DNA from: Aureimonas fodinaquatilis
Lineage (GTDB): Bacteria > Pseudomonadota > Alphaproteobacteria > Rhizobiales > Rhizobiaceae
Assembly: GCF_008369445.1 (NCBI RefSeq)
Contig: NZ_VTWH01000002.1
Coordinates: forward strand, 496,001 to 560,000
Direction: 5' to 3'
Length of the DNA stretch: 64,000 bases
The position numbers were made by a program, and so were the translations under genes. Positions 1 to 64,000 of this stretch are shown piece by piece. The notes beneath the pieces are model-generated. The model did no database searches. It was given only the letters and a program-made list of their open reading frames with translations, and was not told the origin of the DNA. Every line of letters starts with the position of its first letter. Position 1 is the stretch's first letter.

Positions 1-1
1 T

Positions 2-1348
2 TGGGCCGAAGTTCGCGCACGTGTGGTTCGCTCAAACGGTCAGGTGCGCCTTGTCGGAGTGTCTTCGGACATAACCGACCGCAAGGCCGCGGAAGACCAG
101 TTGCGCACGCAAAACGAGACTTTGGAAGCGCGTGTGGCTGCGAGAACGCGAGAGCTGGAAAACGCTCACCGCGTAACGCTGGAGCAGATTTCGCGGCGCG
201 AAGTTGCGGAAGAAAAACTTCGCCAGTCTCAAAAGCTGGAGATGATTGGCCAGCTTACCGGCGGCATTGCCCATGACTTCAACAATCTGCTGATGGCAAT
301 ATTGGGCAATCTTGACCTTCTGAAAAAACACATATCGGATGACCCACGCTCGGCACGGCTGATTGACGGCGCTTTGCAAGGCGCATTGCGAGGCTCTTCC
401 TTAACCCAGCGCCTTCTGGCATTTGCTCGCAAACAGGACCTGAGTGTCAGTGTCACAGATCTGGGTGAGTTGGTTCGCGGAATAACGCATCTGATCGAAA
501 GAACAATCGATACGACGATTGAACTGAATTTCGATATTGCGCCCGAGCCCGCCCTTGCCGAACTGGATGCCAACCAGCTGGAGCTAGCGCTTCTGAACCT
601 TGTCATCAATGCGCGCGACGCGATGCCGAACGGTGGCACGCTGCGTATCGGGGTCGATTCCGGCACCTGGCCATCGGATTTCGGGGATCTTGAGCCCTTT
701 GTTCGATTAACTGTCACCGACAGCGGCCACGGAATGGACAAGGCGACCTTGGAAAAGGCAACTGAGCCATTCTTCTCGACCAAAGGCGTCGGCAAGGGCA
801 CCGGGCTCGGCCTTTCAATGATCCACGGCCTGGTCCAACAATTGGGCGGAGAATTCAAGCTCTCCAGCACGGTAGGCATCGGCACAACGGCCGAACTGCT
901 TTTCCCGGCAACAGATAAAGATATACAGATGTCGGCGGATGCTTCGATGAAAGAGATTGAAACTGCAACAAAATCACCGTCGTCATTGCACATTTTAATG
1001 GTGGATGATGATGCTCTGATTGCCATGAGCAGCGTCGACATGCTGGAAGACTTGGGACATACGGTTTTTGAGGCGAATTCCGGTGAAGACGCCCTGCGAC
1101 ATCTGGCCAGCGGCAAGACTGTTGACCTCATGATCACCGATTTTTCCATGCCGCGCATGAATGGTGCCCAGCTTGCCATTGCGGCCAGAGAAATCAGGCC
1201 GGGCCTGCCGATCATTTTAGCAACCGGCTATGCAGAACTGCCGCCTGGTGACCAGATTGATCTGCCCCGGCTGGGCAAGCCCTATGATCAGAAGCAACTG
1301 GAGACAATCATCGACCAGGTGGTGACCGCTGAAGTTTGCAACGGCTGA
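2..1348 (+). CDS. Hybrid sensor histidine kinase / response regulator, 5' partial
   Basis: Two-component signalling protein whose N-terminus lies before the window; 448 residues are visible. The fragment opens with the end of a PAS/PAC domain (VGVSSDITDRK), then a charged coiled-coil linker. The HisKA H-box GGIAHDFNNLL has the phospho-accepting His near fragment residue 91. A GHKL ATPase domain follows with N-box NLVINARDAMP, G1 DSGHGM and G2 GTGLGLSMIHG. A C-terminal receiver domain starts at ILMVDDD, with likely phospho-Asp in ITDFSMP (about residue 380) and conserved Lys in LGKPYD. The HDFNN H-box and fused receiver are typical of hybrid kinases that sense through PAS domains. The signal and the partner regulator cannot be told. 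Neighbours give no clue. Confidence 0.93.
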   Translation, partial: WAEVRARVVRSNGQVRLVGVSSDITDRKAAEDQLRTQNETLEARVAARTRELENAHRVTLEQISRREVAEEKLRQSQKLEMIGQLTGGIAHDFNNLLMAILGNLDLLKKHISDDPRSARLIDGALQGALRGSSLTQRLLAFARKQDLSVSVTDLGELVRGITHLIERTIDTTIELNFDIAPEPALAELDANQLELALLNLVINARDAMPNGGTLRIGVDSGTWPSDFGDLEPFVRLTVTDSGHGMDKATLEKATEPFFSTKGVGKGTGLGLSMIHGLVQQLGGEFKLSSTVGIGTTAELLFPATDKDIQMSADASMKEIETATKSPSSLHILMVDDDALIAMSSVDMLEDLGHTVFEANSGEDALRHLASGKTVDLMITDFSMPRMNGAQLAIAAREIRPGLPIILATGYAELPPGDQIDLPRLGKPYDQKQLETIIDQVVTAEVCNG

Positions 1349-1433
1349 CAACTCCGCAGCCGCAGATTGTTCAAGTCAGCACCGACCGGCAGTTGCCCTT
1401 TTCGTTTGAATGGCCGCCTGCTATAGGCGCCGA

Positions 1434-1781
1434 ATGACCGATAGTTTACCGCCTTGCCCTGAATGCCGCTCCATCCATACCTATGCGATGGATTCCCTTC
1501 TGACCTGCCCCGAATGCGGACATGAATGGTCTGCTGCCGACGCTTCGCAGAACGCCGATGCAGAAGTGCGAGACAGCGTGGGCAATGTGCTGGCCGATGG
1601 CGACACGGTTTCGCTGATCAAGGATTTGAAGCTTAAAGGCTCATCCAGCGTGATCAAGGTTGGCACAAAAGTGCGCGGTATCCGGCTGGTTCCCGGTGAT
1701 CACGACATCGATTGCAAGATCCCTGGGATCGGGCAGATCGGATTGAAATCTCAATTTGTCAAAAAGATTATTGAGGACTAG
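1434..1781 (+). CDS. yjdM: YjdM/PhnA-family zinc-ribbon protein
   Basis: Small 115-residue protein of the PhnA (YjdM) family. An N-terminal zinc ribbon is formed by CPEC (C8, C11) and CPEC (C25, C28), followed by the family's C-terminal beta domain (VRDSVGNVLADGDTVSLIKDLKLKG...). The length matches the family, which is usually about 110 residues. I chose the ATG at 1434 rather than an upstream ATG at 1410 because the family begins immediately before the ribbon. The family was named for its place near phosphonate genes in E. coli, but it is not a phosphonate hydrolase by itself and its function is unsettled. No phn genes are nearby. Its 3' end overlaps the convergent glycosyltransferase gene by 14 bp. 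Confidence 0.85.
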   Translation: MTDSLPPCPECRSIHTYAMDSLLTCPECGHEWSAADASQNADAEVRDSVGNVLADGDTVSLIKDLKLKGSSSVIKVGTKVRGIRLVPGDHDIDCKIPGIGQIGLKSQFVKKIIED

Positions 1782-2895
1782 TGCGCTCGGCAACGCGAGC
1801 TGGATTTTCCAACGGACTCTGCGCTAGAACATATTCCGCCCTGTCATGGTAGCGCGCAATACCGAGATGCTTTCTGGCACGCCGCACCAGGGAATCGACA
1901 ACGGCAACAGGAAAGCCTTGTAGTGTTCCGTTTCCGCTGGTCAGACGCGTCAGCAACCGGCCGGGCGCTGTTTGAGCAGACAGCCAGTCGATGTTTTCCC
2001 CCAGCAGTGGCCCATATGGTTTGGCCGCCGCAACATAGGGTGAAAGCTCCAGCCCGATCTGGTCGTACAGGGCCCGGAATTGCCGGCTCTTTGCGGCCTG
2101 CGCAAGGGATGGCGGACTGATATCCCTGTTCCAGGGCTTTGGCCCCATGGCGTGAACAAAGGCTGGCTTGCCGCTCACCAAAGATTGCAGCCTTTCAGCC
2201 GGGGTAAAACCGCCCGGCCCGAAACACTGAGCAATCTCCCTGCCCCTTTGCAGCAGACGCAGCGGCATTTGCGAGAATTCTTCAGAGCAGACAAGTGCCG
2301 TCAGCACTTCCTGATCGCCAAGCATGTGAATGGGCCGTTCCGACGCGGGCAAGGCTTGTGCCTGCCGGTACAATGGATGCTGCAGCATATCTGCCCAGCT
2401 TGCCATCAAGTGCCGGTGCGCAGATGTTACTCGCAAGATACCGGAGTTAACCGTCGCGTTCAGGCTGCGGCCGGGTTTCAGACCCCAGTTCACAGTGCGT
2501 TTGATACCGCCTTGCTGTTGGCCCCAATAGGTTTCCTGCGTTGCCAGCAATGTCTGCCGATCAAGCTGGCTGAAAATATCGGAGGCCTCTGCCCAGATGA
2601 TGTCGGAATCGATCCAGATAACCTCGACATATCCTTCATCCAGCAAACGCAGCAAGGCCACAGGCTTCACGTTGAACCCCTGCGCGGGATAGTCCGCAAA
2701 GGACAAGACCCGCACTTCAGGAAAATCCGTCAGCCAGTCTGCAAAACTTTGCGGCATCGAGCGACAGCCAACGAAAATCTGCGCGTCAGGCATATGGGAG
2801 CGCGCACTTAGCACACTCAACTTAACGCCCGTGAAGCAGTCCGGGCGGTCTTCGTAAATGCAGATTGCGGAGCGGGGCAAGGTTTTGAGCATCAT
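1768..2895 (-). CDS. Putative glycosyltransferase, GT-A-like with DxD motif
   Basis: A 375-residue cytoplasmic protein with no signal peptide or membrane segment. Near residues 92-100 it has VIWIDSDII, a hydrophobic strand ending in DxD, the metal and nucleotide-sugar binding motif of GT-A glycosyltransferases. It is followed by a region (LNATVNSGILRVT, LGDQEVLTAL) resembling the layout of GT8-like enzymes. Its ATG overlaps the stop of the upstream GT4 gene as ATGA (2892-2895), so the two are probably translationally coupled and act on one glycan. Donor, acceptor and exact CAZy family cannot be assigned by reading; it could be a polysaccharide or lipopolysaccharide-modifying enzyme. Confidence 0.65.
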   Translation of the reverse strand: MMLKTLPRSAICIYEDRPDCFTGVKLSVLSARSHMPDAQIFVGCRSMPQSFADWLTDFPEVRVLSFADYPAQGFNVKPVALLRLLDEGYVEVIWIDSDIIWAEASDIFSQLDRQTLLATQETYWGQQQGGIKRTVNWGLKPGRSLNATVNSGILRVTSAHRHLMASWADMLQHPLYRQAQALPASERPIHMLGDQEVLTALVCSEEFSQMPLRLLQRGREIAQCFGPGGFTPAERLQSLVSGKPAFVHAMGPKPWNRDISPPSLAQAAKSRQFRALYDQIGLELSPYVAAAKPYGPLLGENIDWLSAQTAPGRLLTRLTSGNGTLQGFPVAVVDSLVRRARKHLGIARYHDRAEYVLAQSPLENPARVAERTSPQ

Positions 2896-4220
2896 GAAAA
2901 CCCGTGTGAATTGGCGGTCTGTGCCTTGTCGTTTGCCTTGCGAGACAATCGCGTTTCGCCCAATGCAATTCCTTGCGATGCTGCACGATAAACCAGTTGC
3001 ATCTGATCAACCTTCTCTTCCCAGTCAAACTGGCTCAACGCCTTCTGGTAAGCGGCAGTGCCCAGCCTCTGTCGAAGTGCGGGATCGTTAGCCAATGCCC
3101 GCATGGCGTCCGCAAATCCGGAAATCAATGTTTCACGTGATGTTGGCTCAACAAGGATTCCGCAGGACGGGTCCAGATAGTCAGCCGGCCCGCCCCAGGC
3201 AGTTGCAACAACCGGCAGACCGGAAGCCATAGCTTCCAGAACAACAGCGCCGCCGCATTCATATAGACTGGAAAGCACCAGCGCATCGGACTGTGCCAGA
3301 AGGCTTGCGCATTTTTCCTGGCTTTGAAAGCCAAGAAATGTCACGCGGTCAGTCAGACCAAGGTTCCTGGCCTGTGCTTCCAGCGTCGGGCGCATGTCGC
3401 CGTCGCCAATAATGTCCAGCCGGCAGCCAGGAACGTCCCGAATACGATGCATGGCCTCCAGAAGTATATCAACCGCCTTCCAGTCTACCAGCCGCCCCAT
3501 GAAAACAAAGCGCGTGCCTTGGGCCGCGGGCTGATCATAGGAACGTGGCTTCCACAGGCCGGTATCAATGCCGTTTTCCACCAATGTCACAACCTGACCT
3601 CGGCACCCATGTGGCAGGCCCAGCCGCGTGCGTTCATTGGCAACCAGCAGAAACGCCGCCTCGCGCTTGCCGCGCATGACAGAATGCATCGCCTCGGAAA
3701 ATTTGCGCGCATAGCCCAGCACCGAAGACAGCACGCGCAAGCTCCGGCTGGATTTTTCAAAAGCCGGTGGATACCGCATATTGCCGTTCATCGGGCCAAT
3801 AACCACCGGGGCGCCAAGAGACGACATGATGGAAGGCTCGCGCGGGGAAACAGGAATGGGTTGATGGACCACATCAATATTGTTTTCACGCACAAGCTTG
3901 CGCACAATTTTGCGCGCCGTTAACTGGGTGGAAAGCCGACTGGCATAGCCCACAGTGATGTAGGAAAGCTGCGCGGGCATGTATCGGCTAAGTTTCCAGG
4001 CAAGTACGTTGAGCCCGGTGTCGGGAATGAAGTGAATGTGATCCAGCGCCTCGGGCAGCACCCGCTCAATTTCTTCGCGAGTGCGGGAATGAACAACCAG
4101 CCACGCTTCAACGCCGCGCTGGCGCAAGCGCACAAAATAGTGCCAGGGCAAAGAAGCTTCGCCGCCAAAAGTCATGGACGCGTGTTCACTTACGATGAGA
4201 ACCTTGTTCGGCTGTTCCAT
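2892..4220 (-). CDS. Glycosyltransferase family 4 (GT-B fold)
   Basis: A 442-residue retaining GT-B glycosyltransferase (group 1). The C-terminal nucleotide-sugar domain has the hallmark GRLVDWKAVD loop near residue 242. It also has the E-x7-E motif in YECGGAVVLEAMASGLP (E321 and E329), followed by GPADYL. The N-terminal half (HASMTFGGEASLPWHYF, HQPIPVSPREPS) is the acceptor domain. I chose the ATG at 4220; the frame stays open to a TTG at 4295, and a GTG in between has a nearby GAGAGG, so the start is uncertain. It is the first gene of a two-gene unit with the following DxD glycosyltransferase (4-bp overlap). Product unknown; probably a surface or storage glycan. Confidence 0.85.
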   Translation of the reverse strand: MEQPNKVLIVSEHASMTFGGEASLPWHYFVRLRQRGVEAWLVVHSRTREEIERVLPEALDHIHFIPDTGLNVLAWKLSRYMPAQLSYITVGYASRLSTQLTARKIVRKLVRENNIDVVHQPIPVSPREPSIMSSLGAPVVIGPMNGNMRYPPAFEKSSRSLRVLSSVLGYARKFSEAMHSVMRGKREAAFLLVANERTRLGLPHGCRGQVVTLVENGIDTGLWKPRSYDQPAAQGTRFVFMGRLVDWKAVDILLEAMHRIRDVPGCRLDIIGDGDMRPTLEAQARNLGLTDRVTFLGFQSQEKCASLLAQSDALVLSSLYECGGAVVLEAMASGLPVVATAWGGPADYLDPSCGILVEPTSRETLISGFADAMRALANDPALRQRLGTAAYQKALSQFDWEEKVDQMQLVYRAASQGIALGETRLSRKANDKAQTANSHGFS

Positions 4221-4651
4221 AAAGTCGACCACTTGCCTCTCACAAAAATCAGTAATTCCATATATTCCGGGTTTGATTGCGCTTAGCAATTTCAACCATA
4301 GCGGAAATGACTACGCCTATTGAGGTTATTTATGCTCCATGCGTACTTGACGGAACATGTGGCGGGGCGTAGCGAGTGCTTCAAACATTCTGGAAGCCTT
4401 GTTCAAAATGAACAAGCGAACCCAAGAGCAATTCGCGCAAAATACAAAGTGGTGTTGCGCCCGAGCTTGCGTAAAAACTGAAAGTAGGAGCAGCTTCGCA
4501 TTTCATGAAAGAGCGAAATTGCACTAACCCATTGTTTTAAAGCAACTTCGACTGCTAACCACTGCCAATTTCTGCTGAACTTGCCCTTAGGGCACTTTCG
4601 CAACTCAAGATACCGCGCTTATCCAAAAGCGACACCTCAAGGAATTCTTCT
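4221..4651. other. Intergenic region between divergent glycosyltransferase and helicase genes
   Basis: About 430 bp without a convincing gene. It must hold promoters for the leftward glycosyltransferase pair and the rightward helicase. It contains a perfect 8-bp inverted repeat with a 3-base centre (4398-4416). Short reading frames on both strands here lack ribosome-binding sites and recognisable protein patterns. The segment looks richer in A+T than its surroundings by eye. Confidence 0.5.
4398..4416. promoter_or_regulatory. Perfect inverted repeat, possible operator
   Basis: CTTGTTCA-AAA-TGAACAAG is a perfect 8-bp dyad with a 3-base centre, about 180 bp upstream of the leftward glycosyltransferase start and 236 bp upstream of the helicase start. 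The geometry fits a dimeric regulator site better than a terminator, because no gene ends nearby. The regulator is unknown. Confidence 0.3.
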
Positions 4652-6382
4652 TTGCCTTTTAGTTCTACCCACCCTGCCCTTGCCAAGGCTCTTGCCGGAC
4701 GCTCTTACACTCAGGCAACGCCTGTTCAAGCGGCGACCCAGGATCCCGCGCTGGACGGCAAGGACCTGATTGTTTCTGCCAAAACCGGCTCCGGTAAAAC
4801 GGTTGCCTACGGGCTGGCTTTTGCATCCGACCTTTTGAAAAGCGGCGACACACTGCCGCCTGCTGGTGAGCCTTTGGCGCTGGTGGTTGCCCCAACCCGC
4901 GAACTGGCCTTGCAGGTGCGCAGCGAGCTTGAATGGTTGTACGCTGAAGCGGGGGCACGCGTTGTCAGTTGCGTTGGTGGCATGGACCCGCGGGCCGAAC
5001 AGCGGACATTGCAGGCTGGCGCGCATATTGTTGTCGGCACACCGGGTCGTCTGCGCGACCATCTGGAACGTGGCCGCCTGAAAATTGCAAATTTGCAGGT
5101 GCTGGTTCTGGATGAGGCTGATGAGATGCTGAATCTCGGCTTCAGGGAAGACCTTGAGTTCTTGCTGGAGGCAACCCCGTCATCCCGCCGCACGCTGCTG
5201 TTCTCAGCCACCCTGCCCAAGACAGTTCTGGCCATGGCAAAGCGGTATCAGCGCCAGGCTCAACGCCTGCAGGTAGAAGCTGCAACCGGTGGTCACTCGG
5301 ACATCGAATATCGGGCGGTGCGCATTGCGCCCAATGAAATGGAACACGCAGTGGTTAATCTGCTGCGCCATGCCGATGCACCCAGCGCGATTGTGTTTTG
5401 CAACACGCGTGAAACAGTGCGCCATCTGCATGCTGGCCTGATAGAGCGCGGATTTTCCGCCGTGTCGCTTTCTGGCGAACTTGGCCAGAACGAGCGCAAC
5501 CATACAATGCAGGCATTGCGCGATGGACGTGCCCGCGTCTGCGTGGCAACGGATGTCGCTGCACGCGGACTGGACCTGCCAAGCCTGGATCTGGTGGTGC
5601 ATGCCGAGCTGCCGAATGACGCTGAAACACTTCAGCACCGCAGTGGCCGCACGGGCCGTGCCGGACGCAAGGGAGTTTCGGTGCTGCTGGTTCCGGTTTC
5701 CCGCCGCCGCAAGGCAGAAAGACTTCTGGCAGAGGCCAGCGTCAGCGCGAAATGGGGTGCTGCACCGTCTCCGGAAGAGATCCGCAAGCTGGATGACATG
5801 CGCCTTGCTTCTGACCCGATTTTGCTGGAGCCTGCATCAGAGCAGGACATTGCGACGGCTCAGTTTCTGCTGGAAAGCCGCTCGGCGGAAGAGATTGCAG
5901 CGGCCCTCGTCAGGATTTATCGTTCCAGATTGCCCGCGCCCGAAGATGTGTTTGACCCCGGCTTTGCCCGCGACGCCAAGCCGGACTATGGCAAGGATAA
6001 GAAAGAGCGGCGTGAGCGGCCTGCGGGTCCGCGCGGAGCCACAACCTGGTTCTTCATGAACATTGGCAAGCGCAACAATGCAGACCCGAAATGGCTGCTG
6101 CCGATGCTTTGCCGCCGTGGACGCATCACCCGGGACGATATTGGTGCCATTCGCATTTTCGAACGGGAAACCAAGTTTGAAATCTCGCAGGAGGCCGCCC
6201 AGCGCTTCGCCTCTGCCGCCGTTGGCACAGATGGCGACGATATCACCATCGGTCAGTCAGACCGCGTTCCCGGTGCTGCGGACAAAGCCGCACCAAGACG
6301 CAGCAAGCCGCCATTTTCCCGCGACAAGGAAAAAGCCGGCAAGTTTGGCGCAGGCGCAAAGAAGCCAAAGCGGAAAGGCTGA
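4652..6382 (+). CDS. DEAD-box RNA helicase with DbpA-like RNA-binding domain
   Basis: ATP-dependent RNA helicase of 576 residues. The RecA-like core shows motif I AKTGSGKT (43-50), Ia PTRELA, Ib TPGR, II DEAD (154-157), III SAT (185-187) and VI HRSGRTGRAG (329-338). A charged linker leads to a DbpA-type RNA-binding fold at about 466-525 (WFFMNIGKRNNADPKWLLPML...), and the protein ends in a basic tail. The start is a TTG with AAGGA upstream at good spacing; no ATG fits. DbpA-domain helicases act in ribosome assembly or cold-stress RNA remodelling, so a role in large-subunit rRNA is plausible but inferred. A strong intrinsic terminator follows the stop, so it is probably monocistronic. Confidence 0.92.
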   Translation: MPFSSTHPALAKALAGRSYTQATPVQAATQDPALDGKDLIVSAKTGSGKTVAYGLAFASDLLKSGDTLPPAGEPLALVVAPTRELALQVRSELEWLYAEAGARVVSCVGGMDPRAEQRTLQAGAHIVVGTPGRLRDHLERGRLKIANLQVLVLDEADEMLNLGFREDLEFLLEATPSSRRTLLFSATLPKTVLAMAKRYQRQAQRLQVEAATGGHSDIEYRAVRIAPNEMEHAVVNLLRHADAPSAIVFCNTRETVRHLHAGLIERGFSAVSLSGELGQNERNHTMQALRDGRARVCVATDVAARGLDLPSLDLVVHAELPNDAETLQHRSGRTGRAGRKGVSVLLVPVSRRRKAERLLAEASVSAKWGAAPSPEEIRKLDDMRLASDPILLEPASEQDIATAQFLLESRSAEEIAAALVRIYRSRLPAPEDVFDPGFARDAKPDYGKDKKERRERPAGPRGATTWFFMNIGKRNNADPKWLLPMLCRRGRITRDDIGAIRIFERETKFEISQEAAQRFASAAVGTDGDDITIGQSDRVPGAADKAAPRRSKPPFSRDKEKAGKFGAGAKKPKRKG

Positions 6383-6404
6383 GCAATCCTTTAGGCATTG
6401 ACAG

Positions 6405-6438
6405 AGCGCAGGTGATCCGCAGATCGCCTGCGCTTTTT
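6405..6438 (+). terminator. Rho-independent terminator of the DEAD-box helicase gene
   Basis: A 13-bp stem (AGCGCAGGTGATC pairing with GATCGCCTGCGCT, one G-T pair) closes a CGCA tetraloop and runs straight into TTTTT. It starts 22 bases after the helicase stop. Confidence 0.92.
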
Positions 6439-6517
6439 GTCTCGCAGCGTTGTCGTATTCCTGTGAAGCGATTTCAATTCAACGGGACAGTATCCAAGTT
6501 GCGGGAACTCCTGAGTT

Positions 6518-7654
6518 TCAGGAGTTGCGCTCGATCATCGTATCAACGTCCATGATATGCCCGGAGCGTGCCACTTTGGTGCGCAGATAGTTTTCATTTT
6601 CTGTAGTGACACTGCCTTCAACTGGAACGCGTGCCAAAACCTCAATTCCACTTGCTGACAGATAGGCAATCTTTGCCGGATTGTTGGTCAGCAGCTCCAC
6701 AGAGTGCACACCAAGCCCGCGCAACATCGCAACCGCGGCCTCGTATCGACGTTCATCGCCACCAAAGCCCAGATGCGCGTCGGCATCCACGGTATCCAGC
6801 CCTTGATGCTGCAAACCATAGGCCCGCATTTTAGAGGCCAGACCGGTTCCCCGGCCTTCCTGATCCAGATAGAGCAGAATGCCGCCACCCAGTTCGCCCA
6901 GAATTTGCAGCCCGCTGTTCAACTGGTCACCGCAATCGCATTTCAATGAGCCGAACAGATCACCGGTTATGCAGGATGAATGCACGCGCACCGGCACAGG
7001 CTGATTGAAATCCGGCTTGCCGACAATGATGGCCAATTGATCCCGCTGCGCAAACCCGCCGCGGAAAATGACAAACTCACAAGTGCCCGCATTCTTCAGC
7101 GGAACGGGTGTACGCGCCACTTCCTGAAACTGTTGCGCGGCCCCTCGATAACTCTCTTCGACATCATCGGCCATAACCACAATGCAGGCAGAGAACAGCG
7201 GTTCATCCGGTTGAATGTCCGCGACAAGAATGGCAGGCAGCAAAAGCGCAACGCGCGCCAGCAATGCGCTCTGCGCAGCCAGTGGCGTACCTGCGCTCCA
7301 CTTCATCGGGGCAGCGCTGCTGCGCATGTAACCAAGCTGGCACAGGCTGTGATAATCCAGCCCGGCGGCAGGCACCAAGGCACCGCTGGGAGCGTCCAGG
7401 CCAAGAACCTTCGCTCGCGGTGGCGTCAGATAAAGCATGCCCCGATCAGCCGAGGCGGCCATGAATGCCTCGTATATTGCCGGGGTAGCAGTATCCAGCG
7501 CCAGAACGGCCACATCACCCTTTTCAGAGTGCAGAACAACCGGACGCCCTGCCCGCAATTCTGCTACCGCACGTTCCGCACGCAAAGTTCCAGGAGCGCC
7601 AAACACCAGATTCTCAACGCCTTCAGCGGAAACGGGAGATTTCTCGAAAGCCAC
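6518..7654 (-). CDS. ribA: GTP cyclohydrolase II with degenerate RibB-like N-terminal domain
   Basis: First enzyme of riboflavin synthesis: GTP to 2,5-diamino-6-ribosylamino-pyrimidinone phosphate, formate and pyrophosphate. The C-terminal half (about 215-375) has the zinc cysteines C228, C239 and C241 in SSCITGDLFGSLKCDCG, QEGRGTGLASK (265-) and LLTNNPAK. The N-terminal half (about 20-200) has the outline of a DHBP synthase (RibB) domain. However, the acidic DEDREN/GDL-type active-site stretch is replaced by VVLHSEKGDVAVL, so this half is probably not catalytic for DHBP. The start is GTG with GGAAAGG upstream. It lies 89 bp downstream of tgt and may be its operon's last gene. A separate ribB must exist elsewhere. 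Confidence 0.9.
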   Translation of the reverse strand: MAFEKSPVSAEGVENLVFGAPGTLRAERAVAELRAGRPVVLHSEKGDVAVLALDTATPAIYEAFMAASADRGMLYLTPPRAKVLGLDAPSGALVPAAGLDYHSLCQLGYMRSSAAPMKWSAGTPLAAQSALLARVALLLPAILVADIQPDEPLFSACIVVMADDVEESYRGAAQQFQEVARTPVPLKNAGTCEFVIFRGGFAQRDQLAIIVGKPDFNQPVPVRVHSSCITGDLFGSLKCDCGDQLNSGLQILGELGGGILLYLDQEGRGTGLASKMRAYGLQHQGLDTVDADAHLGFGGDERRYEAAVAMLRGLGVHSVELLTNNPAKIAYLSASGIEVLARVPVEGSVTTENENYLRTKVARSGHIMDVDTMIERNS

Positions 7655-7743
7655 GCCACGCCCTTTCCGGGGTCATTACCACTCTCTGCCACGACGAACA
7701 TATGGATGCTGAGTGCATCTTTCGCCATGGCATACTGCATTTT

Positions 7744-8880
7744 TCAGGCGGCCTTTCGCAAAGCCTCGCCCTTTTGCCAACCCTCTGTCGTCTCCGCAGC
7801 AAAATCGGCAAATCGCCCGGCGGATATTGCCTCGCGAATGCCAGCCATGAGCGACTGATAGTAAGCCAGATTGTTCCAGGTCAGCAACATGCCGCCCAAA
7901 GCCTCGTCACAGCGCACCAGATGGTGAAGATAGGCGCGTGAATAGTCGCGGGTGGCAGGGCATTCAGACGTTTCGTCCAGTGGCCTGCTATCTTCCGCGT
8001 GACAGGCGTTTTTCAGGTTGATGCGACCATGGCGGGTAAACGCCAGGCCATGACGCCCGGCCCGGGTTGGCATAACGCAATCGAACATATCGACGCCCAG
8101 CGCCACGCTCTTCAAAATATCATCCGGCGTTCCCACACCCATCAGGTAACGCGGCTTTTCCACCGGCAGCGCGGGCAGCGTTTCGCCCAGCATGGCCAGC
8201 ATTACGGACTGTGGCTCGCCCACGGCCAGACCGCCGATCGAATAACCCTTCAAATTCATTGCTGCCAGATGCTCTGCCGACCGGACGCGCAGATCCGGCT
8301 GGTCGCCGCCCTGTACAATACCGAACATTGCCTTGCCCGGTTGGCTGCCAAAGGCAACAGCGGAGCGTTCCGCCCAGCGCAGCGACATTTCCATGGCCCG
8401 CTCGATTTCACTGCGTTCTGCAGGCAGGCGGATGCACTCATCCAGTTGCATCTGAATGTCACTGTCCAGCAGTCCCTGGATTTCAATGGACCGCTCTGGG
8501 GTGAGTTCATAAGCCGAACCATCAATATGCGAGCGGAATGTGACACCCTTTTCAGTAAGCTTGCGCAGACTGGCCAGCGACATGACCTGAAAACCGCCGG
8601 AATCTGTAAGGATCGGCCATGGCCAGCGGGCAAACTCATGCAGGCCGCCCAACCGGGCAACCCGCTCTGCGCCCGGGCGAAGCATCAGATGGTACACATT
8701 GCCCAGAATAATGTCTGAGCCCAGATCCCGCACCTGCTCCAGATACATCGCCTTGACAGTGCCCGCCGTGCCAACGGGCATGAAGGCGGGCGTCCGGATG
8801 GCACCGCGTGGCATGGAGATTTCTCCGCGCCGGGCCAGACCATCGCGCGCCAGAAGTTCAAAGGTAAATTCGCTTGTCAT
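7744..8880 (-). CDS. tgt: Queuine/preQ1 tRNA-ribosyltransferase
   Basis: Exchanges guanine-34 for preQ1 in tRNAs with GUN anticodons, the step before QueA. At 378 residues it is full length: [12 protein letters not shown] holds the substrate-binding Asp and [17 protein letters not shown] the nucleophilic Asp. The start at 8880 gives an ATGA overlap with the stop of queA (8877-8880), so the two are coupled. Odd point: the usual zinc site CxCxxC...H reads [21 protein letters not shown]...WNNLAYY here. Only one of the three cysteines and not the histidine remains. The zinc is normally structural, so the enzyme may fold without it. Everything else matches active bacterial Tgt. Confidence 0.95.
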
Positions 8881-9923
8881 GATCGTTCCAAAAGACACGC
8901 ATCGCCGTATGAATAGAAGCGATAGCCTGTCGCAATGGCATGTGCATAGGCCGCATGCATTTTTTCCAGGCCGCTGAACGCAGAAACCAGCATAAAAAGC
9001 GTGGACCGCGGCAGGTGAAAATTCGTCAGCAAAACGTCCACTGCACGGAACTGATAACCGGGCGTGATGAAAATCTCTGTGGCAGCATGATACGGATGTA
9101 TGACGCCATTTTCATCGGCGGCGGATTCCAAGAGCCGCAAAGAAGTGGTTCCAACCGCCACAATACGCCGGCCCTCGGCCCGCGCAGCATTCAACCGGTC
9201 GGCCGTGGCGGCATCCAGCGAGCCGATTTCACCATGCATACGGTGTTCCTGCGTGTCATCTGCCTTGACCGGCAAAAATGTGCCCGCCCCCACATGCAGG
9301 GTGACAAACAGTTCTTCCAGCCCGTGAGCTTCCAGAGCCGCCATGAGTTCAGGTGTGAAATGCAAGCCCGCCGTTGGCGCAGCGACCGCTCCGGCGTCCT
9401 TGGAGTAGATTGTCTGATAGTCCTTGCGGTCCTGCTCATCCACAGCCCTTTTTGAGGCTATGTAAGGCGGCAGCGGCAGGGTGCCTGCAATCGCAATGGC
9501 GGTGTCCAGCGCCGGACCCGACTGGTCAAAAACCAGGGTTGCCTCTCCCGCTTCACCCTTGTGCACCACCTGCGCTGAAAGTGCTTCGCTAAAGCTCAAC
9601 CACTCGCCAACCTGCACCCGCTTGGCCGGCTTCAAAAATGCCCGCCAGCTGTCTGCACCCTGACGCATATGAAGAAGAGCTTCGATGCGGGCCTGTGTAT
9701 CGCCCCTTTGGCGTATGCCGAAAAGACGGGCGGGAATGACCCTGGTATCATTGAACACAAGGCAGTCTCCCGGGCGTAAAAGGCCCGGCAGGTCGGCAAT
9801 GATGTGGTCCTGCAAGGTTCCGCTGGCGGGAACCTGCAAAAGTCTGCCCGACTCACGCGGAAGAGCGGGCCGCAGTGCGATCCGCTCTTCCGGAAGGTCG
9901 AAGTCGAAAAGATCGACCCGCAT
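8877..9923 (-). CDS. queA: S-adenosylmethionine:tRNA ribosyltransferase-isomerase
   Basis: Transfers and isomerises the ribosyl part of SAM onto preQ1-34 of tRNA to give epoxyqueuosine. At 348 residues it is full length and contains the family signatures [12 protein letters not shown] near the N-terminus, [12 protein letters not shown] in the middle, and TTSLRLLE and [19 protein letters not shown] near the C-terminus. It lies 15 bp downstream of the cytoplasmic cyclophilin gene and overlaps tgt by 4 bp, making a compact queuosine pair. The start at 9923 gives the conserved opening [17 protein letters not shown]. Confidence 0.97.
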
Positions 9924-9938
9924 GTCTGTATTCCGTTC

Positions 9939-10409
9939 TTACAGGTCTGCCGCCACGCGCATTGTCGTGATGGAATCAGGATCGCGAACCGGTTCGCCGC
10001 GCTTGATCTGATCAACCACGTCCATGCCCTCAACGACCTCACCCCAGACCGAATATTGCTTGTCCAGCCATGGCGCAGTTTCGAAACAGATGAAAAACTG
10101 CGAGTTTGCAGAATTCGGGTTGCCGCTGCGTGCGGCGGAAACTGTGCCACGCTTGTGCGGCTCGGCAGAAAATTCCGCCTTCAGATCCGGCTTGTCGGAA
10201 CCGCCCATGCCGGTGCCCGTGGGATCGCCCGTCTGCGCCATGAAGCCATCGATTACGCGGTGGAAGACAACGCCATCATAAAATTCCTCACGCGCCAGCT
10301 CCTTGACCCGCGCAACATGCCCGGGGGCAAGGTCAGGCCGCAGCTTGATGACAACGCGGCCTTTGGTCGTTTCGAGGACAAGCGTGTCCTCCGGGTTTTC
10401 GAAGGTCAT
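9939..10409 (-). CDS. Cytoplasmic cyclophilin-type peptidyl-prolyl isomerase
   Basis: A 156-residue single-domain cyclophilin with no signal peptide, so probably cytoplasmic. Catalytic and binding motifs are FHRVIDGFMAQTGDPTGTG and NSANSQFFICF. The start is the ATG at 10409, because AAAGGAAC sits just before it and the upstream in-frame TTG lies inside that ribosome-binding site. It is paired with an exported paralogue upstream (145-bp gap) and is 15 bp from queA. Such double cyclophilins next to queA/tgt are common in rhizobial relatives. It accelerates cis-trans isomerisation of Xaa-Pro bonds; specific clients are unknown. Confidence 0.93.
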   Translation of the reverse strand: MTFENPEDTLVLETTKGRVVIKLRPDLAPGHVARVKELAREEFYDGVVFHRVIDGFMAQTGDPTGTGMGGSDKPDLKAEFSAEPHKRGTVSAARSGNPNSANSQFFICFETAPWLDKQYSVWGEVVEGMDVVDQIKRGEPVRDPDSITTMRVAADL

Positions 10410-10554
10410 GTCAGTTCCTTTCAAATTCGGGCAATGGAAACCAGATACCAGCGCAAGCTGGTCACTTCCGGCAATACAACCACTGGTTTAATCAAGTTTC
10501 GCGATTCGAGGAAACGCCTCGCCGATGGACTTTCACGGACAAACTGCCTGAGTT

Positions 10555-11103
10555 TTATTCGCCCAGGCGCACCTTCAGCATTTTGTCGGGGTTGTTCACC
10601 ACACCATTGGTCGCCGCGTCGCCTTTTTTGATCTGGTCCACCAGTTCCATGCCGGAAACAACGTCGCCAATGACGGTGTACTGACCGTCCAGAAAATCCC
10701 CATCCGCAAGCATGATGAAAAATTGTGAATTGGCCGAGTTGGGATCATTGGTGCGCGCCATGCCAACGGTGCCGCGATCGAACGTCTCGTTGGAAAATTC
10801 CGAAGGCAGGTCCGGCAAGGTCGATCCGCCACTGCCCGTGCCTGTCGGATCGCCGGTCTGCGCCATGAAGCCGTCAATCACCCGGTGGAAAACAATGCCA
10901 TCGTAAAAGCCGTCCGCCGCCAGTTTGCGGATCTGTTCAACGTGACGGGGCGCAAGGTCCGGACGCAACTGAATTGTCACATCGCCCTTTTCAAGGCTGA
11001 TCACAAGCCTGTTTTCAGAGTCGGCCTCCTGCGCTTCAGCAGACAACGTGAAGGTGGAGGCAATAATGCCGGCAACCAAACCCAGACGAGCAAAAAGCTT
11101 CAT
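10555..11103 (-). CDS. Exported cyclophilin-type peptidyl-prolyl isomerase
   Basis: A 182-residue cyclophilin that begins with a signal peptide (MKLFARLGLVAGIIASTFTLSAEA, cleavage probably after AEA), so it works in the periplasm. The core carries FHRVIDGFMAQTGDPTGTGSGG and NSANSQFFIML like its cytoplasmic neighbour, so the two look like an old duplication sorted to two compartments. I chose the ATG at 11103 because it starts the signal peptide; an upstream ATG at 11133 would add ten residues that spoil it. The gene starts 38 bp after coaD and probably shares its transcript. Confidence 0.93.
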   Translation of the reverse strand: MKLFARLGLVAGIIASTFTLSAEAQEADSENRLVISLEKGDVTIQLRPDLAPRHVEQIRKLAADGFYDGIVFHRVIDGFMAQTGDPTGTGSGGSTLPDLPSEFSNETFDRGTVGMARTNDPNSANSQFFIMLADGDFLDGQYTVIGDVVSGMELVDQIKKGDAATNGVVNNPDKMLKVRLGE

Positions 11104-11141
11104 GGAAAAAACTCCGTTCCAAACCTGACGCATCGAGGAGG

Positions 11142-11645
11142 TTAACCCGCACGCCGGACCTTTTCTTTAATGGCTTTGGCAACCACTGGCGGAACGAACC
11201 CGCCAATGTCACCACCCATTTGAGCGATTTGCCGCACCAATGTGGCCGTTATGGGCCTGACCCCGGTGCTTGCGGGCAAAAATATCGTATCAATGGCCGG
11301 GGCAAGCTGCCGGTTCATTCCGCTCATTTGAAACTCATAGTCAAGATCGGTTCCGTCGCGCAGACCGCGCAGCAGAAAACCTGCCCCCTGACTGCGTGCG
11401 ACATCCACAACCAGGCCCGAGAATTCAACCACGCGTAAGCGCTCATGCCCGGCCAGTTCACGGGTCGCCGCTGCAATCATCTCGGTTCGCTCCACCGGGC
11501 TGAACATCGGGGTTTTGCCGGGGTGAATGCCAATGGCGACAATCAACTCGTCAAAAAGCTGCAAGCCTCTGGCAAGCACATCCAGATGGCCGTTGGTTAA
11601 CGGGTCGAATGAGCCGGAATACAAACCTCGCCGCGGCGTGTTCAT
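11142..11645 (-). CDS. coaD: Phosphopantetheine adenylyltransferase
   Basis: Penultimate step of coenzyme A synthesis: joins AMP from ATP to 4'-phosphopantetheine. Its 167 residues match the family length. The nucleotidyltransferase motif is [17 protein letters not shown], with the T-x-G-H signature near residue 17, and the C-terminal [10 protein letters not shown] matches the ISSTLVR signature. It leads a leftward cluster (coaD, two cyclophilins, queA, tgt, perhaps ribA). The promoter is presumably in the 190 bp before it, which it shares back to back with the miniprotein gene at 11840. Confidence 0.97.
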
Positions 11646-11839
11646 CGCTTCGTAACCTTCTTTTCAGCCAAAGGCGTATCATTAAAATTAGAGACAATGC
11701 AGAAACCGCTTTGCCAGAAAATTCATGGCATGTTTAGCGCAGGAAAAGGCTTAGCGCGACCTGTCGCCAGCAGCCAATAGCGGTAAATGTGGAACAAAGC
11801 AGTTTGCTTTACGTTTCTCGCTCAATCAGGAGGCTTGGA

Positions 11840-11968
11840 ATGTTGGCATTTGCTCTATCCTTGGCCATGGTCGTTACGCTGCTGACGGCCACCGCGGTCG
11901 CACTTCACAATGAGCTTGGTAAAAAGCGGGTCAAAGCTGCCGTCCGGCGCAATCGCGTTATGTATTGA
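11840..11968 (+). CDS. Candidate 42-residue single-pass membrane miniprotein
   Basis: A short frame with a near-perfect Shine-Dalgarno AGGAGG six bases before its ATG. The product starts with a hydrophobic stretch (residues 1-22, MLAFALSLAMVVTLLTATAV) and ends with a basic tail (GKKRVKAAVRRNRVMY), the arrangement of a one-pass inner-membrane protein. It sits alone between divergent coaD and convergent gyrA and is followed 43 bp later by a strong hairpin that can terminate it. I do not recognise the family and propose no function. The strength of the ribosome-binding site and the membrane-plus-basic-tail pattern argue that it is real. Confidence 0.6.
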   Translation: MLAFALSLAMVVTLLTATAVALHNELGKKRVKAAVRRNRVMY

Positions 11969-12011
11969 CGGGCTTTAAGCTCATCCGCAGACAACATCAC
12001 TACTAACAAGA

Positions 12012-12039
12012 AAAGGCCGGACGCATGCGCCCGGCCTTT
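12012..12039. terminator. Bidirectional terminator between the miniprotein gene and gyrA
   Basis: A perfect 9-bp stem, AAAGGCCGG with CCGGCCTTT, around a 10-base loop. Read leftward it is followed by T-rich sequence (TTTTCTTGTT) just after gyrA. Read rightward it ends in TTT after the 42-codon gene. Confidence 0.88.
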
Positions 12040-12059
12040 CTGATTCTGTTTGCAGCCGT

Positions 12060-14816
12060 TTACTCGGAACCGCCGCCCTCTGCTGGCAGCTCGTCCTCAT
12101 CAACCTCACCCTCACCTTGATCAGGAATGCGTTCCACCGACACAACACGCTCACCTTCAGCGGTGTTGAAAATGGTCACACCCTTGGTGGCGCGGCTGGC
12201 GATGCGAATGCCATTGACCGGAACGCGAATCATCTGCCCACGGTCGGAAATCAGCAAAATCTGGTCGCCATCTTCCACCGGGAAGCCCGCAATAAGCGGA
12301 CCGATATCGCCAATGCGCGAAACATCAGTGGCGCGAATGCCTTTGCCGCCGCGGCCAATAACGCGGAAGTCATAGGATGAGGACCGCTTTCCGAAACCAA
12401 ATTCGCTGATCGTCAGCACGAACTCCTCATTGGCGCTGAGGAAGGCATAACGCTCTGACGACAGTGGCGCGTCTTCTGCGTTTTCTTCATCAATCACGTC
12501 TTCACTGACCGGATCACCTTCAACCGCCCTGCGCATCTTCAGATAGGTCAGACGCTCGGCCGGCGTGGCTTCCACATGCCGCATGATCGCCATGGATATC
12601 AGCTTGTCACCTTCGGCAAGCGACATGCCGCGCACACCTACGGAATTGCGACCGGCAAATACGCGGACGTCGGTGGTGCGGAACCGGATGCACTGCCCTG
12701 ATGCTGCCGTCAGCAGCACATCATCATCTTCAGAGCAGGTCGCCACGGCCAGGATTTCATCCCCGGCCTCTTCCAGCTTCATGGCAATCTTGCCATTGCG
12801 GTTGACCTGAACAAAATCCGACAGCTTGTTGCGACGAACGGTTCCCCGCGTCGTGGCAAACATCACATTCAGGTTCTCCGCTGCAGCCTCATCGTTCGGC
12901 AATGGCAGAATCGATGTAATCCGCTCACCCTTTTCAAGCGGCAGCATGTTGACCAAGGCCTTGCCGCGAGACTGCGGTGTTGCCAAAGGCAAACGCCAGA
13001 CCTTTTCCTTGTAAACTATGCCTCGGGAAGAGAAGAACAGAACCGGCGTATGGGTGTTGGCCACGAACAGCCGGGTGACGGAGTCTTCGTCACCTTTCAA
13101 CGTCATGCCAGAGCGGCCCTTGCCACCCCGCCGCTGTGCCCGATAGGTGGTGAGTGGCACCCGCTTGATATATCCGCCATGGCTGACGGTGACGACCATG
13201 TCTTCACGCGGGATAAGATCTTCATCATCAAGATCGGAAGCGCCTTCCGACAATTCGGTACGACGTGGCGTTGCGAACTCGTCACGCGCAGCAGCCAGCT
13301 CTTCCTTGATGATGTCCCGCACACGAGCGCGTGACGAAAGAATATCCAGATAGTCTTTGATCTCGGCGCCGAGCTGGTTGAGCTCATCACCGATTTCATC
13401 CCGACCCAATGCTGTAAGCCGCTGCAGGCGCAGATCCAGAATTGCGCGGGCCTGGGTTTCAGAAAGCCTGTACGTGTTCTGCTCACTGATGCGGTGCGCC
13501 GGATCGTCGATCAGACGGATGAGCGGGGCAACATCTTTGGCTTCCCACTCACGGCCCATCAGCTGCTCACGCGCAGTTGCCGGATCCGGAGCCTCTCGAA
13601 TGAGTTTGATGATTTCGTCGATGTTGGCGACCGCAATCGCCAGACCGACCAATACATGGGCCCGCTCGCGCGCTTTGCGCAGCAGGAACTTGGTACGGCG
13701 GTTCACCACTTCTTCGCGGAAGGCGATGAAGGCGGACAGAATGTCGATCAGGTTCAACTGTTCCGGCTTGCCACCATTCAACGCCACAATGTTGGCACCG
13801 AATGAGGTTTGCAACGGCGTGAACCGATAGAGCTGATTCAACACGACATCGGCAGCAGCGTCGCGCTTGAGCTCGACAACAACGCGATACCCTTCGCGGT
13901 CACTTTCGTCGCGAATATCGGAAATGCCCTCGACGCGTTTTTCACGCACCAGATCGGCCATCTTCTCGATCATCGAGGCCTTGTTCACCTGGTAGGGAAC
14001 TTCGGTGATGACAATCGCTTCACGATCTCCACGGATCTGCTCAAAATGCACTTTGCCGCGCATGAGGATTGAACCGCGACCGGTGGTATAAGCCGAAGCA
14101 ATACCCGCCCGACCCAGCACAATTGCACCGGTTGGGAAATCGGGCCCAGGAATGATTTCCATCAGTTCCGGCAGGGTGATGGCCGGATTGTCGATCATGG
14201 CGATACAACCATTCACGACTTCGCCGAGATTGTGCGGCGGAATATTGGTTGCCATGCCCACGGCAATACCGCCGGAGCCATTGACCAGAAGGTTGGGAAC
14301 GCGTGCCGGAAGCACGACCGGTTCCATTTCCCGGCCGTCATAGTTCTCCTGAAAATCGACCGTTTCCTTGTCGATGTCTTGCAAGAGCGCTTCGGAGACC
14401 TTTTGCAGTCTGCACTCTGTATACCGCATCGCCGCGGCGGGATCGCCATCGATCGAACCGAAATTGCCCTGGCCGTTGATCAACGGAGCGCGCAGGGAAA
14501 AGTCCTGCGCCATACGCACAAGCGCATCGTAGATGGATGAGTCACCGTGAGGATGGTATTTACCCATAACCTCACCCACGACACCTGCCGATTTGCGGAA
14601 TGGCCGGTTGAATGCCAGTCCCATCTCGGACATGGCAAACAGGACGCGGCGGTGCACCGGCTTGAGACCGTCCCTTACATCGGGAAGTGCCCGACTGACG
14701 ATGACGCTCATGGCGTAATCGAGATAGGAGCGTTGCATTTCCTCGATGATGGAAACGGATTCGATGCCGCGCGGGCGTTCCGGCTGCGGCGTGTCGTTAA
14801 GATCGTCTACCAACAC
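12060..14816 (-). CDS. gyrA: DNA gyrase subunit A
   Basis: The DNA-breaking subunit of gyrase (type II topoisomerase, A2B2 with GyrB). Its 918 residues are in the family range. The catalytic Tyr lies in [11 protein letters not shown]. The quinolone region reads [15 protein letters not shown], so the positions equal to E. coli Ser83 and Asp87 are Ser and Asp, the susceptible state. The GyrA-box [11 protein letters not shown] in the C-terminal DNA-wrapping domain marks it as GyrA and not ParC. The end is acidic ([13 protein letters not shown]). The start is GTG at 14816 (TTG at 14813 is also possible) just after AAGGA. It is a single gene ending at a terminator hairpin. Confidence 0.98.
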
Positions 14817-15042
14817 GGTTCCTTGGGTCTGTAAAACTTGGCCCGCTTATAGCCCGAGACCCAACCAATTTGCAAATATGCCGACCGGCTTCAATCACAG
14901 AAATTCATTCAATTTCAATGGCTTAAAATCGATGTGGATTTTTCTGATATTTTTTTCGACATTTTATCCATGACCGGCTTGTTCAAAGCCTCAAAATTCG
15001 GCCCAGTCATCGGGAAATTCATTTAAAGAATCGGATTATTTT

Positions 15043-15675
15043 ATGATCGATATGCTTTTGACGGGCTTTGTAGCGTTGTTCGTCATCATCGACCCGCTGG
15101 GCCTGGTGCCGCTGTTTTTAACGCTGACGCCTGGCATGGCCCCGAAATACCGTCAGAAAATTGCCATTCAGGCCTGTTTCATCGCTTTTCTCATCCTCGG
15201 CACATTTGCTTTGGTCGGCCTGGTTGTCATTGAAACAATTGGCATTTCGCTTGGAGCATTTCGTGTGGCCGGCGGACTTTTCCTGTTCACCATTGCATTC
15301 GAGCTGGTGTTTGGCACCCGCCAGCATCGTAAGGAAAAAAGTGCGGAAGGCGCGGTAACACAGCCAAGCGACACTCCGCATATCGCAGCGTTTCCGTTGG
15401 CAATCCCTCTTATCGCCGGCCCAGGCGCCATATCTGCGGTCATTCTTCTGTCCGGCAATCTGCCGGGCTTTGTGGGGCAAACACTGCTACTGCTCACCAT
15501 TGGCGTAGCCTGCGCCACCACATATCTTTTTCTGGCAGTGGCAGGCCCACTGGACAGGCTCATGGGCGTAACCGGCAGGGCCGTTGTGACGCGGCTTCTG
15601 GGCGTTCTTCTGGCCGCTCTGGCCGTGCAATTTGTGGCGGATGGCGCCTGGGAGCTCTACCGTTCAATGCGCTGA
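15043..15675 (+). CDS. MarC family integral membrane protein
   Basis: A 210-residue inner-membrane protein with about six hydrophobic segments. It starts with the family's opening LLTGFVALFVIIDPLGLVPLFLTLT and contains the repeated-half signature FPLAIPLIAGPGAISAVILL. MarC proteins (UPF0056) were once linked to multiple antibiotic resistance in E. coli, but that link was not upheld and the function is unknown. It is divergent from gyrA across 226 bp that look AT-rich and hold both promoters. There is a weak ribosome-binding site before the ATG. Confidence 0.9.
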   Translation: MIDMLLTGFVALFVIIDPLGLVPLFLTLTPGMAPKYRQKIAIQACFIAFLILGTFALVGLVVIETIGISLGAFRVAGGLFLFTIAFELVFGTRQHRKEKSAEGAVTQPSDTPHIAAFPLAIPLIAGPGAISAVILLSGNLPGFVGQTLLLLTIGVACATTYLFLAVAGPLDRLMGVTGRAVVTRLLGVLLAALAVQFVADGAWELYRSMR

Positions 15676-15859
15676 TCGCCTTCCGGATGATTTTCGCGGC
15701 GCGGGGCATGCATAGGGACATTTGCACTGGCCCTGCCACAGCTCAAATCTGTCGGCGGATTTGCTGAGGCCGTCAGGAGTGTCAGCGGCAACGACTGCCT
15801 TTTTTAACCCGACGTCCGCGCTAATTTTACACAGAGTTCTTCACGAGGCAGGTGCGCGC

Positions 15860-16345
15860 ATGAACAACATCGTATCCGGCAAAAGCGGTCATCACTCCCC
15901 GCTTGTCCCCATGATCATTTTCGTCCTTGCCGTTGTCGGCATCAGTCTGACAATCGGCTATCTGACGCCGCCAGGCACCTGGTACCAGAATCTCGTCAAG
16001 CCTGCCTTCAACCCGCCCCCCTGGGTTTTCGGCCCGGTATGGACAATTCTGTATATACTTGTGGCGATTGCCGGGTGGCGCATCTGGCGCATGGCCCCCA
16101 ACAGCGCGGCAATGCAGCTTTGGGTCGTTCAGATGGTGCTGAACTGGATGTGGTCACCAGCATTTTTCGCGCTTCAGTCGCCTTGGCTGGCTCTGGTGAT
16201 CATAGTGGCCATGTTGATTGCAATACTGCTGTTCATGGTTCAGGCACGCAGGCATGACAAGGCAGCAGCGCTGCTGTTTGTGCCCTATGCGTGCTGGGTC
16301 GCCTTTGCGACCTTGCTCAACGCATCAATCGCTTATCTGAATTGA
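15860..16345 (+). CDS. tspO: TspO/MBR family protein
   Basis: A 162-residue membrane protein with five predicted helices and the family pattern GTWYQNLVKPAFNPPPWVFGPVWTILY at the first loop, then LNWMWSPAFFALQ. It is related to bacterial TspO and the mitochondrial translocator protein, which bind tetrapyrroles and cholesterol-like ligands; in Rhodobacter TspO moderates photopigment gene expression. I chose the ATG at 15860, with GAGGCAGG upstream. The frame is open to 15722, but that part is not TspO-like. It is convergent with ssb across a hairpin. Confidence 0.92.
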   Translation: MNNIVSGKSGHHSPLVPMIIFVLAVVGISLTIGYLTPPGTWYQNLVKPAFNPPPWVFGPVWTILYILVAIAGWRIWRMAPNSAAMQLWVVQMVLNWMWSPAFFALQSPWLALVIIVAMLIAILLFMVQARRHDKAAALLFVPYACWVAFATLLNASIAYLN

Positions 16346-16362
16346 ACTGTGCGGCAAAATGT

Positions 16363-16406
16363 AACGCCGAAGCGCTCACCGCTTATGCAGTGAATGCTTC
16401 GGCGTT
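16363..16406. terminator. Hairpin between convergent tspO and ssb
   Basis: A perfect 11-bp stem, AACGCCGAAGC with GCTTCGGCGTT, with a further TCAC/GTGA pair inside the loop. It lies 18 bp from each stop codon. No T-run follows on the plus side; leftward the sequence is moderately T-rich. It probably terminates both genes. Confidence 0.65.
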
Positions 16407-16424
16407 GAAGATTGCTGCAAAAAA

Positions 16425-16958
16425 TCAGAACGGGATTTCGTCGTCCATATCGTTACCAGGCCGGCTACCGCCGCCGCTGCGATCATCATAGCCGCCGCCA
16501 CCCGAGCCACCGGAGCGACCGCCACGGTCATAACCGCCGCCGCCGCCAGATGAAGACGAGCCGCCACCGCGGTCGTAACCGGCGCTGTCGCCGGAGCCAC
16601 CTTCGCCACGGCCATCCAGCATCTGCAATTCCCCGCGGAAGCGCTGCAAAACAACTTCTGTGGTGTAGCGCTTCTGTCCGGACTGGTCATCCCACGAACG
16701 GGTCTGCAACTGCCCCTCGATGTACACTTTGGCGCCCTTTTTCAGGTACTGCTCAGCGACCTTCACAAGGTTTTCGTTGAAAATAACGACATTGTGCCAC
16801 TCGGTCCTGTCACGTCGCTCACCGGACTGACGGTCGCGCCATGATTCTGATGTGGCAATGCGCAGGTTCACGACCGCATCACCGGAGTTCAAGCGGCGAA
16901 TCTCCGGATCGGCACCCAGATTGCCCACCAGAATGACCTTGTTTACGCTGCCCGCCAT
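16425..16958 (-). CDS. ssb: Single-stranded DNA-binding protein
   Basis: Coats single-stranded DNA in replication and repair, usually as a tetramer. Residues 1-110 form the OB-fold ([38 protein letters not shown]). A long Gly/Ser/Arg-rich disordered linker of about 55 residues follows, and the chain ends in the acidic tip DMDDEIPF that docks partner proteins. At 177 residues it is typical. It is divergent from uvrA, and the SOS box between them (17078-17092) lies 120 bp from each start. LexA control of ssb is therefore possible, while uvrA is the better-known target. Confidence 0.98.
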
Positions 16959-17077
16959 GCTTCAACCTCAATTTCCAAATGTTCTTGAAGGAGCGAAACT
17001 AGCCCCTTGTGCATCGAGCGCCAAGCCGGTTTGTTGTTTCAACGAACCTTATCAACGCTCATATGCTTCGTTGACGT

Positions 17078-17092
17078 GAACAAAGAAAGAAC
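17078..17092. promoter_or_regulatory. LexA (SOS) box, GAAC-N7-GAAC
   Basis: GAAC AAAGAAA GAAC is an exact match to the direct-repeat operator GTTC-N7-GTTC recognised by alphaproteobacterial LexA (seen here as its complement). It lies midway in the divergent ssb-uvrA promoter region, 119 bp from ssb and 104 bp from uvrA. uvrA is an established SOS gene in this class. Confidence 0.85.
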
Positions 17093-17196
17093 ATACAAAA
17101 GGCCACGTCAAGTGTTTTTGCAGAGGCACCTTTTCTCTGCCGCACTGAAGCACGATATGTGACCGAAACAAATCATTCCCTGGAACGGCTGGCTAG

Positions 17197-20073
17197 ATGA
17201 AGAACGTCATCTCCATTCGCGGTGCGCGCGAGCATAATCTCAAAAATATCGACATCGATATTCCCCGCGACAAGCTTGTGGTGATGACCGGTCTTTCGGG
17301 ATCGGGCAAATCGTCGCTCGCATTTGACACCATTTATGCAGAGGGTCAGCGGCGCTATGTGGAAAGCCTTTCCGCCTATGCACGCCAGTTTCTGGAAATG
17401 ATGCAGAAGCCGGATGTCGACCAGATAGACGGGCTATCGCCGGCTATCTCCATCGAACAGAAAACAACCTCGAAGAACCCGCGGTCCACTGTCGGCACTG
17501 TTACGGAAATTTACGACTATCTGCGCCTGTTGTTTGCGCGCGTCGGCGTGCCCTACTCACCCGTTACGGGCCTGCCGATTGAAAGCCAGACCGTGAGCCA
17601 GATGGTTGACCGGATCATGGATCAGCCGGAAGGAACCCGGTTCTTTCTGCTGGCGCCAATGGTGCGGGGGCGCAAGGGCGAATATCGCAAAGAACTGGCA
17701 GACCTTCAGAAAAAAGGCTTTCAGCGCGTTCGCATAGATGGCGAATTTTATGACATTGCCGATGCGCCGGCGCTCGACAAGAAATACAAGCACGACATTG
17801 ATGTTGTGGTGGATCGTATCGTCGTGCGGGACGATATCCAGGCACGGCTGGCGGATTCACTCGAAACATCATTGAAACTGGCCGATGGCCTGGCCGTTGC
17901 AGAGTTTGCTGACGAGAAAGATGAAGGCGGCAAGCCACGCCAGATCATTTTCTCTGAACGTTTTGCCTGCCCGGTTTCCGGCTTCACCATTCCGGAGATC
18001 GAGCCACGGCTGTTTTCCTTCAACAATCCGTTTGGCGCCTGCCCCACTTGCGACGGCCTTGGCACACAAAGGGCTATTGATCCAAAATTGATTGTGCCGG
18101 ATGAAAACCGCACTTTGAAAGCCGGGGCAATTGCGCCCTGGGCAAAGTCCACCTCACCTTATTACACACAAACCCTGGAAGCACTGGCCAGGCAATATTC
18201 GTTCAAGCTCACCGACAAATGGTCGGCGCTGACGCAGGAGTCACAGGACGCCATTCTGCATGGCACCGGACGCACCAAAATAGAGTTCAAATACAGCGAT
18301 GGCCTGCGGTCTTATGCAGCTAACAAAACCTTTGAGGGCATTGTTCCAAACCTCGAACGGCGGTGGAAGGAAACAGACTCTGCCTGGTCGCGGGAAGAGA
18401 TCGAGCGCTATATGTCCTCCACGCCCTGCCCGGCATGCAACGGCTTCAGGTTGAAGCCGGAAGCTCTGGCAGTCAAAATTGCCGGGCAGCATATTGGCGA
18501 GGTTACCGCGCTTTCCATCAGAAATGCAGCCGAATGGTTTGCTGATCTGCCTGGGCAGATGAGCCAGAAACAGAATGAAATTGCGGTACGGATTTTGAAA
18601 GAGATTTGTGAGCGATTGAAATTTCTGGTCGATGTCGGGCTGGATTATCTGACGTTATCTCGTGCATCCGGCACGCTTTCCGGTGGTGAAAGTCAGCGCA
18701 TCCGTCTGGCATCGCAAATCGGCTCCGGCCTGACTGGCGTCCTCTACGTGCTGGACGAACCATCCATTGGTCTTCACCAGCGTGACAATGAGCGATTGCT
18801 GGTAACGCTGAAACATCTTCGGGACATCGGCAACACCGTCATTGTCGTGGAGCATGATGAAGATGCGATCATGACGGCAGACTTTGTTGTCGATATCGGA
18901 CCGGCGGCGGGCATTCACGGTGGGCAGGTTATTGCCTCCGGCACACCTTCTGAAATCATGGCCAGCCCGGCTTCACTCACCGGACGCTATCTTTCCGGCG
19001 ATCTTGGCGTTCCGGTTCCGGCCAAACGGCGCAAGGCGCAAAAGGGCAAGGCAATCAAGGTTGTGGGCGCGCGTGGCAACAATCTGAAAAATGTTTCGGC
19101 AGAGGTGCCGATGGGTCTTTTGACCTGCGTTACCGGTGTTTCCGGCGGCGGAAAATCCACATTCCTGATCGAGACTCTGTTTAAAGCCGCGGCACGCAGA
19201 ATTTCCAATGCGCGCGATGTACCGGCGGAACATGACCGGATTGAGGGTCTGGAGCTTTTGGACAAGGTGATTGATATCGACCAGTCGCCTATCGGCCGTA
19301 CTCCGCGCTCGAACCCCGCTACCTATACCGGCGCTTTCACGCCAATCCGTGACTGGTTTGCGGCTTTGCCGGAGGCCAAGGCACGCGGCTATCAGCCGGG
19401 CCGCTTTTCCTTCAACGTCAAGGGCGGGCGGTGTGAGGCATGTCAGGGCGACGGCGTTATCAAAATTGAAATGCACTTTCTGCCCGACGTCTACGTGACC
19501 TGCGATGTCTGCCACGGCAAGCGGTACAACCGCGAAACATTGGATGTGACTTTCAAGGAAAAGTCGATTGCTGATGTGCTGGATATGACAGTGGAAGAAG
19601 GCGTGGAGTTTTTTGCCGCCGTGCCTGCTGTGCGGGACAAGCTTGCGACGCTGAAGGAAGTCGGGCTTGGCTATATCAAGGTTGGTCAGCAGGCTACCAC
19701 GCTTTCAGGTGGTGAGGCGCAGCGCGTCAAGCTTGCCAAGGAACTGTCCCGCCGGGCAACAGGCCGAACGCTCTATATTCTGGATGAACCGACAACCGGC
19801 CTGCATTTTCACGATGTGGCAAAGCTGCTGGAAGTGCTGCACGAGCTGGTGGACCAGGGCAATACGGTGGTTGTCATCGAGCACAATCTGGAAGTCATCA
19901 AGACCGCAGACTGGGTCATTGATATCGGACCGGAGGGCGGTGACGGCGGCGGCGAGATCGTGGCCACCGGCACACCGGAGCAGATCGTCAAGGAACAGCG
20001 TTCGTGGACAGGCAAGTTCATGAAGGATCTTTTGTCACGCCGATCCATCGGGAAAGCTGAAGCCGCAGAGTGA
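17197..20073 (+). CDS. uvrA: Excinuclease ABC subunit A
   Basis: Damage-recognition ATPase of nucleotide excision repair, working with UvrB and UvrC. Its 958 residues contain two ABC ATPase modules. The first Walker A is [14 protein letters not shown] and the second [14 protein letters not shown]. Signatures are [15 protein letters not shown] and [15 protein letters not shown], and Walker B stretches are VLDEPSIGL and ILDEPTTGL. Zinc-finger cysteines are seen in CPVSGF...CPTCDGLG and CEACQGDG...[10 protein letters not shown]. The SGGGKS second P-loop is slightly unusual (SGSGKS is common). The SOS box upstream suggests damage induction. Its 3' end overlaps convergent nnrD by 39 bp. Confidence 0.98.
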
Positions 20074-21564
20074 ATAAAGCTTGCGCAGCGCTGCGGGTAG
20101 CAATCCCGGCATATCCTCCGCGATAAGGCCGGGGCCAAACTCGCGGCCCGCAACCCCGTGCAGCCACACTGCGGCACAGGCGGCCTCGAATGCCGGAACT
20201 CCGTTGGCCAGTTGCGCCGCAATAATACCGCTGAGAACATCGCCCGTTCCAGCGGTTGCCAATGCTGGTGTTCCAGATGTGTTGATAGCTGCACGGCCAT
20301 CCGGCGCAGCAATAACCGTATCGGCCCCCTTCAGCACAACCACACCAGCCAGTTTTTGAGCAGCAAGGCGGGCCCGCTCCACTTTGCCAAGCGCAGCTTC
20401 TTTTGCCAGCGATGGAAACAATCTGGCAAATTCGCCGTCATGCGGCGTTATAACAAGGTTGTCAGCGCTTCTTGCTGCCAGTTGAAACAAATCTGCAGAA
20501 TGGCTGGCAAATGAGGTTATGCCGTCTGCATCCAGCACCAGCCGCCTTTTCGCATCCAGGACAAGATTGGCGTAGTCCCGCGCAAGATCGCCAATACCAA
20601 AGCCTGGCCCCAGCACAAACGCATTCAATCTGGCATCGCGCAGAATGTCTTTCAGCGCGTTTGCATCATCGCAGCGCTTCAGCATGATTGCCGTCAGATG
20701 GACGGCGTTGACTGCAACGGCAGATGAGGGTGAGAGCACGGTTACCAACCCTGCACCGGCTCTCAACGCAGCCATTGCGGCCAGTCTTGCCGCTCCGGTT
20801 CGGCTGTGACCGCCCGAAAAAACCGCCGCGTGGCCTTTGCTGTATTTGTGCTGGGCACTTTGCGGCCGCAGAAGTGCATCTGCCCATAGTTCAGGCTCGT
20901 TGGCAAAAATACGCGGACCGATATCTTCCAGCACGGTTTCCGGCACACCGATATCGGCAAGCAAAAGCCTTCCGCAGAGCGAGCGCCCCGGCTCCAGCAA
21001 ATGCCCGGGCTTTCGTCTGAAAAAGCTGACAGTCAGGTTCGCTTGCGCGGCACATCCCAAGACACGGCCATCCAGCCCGGAAACGCCGCTTGGCAGGTCT
21101 ATGGCAAGAACAGGAGCCAAGCCAGCCTGCAGCCGCTCAATCGCCTGCTTTTCAACTCCTGCCAGGTCTCTGCGCAAACCTGCGCCAAACAGACCGTCAA
21201 CAACGAGGTCGAAGCTTTCCGGTGAAAATTCATCGAGTGGCAATGTTCCGCCTGGCCATTGTTCCAAGGCTTTTCGTGCATCGGCAGTCGCTGGCTCCCG
21301 CGCCATAAACAGAGAAACATTTGAACCTCTGGTTTTCAGCAGCGTTGCTGCCACAATGGCATCACCACCGTTGTTTCCCGGCCCGGCGAGAATCGCAACA
21401 TGGGTTGCCTTGGTAAAATATTGCGCGATAGCATCGACAATGGCTGATGCGGCACTCGACATGAGCTGAAAACTGTCAACGCCCAATTCCACCGCCTTTT
21501 CATCGGCTTGCGCCATTTCTTCCGGCGTCAGAACTTCAGGATCCGGATATCGATAAAAGGCCAT
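20035..21564 (-). CDS. nnrD: Bifunctional NAD(P)H-hydrate epimerase / ADP-dependent dehydratase
   Basis: Repairs damaged NADH and NADPH. The N-terminal YjeF_N half (about 10-215) has the epimerase pattern [17 protein letters not shown] and [11 protein letters not shown]. The C-terminal ribokinase-like half (about 230-490) has [26 protein letters not shown] and [17 protein letters not shown], the dehydratase motif. The length, 509 residues from the ATG at 21564, fits the fused enzyme. The frame is open to 21624, but the extra residues are not family-like. It sits directly upstream of, and divergent from, glnB. The 39-bp overlap with uvrA at the 3' ends means the last 12 codons are shared on opposite strands. 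Confidence 0.96.
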
Positions 21565-21679
21565 GGTCAAAATTTCCACACATTGCCTAAAATTATTGCA
21601 CATGATTGGTGAAACAACAGGCACAACCCGCCACTACTGCTGTAGCATTCAGCATTGTGACGCGTTAGACAACCTATGA

Positions 21680-22045
<366 letters not shown>

Positions 22046-22095
22046 CGTCTTAACCGCAAGAATTTTTTCAAGTCGTCCAGACAGGAAGGACCAAG

Positions 22096-23505
22096 ATGAC
22101 TTCGGCCAATGATATTCTGAAGCAGATCAAAGACAATGACATCAAGTTTGTCGATCTTCGCTTCACCGACCCAAAGGGCAAGCTGCAACACGTTACCCTG
22201 GACGTAGCAATCGTTGATGAAGATCTCTTCTCCGAAGGCACGATGTTTGACGGCTCGTCCATTGGCGGCTGGAAGGCCATCAATGAATCCGACATGGTTC
22301 TGATGCCTGATCCGGAAACGGCCCATATGGATCCGTTCTTCGCCCAGTCCACCCTGTCGATCTATTGCGACATTCTGGACCCGATCTCCGGCGAATCCTA
22401 CAATCGTGATCCGCGCAGCACGGCAAAGAAGGCTGAAGCCTATCTTCAGCAGTCCGGCATTGGCGACACGGCATTTGTTGGCCCTGAAGCCGAATTCTTC
22501 GTGTTTGACGATGTGCGCTACAAGGCAGATCCGTACAACACCGGCTTCAAGCTGGATTCAACAGAGCTGCCGTCCAATGACGACATGGAATATGAAACCG
22601 GCAATCTGGGCCACCGTCCGCGTGTGAAGGGCGGCTACTTCCCGGTTCCACCAATCGACTCCTGCCAGGACATGCGTTCGGAAATGCTGACCGTTATGGC
22701 CGAAATGGGCGTTTCGGTTGAAAAGCACCACCACGAAGTGGCGGCTGCTCAGCACGAGCTTGGCATCAAGTTTGACACGCTGGTTCGCAATGCCGACAAG
22801 ATGCAGATCTACAAATATGTGATCCATCAGGTCGCCAATGCCTACGGCAAAACCGCAACATTCATGCCAAAGCCGATTTTTGGCGACAATGGTTCGGGCA
22901 TGCACGTTCACCTTTCCATCTGGAAGGGCGGCAAGCCAACTTTCGCTGGCAATGAATATGCTGGCCTTTCCGAAACTGCGCTTTACTACATTGGCGGCAT
23001 CATCAAGCACGCCAAGTCGCTGAACGCTTTCACCAATCCTTCAACCAACTCTTTCAAGCGTCTGGTTCCAGGTTACGAAGCTCCGGTTCTGCTGGCCTAT
23101 TCGGCACGCAACCGCTCGGCTTCTTGCCGCATTCCTTTCGGGCAGTCGCCGAAGGCCAAGCGCGTTGAAGTTCGCTTCCCGGATCCTACAGCCAACCCTT
23201 ACCTCGCCTTCTCGGCACTGCTGATGGCAGGTCTGGATGGCATCAAGAACAAGATTCATCCAGGCGCTGCCATGGACAAGGATCTTTACGACCTGCCACC
23301 GGAAGAACTGAAGGAAATTCCGACAGTCTGCCGCTCGCTGCGTGAAGCGCTGGAGGCTCTGGATGGTGATCGTGAATATCTGAAGGCCGGTGGCGTGTTC
23401 GACGACGACCAGATCGATGCCTTCATTGAACTGAAAATGGCTGAGGTTCTGCGGTTCGAAATGACACCGCACCCGGTTGAGTTTGAAATGTACTATTCGG
23501 TCTGA
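22096..23505 (+). CDS. glnA: Glutamine synthetase, type I
   Basis: Makes glutamine from glutamate, ammonia and ATP as a dodecamer. Its 469 residues are the GSI-beta length. Motifs include [17 protein letters not shown], the glutamate-binding [26 protein letters not shown] and [10 protein letters not shown]. The adenylylation Tyr lies in [10 protein letters not shown] (Y398), so activity is probably switched off by GlnE under nitrogen excess. AGGAAGG precedes the ATG. It is coupled in an operon with glnB and followed by a 13-bp hairpin. Confidence 0.98.
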
Positions 23506-23532
23506 TCCGAAGACAAAACAAACAGTCAGACT

Positions 23533-23562
23533 GTTTCGGGCGATTGCGAAATCGCCTGAAAC
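23533..23562 (+). terminator. Hairpin downstream of glnA
   Basis: A 13-bp stem, GTTTCGGGCGATT with AATCGCCTGAAAC (one G-T pair), closes a GCGA tetraloop 27 bp after glnA. There is no T-run, so it is either an imperfect terminator or an mRNA 3' protector. It resembles the left palindrome of the composite repeats at 29397 and 47390. Confidence 0.55.
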
Positions 23563-23658
23563 GGTTGGAAATTCAGAACTGACCGCCAGGGCAACGTTGC
23601 ATTCACATGCAAAGTTGTTCTGGTTTTATTTTATGGCGAGGCCGCAACTTTGTGCAGC

Positions 23659-23754
23659 CTATTCGCCACCGAACATGCTCAACAGCACCGCAGCAGCAAA
23701 TGTTACGTAAAATTGCGGGCTGGCTTCAGCAAAAAATTCCACGATGGTAGACAT
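23659..23754 (-). CDS. Candidate 31-residue hydrophobic miniprotein
   Basis: A tiny leftward frame, ATG at 23754, with GGGAGG four bases before it. The product MSTIVEFFAEASPQFYVTFA... continues into AAVLLSMFGGE, a single hydrophobic segment after a short acidic start, so a small membrane peptide. It is in the otherwise empty 410 bp between glnA and the secreted hydrolase. A CCCGACA/TGTCGGG dyad (23767-23793) lies just before the ribosome-binding site. I do not recognise it; the good ribosome-binding site and composition support it, while its size leaves chance possible. Confidence 0.42.
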   Translation of the reverse strand: MSTIVEFFAEASPQFYVTFAAAVLLSMFGGE

Positions 23755-23915
23755 ACAACCTCCCACCCCGACAAAACCTGACGCTGTGTCGGGCAATGCA
23801 TTAAGGCGAGGTCAGACCGAAGCCCGCATTATCTTGTTGTCATCTTGCACGGGCGAGCCGTTTCCTTCGCTTTTATGATGGTAGCGCATTTTTTGCTTCA
23901 ATCAAGCATATTGGT

Positions 23916-24803
23916 TCACCGTGCAATCAGCCAGTTCAGTGTATCGCGCCAGTCCAGCATGCGAATGGGCGTACCATGGCCCCCTGTGTCAAAGCCGACA
24001 AATCGGATCGGATAGGCCGGGCTTTGCGCCAGCGTTTTCTCAACAGTTTCCACCTGCCCCGCCATTGCGTAGACCCGGTCGTTGGAGCCATGTGCGATGA
24101 GCAATGGCAGTGCCTTGCCGCCGCGCGCCTTGACAGCGCCGGCCACTTTGGCCGGCGAACTGCTGGCGCCAAGCAACACCATTCCATCCAGCGAAGCAGC
24201 AAATGCCGGGTTCTGTGCCAGCGACCAGCAGACCTGGCCGCCCATCGAACCACAGGCCACAATATGTTTTGCCGAAGGGTATTGCCGGGACAAAGCCTTC
24301 AGCACCTCTCCAGCGCGTGCGGCGTCGGATGCTTCAAGCGCCCCGGCATCCATGGTCAGATAAAGGCCGTCTGAGCGCACAGCCAGGTTTTTCAGCCGAT
24401 TAAAGTTACCGCCGAATGTCCAGTCGTTCATGCCCAGCCGCCGGTCACCGCCGCGTCCATGCACAAACAGCACCAGAAAGGCCGGGTCGGCCGACTTGCC
24501 CACCTGCCGCAGGGTCACATCGCCCTTAGCGGTTGCAATCGTGGCATCGCTCTCCAGCCCGCGCGAAAGCTCCTGCACATATTTGCCCTGTGCGCGGCGC
24601 TCCGGCACGCTGTCGCGCCCGTTAATGTCCTTCATTTCGTCGTAAGGCACGTCCAGCATTCTGCCCTGCATGGTGCTGGCAGTGTGCGGGCTGTAAGCAA
24701 ACAGTGCATCCTTGTAGGGAGCGATCGGGCCATTTGCCATTGCTGATATGCACGTGGCCGCCAGTGTGGCCGCGACGGCAACGGATGCCCCGAGCATCTT
24801 CAT
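23916..24803 (-). CDS. Secreted alpha/beta hydrolase
   Basis: A 295-residue exported protein. It has an N-terminal signal peptide (about 1-23, ending SAMA), then an alpha/beta-hydrolase fold with oxyanion region VLFVHGRGGDRR. The nucleophile elbow ACGSMGGQVC has Ser at about 186. The acid residue is probably in AHGSNDRVYAM and the His in TGGHGTPIRM. It resembles dienelactone hydrolase or depolymerase-like esterases, but the substrate is unknown. It is leftward, not clustered with other genes, and divergent from parE across about 300 bp in which I see no convincing gene. Confidence 0.8.
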   Translation of the reverse strand: MKMLGASVAVAATLAATCISAMANGPIAPYKDALFAYSPHTASTMQGRMLDVPYDEMKDINGRDSVPERRAQGKYVQELSRGLESDATIATAKGDVTLRQVGKSADPAFLVLFVHGRGGDRRLGMNDWTFGGNFNRLKNLAVRSDGLYLTMDAGALEASDAARAGEVLKALSRQYPSAKHIVACGSMGGQVCWSLAQNPAFAASLDGMVLLGASSSPAKVAGAVKARGGKALPLLIAHGSNDRVYAMAGQVETVEKTLAQSPAYPIRFVGFDTGGHGTPIRMLDWRDTLNWLIAR

Positions 24804-25101
24804 GAATTGACCCGAAAGCCGCGATAGGAACCCTGCATTCTTTGCAACACTCTGCCCTCACTCAGAATCACGCTTTTTCACTATCCATGGTGAATGCCGC
24901 CCCGCCACTTGTCGAGGCGTGAGGCGACGGTGCAACATCGTGCCGAATCATGCAGCATCTGCCTGCAAAAACCGTGGAAAAGCGGAACTTGCAGCCTCTG
25001 GGCGCTTGTAGAACATTTCGTGAAAGTATACCCATCCTGCCTATGACTTCGAGTGACAGTGGCGGCGGTGAACTTTTGAAAAAAGCCGGACAGGAGCGAT
25101 C

Positions 25102-27144
25102 ATGAGCGACGATCTGTTTTCTGGCCCAACCACGCGTGCACGCCCGACAGCCGCAACACCCGCACCCGCTCCCGCAGCACCTGCGTTGGAGCCGGCTGCA
25201 CCAGCCCAGCGAGCTGAATCCGACTACACGGCCGCCGATATTGAAGTTCTGGAGGGGCTGGAGCCGGTGCGCCGCCGTCCCGGAATGTACATTGGCGGCA
25301 CGGATTCCAAGGCACTTCACCATCTGTTTGCCGAAGTCATCGACAATTCAATGGATGAGGCAGTGGCCGGCCACGCAACATTCATTGAGGTTTCACTGGA
25401 GCCAGGCGGCTTTCTGTCCGTCACGGACAATGGCCGCGGAATTCCGGTAGATCCGCACCCGAAATACCGGGACAAGTCCGCGCTTGAAGTCATTATGACC
25501 ACCCTTCATGCGGGCGGCAAATTTGATTCAAAGGCTTACGAAACTTCCGGTGGTCTTCACGGCGTTGGTGTATCTGTGGTCAACGCCCTTTCAGAAACGC
25601 TGGAAGTGGAAGTTGCGCGCAATCGCAAACTCTATCGGCAGTTTTATGCGCGAGGACACGCGCAGGGGCCGCTGCAGGAAGTTGGCGATGTGCAGAACCG
25701 GCGCGGCACCAAAGTGCGCTTCAAGCCGGACGCTCAGATATTTGGTCAGAATGCCGATTTTGATCCTGCCCGACTTTTCGCCATGGCGCGGTCCAAGGCC
25801 TATCTGTTTGGCGGCGTGGAAATACGCTGGTCATGCGATCCTTCCCTTCTGGGTGAGGCAGAAGTTCCGCCAAAGGCGACTTTCCACTTTCCAGGTGGCC
25901 TGAAAGACTATCTGGAAAACAGCATCGGCTCCGAGCACCAGATCACCGGCCAGATGTTTGCCGGTCGCACCAAAAAAACCACAGGACATGGTGCGGTGGA
26001 ATGGGCAGTTTGCTGGACTGCAGCAGATGGTGCGGTTCGTTCCTATTGCAACACCATTCCAACGCCGGAAGGTGGAACGCATGAAGCCGGGCTTCGGTCG
26101 GTGCTTCTGCGTGGAATTAAGGCATTTGCAGAGCTTTCCGGCAACAAGCGCGCCAATGTCATCACGGCTGACGATGTGATGCTAACGGCGTCCGCCATGC
26201 TTTCGGTGTTCATCCGCGAGCCGGAATTTGTTGGCCAGACCAAAGATCGTCTGGCAACGGCAGAAGCACACCGCATTGTTGAAAATGCCATCCGCGATAG
26301 TTTCGACATCTGGCTGGCATCTTCGCCTCAAGATGCTGCACGGCTGATAGACTGGGTGGTTGAGCGGGCAGATGAGCGTTTGCGCCGCCGCGCCGAGAAA
26401 GAAGTCAGCCGCAAAACAGCAACGCGCAAACTGCGGCTGCCCGGCAAGCTGGCAGACTGTTCACAAAACGGCGCCGCTGGCGCGGAGATCTTCATTGTTG
26501 AAGGTGACTCTGCCGGTGGCTCTGCCAAACAGGCGCGCGACCGGATGCGGCAGGCCATTTTGCCGCTGCGCGGAAAAATCCTCAACGTCGCCAGCGCCGG
26601 GCGCGAAAAAATGGGGGCCAACCAACAATTGGCCGACCTGATACTGGCGCTGGGTTGCGGCACGCGCTCAAAATACCGGGAAGATGATCTGCGCTATGAG
26701 CGCGTGGTCATCATGACCGACGCGGATGTTGATGGCGCACACATTGCTTCGCTGCTGATTACATTTTTCTACCAGGAAATGCCGGAGCTGATCCGCGGCG
26801 GGCATCTGTTTCTGGCTGTTCCACCTCTCTACAAACTATCGCAAGGCGGCAAAACCGCTTACGCCCGGGATGATGCAGATCGTGAGCGCCTGATGGCGCA
26901 GGAATTCAAAGGCAAAGGCAAGGTTGAAATCAGCCGCTTCAAAGGCCTTGGTGAAATGCTGCCTGCGCAGTTGAAAGAAACGACGATGGACCCGAACAAG
27001 CGCACCTTGCTTCGGGTGGAAATTGACGACGCACCGGAAGCTGGAACGGCGATAGCCGTGGATGCCTTGATGGGTAACAAGCCAGAAGCGCGTTTCCGGT
27101 TCATTCAGGAACGCGCTGCATTTGCTGAGGATCTGGACGTATGA
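25102..27144 (+). CDS. parE: DNA topoisomerase IV subunit B
   Basis: ATPase subunit of topoisomerase IV, which unlinks daughter chromosomes together with ParC. Its 680 residues fit ParE rather than the longer GyrB. A Pro/Ala-rich extension (about 8-35) precedes the GHKL ATPase: EVIDNSMDEAVAG, TDNGRGIPV and GGLHGVGVSVVNALS. FVGQTKDRLA is in the transducer domain. The TOPRIM domain shows VEGDSAGGSAKQARDR and DADVDGAHIASLL. CAGGAG precedes the ATG. The stop overlaps the start of the next gene (ATGA at 27141), so a small secreted protein is coupled to it. ParC is not in the window. Confidence 0.96.
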   Translation: MSDDLFSGPTTRARPTAATPAPAPAAPALEPAAPAQRAESDYTAADIEVLEGLEPVRRRPGMYIGGTDSKALHHLFAEVIDNSMDEAVAGHATFIEVSLEPGGFLSVTDNGRGIPVDPHPKYRDKSALEVIMTTLHAGGKFDSKAYETSGGLHGVGVSVVNALSETLEVEVARNRKLYRQFYARGHAQGPLQEVGDVQNRRGTKVRFKPDAQIFGQNADFDPARLFAMARSKAYLFGGVEIRWSCDPSLLGEAEVPPKATFHFPGGLKDYLENSIGSEHQITGQMFAGRTKKTTGHGAVEWAVCWTAADGAVRSYCNTIPTPEGGTHEAGLRSVLLRGIKAFAELSGNKRANVITADDVMLTASAMLSVFIREPEFVGQTKDRLATAEAHRIVENAIRDSFDIWLASSPQDAARLIDWVVERADERLRRRAEKEVSRKTATRKLRLPGKLADCSQNGAAGAEIFIVEGDSAGGSAKQARDRMRQAILPLRGKILNVASAGREKMGANQQLADLILALGCGTRSKYREDDLRYERVVIMTDADVDGAHIASLLITFFYQEMPELIRGGHLFLAVPPLYKLSQGGKTAYARDDADRERLMAQEFKGKGKVEISRFKGLGEMLPAQLKETTMDPNKRTLLRVEIDDAPEAGTAIAVDALMGNKPEARFRFIQERAAFAEDLDV

Positions 27145-27665
27145 TCATGAAAAGCTGTTTCGCAAGGCGCCTTTGGCAGGGCGCAGCCATGGCGGCGATG
27201 CTGGTTCTGAACCCGGCCATCAGTGCGGCCCAGCAGGCACCCGCATCCGACGCGCCTGCGCAGGAAACCGCACCGGATGTAACCGTGCCGGCTGAAGTGA
27301 TTAGCCTTTCCCCCTACATCAGCGATGTGCAGGTGTTGGGCCCGTGGACAGATAGCGGCAAGTCAGGCATTTGGCGCACGGCATTGCTGGTTAGTGCCGG
27401 GCAACCAAACGGCAACCGTTTTTTTGTGCAGCAGGTTGAAGAAGGCCCCTCAGACCTTACCGTGCTGCAAACGACGGAAATTACCGAAATTGCGCAGCTG
27501 AATGGCGCAATTGTGGGCTACAGGGCAGATGAACCGACGCCAGATGCGCCGTCGACTCTTTCCATCTTTCTGGACATTGTGCCACTGGATGCAGAAATTG
27601 CCGAAACCTTTGAGCTGTTTATCTCACCTGATGCTGCCTATAGATTTGGCCCGGCTTCCAATTGA
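27141..27665 (+). CDS. Secreted protein of unknown function, coupled to parE
   Basis: A 174-residue protein I do not recognise. It starts with a signal peptide (MKSCFARRLWQGAAMAAMLVLNPAISAAQQ), then a Pro/Ala/Glu-rich linker (QQAPASDAPAQETAPDVTVPAEV), then a compact beta-rich domain of about 125 residues (VQVLGPWTDSGKSGIWRTALLVSAG...TLSIFLDIVPLDAEIAETFELFI). A periplasmic location is inferred. The ATG at 27141 overlaps the parE stop; a second ATG at 27147 would begin the same signal peptide. Nothing in it points to topoisomerase function, so the coupling may only ensure expression. Confidence 0.75.
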   Translation: MIMKSCFARRLWQGAAMAAMLVLNPAISAAQQAPASDAPAQETAPDVTVPAEVISLSPYISDVQVLGPWTDSGKSGIWRTALLVSAGQPNGNRFFVQQVEEGPSDLTVLQTTEITEIAQLNGAIVGYRADEPTPDAPSTLSIFLDIVPLDAEIAETFELFISPDAAYRFGPASN

Positions 27666-27821
27666 CCACCATGTCGTTTAAGAACACTTTCAGCCACTGG
27701 CAAAAGCGGCTGAAAACATTGCCTTAACTTGACTTTTCCGGGGTGCAGTTCTATGGCCCGGCTATCCAGCGAGCTTCCACTCCGACAATAATTCGTTCCA
27801 AAACAGAGATATACAGCGTTC

Positions 27822-29270
27822 ATGCCATTTTCAGAGCTAGGGCTCAGCGCCAAGGTTGTCGCCGCTGTTGAGGCGGCTGGTTATACCGAACCAACGCCAA
27901 TTCAGGCGCAGGCCATTCCACACGCTTTGCAGCGGCGCGATGTTCTGGGCATTGCCCAGACAGGCACCGGCAAAACCGCGTCGTTTGTGCTGCCTATGCT
28001 GACCATGCTGGAAACGGGGCGTGCACGGGCGCGCATGCCGCGCACGCTGATAATTGAGCCAACGCGGGAACTGGCCGCGCAGGTGGAAGAATCCTTTGTC
28101 AAATATGGCAGCCAGCACAGGTTGAATGTCGCCTTGTTGATTGGCGGTGTGTCGTTTGAAGACCAGAACCGCAAGCTGGAACGCGGCGTGGATGTGTTGA
28201 TCGCGACGCCTGGCCGTTTGCTGGACCATTTCGAGCGCGGCCGCCTGTTAATGACCGGCGTGGAAATTCTGGTGATTGACGAGGCAGACCGGATGCTCGA
28301 CATGGGGTTCATCCCCGATATTGAGCGTATCTGCAAAATGATACCCTTCACCCGTCAGACCCTGTTCTTCTCTGCTACCATGCCGCCGGAAATCACCCGC
28401 CTTGCGGATCAGTTTCTGCAGAACCCTGTGCGGGTGGAAGTGGCCAAAGCCTCGTCCACCGCGCAAACGGTTGAACAAAGGCTGGTTGCCTGTTCGACGA
28501 AAGATTATGAAAAGCGCGACATGCTGCGCACGATCATTCGTTCTCAGGGCGAAGAACTGACCAACGCGATCATATTCTGCAATCGCAAGCGGGATGTTTC
28601 GTTGCTGTTCCGCTCTTTGGAAAAGCATGGCTTTTCCGTTGGCGCACTGCATGGCGATATGGACCAGCGCGCCCGCACCATGACGCTGCAGGCGTTCAAA
28701 GATAACAAGCTGACTTTGCTGGTGGCATCAGACGTTGCGGCGCGCGGGCTGGATATTCCGGCCGTCAGCCATGTGTTCAATTTCGACGTGCCCACACATG
28801 CAGAAGATTATGTCCACCGCATCGGCCGCACCGGGCGTGCCGGTCGCTCGGGCAAATCCTTCACCATCGTAACAAAAGCCGACAAGAAATATCTGGACGC
28901 CATTGAAAAGATGATCGCCAAAGACATTGAATGGCTTGAGGGTGACCTTTCGACTGTGGTGGAAGGTGAGTCCAGTGGCAGGGATGACAAGCGCCCCTCA
29001 CGGCGCGGAGCAAAGAAACCTTCGTCACGCGGCAAGAAAGACAGCGATGCCACTGTGGCGCCTGTGGACGAGCCGGAGATTGTCGAAACCGCGTCCATTG
29101 CAACCGAACCCGCTGCAGAGCCAGTCGCGCTGATTGAGCGCCCTCGCCGCAATGAGCGTCATGATCGCAACCATGACCGCGGCAGAAACGGCGGCGGACG
29201 TGAAGAGCCGACACCGGTTGGCTTTGGTGATGATATTCCGGCCTTTATGCTGATCAGCACCGGCGCTTGA
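27822..29270 (+). CDS. rhlE: DEAD-box RNA helicase, RhlE type
   Basis: ATP-dependent RNA helicase of 482 residues. The Q motif FSELGLSAKVVAAVEAAGYTEPTPIQ is followed by AQTGTGKT, PTRELA, DEADRMLDMGF, SATMP and HRIGRTGRAGRSG, all typical of RhlE. The C-terminal 110 residues are a low-complexity, charged extension with several Arg/Lys-rich blocks (RRGAKKPSSRGKK, RRNERHDRNHDRGR), probably for RNA or partner binding. RhlE-type helicases can associate with RNase E degradosomes in proteobacteria. That link is inferred, since rne lies 20 kb away. A composite palindromic repeat lies just downstream. Confidence 0.92.
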   Translation: MPFSELGLSAKVVAAVEAAGYTEPTPIQAQAIPHALQRRDVLGIAQTGTGKTASFVLPMLTMLETGRARARMPRTLIIEPTRELAAQVEESFVKYGSQHRLNVALLIGGVSFEDQNRKLERGVDVLIATPGRLLDHFERGRLLMTGVEILVIDEADRMLDMGFIPDIERICKMIPFTRQTLFFSATMPPEITRLADQFLQNPVRVEVAKASSTAQTVEQRLVACSTKDYEKRDMLRTIIRSQGEELTNAIIFCNRKRDVSLLFRSLEKHGFSVGALHGDMDQRARTMTLQAFKDNKLTLLVASDVAARGLDIPAVSHVFNFDVPTHAEDYVHRIGRTGRAGRSGKSFTIVTKADKKYLDAIEKMIAKDIEWLEGDLSTVVEGESSGRDDKRPSRRGAKKPSSRGKKDSDATVAPVDEPEIVETASIATEPAAEPVALIERPRRNERHDRNHDRGRNGGGREEPTPVGFGDDIPAFMLISTGA

Positions 29271-29396
29271 AGCCCGGCCCGCGACAGGAGCGACGGGAAC
29301 GGCGGACAGTTATCAGGATATGGCAGGTGGTTATTCTATCATCTGAAATGTTCTGATCGTTTGATTTGGCGCTATATTCCAATCTCAAACGAAGCC

Positions 29397-29490
29397 GTTT
29401 CACACGATCTCAAGGGTCGCCAGAACAATCTGACCTCAAGTCATTCGCATTGTCTTGCCGTTAAAACGCAACCGTTTTAACGAGAAATGC
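29397..29490 (-). repeat. Composite palindromic repeat, copy A
   Basis: A 94-bp intergenic element between convergent rhlE and sufA. The left part begins GTTTCACACGATCTCAAG and matches copy C at 47390. The right part, 29447-29490, is the 44-bp core that begins GCATTGTC and ends GAAATGC, with a perfect 10-bp stem CGTTAAAACG/CGTTTTAACG around CAAC. Its layout, two palindromes in about 100 bp between genes, recalls rhizobial RIME elements. Confidence 0.85.
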
Positions 29491-29511
29491 TTTGGACAAT
29501 TCCGCCAGAAT

Positions 29512-29895
29512 TTATGGCTGGACCGAGCTTTCCAGCAGAGACTTGTCCGCTGGTGTCAATTCCACAGACTCGCCGCATCCACAGGCAGATGTCTGATTGG
29601 GATTGTTGAACACAAAGCCCGTGCGCAGAACGGTGGTTTCAAAATCCATCACCGTGCCGAGCAAAAACAGAACAGCCTGTGGCGACACAAACACTCGCGC
29701 ACCATCCTTTTCCACCACGTCTTCGCCTGGATTGGGCTGCTCTGCCAGCTCGATGGTATATTCCATACCCGCACAGCCGCCCTTTTTCACGCCAATGCGT
29801 ATTCCCGCATCCCCACCTTGCGCACGCGCAGACACAAGTTCGCGCACGCGTGAAGCGGCGGCGTCAGTCAGTGTCATAATTGCAAAGCGTCCCAT
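29512..29895 (-). CDS. sufA: Fe-S assembly A-type carrier, HesB/IscA family
   Basis: A-type carrier that receives Fe-S clusters from the SufBCD scaffold and hands them to apoproteins. Its 127 residues carry the three conserved cysteines: C41 in KKGGCAGMEY and C105 and C107 in SACGCGES. AAGGAG seven bases before the ATG at 29895 fixes the start. It is the last gene of the leftward suf operon, 20 bp after sufT. Confidence 0.93.
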   Translation of the reverse strand: MGRFAIMTLTDAAASRVRELVSARAQGGDAGIRIGVKKGGCAGMEYTIELAEQPNPGEDVVEKDGARVFVSPQAVLFLLGTVMDFETTVLRTGFVFNNPNQTSACGCGESVELTPADKSLLESSVQP

Positions 29896-29915
29896 GCGAA
29901 TACTCCTTCCGGGCG

Positions 29916-30302
29916 TCAGAACCAGCCAACGGCAACCTGTGCTTCTTCGCTCATTCGATCAGGCGTCCAGGGAGGATCGAACACCAGCTCAACCCGCACC
30001 AATTGCACACCCTCTACCGTGCTGACAGCATTTTCCACCCAGATCGGCATTTCACCGGCAACCGGGCAGCCCGGCGCAGTCAACGTCATCTGAATATCAA
30101 CCGAACGATCATCTTCAATATCGATCTTGTAGATCAGGCCCAGCTCATAGATATCGGCCGGAATTTCCGGATCATAAACGGTTTTCAATGCGGCAATAAT
30201 GTCGTCAGTCAGCCGTGAAAGCTCTTCGGCCGGAATGGCTGAAACGCTCGTTTCGCCATTCGTGGCCCTCGCTTCAAGCTGGTCTGCCATGGTGTCCGTC
30301 AT
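29916..30302 (-). CDS. sufT: SUF system protein SufT, MIP18 family (DUF59)
   Basis: Auxiliary Fe-S maturation factor. It is a 128-residue protein with a short variable N-terminus and the MIP18 core TDDIIAALKTVYDPEIPADIYELGLIYKI and MTLTAPGCPVAGEMP, which contains the conserved Cys. It ends VELVFDPPWTPDRMSEEA, also conserved. The ATG at 30302 has GAAGGA seven bases upstream; an in-frame TTG at 30317 is part of that region and unlikely. It follows sufS by 11 bp. In other bacteria SufT helps mature Fe-S proteins such as aconitase under high demand. Confidence 0.92.
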   Translation of the reverse strand: MTDTMADQLEARATNGETSVSAIPAEELSRLTDDIIAALKTVYDPEIPADIYELGLIYKIDIEDDRSVDIQMTLTAPGCPVAGEMPIWVENAVSTVEGVQLVRVELVFDPPWTPDRMSEEAQVAVGWF

Positions 30303-30313
30303 AAGCTTGTCCT

Positions 30314-31558
30314 TCAAGCGAAAAACCGCTTCGCTTTTTCCAGTGCCTCGGCCAGCGCATCCACCTCACCGAGCGTATTATACATAGCAAATGATGCGCG
30401 ACATGTTGAGGTAACGCCCAAGCGTTTCAACAATGGCTGGGCGCAATGAGTGCCTGCACGCACCGCAACCCCTTCACGATCAATCACCATAGACACGTCA
30501 TGCGCATGCACGCCTTCCAGATCAAAGGCAACAATCGCACCCTTGTCCGGCGCGTTGCCATAGATGCGCAGCGAGTTGATGCGAGACAGCCGCTCATGCG
30601 CATATTGCGTCAACCGTGCTTCATGAGCAGCGATTTTTTCGCGGCCCACTTCCATCATGTAGTCAAGCGCAGCGCCCAATCCAATAGCCTGCACAATTGG
30701 CGGTGTGCCAGCTTCAAAACGATGCGGTGGTGCATTGTAGGTTACATTGTCTTCTGTAACCTCAACAATCATTTCACCGCCACCGTTGAACGGGCGCATG
30801 GACTCAAGCGCAGCACGCTTGCCGTAAAGCACGCCAATTCCAGTTGGGCCGTAAACCTTATGTCCGGTGAAGACATAATAGTCGCAATCCAGATCCCGCA
30901 CATCCACAGGCAGGTGTACAGCCGCCTGGCTGCCATCCACCAGAACCGGAACACCATGTGCATGTGCCAGCGCCGCGATGTCGCGCACCGGGGTGATTGT
31001 TCCAAGAACATTGGACATATGCGTAACCGCCACAAGGCGAGTTCTTGGCGAGATTGCCCGTTCAAAATCTTCGATGGCTATCGAGCCATCAGCAGCAACC
31101 GGCACAAACACCAGTTTGACGCCCTGTCGCTCGCGCAGAAAATGCCACGGCACAATGTTGGAATGGTGCTCCATGATTGTGAGGACGATTTCGTCACCCT
31201 CACGAAAATCGGCACCCAGTCCATAGGAAACAAGGTTGATTGCCTCAGTTGCAGAGCGCGTGAAAACGATTTCCTCAACGCTTCCTGCATTTAAAAACGC
31301 CCGGACCTTTTCCCTTGCGTTTTCATACTCATCCGTGGCTTTGTTAGAAAGATAGTGCAAGCCGCGATGCACATTGGCATAGGAGGTGCTGTACGCTGTT
31401 TGGATAGCATCCAGCACCTGGCGCGGCTTCTGGGCAGAGGCGCTGCTGTCCAGATAAACCAGCGGCTTGCCATAAACCAACGTGTCCAGAATTGGAAAGT
31501 CGCGGCGCACGGCTTCAACGTCGTAGTCGAGCGAGGCCTGTTCCAGTTCCAACGTCAT
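30314..31558 (-). CDS. sufS: Cysteine desulfurase SufS
   Basis: PLP enzyme that takes sulfur from cysteine for the SUF machinery. A 414-residue group II desulfurase. The PLP Lys is K234 in FTGHKVYGPTGIG, the SQ motif is VLVDGSQAAVH, and the sulfur-carrying Cys is C372 in RAGTHCAQPLL, the short-loop type that is usually activated by SufE or SufU. Neither partner is in this operon. It lies between sufD (53-bp gap) and sufT. Confidence 0.96.
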   Translation of the reverse strand: MTLELEQASLDYDVEAVRRDFPILDTLVYGKPLVYLDSSASAQKPRQVLDAIQTAYSTSYANVHRGLHYLSNKATDEYENAREKVRAFLNAGSVEEIVFTRSATEAINLVSYGLGADFREGDEIVLTIMEHHSNIVPWHFLRERQGVKLVFVPVAADGSIAIEDFERAISPRTRLVAVTHMSNVLGTITPVRDIAALAHAHGVPVLVDGSQAAVHLPVDVRDLDCDYYVFTGHKVYGPTGIGVLYGKRAALESMRPFNGGGEMIVEVTEDNVTYNAPPHRFEAGTPPIVQAIGLGAALDYMMEVGREKIAAHEARLTQYAHERLSRINSLRIYGNAPDKGAIVAFDLEGVHAHDVSMVIDREGVAVRAGTHCAQPLLKRLGVTSTCRASFAMYNTLGEVDALAEALEKAKRFFA

Positions 31559-31611
31559 TGGCGTCTTCCTTTATTCCCGAACGTTCAGAGCCGCCTTTGC
31601 GGCCCTTTTCG

Positions 31612-32847
31612 TCAATTGGCCGAAAGCCAGCTGTCGATACGTTCCTCAAGCACTTCAACGATGGCTTCATTGTCGATGTCTTCAACCACTTCCGCCACAA
31701 ATGCCTTGACCAACAGTGCACGGGCTTCCTTTTCCGGAATGCCGCGCGACATCAGGTAAAACAGATGATCAGCATCGATCTCACCCGCAGTTGCTCCATG
31801 GCCGCACTGGACGTCATCGGCAAAGATTTCCAGTTCCGGCTTGGCTGAAAAATCACCCTCGTCCGAAAGCAACAGCGAATTGCACGCCAGCTTGGCGTCG
31901 GTTTTCTGCGCGCCCTTGGCAACCTTGATCATGCCCTGGAACACGCCGTGACCGCCCATGACCACGTTGCGGAGGATTTCCGTTGCGGTGGTGTGTGCCA
32001 CGCTGTGAGTCAGAGAGGTCGTGATATCCACATGCTGGCTGCCCGCGAGCAGGTTGACGCCGCGGATCTGGATATCGGCACCCTCACCCACTGTTTCGCA
32101 GTGAACCTCCTGCCGAACCAGCCCGCCGCCTGCGCTGAGCAGAAACAGCATGAGCTTTGAATTTGCGCCAAGGCTGATGCTGATCTGCCCCAGATAGCTT
32201 TCACTCGCAGCTTTTTCCTGGTCGATGATCCACAGAACCTCGGCGTCATCCTGAATGACCAGCTCTGAAACGGCGGTGGACAGCGAGCCTGCGGCTGCAG
32301 CCGGAACACGCTCAACAAAAACCGCGCGAGCACCTTGGCCGACATTGACCCGCGCAAAGGCCTGCGACCCGGCAGCACGGGGAATTGCCCGCAACTCAAC
32401 CGGCTGGGCGAAGTTGACGCCGGCGTCCACCGTAATTTCTGAGCCAGCAGAACCGAGTGCTACGTTCAAAACCCGGATCGTGTCATGGTCACGGTCAAGA
32501 TGATTGAAGGTGCGGCTCCAATCCGGCGCAATGGCGGACGTGGTTACAGTCAGACCCTCATGCGAGGAGTCATTTTCGGCACCCAGATTCACCACCACGC
32601 TGTGCGGCAGCAGGGGCGACAGCAAAGCGTCAGCGGCTTCTGCGGATTCCGGTGCAGCTTTCAGCGCACGATCCATCAACACGCGCAGGTCTGTATAATG
32701 CCAGGCCTCAACGCGGCGGTTTGGCAGGCCTTCCAACTCAAGCGCGGCCAAAGCCTGTCGCTGCGCGGCATTGCCATTTTGCGCCTGCGCCTGTTCTATC
32801 AGCCGCAGCTCAGATGGTGTTCTGGTTTTTCCAGTCTGCAATGACAT
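31612..32847 (-). CDS. sufD: Fe-S cluster assembly protein SufD
   Basis: Part of the SufBC2D scaffold complex. 411 residues. The C-terminal beta-helix end is recognisable by QKTDAKLACNSLLLSDEGDFSAKPELEI and DDVQCGHGATAGEIDADHLFYLMSRGI. The QCGHG motif includes the His needed in SufD for cluster assembly at the SufB-SufD interface. N-terminal helices are followed by the repetitive beta core. Only 2 bp separate its start from the sufC stop, so the two are almost certainly translated together. Confidence 0.95.
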   Translation of the reverse strand: MSLQTGKTRTPSELRLIEQAQAQNGNAAQRQALAALELEGLPNRRVEAWHYTDLRVLMDRALKAAPESAEAADALLSPLLPHSVVVNLGAENDSSHEGLTVTTSAIAPDWSRTFNHLDRDHDTIRVLNVALGSAGSEITVDAGVNFAQPVELRAIPRAAGSQAFARVNVGQGARAVFVERVPAAAAGSLSTAVSELVIQDDAEVLWIIDQEKAASESYLGQISISLGANSKLMLFLLSAGGGLVRQEVHCETVGEGADIQIRGVNLLAGSQHVDITTSLTHSVAHTTATEILRNVVMGGHGVFQGMIKVAKGAQKTDAKLACNSLLLSDEGDFSAKPELEIFADDVQCGHGATAGEIDADHLFYLMSRGIPEKEARALLVKAFVAEVVEDIDNEAIVEVLEERIDSWLSAN

Positions 32848-32849
32848 GG

Positions 32850-33605
32850 TTATGCAGCCTCATCTATAACCTGAGCATAGCCCTGTTCTTCCAGATGCAG
32901 TGCCAGCTCCTTGCCACCGGATTTGATAATCCGGCCCTTGTACAGAACATGCACGCTGTCTGGCACAATGTGCTCAAGCAGGCGCTGATAGTGCGTGATC
33001 ACCAGAAATGCCCGATCGGGTGAGCGCAGCGCGTTAACACCGTCCGAAACAATTTTCAGCGCATCAATATCCAGACCTGAGTCGGTTTCATCCAGCACGC
33101 ACAGCTTTGGCTCCAGAAGCGCCATTTGCAGAATTTCAGCGCGCTTCTTTTCACCGCCCGAGAAGCCGACATTCAGCGGACGCTTCAACATATCCGGGTC
33201 AATTCTCAAATCTGCCGCAGCAGCTTTCACACGGCGAATGAAATCCGGCGTTGTCAGCTCGGCTTCGCCACGCGCCTTGCGCTGGGCGTTCAAGGCAGTT
33301 TTCAGAAACGTCATGGTTGCTACGCCCGGAATTTCCAGCGGATACTGGAATGCCAGGAACACACCGGATGCAGCGCGCTCAGCCGGGTCCATCTCCAGAA
33401 TGGACTCGCCATTGTAAAGGATGTCGCCCTCGGTCACTTCATAGTCGTCGCGCCCGGCAAGGATATAGGACAAGGTTGACTTGCCCGAACCGTTTGGCCC
33501 CATGATTGCGGCAACTTCACCCGCCTTCACCGTCAGGTCCAGACCGCGAAGAATTTCGGTTTCTGTGTCAGCCACGCGGGCGTGCAAATTTCTGATTTCG
33601 AGCAT
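32850..33605 (-). CDS. sufC: Fe-S cluster assembly ATPase SufC
   Basis: ABC-type ATPase without membrane domains that powers shape changes in SufBC2D. 251 residues. Walker A MGPNGSGKSTLSYIL, signature GFSGGEKKRAEILQM and Walker B LCVLDETDSGLDIDAL, the last being almost diagnostic of SufC, followed by the H-loop THYQRLL. It lies 118 bp after sufB and 2 bp before sufD. Confidence 0.97.
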   Translation of the reverse strand: MLEIRNLHARVADTETEILRGLDLTVKAGEVAAIMGPNGSGKSTLSYILAGRDDYEVTEGDILYNGESILEMDPAERAASGVFLAFQYPLEIPGVATMTFLKTALNAQRKARGEAELTTPDFIRRVKAAAADLRIDPDMLKRPLNVGFSGGEKKRAEILQMALLEPKLCVLDETDSGLDIDALKIVSDGVNALRSPDRAFLVITHYQRLLEHIVPDSVHVLYKGRIIKSGGKELALHLEEQGYAQVIDEAA

Positions 33606-33723
33606 GGTCTCTTCTTCGTTCTGTGAGTACAGGCGCCCGGCTCATGGCAAGGCGCGTCCAATCAATTCCGAGAGCGGGCCGTTCAAGCCCGCATTGCACT
33701 TGCAAATTTCTGGACTGGCTGGC

Positions 33724-35253
33724 TCAGCCCACGCTGCCTTCAAGGCTGATGCCAATGAGCTTCTGAGCTTCAACCGCAAATTCCATCGGCAATTGCTGGA
33801 TCACATCCTTGACAAAGCCGTTCACGATCAGCGCCACAGCCTCTTCTTCCGGAATGCCGCGCTGCATGCAGTAAAACAGCTGATCTTCGGAAATTTTGGA
33901 TGTGGTCGCTTCATGCTCGAACTGCGCGGTGGAGTTGCGCGCCTCAATATACGGCACAGTATGTGCGCCGCACTCTTCGCCAATCAACAGCGAGTCACAC
34001 TGCGTGAAATTGCGTGCGTTGGCCGCCTTGCGATGTGCCGAAACCTGCCCGCGATAAGTGTTGTTGGAATGGCCGGCAGAAATGCCCTTGGAAATGATGC
34101 GGCTCGACGTGTTCCGCCCGAGATGAATCATCTTGGTGCCGGAATCGATCTGCTGACGGCCATTTGAAACCGCGATGGAGTAGAACTCGCCACGCGAGTC
34201 ATCACCGCGCAGAATGCAGGATGGATATTTCCAGGTGATCGCCGAACCGGTTTCGACCTGCGTCCAGGAAATCCGCGACCGTGCACCACGGCAGTCGCCA
34301 CGTTTGGTGACGAAATTGTAGATGCCGCCCTTGCCTTCCTTGTCGCCCGGATACCAGTTCTGCACTGTCGAATATTTGATTTCGGCATCGTCCAGCGCAA
34401 TCAATTCAACCACGGCCGCATGCAACTGGTTTTCATCGCGCTGCGGTGCGGTGCAGCCTTCAAGGTAGGAAACGTAGGACCCTTTGTCTGCAATGATCAG
34501 CGTGCGCTCGAACTGGCCGGTGTTGCGCTCATTGATGCGGAAATATGTGGAAAGCTCCATCGGGCAGTGCACGCCCGGCGGAATGTAAACAAATGAGCCA
34601 TCGGTGAAGACCGCTGAGTTCAGCGTGGCAAAGAAATTGTCCGAAACCGGAACAACCGAGCCCAGATACTTCTGAATAAGTTCCGGATATTCGCGAATCG
34701 CCTCTGAAATCGGCATGAAAATCACGCCGGCCTTTTCCAGTTCCTTACGGAAGGTTGTAGCAACGGAAACCGAATCAAACACTGCGTCTACAGCGACGCG
34801 GCGGCCATAGCCGTTTTCAACCGGCTCACCGGTTTCAGCATCAATCTGCGATGGCTCATCGACCCGGCGCACGCCTGCCAGAATTTCCTGCTCTTTCAGC
34901 GGAATGCCCAGCTTTTCATAGGTGGCCAGAATTTCCGGATCCACCTCGTCCAGGGAATTGGGCCCGGACATGGATTTCGGCGCGGCGTAATAATGGATGT
35001 CCTGGAAATCGATTTCCGGATAATCCAGACGCGCCCAACCCGGATTTTCCATGGTTTTCCAGCGCTCGAACGCCTTCAGGCGCCACTCCAGCATCCATTC
35101 CGGCTCTTGCTTCTTGGAAGAAATCAACCGGATAATATCTTCGTTCAGACCCTTGGGGGCCACATCCATTTCGATCTGCGTTTCGAACCCGTATTTATAC
35201 TGGTCCACATCGATCAAACGCACCTGATCAATGGTTTCCTGAACTGCTGGCAT
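33724..35253 (-). CDS. sufB: Fe-S cluster assembly scaffold SufB
   Basis: Main scaffold on which Fe-S clusters form in SufBC2D. 509 residues, slightly long but normal for this group. Recognisable stretches are [37 protein letters not shown]-like sequence, [40 protein letters not shown] and the C-terminal [18 protein letters not shown]...[12 protein letters not shown]. It is the first gene of the tight sufBCDSTA run. The 162 bp before it hold a probable promoter with a possible iron-responsive site at 35327. Confidence 0.97.
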
Positions 35254-35326
35254 TCTCGTCTCTCCATACTCGCCGGGGTCAAAGCCCGGTGGACGGCGTA
35301 TTTGTTCTGCCCTGCCTATAGCCTAG

Positions 35327-35343
35327 TTTATAACCATTCAAAT
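35327..35343. promoter_or_regulatory. Possible Irr/ICE-like iron-control site upstream of sufB
   Basis: TTTATAA-CCA-TTCAAAT approximates the interrupted dyad TTTAGAA-N3-TTCTAAA described for Irr in rhizobia (11 of 14 arm positions by eye). It lies 74 bp before the sufB start, where an operator should be. The match is imperfect and could be chance in AT-rich DNA. Confidence 0.25.
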
Positions 35344-35415
35344 AGTCACTCGGGCAAAAAAGTTGAATAGCAAGTTCCTGTTTTCTTTTCATCCAACAGG
35401 TTCGATCGCATCTTT

Positions 35416-36585
35416 TCAGTCTGAACTCTGCGCAAATCTGGAAAACTGCTTTCCGGCAATTGCCAGAAAATGGTCGATATCGGCCTCGCTTGTGGCATGT
35501 CCCAGGCTGACGCGCAAAGCACCTGCCTGTGGTCTGGCCTGCAAGCCAGCATTAACCATGGCTTGCAGCACATGGCTAGGCCCCACTTTTCCAGATGAGC
35601 AGGCCGAGCCGGAAGATAGAGCAATTCCAGCAAGATCAAAGGCAATTTGTGCTGTTTCGGCCTGAATTTGCGGATGAAAAAACGCCGTTGTATTGGGCAG
35701 GCGCTCTGCCTTTTCGCCCAGAATTCCTATGTCGGTGCTGATACTGCGCAAGCCAAGTTCCAGCCTTTGCTGCAAATGACGCATTGTGTGCGCCGGGGTA
35801 ACGGATGCGAAATACTGCGCCGCAGCGCCAAACCCGGCAATCAATGGCAGGCTTTCAGTGCCAGCACGACGACCCCGCTCCTGCCCGCCACCGCGAATCA
35901 GCGCATAAGGTCGGGTATTTTCATCGCGCAGAACCAACGCGCCCACGCCTTTGGGCCCGCCCAGCTTATGGGCCGACAGCAGAAGCGCGTCCGCCTGCCC
36001 GCCAGCCTGGTCAATTGGCAACCTGCCTGCCACCTGCACTGCATCCAGCACCAGCAGAACATCATGCCCATCCAGCGCGGCTCGCACGGTGTCCAGATTT
36101 TGCAGAACACCGGTTTCGCTGTTGGCAAGGGACAGGGCCAAAATGCCACCGGCACCGGCGAGGCTGTTCAGCCATTGCGCCAAGGCGTCGGGTATCAACA
36201 CTCCGTTACTGTCTACCGCCAGCCGGGTCACCGCCACGGCATCAAACCCGCCGCCAGCCAATAGACAGGGATGGTCAGTTTCCAGAACGGCCAGCGCCGC
36301 CGCTTGCCATGGTTTGCCCAGTTTCAACCATTGTGGAGCCAGTGCCATTGCCGCCGCTTCGGTTGCGCCGCTGGTGAACAAAACCCCGTCCGGTGATACT
36401 GCGCACAGTTGCGCCACAGCACCGCGCGCGCTTTCCAGCAGGGCTTTGGCAGCCCGCCCTTCCGCATGCACGGAAGACGGATTGCCAGGCAACGTCAATG
36501 CCGCCATCACGGCCTGGTAAGCCTGAGGCAAAATTGGCGATGTTGCGTTGTAATCAAGATAGAGGCGCTTAGAACCAGCCGTCAT
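35416..36585 (-). CDS. Cysteine desulfurase, IscS/NifS-like
   Basis: A second PLP desulfurase directly upstream of sufB, 389 residues. The PLP Lys is K207 in LLLSAHKLGGPKG and the catalytic Cys is C329 in LSSGSACSSGKVGPSHVL, the long-loop group I type seen in IscS and NifS. It differs clearly from SufS, so the locus supplies two desulfurase types. This pairing is common in Hyphomicrobiales. It probably provides sulfur for Fe-S clusters and perhaps tRNA thiolation; which role dominates cannot be read here. It is divergent from the hydrolase gene at 36783. Confidence 0.93.
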   Translation of the reverse strand: MTAGSKRLYLDYNATSPILPQAYQAVMAALTLPGNPSSVHAEGRAAKALLESARGAVAQLCAVSPDGVLFTSGATEAAAMALAPQWLKLGKPWQAAALAVLETDHPCLLAGGGFDAVAVTRLAVDSNGVLIPDALAQWLNSLAGAGGILALSLANSETGVLQNLDTVRAALDGHDVLLVLDAVQVAGRLPIDQAGGQADALLLSAHKLGGPKGVGALVLRDENTRPYALIRGGGQERGRRAGTESLPLIAGFGAAAQYFASVTPAHTMRHLQQRLELGLRSISTDIGILGEKAERLPNTTAFFHPQIQAETAQIAFDLAGIALSSGSACSSGKVGPSHVLQAMVNAGLQARPQAGALRVSLGHATSEADIDHFLAIAGKQFSRFAQSSD

Positions 36586-36663
36586 TTTACCAGGGTCATG
36601 TCGATTTCACATGTCCGCATGTCGCAAATTTCTTGAATTTACGCAGCCAGACAGACTACATAG

Positions 36664-36679
36664 CGGATTCTGGAATCCG
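36664..36679. promoter_or_regulatory. Perfect 7-bp dyad in a divergent promoter region
   Basis: CGGATTC-TG-GAATCCG lies in the 197 bp between the divergent desulfurase and hydrolase starts, 78 bp from the former and 104 bp from the latter. No gene ends here, so an operator is more likely than a terminator. A second dyad, GGCTGCG/CGCAGCC, lies at 36718-36746. The regulator is unknown. Confidence 0.35.
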
Positions 36680-36782
36680 GTTTGTATTGGACTACTTCCA
36701 ATTCATGGAAACTAGGCGGCTGCGTTTTTTCCGTCAAGGCGCAGCCGGCGATGCGATGCACGGTCGATAGGATAGCAAAAGT

Positions 36783-37457
36783 ATGCCAGAAGTCATCTTT
36801 AACGGTCCCGCAGGTCGTCTTGAAGGCCGTTATCAGGCTGCGAAGGAAAAAAACGCACCGATTGCCATCATACTGCACCCTCATCCGCGGTTCGGCGGCA
36901 CGATGAACAACCAGATTGTCTACAATCTGTTTTATATGTTCCAGCAGCGCGGCTTCACCACTTTGCGGTTTAACTTCCGCGGTATCGGGCGCAGTCAGGG
37001 CGAGTTCGACCACGGCATGGGCGAGCTGTCGGATGCCGCTGCTGCGCTGGACTGGGTACAGACTCTGCACCCGGATTCAAAAAACTGCTGGGTTGCCGGC
37101 TATTCTTTCGGCTCGTGGATCGGCATGCAGTTGCTGATGCGCCGCCCGGAGATTGAAGGCTTCATGTCCATAGCGCCGCAGCCAAATTCCTATGACTTCT
37201 CGTTCCTTGCACCGTGCCCGTCCTCGGGCCTGATCATTCACGGTGATAAAGACCGGGTCGCTCCGCCAAAAGACGTTCAGGTTCTGGTCGACAAGCTCAA
37301 GACCCAGAAAGGCATTCTGATAACGCAGAAGACCCTTTCCGGCGCAAACCACTTCTTCAGCGAGCATTCTGAAGAACTGTTGGCTGAATGCGCCGACTAT
37401 CTAGACCGCCGCCTTGCAGGCGAGTTGTCCGACAGCCGTCCCAAGCGCCTGAAATAA
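36783..37457 (+). CDS. Alpha/beta hydrolase, cytoplasmic
   Basis: A 224-residue alpha/beta hydrolase without signal peptide. It has the HPHPRFGGTMNN opening loop, FNFRGIGRSQGEFDHG after strand 4, and the nucleophile elbow AGYSFGSWIG with Ser at about 108. The acid is probably in HGDKDRVAPP and the His in SGANHFFSEH. This compact type is widespread in proteobacteria, and its substrate is not established. It lies 42 bp before tyrS and may share its transcript. Confidence 0.88.
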   Translation: MPEVIFNGPAGRLEGRYQAAKEKNAPIAIILHPHPRFGGTMNNQIVYNLFYMFQQRGFTTLRFNFRGIGRSQGEFDHGMGELSDAAAALDWVQTLHPDSKNCWVAGYSFGSWIGMQLLMRRPEIEGFMSIAPQPNSYDFSFLAPCPSSGLIIHGDKDRVAPPKDVQVLVDKLKTQKGILITQKTLSGANHFFSEHSEELLAECADYLDRRLAGELSDSRPKRLK

Positions 37458-37499
37458 TCAATAACCTCCCTGCCTGTCCCTGTTCTGGATTCCAAGCCC

Positions 37500-38741
37500 A
37501 TGACCGCATTCAAATCCGACTTCCTGCAAACTCTTTCGGAGCGCGGCTTTATCTATCAAGGCTCTGACATGGAGGCGCTGGACGCCACCGCAAAACAGGG
37601 CGGACTGACGGGCTATATTGGCTATGACGCCACAGCAGCATCGCTGCATGTGGGCCACTTGCTGCAAATCATGATGCTGCGCTGGCTGCAAAAGACCGGT
37701 GGCAAGCCGATTGCGTTGATGGGTGGTGGCACAACACGAATTGGCGATCCGAGCTTTCGTGATGAAGCGCGCCCGCTTCTGGATGATGCGGGCATTGCGC
37801 GCAATCTTGCCGGTATCAAAGGCGTTTTCGCAAAATATCTGGACTTTGACGGCCCGGCCCTGATGGTCAACAACGCCGACTGGCTGGACAAGCTGCAATA
37901 TATCGATTTTCTGCGCGATTATGGCCGCCACTTTTCGGTCAACCGCATGCTGGCATTTGAAAGCGTGAAGCAGCGTCTGGAAAGAGACCAGTCCCTGTCC
38001 TTTCTCGAATTCAACTACATGATCCTGCAGGCCTATGATTTTGTGGAGCTGTATCGCCAGTATGATTGCCGTCTGCAAATGGGCGGTTCTGATCAATGGG
38101 GCAATATTCTCAACGGAATTGACCTGACCAGGCGCACGGCGGGTGGTGAAGTGTTCGCGCTAACCTCTCCGCTTCTGACAACCTCATCAGGGGCCAAAAT
38201 GGGCAAGACCGCGGGTGGCGCAGTCTGGCTCAATGCCGAGATGAAAAGCCCTTATGAGTTCTGGCAATATTGGCGCAACACCGAAGACGGCGATGTCGAA
38301 CGGTTTTTGAAGCTGTTCACCGAACTGCCGATGGGCGAAATTGCCCGTCTGGCGGCCTTGGGCGGGGCGGAAATCAACGAGGCCAAAAAGGTTCTGGCAA
38401 CTGAGGTCACCGCACTTTGCCATGGCAGGGAAACGGCTGAGCAGGCCGCGGAAACAGCACGCACCACGTTTGAAGAAGGCGCACTGTCCGACAATCTTCC
38501 AACAGTTTCGCTTCCGGCATCTGAACTGGCCGGCGGAATTGGCATTCTGGCCGCTTTGGTCAGAGCCGGTCTGGCCGCCAGTAATGGTGAGGCACGCCGC
38601 CATATTCAGGGCGGCGCGGTGCGCATCAATGACGTGCCGGTCGCCGACGACAAGGCCGTTCTGGAAACCCCGCATGTCAATGATGGAGTGATCAAGCTTT
38701 CACTTGGCAAGAAACGTCACATTCTGGTTCGCCCGGAATAA
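37500..38741 (+). CDS. tyrS: Tyrosyl-tRNA synthetase
   Basis: Charges tRNA-Tyr. 413 residues, class I. The HIGH-type motif is HVGHLLQIM (about residue 50) and the KMSKS-type motif is KMGKTAGG (about 234). Tyrosine recognition is in [31 protein letters not shown]. The C-terminal S4 RNA-binding domain is [21 protein letters not shown]. It is complete. A perfect 11-bp hairpin follows 11 bp after the stop. Confidence 0.97.
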
Positions 38742-38752
38742 GGCTCCTGCCC

Positions 38753-38780
38753 ACCCGGCTTTGGAAAATCAAAGCCGGGT
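38753..38780. terminator. Hairpin after tyrS
   Basis: A perfect 11-bp stem, ACCCGGCTTTG with CAAAGCCGGGT, closes a 6-base loop between convergent tyrS and the VOC gene. No T-run follows on either strand. It is probably a terminator or mRNA-end stabiliser for tyrS. Confidence 0.7.
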
Positions 38781-38859
38781 AAACATGACAGAACGGTCCC
38801 AAACTCATTGTCCTGCCGCATCGTTCGGACGTCGAGCCGCAACCGGTTCGGCAAATGCT

Positions 38860-39294
38860 TCAAGCGACATCCGGCAAGGTCAGCGATCCGTCGTCACTCA
38901 ATGGCCAGAACGGGTTGTGTGCAACTTCCCAGACATGGCCATCCGGGTCGGCGTAGTAGCCGGAATAGCCGCCCCAGAACACCTCTTCCGGTGCCTTCAG
39001 GATGCTGGCGCCAGCCTCGACGGCTTGTTGAAACGCCGCATCGACATCGGCGCGCTCATGCATATTGAGAGCCAAGGTCATGGCTCCGGTTCCAAGCTCT
39101 CCGACAGGACGGTTCTGGTCATGCGCCAGATCATCGCGGCCGAACAAAGCCAGCACCAGACCGTTCAACTGATAGAAAAGCACGCCGTCACTGCCACCAG
39201 GCGCAGGAGTCCAGCCAAGCTTTGCATAGAATTCCCGTGCCCGGCTCAGATCCGAAACGCCGAGCGTTATAAGAGTTACGCGTTGCGGTGTCAT
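38860..39294 (-). CDS. VOC superfamily (glyoxalase-like) protein
   Basis: A 144-residue protein with the paired beta-alpha-beta-beta-beta modules of the vicinal oxygen chelate fold. The first strand VTLITLGVSDLSRAREFYAKLGW and the end GYSGYYADPDGHVWEVAHNPFW are typical. The C-terminal Glu of WEVAHN is a likely metal ligand. The function may be metabolite or drug resistance-like; it cannot be named. I chose the ATG at 39294 because AGGGAGG lies just before it; an ATG at 39315 is upstream of that site. It is 27 bp downstream of the large AsmA-like gene, probably one transcript. Confidence 0.88.
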   Translation of the reverse strand: MTPQRVTLITLGVSDLSRAREFYAKLGWTPAPGGSDGVLFYQLNGLVLALFGRDDLAHDQNRPVGELGTGAMTLALNMHERADVDAAFQQAVEAGASILKAPEEVFWGGYSGYYADPDGHVWEVAHNPFWPLSDDGSLTLPDVA

Positions 39295-39321
39295 GCAGCC
39301 TCCCTTCGAGGGCATAAAATT

Positions 39322-42300
39322 TCAATAAGCAAATATCTGCCGGAATATGCCCGGAGCAATCAGCGAAATCGGATTTACGGTGAGAGTGGGCTTGGTGAAG
39401 GCACCCGAGAGCCGGTAGGTTATGCCCAGGAGACCGCCTTCATTGCCATTGCCCAGAACCTGCCCGACCAGCGGCAGCGCGCCAAACACCCGGTTCAGGC
39501 CATAAGCGGGCATGAATGAACCGGAAATACTGATCTGTCCCTGGCTGTCATAGAGTATTCCATCGAAACTTGAACCAAAAACCGGGCCGCGCACGATACC
39601 GTTAGCAACGCGTAGGGTGCCGCTTGAAAATACAATTTCCGCATAGGCCTGATCAAAGAAAGCCTGACTGGTGCGCAAGTCTTTCCCAATCGCATGCGCC
39701 AGGCTGGCCTGTCCTTCAACTGGCGTTGTGCCAACGATCCGCTCAAGTCGAGGCTCATCCACCAGCGTAAAATCGCGCATGGTAATTTTGCCGACATAGC
39801 CTTGATCATTTGTGCCGGACAGCTCAATCAGCGCACCGCCACCGCGCATGTGAGAATAGAAGCCGGAAAAGCCCAGGAGCGAACCGGCATTTCCACTGCT
39901 GAGGCTGATCACATCCACCCCGTCGCGGCGTGACAGGTCTCCGGCGATCTGGCCCTTATCTGCAACCCCGGAAATGGACAGCGCTGTCAGTGCGCCCCTC
40001 CGGCTTTGATAATTCATCGCAAAATTGCTGAGACGTTGACCGTTAAATCCGCCAACCCTGTCAATATTGGCTTCGATGTTGAGCGAAAGCGACTTTCGAT
40101 CCGAGCCGCCTTTCTGACCAATACCAGCCTTGATATCCTGCAGAATAGGACGCGCATCAAAGCTTTTGCCGGTAATGACCAGTGAATATCCACTGTCGGA
40201 TCGTCTTGCCGTGAGAGACACATCATCATCGGGATTGAGTGAAAGTCCGGTGAGTTCGGCAGATTGAAGCCCATTGCCGTCCAGAACCGCCTTGCCACTG
40301 GCACTGAAACCCGCGCCTGTCAGACGCATGTTTTCCAATCGCGTTGTGTTGTCGGCAGAAACTGTTTCAAGCTCCAGCGTGGCAGCAATTCCCTTGCCTT
40401 TGCGCCATGCAATCGCCGGAATGTTCACCGTCGCCCCGGTCAGATCCACCGACACACGGGTCGGCTTGTCGCTCATCTGCGTTTTAACGTTGAATGGCCC
40501 GGTAACAATCGCCTCCAGCCCAGGCACCACATTTCCTGCCTGCCCCGCCTCGACCAGCAGATCCACGGTGATATTGCGCGCCTCGGCCACGTCTTTCTGA
40601 ATGGGTATCCGCAAGCCAAGCTGCGCAGGCGAACCATCCATTCGGGTCTTCAAATTGCCGGTCAGCCTTTCCGGCACAATGTCAAGTGTACCATTGACCT
40701 GGCTGAAGGTGCGCCCCTCGATCGGAGAGCCTGGCGCGGCATCCGTCAGATTTGCCTTGACCTGCCAACCCAAAAGCTGATCAGCGGCAGGAATTTCGCT
40801 GCCCACGCGCAGATTGATGCTGGCCTGAACTGTGGCGGTGCCGCTTGCCTTCTCCGGCAGTATATCCAGCGAGCGCAAGGCTTGAATTGGTCGCGCATTG
40901 GCGATTTGCAAAAGCTGCGGCACGCTGCCGGCAAGGTTCAGATCCAGATCAATCAACTGGTCCCGCCGGTTGCCAAGCACTGGCTTGCTCAGCACAACAG
41001 ATGAATCGGCCAGCACAACGGCATCCATGTCCTGAACCATTGCATCGGAAACGCGAATGGCGGTTTCACTGCCACGCGTCGTGAGTGTCCCGTTCACATG
41101 GTAGAGCCTTGGCAAATCTCCTACCGTGATCAGATCGGCATTGGCGACCGACAGATCGATTTGCAACTCCTGATCAGTCGGATTGCCCATTTTACCGAAA
41201 GCAGAGCCGAGCCGGTCGTGCCGCGCGTGGATAGCAATGCGCCCCGATGTTGCAACACCGTCATTGCCCAGATGACCCAGAACCCAGCGCCGAGCCTTGC
41301 CAGCAACATTGAAAGGCCAGAATGCCCGCAAAGCCTGTGCGGTCAACCGGTCGGTTGTGAACTCGAAATGTGTCAGCGCATCCGGCGTGGCATAGGCCAT
41401 GGACCCGCCAGCACTGAGCGTTCCACCATCGGTTCGTACCTCGCCTCTGCGCAGTTCCAGTTTCTTTTCAACCGGATCAAACATGCCATTCAGTTCCACC
41501 TCTGCCTGCTGCTCAGCGGACGAGCCAACTTTTGATCGAATGTTTTTTGCATGCAGATCAAAGTCCAGGCGGTCGAACGACAATGCGCCACCAACCGCTG
41601 CGGCTTGCAACACCCCGTCTGCAACAAAGCTGACATCACGAAAACGAAACGGACTTGGCAGGAAGACTATTTTTTCCTCGTTGGAGCGGTAGCGAAGATG
41701 GATTTCGCCCTCCTCCACCCTTGTGTGATTGAGGCCCAGTTGCACGGCACCCGCGCCGATCTTCAAACGCAGGTCGCTGGTGAGTACAGGGTCATCCGTG
41801 TCTCTTGCAGCCGCAAGTTCCACTTCCAAGGTGGCGTCGCTGCCAAATGCGCGCTCATCCTCCCGGTCTGTTTCAGGCGCAGGTGGGGCAATCTCCACAA
41901 GGTTCAGCTTGCCTGAATTCAAAGCAAGTCTCGTCAACCGGCCATCAATGTCCGAGAATTCAGCATTTCCAGTCAGCCGGATTGGCAAAACGCCAAAATC
42001 AATCTGCGTATCCAGTTGCAGAAAGCCTTCATCATTGCGCAGCAGTTCCGCGCTTGCCACATGCAGCCCACTTTGCTGATTGGCAAGGCCGGGAATTCCG
42101 GTGATTGAAATGTCGGAAAACACGACGCGGCTGAAACGGAAAGATTGAAGCACGGCCAGGTGCCGTTCGATGTTTTCAATTGTGCCCTGGATCGTACGGG
42201 CAAGGAATGTTGCCGTCGGAAGCTCGGTAACCACTTCGCTCGCCGCCTTAACATCCCCTTCCAAGGCACTGATATTTTTCGAATTATCTGTTTGAGTTGA

Positions 42301-42696
42301 AGGTTTATCGGGCAGAAGTGAGTTCAGGTCCAGCCGGGCGCCGGAAATTTCGAATTGCCCAAATTGCAGGCCGCCGGAGATGAGCGGGAGCAACCGGACG
42401 GCTACTGCGAAATGTTCAATTTCAGTGCGGGTCCCTGGGGCGTCCTTTGGTGCAAGTGCGACGTTCGACCATTGAACGGCCAAAGTGCCATCCGGCCTCA
42501 AGGCGTAGCTCTGACTTCCAAGTTCAATCTGATAGGCAGGGCCCACAAAGCTGGCGAGCGCCGTTTCTGCACGGTTTCGCACAAAGCTCTGGCCAAATTC
42601 TGTACCCAGCAGAATGTAGCCCGCGGCGGTTGCCAACATGGCAACCAGCAGAACAACACTGAGCAGTGCGCCAGTAACACGCGCCAGCCGCATCAT
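39322..42696 (-). CDS. Large AsmA-like / YhdP-type envelope protein
   Basis: A 1124-residue protein with one N-terminal membrane anchor (about residues 7-31, TGALLSVVLLVAMLATAAGYILL) and then a long periplasmic beta-rich part. The start (GTEFGQSFVRNRAETALASFVGPAYQIELGS) and the C-terminal region (GGGALIELSGTNDQGYVGKITMRDFTLVDEPRLERIV..., ISISGSFMPAYGLNRVFGALPLVGQVLG) match AsmA-like/DUF3971 proteins. Members such as YhdP and TamB form grooves that carry phospholipids between the membranes. A role in outer-membrane lipid supply is inferred. It is divergent from bcp. Confidence 0.87.
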   Translation of the reverse strand: MMRLARVTGALLSVVLLVAMLATAAGYILLGTEFGQSFVRNRAETALASFVGPAYQIELGSQSYALRPDGTLAVQWSNVALAPKDAPGTRTEIEHFAVAVRLLPLISGGLQFGQFEISGARLDLNSLLPDKPSTQTDNSKNISALEGDVKAASEVVTELPTATFLARTIQGTIENIERHLAVLQSFRFSRVVFSDISITGIPGLANQQSGLHVASAELLRNDEGFLQLDTQIDFGVLPIRLTGNAEFSDIDGRLTRLALNSGKLNLVEIAPPAPETDREDERAFGSDATLEVELAAARDTDDPVLTSDLRLKIGAGAVQLGLNHTRVEEGEIHLRYRSNEEKIVFLPSPFRFRDVSFVADGVLQAAAVGGALSFDRLDFDLHAKNIRSKVGSSAEQQAEVELNGMFDPVEKKLELRRGEVRTDGGTLSAGGSMAYATPDALTHFEFTTDRLTAQALRAFWPFNVAGKARRWVLGHLGNDGVATSGRIAIHARHDRLGSAFGKMGNPTDQELQIDLSVANADLITVGDLPRLYHVNGTLTTRGSETAIRVSDAMVQDMDAVVLADSSVVLSKPVLGNRRDQLIDLDLNLAGSVPQLLQIANARPIQALRSLDILPEKASGTATVQASINLRVGSEIPAADQLLGWQVKANLTDAAPGSPIEGRTFSQVNGTLDIVPERLTGNLKTRMDGSPAQLGLRIPIQKDVAEARNITVDLLVEAGQAGNVVPGLEAIVTGPFNVKTQMSDKPTRVSVDLTGATVNIPAIAWRKGKGIAATLELETVSADNTTRLENMRLTGAGFSASGKAVLDGNGLQSAELTGLSLNPDDDVSLTARRSDSGYSLVITGKSFDARPILQDIKAGIGQKGGSDRKSLSLNIEANIDRVGGFNGQRLSNFAMNYQSRRGALTALSISGVADKGQIAGDLSRRDGVDVISLSSGNAGSLLGFSGFYSHMRGGGALIELSGTNDQGYVGKITMRDFTLVDEPRLERIVGTTPVEGQASLAHAIGKDLRTSQAFFDQAYAEIVFSSGTLRVANGIVRGPVFGSSFDGILYDSQGQISISGSFMPAYGLNRVFGALPLVGQVLGNGNEGGLLGITYRLSGAFTKPTLTVNPISLIAPGIFRQIFAY

Positions 42697-42905
42697 CGGC
42701 CAGTCCGAATATTCAAGGTTGAAACACCAGACCAGCGAACCGCTTCATCCTTAAAATCGCTCGCAAACCCACTGGACCAACTCTTGTCAATTGCAGTATT
42801 GGCCCATTCAGAATTCATCATCAGATGCTCTTTATGATATAGCGGAACACAGCCGGGTCTTATCCCCAGTTTCCCATTTCAATGAGCGTAAAGGAAGGCC
42901 ATTTC

Positions 42906-43397
42906 ATGCTCTCAGTTGTCGAAGGCGACACTCTTCCAGATTTTTCTCTTTCCGATGCCGACGGCCAGACGGTTTCCAGGCAGCAATTGGGGGGAAAACC
43001 CTTCGTGCTGTATTTCTATCCCAAGGATGACACGCCGGGTTGCACCACGGAAGCGCTGGATTTTTCCGCATTGTTGAAAAAGTTCGAAGCATTGGGAGCA
43101 GAAGTCTTTGGCGTCTCGCCCGACAGTGTGGCCAAGCATTGCAAATTTCGCGACAAGCAGGGGCTGAAGGTGCGGCTGCTCGCAGACGAAGAGCACCAGC
43201 TTTTGAAGGCTGTGGGTGTCTGGGCTGAAAAACGCAGTTTTGGTCGCACCAGCATGGGGGTTGAGCGCACGACATTGCTGGTGGATGCCGATGGCAGGAT
43301 TGCCAGGATCTGGCCGAAGGTCAAGGTGTCCGGCCATGCGGTTGAAGTGCTGGATGCAGTGCGCGAATTGAACGCGGCCCCAAGCATTTCCCGTTGA
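42906..43397 (+). CDS. bcp: Thioredoxin-dependent peroxiredoxin, Bcp type
   Basis: Reduces hydroperoxides with thioredoxin-like electron donors. 163 residues from the ATG at 42906, which has AAGGAAGG at good spacing; an upstream ATG at 42882 lacks a site. The peroxidatic Cys is C46 in YPKDDTPGCTTEALDF. The second Cys five residues later, present in E. coli Bcp, is absent (Leu/Asp there), so this is a 1-Cys type or uses another Cys such as that in KHCKFRD. The last four residues and the stop codon lie inside the first unit of the palindromic repeat array (43384 on). Confidence 0.93.
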   Translation: MLSVVEGDTLPDFSLSDADGQTVSRQQLGGKPFVLYFYPKDDTPGCTTEALDFSALLKKFEALGAEVFGVSPDSVAKHCKFRDKQGLKVRLLADEEHQLLKAVGVWAEKRSFGRTSMGVERTTLLVDADGRIARIWPKVKVSGHAVEVLDAVRELNAAPSISR

Positions 43398-43551
43398 AAC
43401 GGTTACGTTTCAACGACAGGACAATGCGATAAGCAAAAGGTCTTCGCATTTCCCGTTGAATCGGTTGCGTTTCAACGACAGGACAATGCGATAAGCGAAA
43501 GGTCTTAGCATTTCCCGTTGAAACGGTTGCGTTTCAACGACAGGACAATGC
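43384..43551 (+). repeat. Tandem array of three 44-bp palindromic units, 62-bp period
   Basis: Units at 43384-43427, 43446-43489 and 43508-43551 are almost identical and spaced exactly 62 bp apart. Each starts GCATTTCC, carries the stem CGTTGAAACG / CGTTTCAACG around a 4-base loop, and ends GACAATGC. The 18-bp links are also alike (GATAAGCAAAAGGTCTTC type), so it is a tandem duplication, not a CRISPR. Decayed sequence of a fourth unit continues to about 43600. Single copies of the same unit are at 29447 and 47441. Confidence 0.92.
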
Positions 43552-43600
43552 GACACAGCAAAAGATCTTAACTTTTGCCGTTGAACGAATGCGGTCGAAC

Positions 43601-43651
43601 AAAAAAGGCCGGAGCTGTTTCACCACCGTTATGTGAGAAACAGCACCGGCC
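43601..43651 (-). terminator. Rho-independent terminator of prfB
   Basis: Read leftward, GGCCGG and GCTGTTTC arms (with one A-A mismatch) pair across a 15-base loop (43607-43651) and are followed by TTTTTT (43606-43601). It lies 20 bp after the prfB stop. Confidence 0.92.
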
Positions 43652-43671
43652 TGTGATTTTCATACTGAGTC

Positions 43672-44800
43672 TTATTCTACGTCTTCAACCTTGGCATCGC
43701 TGCCATGAACGCGGTGTGCAAGCGCAGCCTCGATGAATTCGTCGAGATCGCCATCCAGCACCTCTTGCGGCGTAGTATGTTCAACGCCGGTGCGCAGGTC
43801 TTTCACAAGCTGATAAGGCTGCAAAACGTAAGAGCGGATCTGATGTCCCCAACCAATTTCGGTTTTGGATGCCGCGGCGGCATTGGCCTTTTCTTCCCGT
43901 TTTTTCAGCTCTTCCTCGTAAAGCCGGGCGCGCAGCATGTTCCACGCCGTCGCGCGGTTTTTGTGTTGCGAACGCTCGCTCTGGCATTGCACCACAATGC
44001 CAGTGGCCATGTGGGTAATACGCACTGCGGAATCTGTTGTGTTGACGTGCTGCCCACCGGCGCCGGAAGCGCGGTAGGTGTCAATGCGCACATCGGATTC
44101 CGAAACATCAACCTCGATCGAGTCATCCACCACGGGGTAAACCCAAACCGAGGCAAAGGATGTGTGGCGACGGGCCTGACTGTCATAAGGTGAAATGCGC
44201 ACAAGGCGGTGGACGCCGGATTCCACCTTCATTTTGCCATAGGCATTGTGGCCCTTCAGCAGAATGGTGGCAGACTTGATGCCGGCTTCTTCACCGGAGT
44301 TTTCTTCCAGCACTTCGATCTTCATGCGGCTGCGCTCACCCCAGCGCATATACATGCGCAGAAGCATGGAAGCCCAATCCTGGCTTTCCGTGCCCCCTGC
44401 ACCGGAGTGCACTTCGACATAGGTGTCGTTGGCGTCGGCCTCTCCCGAAAGCAACGCATCAATCTGCCGCTGCGCAACCTCTTTCAACAACGTGCGCAAA
44501 ACCTGCTCGGCTTCATCCACAATGGCAGGATCGTTTTCCTCCTCACCCATTGCTATCAGCTCGATATTATCGGCCAGGGCCTGCTCCAGCTTGCGAATGC
44601 CGGTTACAGCATCATCCAGACGCTGACGCTCTTTCATCAGCTTCTGGGCTTCCTGCGGATTGTCCCACAGGGTTGGGTCTTCCGCCTTGGCGTTCAGCCT
44701 GTCCAGCTCGACAAGGGATGGCTCCCAGTCAAAGATGCCTCCTCAGCAGGCTTATGGCCTGCTGGATTTCGTCAACAATGGTTTCGATTTCGGCACGCAC
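43672..44800 (-). CDS. prfB: Peptide chain release factor 2, with programmed +1 frameshift
   Basis: Ends translation at UGA and UAA. The gene begins at a GTG (44800) with GAGGG upstream and runs 23 codons to CTT, then an in-frame TGA (44731-44729). Skipping one base at CTT-TGA-C restores a 352-codon frame starting DWEPSLVELDRLNAKAEDPTLW, giving a 375-residue RF2 of normal length. AGGAGG lies three bases before CTT, as in the classical site. The catalytic motif is RASGAGGQHVN, with Ala where E. coli K-12 has its less active Thr246. The stop-recognition tripeptide reads SPY (RISPYDSQARRHTSF) instead of SPF. It is followed by a terminator. Confidence 0.95.
44728..44743 (-). other. prfB: RF2 programmed +1 ribosomal frameshift signal
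   Basis: Read leftward the 16 bases are AGGAGG CAT CTT TGA C. They contain an internal Shine-Dalgarno, three bases of spacing, the slippery CTT codon, the zero-frame TGA and the following C. This is the standard autoregulatory site: when RF2 is scarce, ribosomes pause at TGA and slip +1 to make RF2. Confidence 0.96.
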
Positions 44801-44904
44801 GCCGCAACCCTCGCTTCAAATGGTTTATCGGGGAAACGCGGCGGACAATACGGACACCGCCACAGGCTGTAAAGGGTATGGACCGGGCCACACCCTCGTT
44901 AAGC

Positions 44905-47316
44905 TTAAAACAGGCCGCCCTGACCGCTGCCGATCGCTTCCTGGGCGCGCTGCGACACACCCGGCGCAACCGCGCCAACATAGGATTCACCAATGACGCT
45001 GTAGACATCGGATGGGCCGGTGCCCGGTTTGAAAGCCTCAAGCACTGTTCCGGGGCCGGTGCCACCTGCCGCCATGCCGGTGCGCATATCCACCGCAATC
45101 TGCGTCATGCCATCGGGAATGCGGAAATCGGCAACGGGCATGTCCTTCACAGCCTGCGTCATGAACTCGGTGAAAATTGGTGCGGCAAGGCTGCCGCCGG
45201 TTGAACTGTCGCCCAACGAAGCGGGGTTGTCGTAGCCAATATACACGCCCGTCACCAGATCAGGCGTATAGCCGACAAACCAGGCATCCTTCACATCATT
45301 GGTAGTGCCGGTTTTGCCAGCCACAGGGCGGCCCAGCTTGTTGACCGACGTTGCCGTGCCACGCTGCACAACGCCTTCCATCATCGATGTGATCTGATAT
45401 GCCGTCATCGGGTCAAGAACTTGCTCACGCGTGTCCACCAGTTCAGGCTCCGGCTGGTTTTCCCAATCCAGCGCCGAACATGTGTCGCAGCGGCGACCAT
45501 CATGCTTATAGACAGTTAAGCCGTAACGATCCTGCACACGGTCAATCAGCGATGGTTCAATCGAACGGCCACCATTGGCCATAACCGCATAGGCAGACAC
45601 CATGCGCATGACCGTTGTTTCGCCAGAGCCTAGCGACATGGGCAGATACCGCCCCATTCTGTCGTAAACACCGAAGCGCTGGGCATATTCGGCAACCAGG
45701 TCCATACCCATGTCCTGCGCAAGCCGCACGGTCATCAGGTTCCGGCTCTTTTCAATACCCAGCCGCAAAGTTGAAGGCCCGGCAAAAGTGCCGCCATAGT
45801 TTTTGGGCTCCCAGACATTGCCGCGCCCATCAGAAATGGAAATTGGCCCGTCCAGAATGACCGATGCGGGCGTATAGCCGTTGTCCAGCGCAGCCGCATA
45901 AACGATTGGCTTGAAGGAAGATCCGGGCTGACGCAAGGCCTGGGTTGCGCGATTGAACTCTGATTCCGCGTAGGAAAAGCCACCGACCAGCGCCTTGACG
46001 CGTCCGGTGTGCGGATCCATTGCCACCAGAGCGCCTTCGACCTTTGGCGGTTGCCGCAGAAGGTAGCCTGCACCGTCAGGCTTTGCCTCCAGATACACAA
46101 CATCGCCCGGCTCCAGAACCTCCGAAATGCCCCGGCGACCCAGCGCCCATTGCATATCCGCGGCGGAAAGCTCTGTTGTGTCGCGTTCCGGCCCCAATTG
46201 CCCGGAAACCGCGCGGGGCGGCTGCAGGCCCAGGGTCGCGCTGTCTGCACTGGACGAAAGAACAATCGCCAGGCGCCATTCCGGCACATCGGAAAATGCC
46301 CGCACTGCGCCCAACGGCACGGCCCAGTCCGCTTCCAGAGAAACTTTTTCCACCGGCCCGCGCCAGCCCTTGCGCTGATCGAACGCAACCAACGCATGCT
46401 GCAAGGCGGCCCGCGCAAAAACCTGCATCTCTGGGTCGAGTGTTGTACGTACGGAAAGCCCGCCTTCGTAAAGCTCATCAACGCCATAACGCGCAATGAT
46501 CTGGCGGCGCACTTCCTCTGTAAAATACTCTGCAGACGCCAGATAGGTGCCTGTAGGACGCGGATTGACATCCAGTGGCTTGGCGGAGGCATCCGCAGCC
46601 TGTTCAGCCGTGATGACGCCGTTTTCCAGCATACGCGCTATAACCCAGTTGCGACGGCCGATTGCCGCCTCCGGGTTGCGGAACGGGTTGTAATTCTCCG
46701 GTGCCTTGGGCAAAGCCGCCAGATAGGCAGCTTCGTGAATATCCAGCTCGGTTACGCCCTTGTCGAAATAGGCCAGAGACGCAGCGGCCACGCCATAGGC
46801 GCCCATGCCGAGGTAAATTTCGTTGAGGTACAGTTCAAGGATGCGGTCTTTGGAATAGGCTTGTTCAATGCGGAGAGCCAGAATCGCCTCCTTGACCTTG
46901 CGTTCCATGGAACGCTCGTTGGTCAGGAGAAAATTCTTTGCCACCTGCTGCGTGATGGTAGAGCCGCCCTGCATGGGGCCGCCGCGAGCCAGAATAACCG
47001 CGGCGCGCGCAACGCCCTCAATATCAATGCCGGGGTGATGGTAGAAGCTTTTGTCTTCCGCCGACAAAAACGCGTCTTTCAAACCCTGTGGTATTGCCTG
47101 AATGGGCAGAAACAACCGGCGCTCCCGGGCATATTCCGCCATAAGCGCACCGTCAGAAGCGTGGAAGCGGGTGGTTACCGGTGGTTCGTACTTGGCCAGA
47201 ACCTGATAATCCGGCAGGCCTTCGCTCATACGGCTGATATACAGCGCGGCCGCCCCGGCAGCCAGCAGCGCAAAGACAGCCCCTATGCCAAAAAAATAGC
47301 CAATAAGCCTTACCAT
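44905..47316 (-). CDS. mrcA: Penicillin-binding protein 1A (bifunctional)
   Basis: Builds and cross-links peptidoglycan. 803 residues. One N-terminal membrane anchor (about 5-27). Transglycosylase domain with catalytic Glu in SAEDKSFYHHPGID (E87) and GGSTITQQVAKN. A linker with an OB-like insert follows. The transpeptidase domain has SxxK in GSSFKP (Ser466), SRN (524-526) and KTGTTND (668-674). It ends in a Pro/Gly-rich tail. It is leftward with prfB next downstream and amiC upstream, both wall or translation housekeeping genes. Two cysteines in RRCDTCSALDW (about 609-613) may form a disulfide in the periplasm. Confidence 0.97.
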   Translation of the reverse strand: MVRLIGYFFGIGAVFALLAAGAAALYISRMSEGLPDYQVLAKYEPPVTTRFHASDGALMAEYARERRLFLPIQAIPQGLKDAFLSAEDKSFYHHPGIDIEGVARAAVILARGGPMQGGSTITQQVAKNFLLTNERSMERKVKEAILALRIEQAYSKDRILELYLNEIYLGMGAYGVAAASLAYFDKGVTELDIHEAAYLAALPKAPENYNPFRNPEAAIGRRNWVIARMLENGVITAEQAADASAKPLDVNPRPTGTYLASAEYFTEEVRRQIIARYGVDELYEGGLSVRTTLDPEMQVFARAALQHALVAFDQRKGWRGPVEKVSLEADWAVPLGAVRAFSDVPEWRLAIVLSSSADSATLGLQPPRAVSGQLGPERDTTELSAADMQWALGRRGISEVLEPGDVVYLEAKPDGAGYLLRQPPKVEGALVAMDPHTGRVKALVGGFSYAESEFNRATQALRQPGSSFKPIVYAAALDNGYTPASVILDGPISISDGRGNVWEPKNYGGTFAGPSTLRLGIEKSRNLMTVRLAQDMGMDLVAEYAQRFGVYDRMGRYLPMSLGSGETTVMRMVSAYAVMANGGRSIEPSLIDRVQDRYGLTVYKHDGRRCDTCSALDWENQPEPELVDTREQVLDPMTAYQITSMMEGVVQRGTATSVNKLGRPVAGKTGTTNDVKDAWFVGYTPDLVTGVYIGYDNPASLGDSSTGGSLAAPIFTEFMTQAVKDMPVADFRIPDGMTQIAVDMRTGMAAGGTGPGTVLEAFKPGTGPSDVYSVIGESYVGAVAPGVSQRAQEAIGSGQGGLF

Positions 47317-47389
47317 CTGTCCATGCCCTGAGTTTCAGCCGGCCCGGCAGGCCGCAACCACGTCTTACGCTTCACCGCTGCATCAGCTC

Positions 47390-47484
47390 GTTTCATAGGA
47401 TCTCAAGATCGCCTGACACGCTCTAACTTCTTGTTATGTCGCATTGTCCTGACGTTAAAGCGATTCCGCTTCAACGGGAAATGC
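47390..47484 (-). repeat. Composite palindromic repeat, copy C
   Basis: Upstream of PBP1A. A 95-bp element with the same two-part layout as copy A at 29397. The left part contains GATCT-CA-AGATC and the right part (47441-47484) is the 44-bp core. The core stem is CGTTAAAGCG/CGCTTCAACG with one G-T pair, differing from the array units by a paired A-T to G-C change, which keeps the hairpin. Confidence 0.85.
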
Positions 47485-47533
47485 ACTAGATGCCCCTTAA
47501 ATGAGGCGCGGCCATGTTGCGATGCCTTATTAA

Positions 47534-47652
47534 TACTGTTTCAGCCTTTTACCACAGCCTGCGGCAGAGTTGCGACGCCCTTGAGCAACAGTCACATGCA
47601 ACTTTAGTGCATTTAAGGTTGAAACAGTACGGTATCGGCAACCAGACAATGC
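47534..47652 (+). repeat. Decayed palindromic unit within a 15-bp inverted repeat pair
   Basis: 47609-47652 is exactly 44 bases, begins GCATTT and ends GACAATGC, and matches the array unit at about 31 of 44 positions; I read it as a diverged copy. Overlapping it, TACTGTTTCAGCCTT at 47534-47548 is repeated in inverse as AAGGTTGAAACAGTA at 47615-47629 (one G-T pair), enclosing 66 bp. No target duplication is evident. No gene is seen in the 358 bp between PBP1A and amiC. Confidence 0.5.
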
Positions 47653-47674
47653 AACAAATTAAAGAGGCTTAGTG

Positions 47675-48865
47675 CTATTGGGCCGGCAAAGCACCTGCGG
47701 ATGCACGAGATTGCAGATAATCAGAAATTGCATTTGCTGTCAGCATCGCCGCCTTTTTCTGCCATTGCGGCGAACTGACCTGAGCTTCATCTTCCACATT
47801 GGAAAGATAACCAAGTTCCAGAAGGACAGATGGCACGTCCGGTGCGCGCAGAACGCGAAAACCGGCTGAGCGGCGCGGGTTGTTGATCATGTGCAAACCA
47901 CCTTCCTTGATGTGTTTTACAAGATAATCCGCAAAACTATCTGAAAACACTTCAGTTTCCCGTCGCACAAGGTCAACGAGGATGTCGTGGATTTCCGGTG
48001 TGTCCTGCTCCCACTCCGGACCCGCAAAGCGGTCTGCTGCATTTTCACCCAGCGCAAGTGTCTGCGACATGGAATCGGAGGCCTTTTCAGACAAGGTGTA
48101 AACAGTCGCTCCACGCACCTGCGGATAGTCAATGGAATCAGCATGAATGGAAATCATCAGGTCGGCACGATTTTCCCTGCCAATGCTGGTCCGGCGAGCC
48201 AGTCCCACGAACTCGTCCGTTTCGCGGGTCAGAAGAACCCTCACATCTGGGTGATTTTGCAGAATTTCCTGTCGAAGCGTCAGGGCAAATGCAAGATTGA
48301 CCTGCTTTTCAAGAGTGCCTCCAATGCCGGTTGCACCATTGTCTATGCCACCATGCCCCGGATCGATCACCACCAGAGGCTTGTCACCGTTGCTAGCAAA
48401 AGCCGCATCGGACCCGGATTGCCCGGCAGAAACGCGCGCACCCACCGCCTGGGCAAATTCATCTTCCGCAACTGGTCGCAGTTTAACGCGAATCGCCGTA
48501 ACCCCCGACGTCTCCTGCCCGATTTCCAGAAGAGGAATGGCAGGCTGGCGAAGCGCCATCACAATCCTGTAAAAATTTGCTTGTGCCAGACCTTCCCGAA
48601 CAGAGCCGATAACGCCGACATTTTCAGCTATCGGCCAGGTTGTTGCCAGCACCGTGTCGTGCAGGTCAAGAACTATGCGTGGCGGCGATTGCAACAGCCG
48701 GATTTGCGCCTCTGGCCGCGAACTGGCAAGCATTTCCAATGACGTACCATCGCTGGTCACAGACAGAGAAACATCTGTGATAACTGATGTGGCCGCCTGC
48801 GCCTGTGGTGCGACACAGAACAGAAACAGCAGCAACGGCATGAAACGGAAGAGCAGAAGGGGCAT
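47675..48865 (-). CDS. amiC: N-acetylmuramoyl-L-alanine amidase, AmiC type
   Basis: Periplasmic zinc amidase that cuts peptide stems from glycan strands during cell separation. 396 residues: a signal peptide, an AMIN targeting domain (about 25-130) and an Amidase_3 domain (about 163-390). Zinc ligands are H171 in VVIDPGHGGIDNGA, E186 in GTLEKQVNLAF and the His of MISIHADSID; the catalytic Glu is in SVLLELGYLSN. The leader is odd: MPLLLFRF followed by MPLLLFLF, a near-exact 8-residue duplication. It is transcribed toward PBP1A and divergent from rne. Confidence 0.95.
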   Translation of the reverse strand: MPLLLFRFMPLLLFLFCVAPQAQAATSVITDVSLSVTSDGTSLEMLASSRPEAQIRLLQSPPRIVLDLHDTVLATTWPIAENVGVIGSVREGLAQANFYRIVMALRQPAIPLLEIGQETSGVTAIRVKLRPVAEDEFAQAVGARVSAGQSGSDAAFASNGDKPLVVIDPGHGGIDNGATGIGGTLEKQVNLAFALTLRQEILQNHPDVRVLLTRETDEFVGLARRTSIGRENRADLMISIHADSIDYPQVRGATVYTLSEKASDSMSQTLALGENAADRFAGPEWEQDTPEIHDILVDLVRRETEVFSDSFADYLVKHIKEGGLHMINNPRRSAGFRVLRAPDVPSVLLELGYLSNVEDEAQVSSPQWQKKAAMLTANAISDYLQSRASAGALPAQ

Positions 48866-49358
48866 TGAACCTGCATTTATCGCAATGTGGCTTTACACTT
48901 GTTTCTGACGCAACTGCGCCGTAAAAGCAAAAGTGAGACTTAGGATATACGAAGACGCTCCGTCTCGTCGCTGCTGGCCTGAAGTGGACAAACTTCGGCA
49001 GGCATTGCTGGCAAAGGGGCAGGCAGTCGTCCCTCCTGAGCTCTCAAAAAAGATCTCTCCACCCGGCACTTCGGGCTGGAAAAATTGATGTGTGATGGCG
49101 GGTTCCCGCGGATACGTCAAAGTCCATCGGTCATCGCAAGATGGCCAGTTATCAAAGTTTCAGGTCGCTAACGCGTGCACACAGCAATATTCGAAAAATT
49201 GATGCCACATAACAGGCCGCAAACGCGGCCCGCGTCGGTTAACGCTGTTCCTACCGCCAATAGAGCGATCCGTTCGGGCCACTTCCACCCAAGCTACAGA
49301 CCGGCGCATCGCGCCGAAGCTGGTGCGACAGACATTGCCCGGGAAAGCATATTACCAA
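48866..49358 (+). other. Long intergenic / rne leader region
   Basis: About 490 bp between divergent amiC and rne with no convincing gene. A GGCCGC-AAAC-GCGGCC hairpin lies at 49215-49230. Smaller stems such as AGACG-CTC-CGTCT occur further upstream. In E. coli the rne leader is structured and lets RNase E limit its own mRNA; the space and hairpin here are compatible with a similar leader, which is inference. Confidence 0.45.
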
Positions 49359-52223
49359 ATGGCCAACAAAATGCTGATCGACGCTTCCCACCCGGAAGAA
49401 ACACGCGTCGTCGTCGTTAAAGGTAACCGCATTGAAGAATTCGACTTTGAGTCGGAACACAAAAAACAGCTTAAAGGCAATATCTATCTGGCCAAGGTCA
49501 CGCGGGTAGAGCCATCCCTGCAAGCCGCCTTCGTCGAATATGGCGGCAATCGCCATGGTTTCCTGGCGTTCAGCGAAATTCATCCTGACTATTATCAGAT
49601 TCCTGTCGCGGACCGTCAGGCGCTGATGGAAGAAGAATTCGCACGGGCCTCTGACGACGACGAGTTTGATGACGAAAAGCCGGAAGCCAAGCCTTCGGGC
49701 GATCGGAACCGCAAATCACGCCGTGCGAAAGCAGCAAGAGCGCGTAAGACCAAAACCGTTTCGGAAACGGTAGAGGACGCGGAAAAGGCACAGGACGCCC
49801 CTGCAACCGCCGAGGCGACAGCGGCAGAAGCAACCGCGCCGGCAGAGGAGCCAGCAGCGCAACCGGCGGATGAAAAACCACCCGTGCGCAAGCGCCGTGG
49901 CCGCAAGACCAAAGCTGAACTTGCGGCGGAAAAGGCGGCTGCCGAACTTGCTGCCAATGCAGAAGCTGCCAATCTGGACCAGGATGTCGGGGTTGAAGAA
50001 CCGGCCGCTGCGGAAGACAAAACCGCGGTTGAAGTGGTGGAAACCGCACCTGTTGAAACAGAGTTAAGCGCTGCGCCGGTGCCGGAGGGGCAGCAGGAAG
50101 CGGCCACTGTTGAGGCCGTTGACGAAGGCGAAGCCGAAACTGCACGCGAATCCGATATCGAAACGGTTGAGGAAGATTCCGAGCAGATTGACCAGATCGG
50201 CTCCGAAGATGCGATGGAAGAAGTGCCTGTCCGTCAGCGCACGCCACGCAAGCAATACAAAATACAGGAAGTGATCAAACGCCGCCAGATTTTGCTGGTT
50301 CAGGTTGTCAAGGAAGAGCGCGGCAACAAGGGCGCGGCCCTCACTACCTACCTCTCACTGGCCGGGCGTTATTCCGTACTGATGCCGAACACTGCGCGTG
50401 GCGGTGGCATTTCACGCAAAATCACCAATGTTGCAGACCGTAAGCGCCTGAAAGAAGTGGTGCGGGACCTGGAAGTGCCGCGTGGCATGGGCATTATCCT
50501 GCGCACGGCCGGGGCCAACCGCACAAAGGCGGAAGTGAAGCGCGATTATGAGTATCTCATGCGCCTTTGGGAAACCGTCCGCTCACTGACCCTGGGGTCC
50601 ACCGCTCCCGCCCTGGTCTACGAAGAAGGCAGCCTGATCAAACGGTCGATCCGCGATCTTTATAACAAGGACATAGACCAGATTCTGGTTGCTGGTGATG
50701 CAGGGTATCGTGAAGCAAAAGACTTCATGCGCATGTTGATGCCCAGCCAGGCAAAGGTTGTGCAGCGCTATCAGGATCCTACGCCGATTTTCACCCGCCA
50801 GGGTATTGAGGCGCAGCTTGACCGTATGTTGCAGCCCAATGTCACGCTGAAATCCGGTGGCTATATCATCATCAACCAGACAGAGGCTCTGGTGGCGATT
50901 GACGTCAACTCCGGACGTTCAACACGCGAACATTCGGTTGAAGACACCGCTTTTCAGACCAATCTGGAAGCGGCAGAAGAAGTTGCCCGGCAGCTTCGTC
51001 TCCGCGACCTTGCAGGTCTGATTGTCATCGACTTCATCGACATGGAAGAAAAGCGCAACAACAGGGCCGTTGAAAAGCGGCTCAAGGATTGTCTGAAGGA
51101 TGATCGCGCCCGTATTCAGGTTGGCTCGATTTCACATTTCGGGCTGATGGAAATGAGCCGCCAGCGCATTCGCGCCAGCGTGCTTGAGTCCACAATGCAG
51201 GTCTGCCCGACATGCAGCGGCAATGGCTTTATCCGCTCGTCGTCCTCGCTGGCATTGCACGTTCTGCGCACAATAGAAGAGCATATTCTCAAGCAGAGCA
51301 CGCATGATCTGATTGTTAAGGTGCCTACCGCAACGGCGCTTTACATTCTGAACGAAAAGCGCTCGACCATTGACGAGCTGGAGCGCACCCATGGCCTGAG
51401 GATTTCGCTGCAGGCGGATGATGGGCACGGGCATCAGCATGTGGCCATTGAAGCTGGTGCGGAAGCAACACGTAAGCCGCGCATTGCCGTCGTTCAGCCG
51501 GAACCCGTTGAAATTGAAGAGCCGGAAGTTGAAGAGCTGCCCGCAGAAGCTGAAGTTGTGCAGGAGGCGCGCGAAGGTGGCGACGACAACCGCCGTCGCA
51601 AGCGGCGCAGGCGGCGCCGGCGCGACGATTCAGACAATGGCGATCAATTGGCTGATGGCAATGCGGCTGATGACAATGGCGATGAGGACGAGAGCGAAGC
51701 CGCTTCAGATTTGACTGAAGCAGGAGAATCTGTAGCTCAGTCCGACACGGACGAAAACGGTGATGCTTCGCGGGATCGTAAGCGCCGGCGACGCGGGCGG
51801 CGTGGTGGCAGACGCTCACGCGACGAAGCCATTGCCGAGGGCACTGCAGTGGCGGATGCAGTTGAGCTGAATTCGGCTGTTGAAGAAGGCCAGATTGTCA
51901 GTGACAACGCGGTGGAGCCGTTTGCTGTTGCAACAGATGAGGACACTGAAGCTGATCTGGCGCTGGCTGGCGATTTGCCGGTCGAGAATGACGTTGCTGT
52001 GGACGAAAAACTGACAGTCGTCGATGCGGTTGAGGCTTCAGTTACCGAGCCTGCAAACGGCGACATTGCGCCGGAGGCAGTGGTTGAAGCGGCAGTGGAG
52101 GAAATCCAGACTGTTGAGGAAGCTGTGCCGACAGAGCCGGTTATAACCCGCAACGGTGATGACAATGCTGCCGAGCAAAAGCCAAAGCGCACCGGGTGGT
52201 GGGCACGACGCAGCTTTTTCTAA
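49359..52223 (+). CDS. rne: Ribonuclease E
   Basis: Endoribonuclease that starts mRNA decay and matures rRNA and tRNA. 954 residues from the ATG at 49359 (MANKMLIDASHPEETRVVVV, the alphaproteobacterial opening). The S1 domain is split by an acidic, Ala/Glu-rich insert of about 200 residues (92-297). The DNase I-like catalytic Asp residues are in VAIDVNSGR (about 515) and IVIDFIDM (about 558), and the zinc-link is CPTCSGNG (about 617). The C-terminal 300 residues are disordered, with Arg-rich RNA-binding blocks and acidic stretches, a likely degradosome scaffold, ending KRTGWWARRSFF. A GTG-started extension to 49323 is unlikely. Confidence 0.96.
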   Translation: MANKMLIDASHPEETRVVVVKGNRIEEFDFESEHKKQLKGNIYLAKVTRVEPSLQAAFVEYGGNRHGFLAFSEIHPDYYQIPVADRQALMEEEFARASDDDEFDDEKPEAKPSGDRNRKSRRAKAARARKTKTVSETVEDAEKAQDAPATAEATAAEATAPAEEPAAQPADEKPPVRKRRGRKTKAELAAEKAAAELAANAEAANLDQDVGVEEPAAAEDKTAVEVVETAPVETELSAAPVPEGQQEAATVEAVDEGEAETARESDIETVEEDSEQIDQIGSEDAMEEVPVRQRTPRKQYKIQEVIKRRQILLVQVVKEERGNKGAALTTYLSLAGRYSVLMPNTARGGGISRKITNVADRKRLKEVVRDLEVPRGMGIILRTAGANRTKAEVKRDYEYLMRLWETVRSLTLGSTAPALVYEEGSLIKRSIRDLYNKDIDQILVAGDAGYREAKDFMRMLMPSQAKVVQRYQDPTPIFTRQGIEAQLDRMLQPNVTLKSGGYIIINQTEALVAIDVNSGRSTREHSVEDTAFQTNLEAAEEVARQLRLRDLAGLIVIDFIDMEEKRNNRAVEKRLKDCLKDDRARIQVGSISHFGLMEMSRQRIRASVLESTMQVCPTCSGNGFIRSSSSLALHVLRTIEEHILKQSTHDLIVKVPTATALYILNEKRSTIDELERTHGLRISLQADDGHGHQHVAIEAGAEATRKPRIAVVQPEPVEIEEPEVEELPAEAEVVQEAREGGDDNRRRKRRRRRRRDDSDNGDQLADGNAADDNGDEDESEAASDLTEAGESVAQSDTDENGDASRDRKRRRRGRRGGRRSRDEAIAEGTAVADAVELNSAVEEGQIVSDNAVEPFAVATDEDTEADLALAGDLPVENDVAVDEKLTVVDAVEASVTEPANGDIAPEAVVEAAVEEIQTVEEAVPTEPVITRNGDDNAAEQKPKRTGWWARRSFF

Positions 52224-52288
52224 AAGCGGCGACTGCTCCAATTATAGAATGCTGCGGGTTTCGCGCTGAAAAAGCGCGGGACCCGTTT

Positions 52289-54856
52289 TTATGTCGGCCG
52301 TCCGTTTTTGAAGATTTTGACAAAATGCCACGCTGTGCGTCTGGCAATGAACAACGCCGTGGGTGCCAGGCCATATGTTCCGGCACGTCTTCTGACCGCT
52401 CTGATACGATGTGCAAAGCCAGAAGGTTCTTTGACGAGCGGTAGGACGCCGCCTCTTTTCAATTTTTTGATAGCTCTCATTGCATCAGCCAGATCGGCAC
52501 GTTGACCTTTGACATTGGCTGCAAGTCCACCGCACTTATCAACAACCCGGTCGTGAATAGCGGTCTGCTCTTTAAGAATTTCCAGATAGGCAGCAACGTC
52601 AATGGCCCGTGGTGCGCGCCGAACTTCCTCGTAGATTTTAACCAGTTTATTGGCGACCACAGTGGAGCAGTGAACTTGCTCCACATAGGCACGGCCCTTC
52701 AATGCGAGAGCCATTCTATCTGACTCATTGGTCAGCAATTGCTCCAGCACATGTTCAACATTCACAGGATTGGCGTTTGCCAGCGGCAGGCCGTGTTCAA
52801 ATGTGTGGTGCAGGTCATCGCGAATGTAAGCGACAACAGGTTTGCCCAGCGCCATGCATTCCACTGCCAGCACGCCGTACCAGCCAATCCGCAACTGATC
52901 GACAACAATATCTGCCTGTTCATAGATCTTGCGCGCCTGCGCCTGCGGCAGGCCTTCCACAAGCTTGAAGTCGAAATCAAATCCGCGCAGGCGCAGGTTT
53001 TCGACCGCAGCGATCACGGCGCTGGTTCCTTTAACGCCCCGTCGCGATGGCGCATGAACAATCAATGGCCTGGAATTGGGTTGAATGCCGACATGACGCC
53101 ACTCTGTCAGATCAATTGCACGCTCAACAACCAGGCTGCCCGGCACATAGCTCTGCAATTCCGGGTCGGGCACCAATACACGATCTGCAACGGCGCCGAT
53201 CAGACGGATATGCCGTCGTTTTGCATCTTCAGGATATTTGCGAACGGTGTTGTCTTCGTCATCCTCAACATAATTGTAAGGGCTGAAACGCTGAAACATG
53301 CTTTGAATGCGTGCTTCACTGCCACGAAAATGCACAATCACGGATTTCCCGGCAGCCTTCAGCGCCACAAGATCATGCCCGGTCGGAAAGGAAGTGTGTT
53401 TGCGATCAAACACAAAGCCCCGGCTGTGCATGTGAAAAATGTCGAAATCCTCATGAACGGATTGCATCACATCCAGCATGCTGGCGGCATCCGCGTGCGC
53501 CACCGGGTAAAATATGTCGGAAGGATACGCGAATTTCGATCGGGTTATCTGCAGGCTTTTTGCGTATATTCCCGCATGTTGATTGAGCGCCCTTGCCAAG
53601 GCGCCCGGCTGGCCCGCTGCTCCAGTTATGCCATGCAACACACGTATTGGGCCACGGGGCACCGGAAATCTGGTTACAGTGTCGATGACCTGCCCATCAA
53701 AGCCCAGCGCCATCAGATAGAGTTCCAGCAGATGCCGCTCCTGAACCTCCCAGCAGAAACGCCGCCTCATTCTGGAAAAATCTTCACCTTTCAGTCCGTA
53801 ACTATCCGTAATCCGTTGCAGGGCATTCGCGACGGATTTCGCATGTGAAAAATCGCAGCAAAGTCCGGCTTCAAATGTTTCCAAAAAGTTTTGAATTGCC
53901 GCAAAAGGCTGCGACAAAACCGGCAGCCCGGCAAAGACAAAATCGAAAAATTCTGCCGGAAGAGAAAGGTCAGCCTCTGTACCGTATTGCATTGGCAAAA
54001 GGCCGAACGTCGCATCACTGAGATAAGCTACCGCATTTTGAGACGCCAGGGCAGGCAACCAGTGTAAGCGTGCAGCCACTCCCACCTGCTCCGCTTCAGC
54101 TTTAACCGCTTCAATATATGGGCCGGAAGAGGCGGTGCAGATTGCGCAGTGAAGATCCGGGACCTCTTGCAAAACAGCAATAAGCCGCTCCGCACCCTGC
54201 CCCGCAACCACAGGTCCGGCATAGACACCCAGAGGCGCATCCGGAACGTGAACCGCCCGGCGAACAGTTGCCGGCCCCATCATTTGGCGCAGCAGAGGCG
54301 TATTGTAGATGACGTTGATCGGCGGCAACTCGGCATATCGTTTGAGCAGAGCGGCCTTCATCTCGTCAGTTTCGGTGGTGATGCGATCGGCATGAGCCAG
54401 GTGTTCGGTCTCCAGCCGAACTGCAAAATCTTTCAAGGGTTCGCACAGGTCCATGGGCAAGACGCGAACATCATGTATCCACTGGACGCGATCCCCCAAG
54501 CGACGTTTTATCTCACGGCCAATCGGCAAGGTTGAACTGCCGTGGGTGTGAACGCTTTGCGGAGAAAGCCCTTCAATGTGATCGCAGATAACGGAGGTAA
54601 AATAATGCAGACGGGCCTGCAAATGCTCAAGCTCGCTTGCAAGGCCGCCAGCATGTATGGAGCCATCTGGAAATTGCAGGCACTTCAGTTTGCCAACAGT
54701 TCTGGCAATTGGTTGCACAGTACCGGATTTTGGATGCGGCAAGGTGCCGATCAACACGAACTCCGGATGTGCCCTGCGCATGGCAGCGGCCATTTTAAGA
54801 ACGCGATTGTCCAGAACGACATCGCCCATCGCAACCATCACTGCCGAACCGGCCAT
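52289..54856 (-). CDS. Tandem double GT-B glycosyltransferase-like protein
   Basis: An 855-residue protein that looks like two GT-B glycosyltransferase domains in a row. The first (about 1-400) starts VMVAMGDVVLDNRVLKMAAAM and includes LGVYAGPVVAGQGAERLIAVL and a C-terminal stretch AEFFDFVFAGLPVLSQ. The second (about 405-720) includes RVLHGITGAAGQPGALARALN, RPLIVHAPSRRGVKGTSAVIAAVENL and the donor-site region DQLRIGWYGVLAVECMALGKPVVAY, which has the GT4-like E and GKPVVAY end. About 130 helical, basic residues end the chain. The start is an ATG at 54856 (GTG at 54868 possible), with no strong ribosome-binding site. Substrates are unknown; probably surface glycan synthesis. Confidence 0.72.
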   Translation of the reverse strand: MAGSAVMVAMGDVVLDNRVLKMAAAMRRAHPEFVLIGTLPHPKSGTVQPIARTVGKLKCLQFPDGSIHAGGLASELEHLQARLHYFTSVICDHIEGLSPQSVHTHGSSTLPIGREIKRRLGDRVQWIHDVRVLPMDLCEPLKDFAVRLETEHLAHADRITTETDEMKAALLKRYAELPPINVIYNTPLLRQMMGPATVRRAVHVPDAPLGVYAGPVVAGQGAERLIAVLQEVPDLHCAICTASSGPYIEAVKAEAEQVGVAARLHWLPALASQNAVAYLSDATFGLLPMQYGTEADLSLPAEFFDFVFAGLPVLSQPFAAIQNFLETFEAGLCCDFSHAKSVANALQRITDSYGLKGEDFSRMRRRFCWEVQERHLLELYLMALGFDGQVIDTVTRFPVPRGPIRVLHGITGAAGQPGALARALNQHAGIYAKSLQITRSKFAYPSDIFYPVAHADAASMLDVMQSVHEDFDIFHMHSRGFVFDRKHTSFPTGHDLVALKAAGKSVIVHFRGSEARIQSMFQRFSPYNYVEDDEDNTVRKYPEDAKRRHIRLIGAVADRVLVPDPELQSYVPGSLVVERAIDLTEWRHVGIQPNSRPLIVHAPSRRGVKGTSAVIAAVENLRLRGFDFDFKLVEGLPQAQARKIYEQADIVVDQLRIGWYGVLAVECMALGKPVVAYIRDDLHHTFEHGLPLANANPVNVEHVLEQLLTNESDRMALALKGRAYVEQVHCSTVVANKLVKIYEEVRRAPRAIDVAAYLEILKEQTAIHDRVVDKCGGLAANVKGQRADLADAMRAIKKLKRGGVLPLVKEPSGFAHRIRAVRRRAGTYGLAPTALFIARRTAWHFVKIFKNGRPT

Positions 54857-55136
54857 GCAAAATCTCACAAAATATAAATAGGCTCAGGCAGGGCCAGCAT
54901 TGGTGGACAATACGCCACATGCGTTGGGACTCGCCAAGCAATGATATTTATTTATCATAATTTTAATTTTATTATATATATTTTTTAGAGGTTTGATTGT
55001 TGCTGATGGTGGGTGAGCCGCCCCGGAAACCGGTCTGTCTGTGCCACGATCCGCTGCAACATTAGATCGTTCATCCTTGCCACAACTGGCCCGCACCCAT
55101 ACTCTGACCACGATTCGGACGGTAGATCAGAGAGCC
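54857..55136. other. AT-rich intergenic region between glycosyltransferase and cysK
   Basis: The 280 bp hold a strikingly AT-rich tract (about 54940-54990, nearly only A and T) with a small dyad ATGATA-TTTATT-TATCAT at 54941-54958. It must contain the promoters of the divergent glycosyltransferase and cysteine synthase genes. AT-rich islands of this kind can be sites for silencing proteins or mark foreign DNA. No gene is seen. Confidence 0.5.
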
Positions 55137-56174
55137 ATGGAACGTTATCCTTCAGTTATCGCCGCTATCGGCAACACACCACTAATTCGCTTGCGCAAAG
55201 CTTCTGAAGCGACCGGTTGTGAAATCTATGGCAAAGCCGAGTTCATGAACCCCGGGCAATCTGTCAAAGATCGTGCCGGCCTGTTCATCATTCGGGACGC
55301 GGAGGCGCGCGGGCTCATTCGACCCGGCGGCATCATTGTGGAAGGCACCGCCGGTAACACCGGCATTGGCCTGACGCTTGTGGCCAAGGCGCTGGGCTAC
55401 CAGACTGTTATCGTTATCCCCGAAACACAATCGCAGGAAAAGAAAGATGCGCTGCGTTTGATGGGCGCTGAATTGCTGGAGGTTCCTGCCGTTCCCTACC
55501 GCAACCCCAACAATTACGTGAAAGTTTCGGGCAGACTCGCGGATCAGATCAGCAAATCGCACGCGGATGGCGCTATCTGGGCCAACCAGTTTGACAATGT
55601 GGCCAACCGCGACGGGCATATGGTCACCACGGCGGAAGAAATCTGGTCGCAGACGGGTGGTCAGATTGATGGCTTCGTCTGCGCGGTCGGAACCGGCGGC
55701 ACGCTTGCCGGCACGGCCGCGGGGCTGAAGCGCCATTCCGGCCACATAAAAATCGGTCTGGCTGACCCGATGGGTGCAGCGCTTTACAGCTATTACACAA
55801 ATGGCACGCTTGCGTCCGAAGGCTCATCCATCACCGAGGGCATCGGCCAAGGGCGAATTACCGCCAACCTTGAAGATTTCACGCCTGATTTTGCCTACCA
55901 GATACCAGATGGCGAAGCAGTTTCAATTTTGTTCGATCTGGTTCAGGAAGAAGGGCTTTGCCTTGGCGGCTCTTCAGGAATAAATATTGCGGGAGCAATG
56001 AGAATGGCACGTGATCTGGGCCCCGGCCACACGATTGTCACGGTGCTTTGTGACTCCGGCAATCGTTACCAGACCAAGTTGTACAATCCGGCGTTTCTTC
56101 GGTCTCAGGGACTTCCAGAGCCTGACTGGATTGGAACAGCGCCGAAATATGACATTCCTTTCGAACCTGTTTGA
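55137..56174 (+). CDS. cysK: Cysteine synthase A-like, O-acetylserine sulfhydrylase family
   Basis: PLP enzyme joining sulfide to O-acetylserine. 345 residues from the ATG at 55137. The PLP Lys is K44 in FMNPGQSVKDRAG, the phosphate loop is GTGGTLAGT, and the C-terminal CLGGSSGINI holds the pyridine-contacting Ser. The substrate loop reads EGTAGNTGIGL where classical CysK has TSGNTG. That variant is found in a longer CysK-like subgroup, so a related beta-replacement activity is possible. sseA follows after 9 bp, making a sulfur-metabolism pair. The frame is open to 55041, but the extra residues are not family-like. Confidence 0.88.
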   Translation: MERYPSVIAAIGNTPLIRLRKASEATGCEIYGKAEFMNPGQSVKDRAGLFIIRDAEARGLIRPGGIIVEGTAGNTGIGLTLVAKALGYQTVIVIPETQSQEKKDALRLMGAELLEVPAVPYRNPNNYVKVSGRLADQISKSHADGAIWANQFDNVANRDGHMVTTAEEIWSQTGGQIDGFVCAVGTGGTLAGTAAGLKRHSGHIKIGLADPMGAALYSYYTNGTLASEGSSITEGIGQGRITANLEDFTPDFAYQIPDGEAVSILFDLVQEEGLCLGGSSGINIAGAMRMARDLGPGHTIVTVLCDSGNRYQTKLYNPAFLRSQGLPEPDWIGTAPKYDIPFEPV

Positions 56175-56183
56175 GGTGGCAAA

Positions 56184-57035
56184 GTGAGCACAAATCCGTT
56201 TCTGGTGTCGCCAGACGCCCTCGTGACAGAAATGCGCAACGGTGTTGTGAAAATCGTGGATGCGTCCTGGTATCTGCCGCCGCAGAACCGCGACGCAAAA
56301 GCCGAATTCCTCCAAGCTCACATTCCAGGCGCCGTGTTTTTCGATCAGGACAGCGTTGTCGATGCCACATCGCCCTACCCGCACACACTTCCATCACAAG
56401 ACCATTTTGCCCAGGCGGCGGGCGCACTTGGCATAGCGCAGACTGACACGATTGTTGTCTATGATGGAGCGGGCTTGTTTTCGGCACCGCGGGTCTGGTG
56501 GCTGTTTCGCACATTCGGCGCGGTCAATGTTCGCATTCTGGATGGCGGTTTTCCGGAATGGAAAAAAGCCGGGCTGGCAACTGAATCCGGGGAGGCATCC
56601 CCCGAAGAATGCGAGTTCACCGTTCATTTTCAACCGCAATCTGTGGTTGACCTGCCGCAAATGCGAGATCTGGTGCAGGAAAGGCAAACGCAAATTGCCG
56701 ATGCCCGTTCGGCAGAGCGTTTTCAGGGCCTGGCTCCCGAGCCCCGTCCGGGGGTCAGATCTGGCCATATGCCCGGCGCGCATTCCCTGCCTTACACCAG
56801 CTTGCAGGAAAATGGCCGCCTGAAGGAGCCGGAAGAACTGCGCGAAGCTTTTGCCGCTGCGGGGATTGATCCGAACGAGCCGGTAGTTACAAGCTGCGGC
56901 TCGGGTGTTACAGCAGCCGTTATCACTCTGGCGCTGGCAACATTGAACAACCCCCAGTCCAGGCTTTATGATGGCTCCTGGACTGAATGGGGCTCACAAA
57001 CAGATACACCGGTCGAGACAGGACCAGGGGAATGA
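56184..57035 (+). CDS. sseA: 3-mercaptopyruvate sulfurtransferase
   Basis: Two-domain rhodanese that moves sulfur from 3-mercaptopyruvate to acceptors. 283 residues. The inactive N-terminal domain has VVYDGAGLFSAPRVWWLFRTFG and VRILDGGFPEW. The C-terminal domain carries the catalytic loop SCGSGVTA with Cys238, the CG[S/T]GVT form typical of mercaptopyruvate enzymes rather than thiosulfate rhodaneses. The start is GTG after GAGGTGG. It lies 9 bp after cysK and 12 bp before an acetyltransferase gene. Confidence 0.94.
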   Translation: MSTNPFLVSPDALVTEMRNGVVKIVDASWYLPPQNRDAKAEFLQAHIPGAVFFDQDSVVDATSPYPHTLPSQDHFAQAAGALGIAQTDTIVVYDGAGLFSAPRVWWLFRTFGAVNVRILDGGFPEWKKAGLATESGEASPEECEFTVHFQPQSVVDLPQMRDLVQERQTQIADARSAERFQGLAPEPRPGVRSGHMPGAHSLPYTSLQENGRLKEPEELREAFAAAGIDPNEPVVTSCGSGVTAAVITLALATLNNPQSRLYDGSWTEWGSQTDTPVETGPGE

Positions 57036-57047
57036 GGTTCTGAAACT

Positions 57048-57614
57048 ATGACGACCATAAAAACGCAGGTGACGCAGCTGGTGATTCATTCGCTGCCCGC
57101 CGCATCATTGCCGCCGCCCGAGAATGCGGGCGAGCTTGTGCTTTTGCGCGTCAAGCAGATACCGCTGAACTTTTACCGTTATCTGTACAGTGTTGGCCGC
57201 CCGCACCACTGGACATCGCGTTGCCTGGGAGACAAGGAACTGGCTCGCGAGATACATGCGCCAAATGTGCGTTTGCAGGTTCTCTACCGCGACGGTGCGC
57301 CTGCTGGCTGGTTTGAACTGGATGTTGGCCGGGCTCCGCGTCAGACACGGCTGGTGCATTTTGCAACCATGCCGGAATCCCGGGGCAAAGGGCTGGCACG
57401 TTACCTGCTGTCGCAGGCGATTGTTGCCGGGTTTGAGGACGGGCCAAGCGGGCTCGTGGTGGAAACCAACACTCTGGACCACCCCGCCGCATTGCCTTTT
57501 TACCGGAAAATGGGTTTTCGCCCTTTGTCGGTGCGTGAAGTCACAACCATCGGCTTTCAGGAAACCGATGCGGAACAGGATCCATGCACAACAAGCCTGC
57601 CGCGCCCGGCATGA
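57048..57614 (+). CDS. GNAT family N-acetyltransferase
   Basis: A 188-residue acetyltransferase with the acetyl-CoA loop MPESRGKGLARYLLSQAI at about residues 108-125 (R-G-K-G-L-A) and the downstream VETNTLDHPAALPFYRKMGFRPL typical of the fold's last strands. The N-terminal part (VLLRVKQIPLNFYRYLYSVGRPHHWTSR) is seen in a rhizobial subgroup. The substrate is unknown. It is 12 bp after sseA, and its stop overlaps the next start as ATGA at 57611. Confidence 0.9.
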   Translation: MTTIKTQVTQLVIHSLPAASLPPPENAGELVLLRVKQIPLNFYRYLYSVGRPHHWTSRCLGDKELAREIHAPNVRLQVLYRDGAPAGWFELDVGRAPRQTRLVHFATMPESRGKGLARYLLSQAIVAGFEDGPSGLVVETNTLDHPAALPFYRKMGFRPLSVREVTTIGFQETDAEQDPCTTSLPRPA

Positions 57615-58624
57615 CCAGGTTTGGCCTGGTAAAACGCCGGACCAGCCACGCGCTGGTCATTTTATCGCTGGTCATATTGCTGCTGGTCGGACTGCGGGGC
57701 TTCGGCCCGACTGAGCCTGTTCCCGTAGCTGTCAGCTACGATCCGGCTCAGATCGGCCAGGATGTTTCAAGCTATCTTGCTGATAATGAGGCGAAGCTGA
57801 CGGACATTCGCGCCGATGCGGCCAAGGAAATTGTTTGGGCATATCCGCAGTCGAAAGCCAAGACGCCTCTGGCAATCGTCTACGTGCATGGCTTTTCCGC
57901 CTCAAAGGCCGAATTGCGCCCGGTGCCAGATGAGGTTGCGCAACGCCTGAATGCCAATCTGTTTCTGACAAGATTGGCTGGCCATGGGCGCAATGAAGTC
58001 GCAATGGCCGAACCTGACGTGGAGGCCTGGCTGAATGATTTGGCGGAAGCCGTTGCCATTGGTCGGCGAATTGGTGAGCGCGTCATTATCATAGGCACAT
58101 CAAATGGAGGCTCACTGACAACATATGGGGCATCCATTCCAGGCTTGCTGGACGATGTTGCGGGCCTTGTGTTGATATCGCCAAATTATGGCGTGCAGGA
58201 CTGGCGCAGTTTTCTGCTCACAATGCCGTTCGCGCGTGATCTTGTCCCGACCCTGTATGGCAAGACTTATGGGACTGCGCCCGATTCTCAGGCCGCAGAA
58301 GAAGCGGCGGAAACCTATGGGTGGACACGCAGTTTTCCGACAGTCGCTCTATTGCCAATGGCTGCAATTGCACAGGCAGCGGCGGCCGTCGACGTGAATA
58401 GTCTGACCGTACCTGCGCTGTTTATATATTCACCGCAGGATAAGGTGGTTGACCCGCAAAAAATTGCCGACTTGGCCAGTCAATGGGGCGGCCCGCATCA
58501 GGTTGTGGAAGTGCAGAACAGCACAGACCCGTCGCAACACCTTCTTGCAGGAGACTTGCGCTCGCCAGAAACCACAGAGGCGGTGGTGGAAACTATTGTG
58601 ATGTGGGTTCAATCTCTGAATTGA
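57611..58624 (+). CDS. Membrane-anchored alpha/beta hydrolase
   Basis: A 337-residue hydrolase. An N-terminal helix (about 13-32, HALVILSLVILLLVGL) after a basic start anchors or exports it, so the catalytic part is probably periplasmic. The fold shows AIVYVHGFSASKAE, the nucleophile elbow IIGTSNGGSLT, an acid in YSPQDKVVDPQ and a His in DPSQHLLAGD. The ATG at 57611 overlaps the acetyltransferase stop; an upstream ATG at 57584 is less likely. It is the last gene of the cysK-sseA-GNAT run. A 13-bp perfect inverted repeat covers its stop. The substrate is unknown. Confidence 0.85.
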   Translation: MTRFGLVKRRTSHALVILSLVILLLVGLRGFGPTEPVPVAVSYDPAQIGQDVSSYLADNEAKLTDIRADAAKEIVWAYPQSKAKTPLAIVYVHGFSASKAELRPVPDEVAQRLNANLFLTRLAGHGRNEVAMAEPDVEAWLNDLAEAVAIGRRIGERVIIIGTSNGGSLTTYGASIPGLLDDVAGLVLISPNYGVQDWRSFLLTMPFARDLVPTLYGKTYGTAPDSQAAEEAAETYGWTRSFPTVALLPMAAIAQAAAAVDVNSLTVPALFIYSPQDKVVDPQKIADLASQWGGPHQVVEVQNSTDPSQHLLAGDLRSPETTEAVVETIVMWVQSLN

Positions 58625-58632
58625 ACCCACAT
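58601..58632. terminator. Perfect 13-bp hairpin over the stop codon, between convergent genes
   Basis: ATGTGGGTTCAAT and ATTGAACCCACAT pair perfectly around a CTCTGA loop. The hydrolase stop TGA (58622-58624) lies inside the second arm, and ilvA ends at 58641 on the other strand. No T-run follows either way. It probably serves as a shared terminator or 3' end stabiliser. Confidence 0.65.
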
Positions 58633-58640
58633 GGTTCCAA

Positions 58641-59894
58641 CTAGATAAGCAGGTCAGCAATGACCTGATTGTCGGTTATGTCCTGATAGCGGATGCCATC
58701 CGCTTCCATACGCTGCAGAAGACCATCAAAATTCGCCGCATCACGGGTTTCAATTCCCAAAAGGATGGAACCGAAGTCGCGGGCAGATTTTTTCAGATAT
58801 TCAAAACGCGCAATATCGTCATCCGGCCCCAGCAGCCCCAGAAAATCCTTCAGCGCACCGGGGCGTTGTGCCAGTCGCAGAATGAAGTATTTCTTCAAAC
58901 CCTCATATCGCAGCGCACGTTCCTTTACATCCGGCAGCCGCTCAAAATCAAAATTGCCGCCGGAAACCACAAGCACCAATGTCTTGCCAGCGATATCGCC
59001 TTTCAAGGTGCGCAGCGCATCTATTGCCAATGCGCCCGCTGGTTCCAGCACAATGCCTTCGATATTCAGCATTTCCAGCATGGTCTGGCACAGGCGGCCT
59101 TCTGGCGAAAGAATGACTTTCTCCGAGCCAAACGTGCTCAACATCTGCAATGGCAAAGCACCAATTTCGGCAACCGCCGCACCATCGACAAAACCATCCA
59201 GTTGCGGAAGCTTTATCTGCCGCCCCTGCGTCAGACTGGTTTTCAGGCTTGGTGCGCCCAGAGGTTCAACAAATCTGAATTCCGGTGCATCCGGTCCGGC
59301 CAGATAGGCTGTAACACCGGATGCAAGACCGCCGCCGCCAACAGGCATGATAACCATATCAGGTATCTGGCCATCCAGTTGCTCCATGAATTCCAGTGCA
59401 ACACTGGCCTGCCCTTCCACAATATCCTCGTGGTCGAAGGGCGGCACCAAAGCTGCGCCGCTGGTGGCGGAATAGGCTTTTGCTGCCGTGTAGCAATCAT
59501 CAAAAAAATCGCCCACCAGTTCAATTTCAATGGCGTCACCGCCGAAAATCCTGGTCTTTTCGATTTTTTGCTGCGGGGTTGTAACCGGCATGAACACCCT
59601 GCCCTTCAAGCCGAAGTGGCGGCAGGCAAATGCAAAGCCTTGCGCGTGATTGCCGGCGGAAGCGCAGCAGAACTTTGCCGCAGTCTCCCCAGCCTCCAGC
59701 CGTTTGCGCATAAAGTTGAATGCACCGCGAATTTTGTAGGAACGAACCGGCGTCAGGTCTTCGCGCTTGAGATAAATCTGCGCGCCGTAAGCTTTTGAAA
59801 GATGTTCGTTATATTGCAGCGGCGTAGCGGGAAACAGAGCGCGCAAAGCGCGCTCCCCTGTGGCAACGCGCTGCCGAAAAGCTGACTGGTCCAT
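58641..59894 (-). CDS. ilvA: Threonine dehydratase (threonine ammonia-lyase)
   Basis: Converts threonine to 2-oxobutyrate, the committed step to isoleucine. 417 residues, shorter than the 514-residue E. coli form. PLP Lys in VRSYKIRGAFNF (K54), SAGNHAQGFA substrate loop, and PVGGGGLASGV (about 185) holding the phosphate. The C-terminal 85 residues (LKKYFILRLAQRPGALKDFLGLLGPDDDI...) form one ACT-like domain, so feedback by isoleucine is likely but with one rather than two regulatory domains. It stands alone on its strand. Confidence 0.94.
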   Translation of the reverse strand: MDQSAFRQRVATGERALRALFPATPLQYNEHLSKAYGAQIYLKREDLTPVRSYKIRGAFNFMRKRLEAGETAAKFCCASAGNHAQGFAFACRHFGLKGRVFMPVTTPQQKIEKTRIFGGDAIEIELVGDFFDDCYTAAKAYSATSGAALVPPFDHEDIVEGQASVALEFMEQLDGQIPDMVIMPVGGGGLASGVTAYLAGPDAPEFRFVEPLGAPSLKTSLTQGRQIKLPQLDGFVDGAAVAEIGALPLQMLSTFGSEKVILSPEGRLCQTMLEMLNIEGIVLEPAGALAIDALRTLKGDIAGKTLVLVVSGGNFDFERLPDVKERALRYEGLKKYFILRLAQRPGALKDFLGLLGPDDDIARFEYLKKSARDFGSILLGIETRDAANFDGLLQRMEADGIRYQDITDNQVIADLLI

Positions 59895-59974
59895 GAATGC
59901 GTCCGGTTACAATATCGTGTCTGACTGGTTGTAGCTGTGGGGTTAAGACTAATCGCTGCGGTTCACAACCATTT

Positions 59975-61789
59975 TCATGCATGTTCGACAAAAAGCTCAA
60001 CCTGTTCAAAGCGCTCGACGTCGATCAGGCCTTTATCGGAAATGCGTAAGGATGGAATGACAACCAGCGCCAGCAATGAATGCTGCATATAGGCATTGTT
60101 AAGGGTGCAACCGGCCTCGCGCATAGCTTCCAGAAGCATTTCTGCCTTTGCGGCAACAACTTCTGCGCGTTCATCAGACATCAGACCGGCAATTGGCATT
60201 TCAATCAGCGCTTTTTCCTCACCATCGGCAAAAAACACCACGCCGCCGCCGACTTCGCCAAGGCGGTTTGCGGCCAGTGCCATCATTTCGCGGTCGGTTC
60301 CCACCACAATCATATGGTGGCTGTCATGCGCAACGGTGGATGCAATGGCGCAGCGGCCCTTATAGCCAAAGCCGGAAACGAAGGCGTTCGTAACCTCGCC
60401 TGTGGCGCGGTGCCGTTCCACCAGCGCAATCTGGGCGACATCCTGTTGTTCGTCGGCAACCACAAGGCCGGACTGAACCACAAGCTGCATCGTCAGTGAT
60501 TTCGTCGGCGCCTGATTTTCTACCACGCCGATCACACGAGCGGTTACACTGTTAGCGCCCTGTGGGGCATGAATGGCAAAGTCCTGCGCGGTCAACGCCC
60601 GTTTCAGGTGAACGGTTTGCTTCGCAGAGGCCGGATAGTCATAGGCCGGCAGGTCGGCAACCAGTTTCCCGCCTTCCGCCAGCTTGACTCCGTGGGCGTA
60701 GACTTCATCAATCACCAGTTCTGCAAGATTGGAAACCAGCAGGAAGTCGGCACGGCGGCCCGGTGTAACGGAGCCTATTTCCCGTTCAAGTCCAAAATGC
60801 TGGGCGGTGTTCAGCGTGGCCATCTGCACCGCGGTCACTGGTGGCAGACCCTGCGCAATTGCGTGGCGCACCACGCGGTCCATATGCCCGTCCCTTACCA
60901 GCGTGCCAGAGTGGCAATCATCCGTGCATAGAATGAAGTTGCGGGAATCCAGGCGCATTTCCGTAATGGCCCTGACCTGCTCAGCCACATCGTACCATGC
61001 AGAGCCCAGACGCAGCATGGCTTTCATGCCTTGCCGCACCCGCATGGCAGCGTCTTCCATTCGGGTGCCTTCATGATCATCCTGCGGGCCGCCCGCTACA
61101 TAGCCATGAAACGCCCGGCCAAGATCGAGCGATGCGTAATGCCCGCCAACCACTTTGCCCGCCCGCCGAGTTTGGGCGATAGCGCCCACCATGGTGGGGT
61201 CATTCGCCGCGACTCCGGGAAAGTTCATCACCTCGCCCAATCCGATGATGTTACGCCAGCCCATGGCCTCTGCCACATCATTGGCGGTTATGGTGGCTCC
61301 GGCCTCTTCCAGTCCGGGCGCAGATGGCACGCAGGATGGCATCTGAACCCAGACATTGACTGGCTGCACCAGCGCCTCATCGTGCATCAGCCTCACACCG
61401 GCGAGGCCCAGCACATTTGCGATTTCATGCGGGTCAACAAACATCGATGTCGTGCCATGCGGAATCACCGCACGACAAAATTCGGTTACCGTCACCATAC
61501 CGCTTTCAACATGCATGTGGGCATCGCACAGACCCGGCATGATAATACGCCCGTTTGCTTCCAGCACCTGCGTATCCGGTCCGATTGTGTGGGAAGCATC
61601 CGGTCCGCAATAGGCAAACCGCCCGGCCTTCACTGCAATATCCGTCTGTGGAATAATTTCTCCAGAATGCACGTTCAGCCAGCGTGCGCCGAGCACCACC
61701 AGATCAGCGTGCGCACGCCCCATGGCGACATCGACCAATTGCGTTGCGACTTCGTGAAATTCTCTGATCCCGCTATCTGCTGGCGACAT
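59975..61789 (-). CDS. ade: Adenine deaminase
   Basis: Deaminates adenine to hypoxanthine for purine salvage. 604 residues of the amidohydrolase superfamily. Metal-site motifs are IIMPGLCDAHMHVESGM and SMFVDPHEIANVLG, then GLGEVMNFPGV, CTDDCHSG and VTPGRRADFLLVSNL. The C-terminal half has AHDSHHMIVVGTDREMMALAANRL, typical of Ade rather than of adenosine deaminase-like proteins. I chose the ATG at 61789 with AAGGG upstream; a GTG at 61831 is possible. Its promoter must overlap the end of the upstream hydrolase gene, 50 bp away, so they may be cotranscribed. Confidence 0.93.
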   Translation of the reverse strand: MSPADSGIREFHEVATQLVDVAMGRAHADLVVLGARWLNVHSGEIIPQTDIAVKAGRFAYCGPDASHTIGPDTQVLEANGRIIMPGLCDAHMHVESGMVTVTEFCRAVIPHGTTSMFVDPHEIANVLGLAGVRLMHDEALVQPVNVWVQMPSCVPSAPGLEEAGATITANDVAEAMGWRNIIGLGEVMNFPGVAANDPTMVGAIAQTRRAGKVVGGHYASLDLGRAFHGYVAGGPQDDHEGTRMEDAAMRVRQGMKAMLRLGSAWYDVAEQVRAITEMRLDSRNFILCTDDCHSGTLVRDGHMDRVVRHAIAQGLPPVTAVQMATLNTAQHFGLEREIGSVTPGRRADFLLVSNLAELVIDEVYAHGVKLAEGGKLVADLPAYDYPASAKQTVHLKRALTAQDFAIHAPQGANSVTARVIGVVENQAPTKSLTMQLVVQSGLVVADEQQDVAQIALVERHRATGEVTNAFVSGFGYKGRCAIASTVAHDSHHMIVVGTDREMMALAANRLGEVGGGVVFFADGEEKALIEMPIAGLMSDERAEVVAAKAEMLLEAMREAGCTLNNAYMQHSLLALVVIPSLRISDKGLIDVERFEQVELFVEHA

Positions 61790-61838
61790 TCTGGCAAGCC
61801 CTTGTGTGTTGGTCGTGTCGGACCAGCACACTATAGCG

Positions 61839-63050
61839 CTAATTGCTGAACACGCTATCGAGCCAGTCCAGAACGCGATCGTTCAACAGAGAGCGGTTGC
61901 GCATCTCGCAGTGCTCGCCTGCCCCTTCCGCCGTTGTGCATTGGATCAGGGTGGACGGGCAGTTCAACTGCTCGAACAGCGCTGCCGTATTGGCGGCCAG
62001 CGGGTCATTTTCCGCCGCCACGAGCAAGGTCGGACAACGGATCATGTCGATCCGGCCTTCCAGCGTATAGGGCTCTACGGCCTTCAGGTAACTGCGCAGA
62101 TCCTGCACCCCATGAACCCAGAACCCGCGTTGCACGAAACTCCAGTGCAAGCGCCTGTCCGTTTCAACAAATGCGGCCAGCTTGGCCAAAATGGCATCAT
62201 CCACATCAGCCAGTTTGCCTGACTGGTTTGCCGGAACTCCCAGCTTGGTGGCAAACCCACTGAAAGAGCGAGCAATGCTGATCTGGCCCGGGTCTGCAAT
62301 GCATGCGGCAAGGCGCGGATCACCTGACGCAGCACGCGGAGACAGGTATCCGCCGAGGCTCCAGCCGGAAATGGCAATTCTCGCCGTGTCTATATTTGGA
62401 AGCTCGATGGCAAAATCCAGAACCGCAGACACCACGACTTCCCAGTCGGGCCTCAGCCGAACACCATGCTCGTACAACATTTCGCCCTGCCCGGGACCAT
62501 CAAAAATCAGGCAGTGGTAGCCACGTTCGCTGGCAGCAACGGCAGAGGCAAAATACATATCCGTTAACTGGCCGTCATACCCATTGGTGAAGATAATCAG
62601 CGGGCGCGTTTCGCTTGCGTGGTCTTTGGCCGGGATCAGCCAGCCTGGCATGGTCCGGCCTTCAAACGGAATGCGCAGGGAGCTGGCGGGAACCGGCGAA
62701 AGCGACATGGCTTTTTCGAAAGCGGCCATCTGCCTTGTGAAACCGGCCAGCAACCTTTGATCAACCGGCTCGCCGAAGATCGGGTGGTAGGATGTGCCAA
62801 AAGCGCAGGTCGCTTTCAGCAATGATGCTCGTGCGCTTTCCCGGTTGCCCTTGCGCAGACTGTTCTCTGCGTCCTGCACCAGCCGATCACCAAGGTCAGA
62901 CCAGCATTCATAATAGTCGCCATCGTCACCATCGCCTACTGCTTTGGCGACTTGCAGCATTTCGCCAATCTCTGGCCCGCCTGTACGAATATAGGCAAAA
63001 AGCCAGCTTGCGAAATCGTCATGAAAGTCCTGCTTGAAAATCAGCCCCAT
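61839..63050 (-). CDS. Alpha/beta hydrolase, esterase-like with helical N-terminal domain
   Basis: A 403-residue protein. The N-terminal helical region (about 1-120, with MLQVAKAVGDGDDGDYYECWSDLGDRL and CAFGTSYHPIFGEP) and a C-terminal alpha/beta-hydrolase resemble 2,6-dihydropseudooxynicotine hydrolase and FrsA-like enzymes. Catalytic candidates are Ser in ISGWSLGGYLS (about 231), Asp in VAAENDPLAA and His in GAGEHCEMRN. The substrate is unknown. The ATG at 63050 has GGGGGGA four bases upstream, which fixes the start. Adenine deaminase follows 50 bp downstream. Confidence 0.87.
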   Translation of the reverse strand: MGLIFKQDFHDDFASWLFAYIRTGGPEIGEMLQVAKAVGDGDDGDYYECWSDLGDRLVQDAENSLRKGNRESARASLLKATCAFGTSYHPIFGEPVDQRLLAGFTRQMAAFEKAMSLSPVPASSLRIPFEGRTMPGWLIPAKDHASETRPLIIFTNGYDGQLTDMYFASAVAASERGYHCLIFDGPGQGEMLYEHGVRLRPDWEVVVSAVLDFAIELPNIDTARIAISGWSLGGYLSPRAASGDPRLAACIADPGQISIARSFSGFATKLGVPANQSGKLADVDDAILAKLAAFVETDRRLHWSFVQRGFWVHGVQDLRSYLKAVEPYTLEGRIDMIRCPTLLVAAENDPLAANTAALFEQLNCPSTLIQCTTAEGAGEHCEMRNRSLLNDRVLDWLDSVFSN

Positions 63051-63208
63051 AGCATCCCCCCAGCAACTCAATGCGGACAGTGAAGCAGGTGGGGCCATCA
63101 CTCAAGAGGCAATTTGGTATGCTGAATTTAATTTACTAACAGCAGCGCAGGCCGCGCATCGCTTGAATGCAGCCATTATCTCTAAGAGCGGAGTTTCTGC
63201 ATTATTTT

Positions 63209-63250
63209 GTACCTACAAATAAACTTGAAATGAGATTAAATTGTAGGTAC
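63209..63250. promoter_or_regulatory. Palindromic operator upstream of brnT
   Basis: GTACCTACAA and TTGTAGGTAC are perfect 10-bp inverted arms, 22 bases apart, ending 10 bp before the brnT start in AT-rich DNA. Type II antitoxins with ribbon-helix-helix folds such as BrnA bind such dyads and repress their own operon, so this is a likely autoregulatory site. Confidence 0.65.
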
Positions 63251-63260
63251 GAATTAATTA

Positions 63261-63536
63261 ATGAGAATCGAATTTGACCGCGCTAAATGTGATAAAAACA
63301 TTGCTGAAAGGGGGTTGTCCTTTTCACAGGTCGCTGATTTCGATTGGTCCAGCGTACAAGTAGTTCAGGACACCCGTTACGAATATCCCGAACCCAGATT
63401 TGTTGGCATCGGCTTTATCGGGGATCGTATCCACGTGGTCTGCTATACACCCGTTAGTGGTGGAATTCGCATAATTTCCTTCCGTAAGGCCAACGCAAGA
63501 GAGGTAAAGCGATATGAAAAAACCTTTGACGAATGA
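63261..63536 (+). CDS. brnT: BrnT family toxin (type II toxin-antitoxin)
   Basis: Ribonuclease toxin of the BrnT/BrnA pair, 91 residues, the usual length. It shows the family layout: FDRAKCDKNIAERGLSFSQVADFDW at the start, DTRYEYPEPRFVGIGFIGDRIHVVCYTPVSGGIRIISFRKANAREVKRYEK at the end, with the RxIS(F/A)RKAN(A)RE stretch that carries catalytic residues. It is first in its operon, and the antitoxin start overlaps its 3' end by 23 bp. There is no clear Shine-Dalgarno before the ATG, which sits directly behind the palindromic operator. Confidence 0.92.
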   Translation: MRIEFDRAKCDKNIAERGLSFSQVADFDWSSVQVVQDTRYEYPEPRFVGIGFIGDRIHVVCYTPVSGGIRIISFRKANAREVKRYEKTFDE

Positions 63537-63786
63537 AGTTGGCGACGTTCGCGAACTTTCTAAAGGTGATATGCGCCTTATGAAGCCGTTTGCAGAAATG
63601 CATCCCGAACTGGCGAAGGAACTGCATTCTCGCGGTCGTGGCCAACGAGGTCCTGGAAAGAAGCTAGCTAAAGAATCTGTCAATCTGCGTCTGAATGCTG
63701 AAATTGTTCAGCACTTTCGTTCCGGAGGACCGGGGTGGCAATCACGTATCAATGACGCGCTTTTAAAAATTATTGAAAAACACTAA
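63514..63786 (+). CDS. brnA: BrnA family antitoxin
   Basis: Antitoxin and likely repressor, 90 residues. The N-terminal half binds and blocks BrnT, and the C-terminal half (KESVNLRLNAEIVQHFRSGGPGWQSRINDALLKII) is a ribbon-helix-helix DNA-binding domain. This toxin-first order is normal for brnTA. GAGAGG precedes the ATG. The gene ends 83 bp before the 3' end of tRNA-Leu. Confidence 0.92.
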   Translation: MKKPLTNEVGDVRELSKGDMRLMKPFAEMHPELAKELHSRGRGQRGPGKKLAKESVNLRLNAEIVQHFRSGGPGWQSRINDALLKIIEKH

Positions 63787-63868
63787 CAGGCCGAGGTTGA
63801 ACTTTCAGAAGCTCCACGTCCTTACAACATCCATTATAAAACAATATATTTTGCTGAGGGGAAGCACC

Positions 63869-63954
63869 TGGTGCGGGCTGCGGGACTCGAACCCGCACAG
63901 GGAATTCCCCGAGAGATTTTAAGTCTCTTGCGTCTACCATTTCGCCAAGCCCGC
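63869..63954 (-). tRNA. tRNA-Leu (anticodon UAA)
   Basis: Read leftward, the acceptor arms GCGGGCT and AGCCCGC pair perfectly, followed by A and an encoded CCA (63871-63869). The anticodon loop CTTAAAA (63923-63917) carries TAA between AGAGA/TCTCT arms. A long variable arm (GGGGAATTCCC region) marks a class II leucine tRNA, and the T-arm has GGTTCGAGTCC. Length is 86 bases with CCA. Confidence 0.97.
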
Positions 63955-63961
63955 CCGCCAG

Positions 63962-63993
63962 CATGTCCGGTACAATGATTCCGACCGGACATG
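63962..63993. terminator. Perfect 10-bp inverted repeat upstream of tRNA-Leu
   Basis: CATGTCCGGT and ACCGGACATG pair around a 12-base loop, 7 bp before the tRNA 5' end. It may end a transcript entering from beyond the window or lie in the tRNA promoter region. No T-run is visible. Confidence 0.4.
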
Positions 63994-64000
63994 AAATGCT

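Follow-up and report, generated by a model that had tools for sequence, protein, structure and literature searches.

Paired changes in the hairpin of a dispersed intergenic repeat of Aureimonas fodinaquatilis, and decay of its single copies

The 44-bp palindromes of the window (the whole stretch of 64 000 nucleotides that was analysed, C2:496001-560000 in a genome of 3.93 Mb) are hairpins of a dispersed intergenic repeat, and their pairing has been kept during the evolution of source lineages, not locus by locus. With a probability of roughly 0.6, we regard the repeat as a non-autonomous spreading element whose hairpin is kept in the copies that multiply and decays after a copy has been placed. 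As bacterial repeats go, it is of an ordinary kind, though its history is informative. The initial annotation had taken paired change to imply selection on the folded hairpin; the covariation is real, while upkeep at each locus is unsupported. Paired changes among repeat copies indicate that the hairpin mattered to the lineage that multiplied, and are no proof that each copy is a maintained RNA. Examining array and single copies apart makes this common trap in the reading of paired changes visible.

All five 44-bp palindromes of the initial annotation are present: copy A at 29447..29490 (+ strand), a tandem array of three 44-bp units with a period of 62 at 43384-43551 (- strand), and copy C at 47441..47484 (+ strand). 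Chance would give none of them (the mean over 100 shuffles is 0.00). DNA folding of copy A, array units 1 and 2, and copy C gives 5 pairs, a 1-base bulge, 3 pairs, a 3-base bulge, and then a 10-pair stem with a 4-nt loop; the palindrome, first described as a single 10-bp stem, has 18 pairs (5 + 3 + 10), with both bulges on the 5' arm. All 18 of 18 pairs form in copy A and in array unit 1 (43508..43551, - strand, the 5'-most in element orientation); array unit 2 (43446..43489, - strand) and copy C have one inner-stem mismatch each. The array stem originally given, CGTTGAAACG/CGTTTCAACG, does not apply to this middle unit, whose single unpaired stem change, at pair 20/29, is an uncompensated T.T on the + strand (A.A in element orientation). 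The 3' end of unit 3 (43384..43427, - strand) forms the last codons and TGA stop of an AhpC/TSA-family gene (42882-43397), at whose end the array sits, opposite a release-factor gene. Compared with the array, copy A does show pair 17/32 changed on both arms from G-C to A-T, as claimed, and also a second paired change that had been overlooked: the outer pair 9/37 goes from C-G to T-A. The change from A-T to G-C on both arms of copy C is seen at pair 20/29, and what had been called its G-T intermediate is an A.C mismatch on the + strand (pair 17/32), a G.T on the complement only. The loop of copy C is GATTC. Copy A is flanked by convergent genes (DEAD-box helicase and Fe-S assembly), and copy C has an amidase gene on one side and, on the other, what we take to be the gene for penicillin-binding protein 1A (PBP1a). 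Upstream of the array in element orientation, 43553-43610 appears to be a degenerate fourth repeat unit.

Across the genome, a degenerate pattern allowing up to three mismatches retrieves 135 copies, and its reversed control none. Covariance model R1 matched all 150 of the candidates scored, out of 3878, which makes its count a lower bound; less two second-strand duplicates, at least 148 distinct places carry the family. These 148 copies are distributed over 101 loci, of which 72 hold a single copy and 29 an array of 2-4 units, the orientation being uniform in 29 of 29 arrays and the spacing 54-63 bp in 40 of 47 cases and 99-103 bp in 7. The claimed uniform length of exactly 44 bp is true of the five in the window, but not of the genome, where 108 of 148 have that length within a range of 38-48 bp. 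Beyond the list of model matches, C2:6366-6412 carries another paired stem, CTGTGGAAGTG/CACTTCCACAG, and thus further stem types occur in the genome.

Each palindrome is the second hairpin of a larger non-coding intergenic unit of ∼105 bp, composed of hairpin 1, a linker, hairpin 2, and often a terminal TA. This length takes as the left end the stop codons located 54 nt before hairpin 2; one search window located a left-terminus motif in only 1 of 101 loci, a wider one showed eight such ends, and the 54-nt positions were used instead. Idealised by eye, hairpin 1 is TAGAGCGTTTCAGGTGATC-n4-GATCACCTGAAACGCTC, and the T-rich linker of ∼17 nt, recognisable in 50 of 101 loci, is TAACTCTTTGTTTTGTC. 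Hairpin 2 follows the scheme GCATT-G-TCY-TGN-10 bp-loop-10 bp-RGA-AATGC, and the commonest letters downstream of it are TCTAG (12/101) and TTTAG (7/101). By inspection, the ∼102-bp arrays repeat the whole composite and the ∼60-bp arrays only hairpin 2 and the linker; hairpin 2 is tandemly repeated, with or without hairpin 1, at 29 of 101 loci. When the best register is chosen per locus, which inflates pairing, hairpin 1 has at least 11 of 18 pairs in 37 of 101 loci versus 3.7 in shuffles. The argument for hairpin 1 therefore rests on a fixed-register test of those first copies in which the linker is retained (50 of 101): 8.2 of 18 positions pair versus 6.3 for arms of different loci, and 0 of 5000 permutations reach the observed value. 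In the window, hairpin 1 and linker lie upstream of copy C (47385..47440, + strand), with 12 of 18 positions of this hairpin 1 paired, while the presumed equivalent upstream of copy A (29391..29446, + strand, boundaries by analogy) is strongly decayed and lies outside the 37 loci. A known Rfam RNA was dropped as an explanation: in Rfam 15, tRNA is the sole match above gathering threshold in the window, and no family exceeds it at 8 loci of the repeat.

Covariation of the hairpin stem is real. Within the genome, 3' arms pair better on average with the 5' arm of their own locus than with those of other loci, at 8.60 of 10 versus 7.99 for the inner arms of hairpin 2 and 7.03 of 8 versus 6.83 for the outer arms (78 of 101 loci); neither observed value was reached by any of 2000 permutations. 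The 108 copies of 44 bp hold 81 double Watson–Crick changes, concentrated at four pairs that mark subfamilies: 39 at 20/29, 23 at 9/37, 11 at 13/36, and 5 at 17/32, with 3 elsewhere. The paired differences within the genome are mostly due to descent from few source lineages. This concentration (78 of 81) is also what would be seen if a few subfamilies merely happened to be paired and were under no constraint at all, a reading of pure common descent that we consider very improbable: pairs 9/37 and 20/29 occur in all four combinations, one array has a paired difference between neighbours, and in the comparison with congeners five of the ten inner pairs are altered on both sides yet still paired.

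The cross-species alignment, of 24 congener and 7 own sequences, has 93.9% of its cells paired and contains 62 double-change cells, compared to 18.7 after shuffling and at most 13 with the partner slid; pair 15/35 takes all four Watson–Crick types. Among these 31 sequences neither the count of pairs showing a double change (6 versus 5.4 shuffled) nor that of further pair types (18 versus 19.6) is in excess, and pair 13/37 is unpaired in 21. Most copies, including the cross-species set, had been gathered with models that reward pairing, and the search was therefore repeated with the outer frame alone. This gave 39 matches, 21 in 8 of 20 congeners and 18 in the own genome. All 21 congener matches have 8–9 of 9 inner positions paired, as compared to an average of 4.7 for shuffled inserts; so do 15 of the 18 own matches with 9 positions paired, the other three having 5, 6, and 7. 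The covariance-model alignments A2 and A3 contain antisense rows, and neither alignment entered the counts.

Individual copies present a different picture. Array copies are nearly intact, with a mean of 0.60 of 18 pairs broken (52 copies), versus a mean of 3.14 among single copies. Unpaired stem mutations at a neutral rate, named in the initial annotation as the sign of a hairpin that is not maintained, are what these dispersed copies carry, 54 of 56 single copies of 44 bp having at least one broken pair. Leaving aside the four subfamily-marking pairs, single copies have a broken fraction of 0.151 at the other 14, versus 0.145 for independent mutation of the arms, and the 784 cells hold 115 one-sided and 4 two-sided changes (1 Watson–Crick), where simple arithmetic from a divergence of 0.078 per column predicts ∼4.8 two-sided. 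Stem columns diverge by that 0.078, versus 0.095 for the conserved unpaired columns 6, 10, and 11. Array neighbours show 26 one-sided differences and 1 two-sided Watson–Crick difference. Among the 56 single and 52 array copies there is thus no evidence that pairing is maintained in place; the models favour paired copies, and true decay is, if anything, larger.

This decay bears on the view that the hairpin acts as an RNA at each locus (an mRNA 3'-end stabiliser, a processing site, or a terminator) and is selected there, and the placement of the repeat speaks for that view. With genes called by our own codon-usage script, 0 of 148 copies lie inside a gene and 10 overlap with the 3' end of one. 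Convergent sites outnumber what element-free intergenic DNA would predict (25 versus 15.4), and divergent sites fall short of it (14 versus 21.9; p 0.005 for convergent against divergent). Among gene ends that face the 3' end of the element, 32 of 61 stop at fixed single-base positions: 25 at the element end (17 one base before hairpin 2, 5 at hairpin 2, and 3 one base inside) and 7 at a TGA 14 bases inside. The latter genes read into the element, and six of the seven have an element-encoded -SISR terminus. Gene ends facing the 5' end of the element stop 54 bases before hairpin 2 in 5 of 51 cases. A count of gene-end orientation (43 versus 10) was set aside because hairpin 1, lying between gene and hairpin 2, confounds it. 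The folds of copies A and C are stable on both strands, and in both the complementary RNA fold is the stronger. Nevertheless, we judge selection on an RNA at each locus improbable. Besides the neutral-like decay of single copies, co-directional genes reveal no orientation preference (26 versus 36, p 0.25), and a gene that reads into the 3' end is not accompanied by better pairing: the mean number of broken pairs is then 2.86 (n 14), compared to 3.47 with a gene running into the 5' end (n 15), 3.04 with no gene reading in (n 25), and 4.0 with genes reading in from both sides (n 2), with p 0.39 for the first group against the second and third combined. An intrinsic terminator was dropped as a candidate at copy A, with 0 terminator-like sites (stem and T-run) in the surrounding 29200-29600.

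Mismatches offer a further handle on the level of selection. Under symmetric mutation, G.T and A.C mismatches are expected in equal numbers, and selection on RNA of the written strand favours G.T. The counts of G.T versus A.C are 50 versus 67 in hairpin 2 (p 0.14), 82 versus 104 in hairpin 1 (p 0.12), and 13 versus 26 in a genome of another genus described later (G306; p 0.053). In none of the three sets is G.T favoured, and wobble pairing thus gives no sign of selection on written-strand RNA. The pooled counts, 145 versus 197, lean toward A.C with p 0.006, a value that is not strict for related copies; such an excess would fit weak selection on the complementary RNA, where A.C becomes G.U, though the sets taken singly have the p values given earlier. 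The mismatch and placement data are neither evidence for an RNA role nor its exclusion.

Template switching from one arm to the other during replication (quasipalindrome correction), which the initial annotation did not consider, may also yield paired changes with no selection involved; the available extract of PMC8794818 describes the mechanism for RNA genes. Two of the 148 copies suggest that template switching can produce paired changes here also: C1:230985-231032 and C4:93170-93217 are 48-bp palindromes whose 3' arm complements the 5' arm including the bulges, and which keep the usual 3' flank. As an account of the family we find it unlikely. Switching in place is too rare to serve as repair (1 Watson–Crick double change against 115 one-sided changes), and at the 5' bulges the G and TG have mostly been retained, not corrected. 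Of nine non-palindromic loops present at least three times in the genome, the reverse complement was seen once, and for six such loops in G306 it was seen 0 times. We rank template switching second as a source of paired change, given the near absence of inverted loops and how rarely repair occurs in place.

Relatives of the repeat extend through the family. With model R1 at E 0.01 they appear in 11 of 20 congeners, and with model R2 in 50 of 151 family genomes (the own genome included) and 41 of 109 genera, i.e. about a third of the family genomes sampled. The own inner stem, allowing up to two mismatches, was found in 0 of 40 other genomes. Around the putative PBP1a gene, protein identity to Aureimonas altamirensis and A. 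frigidaquae is 85–86%; at the orthologous sites of three loci, two from A. altamirensis and one from A. frigidaquae, neither the array nor copy C is present, though these species are too diverged to tell insertion from loss. Model R1 applied to 34 named loci gave a best E of 0.42, away from those orthologous sites. At least 107 copies of the same two-hairpin composite occur in G306, in which hairpin 1 has at least 11 of 14 pairs in 46 of 107 copies (0 in one shuffle of each), and the inner stem is that genome's own, with four strongly covarying pairs. Outside those four, 84 of the 107 copies hold 57 one-sided and 8 two-sided changes (5 Watson–Crick), versus 1.2 two-sided expected. This excess, a less neutral result than that for A. 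fodinaquatilis, indicates upkeep of pairing beyond the four subfamily pairs in that genome and counts against the reading that we prefer.

We return to the spreading, non-autonomous element that we prefer. The ∼105-bp repeat, with the palindrome as its hairpin 2, has multiplied in two ways: it is dispersed over 101 loci, and hairpin 2 has been repeated in tandem. We infer that it is mobile and that a copying enzyme would act on it in trans, needing the hairpin, probably as DNA, which would also be the level at which selection acts. If the hairpin is needed for copying, source copies would keep their pairing under that constraint, and new source lineages would come to carry paired changes; a placed copy would be unmaintained and would decay. 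Two candidate enzymes were dropped along with the elements they drive. A REP driven by a RAYT does not suit a genome in which the Y1 transposase of the RAYT kind (PF01797) has no match (5 of 14 control genomes have one), nor does a MITE moved by a DDE_3 transposase suit one in which no DDE_3 was found. These two negative searches also count against the mobile element that we prefer.

Among known repeats, RIME1 has a two-palindrome structure and is probably of the same kind as the window repeat; RIME elements, reportedly described in rhizobia by Osteras et al. in 1995, are likewise short, intergenic, palindromic mosaic repeats of related bacteria, set beside ours by description only. A rhizobial motif matched 0 of 199 genomes of the order; given the R2 matches, it may have been too strict or inaccurate. 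Our literature search, judged by title and abstract opening, found no report of palindromic repeats in Aureimonas. The closest description is that of the CIR elements (CcrM-associated intergenic repeats), which in the available extract of PMC2229807 are abundant intergenic elements of alphaproteobacteria, ∼110 bp long, with two inverted-repeat arms and a linker, TA termini, and GANTC at a terminal loop. By that description, our repeat shares the architecture (two arms and a linker, at ∼105 versus ∼110 bp) and the intergenic-only placement (0 of 148 inside called genes), and GANTC and TA only in part. GANTC occurs in the loop of 28 of 108 own copies, where column frequencies predict 13.9; in G306, 37 of 84 copies have it within the central 12 nt. 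On the 3' side, TA stands at +3,+4 in 40 of 101 last copies as compared to 2 of 47 inner array copies, and in 68 of 107 copies in G306. Tandem arrays of one hairpin, as seen here, go unmentioned for CIR in that extract.

REPs and REPINs, as covered in the available part of PMC3116915, are palindromic, extragenic, and genome-wide, compensatory changes are common among them, and single REPs are less alike than those in doublets. Our repeat resembles them in its palindromic, extragenic, and dispersed character, in its compensatory changes, and in its singles being more divergent than its grouped copies, and the pattern observed thus has precedent; it differs in that the genome lacks a RAYT and that all 29 arrays have one orientation in place of inverted doublets. 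The available part of PMC3733652 relates that the termini of GTAG REPs supply stop codons of genes, that GTAG- and CGTC-tagged REPs lie mostly downstream of genes, that the CGTC type is common in alphaproteobacteria without a dedicated transposase, and, as cited there, that G.T pairing is frequent in REP stems. Placement downstream of genes and termini that give stop codons (GTAG), and occurrence in alphaproteobacteria (CGTC), are shared with our repeat, whereas its stems have no G.T excess and, on inspection, it has 18 bulged pairs in place of an 8–9 bp stem, and neither an unpaired CGTC tag nor a CCA tail.

A broader proposal, which we hold tentatively and think doubtful as it stands, is that such two-hairpin mobile repeats are family-wide, with a constant outer frame (GCATTnTCC/GGAAATGCTCTA) and an inner stem that turns over in paired fashion between species; the stem would be the address for an enzyme that copies hairpin DNA, is neither RAYT nor DDE_3, and lands preferentially at stop codons. 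With a constant frame and a variable stem, the repeat would lend itself to a search for the copying enzyme in which variants of the enzyme are matched to types of stem. Two contigs of the assembly, C1 and C6, start with near-identical gene fragments, each followed by a repeat array (C1:1-500 and C6:1-440); by eye, the ends of these fragments resemble an outer-membrane protein.
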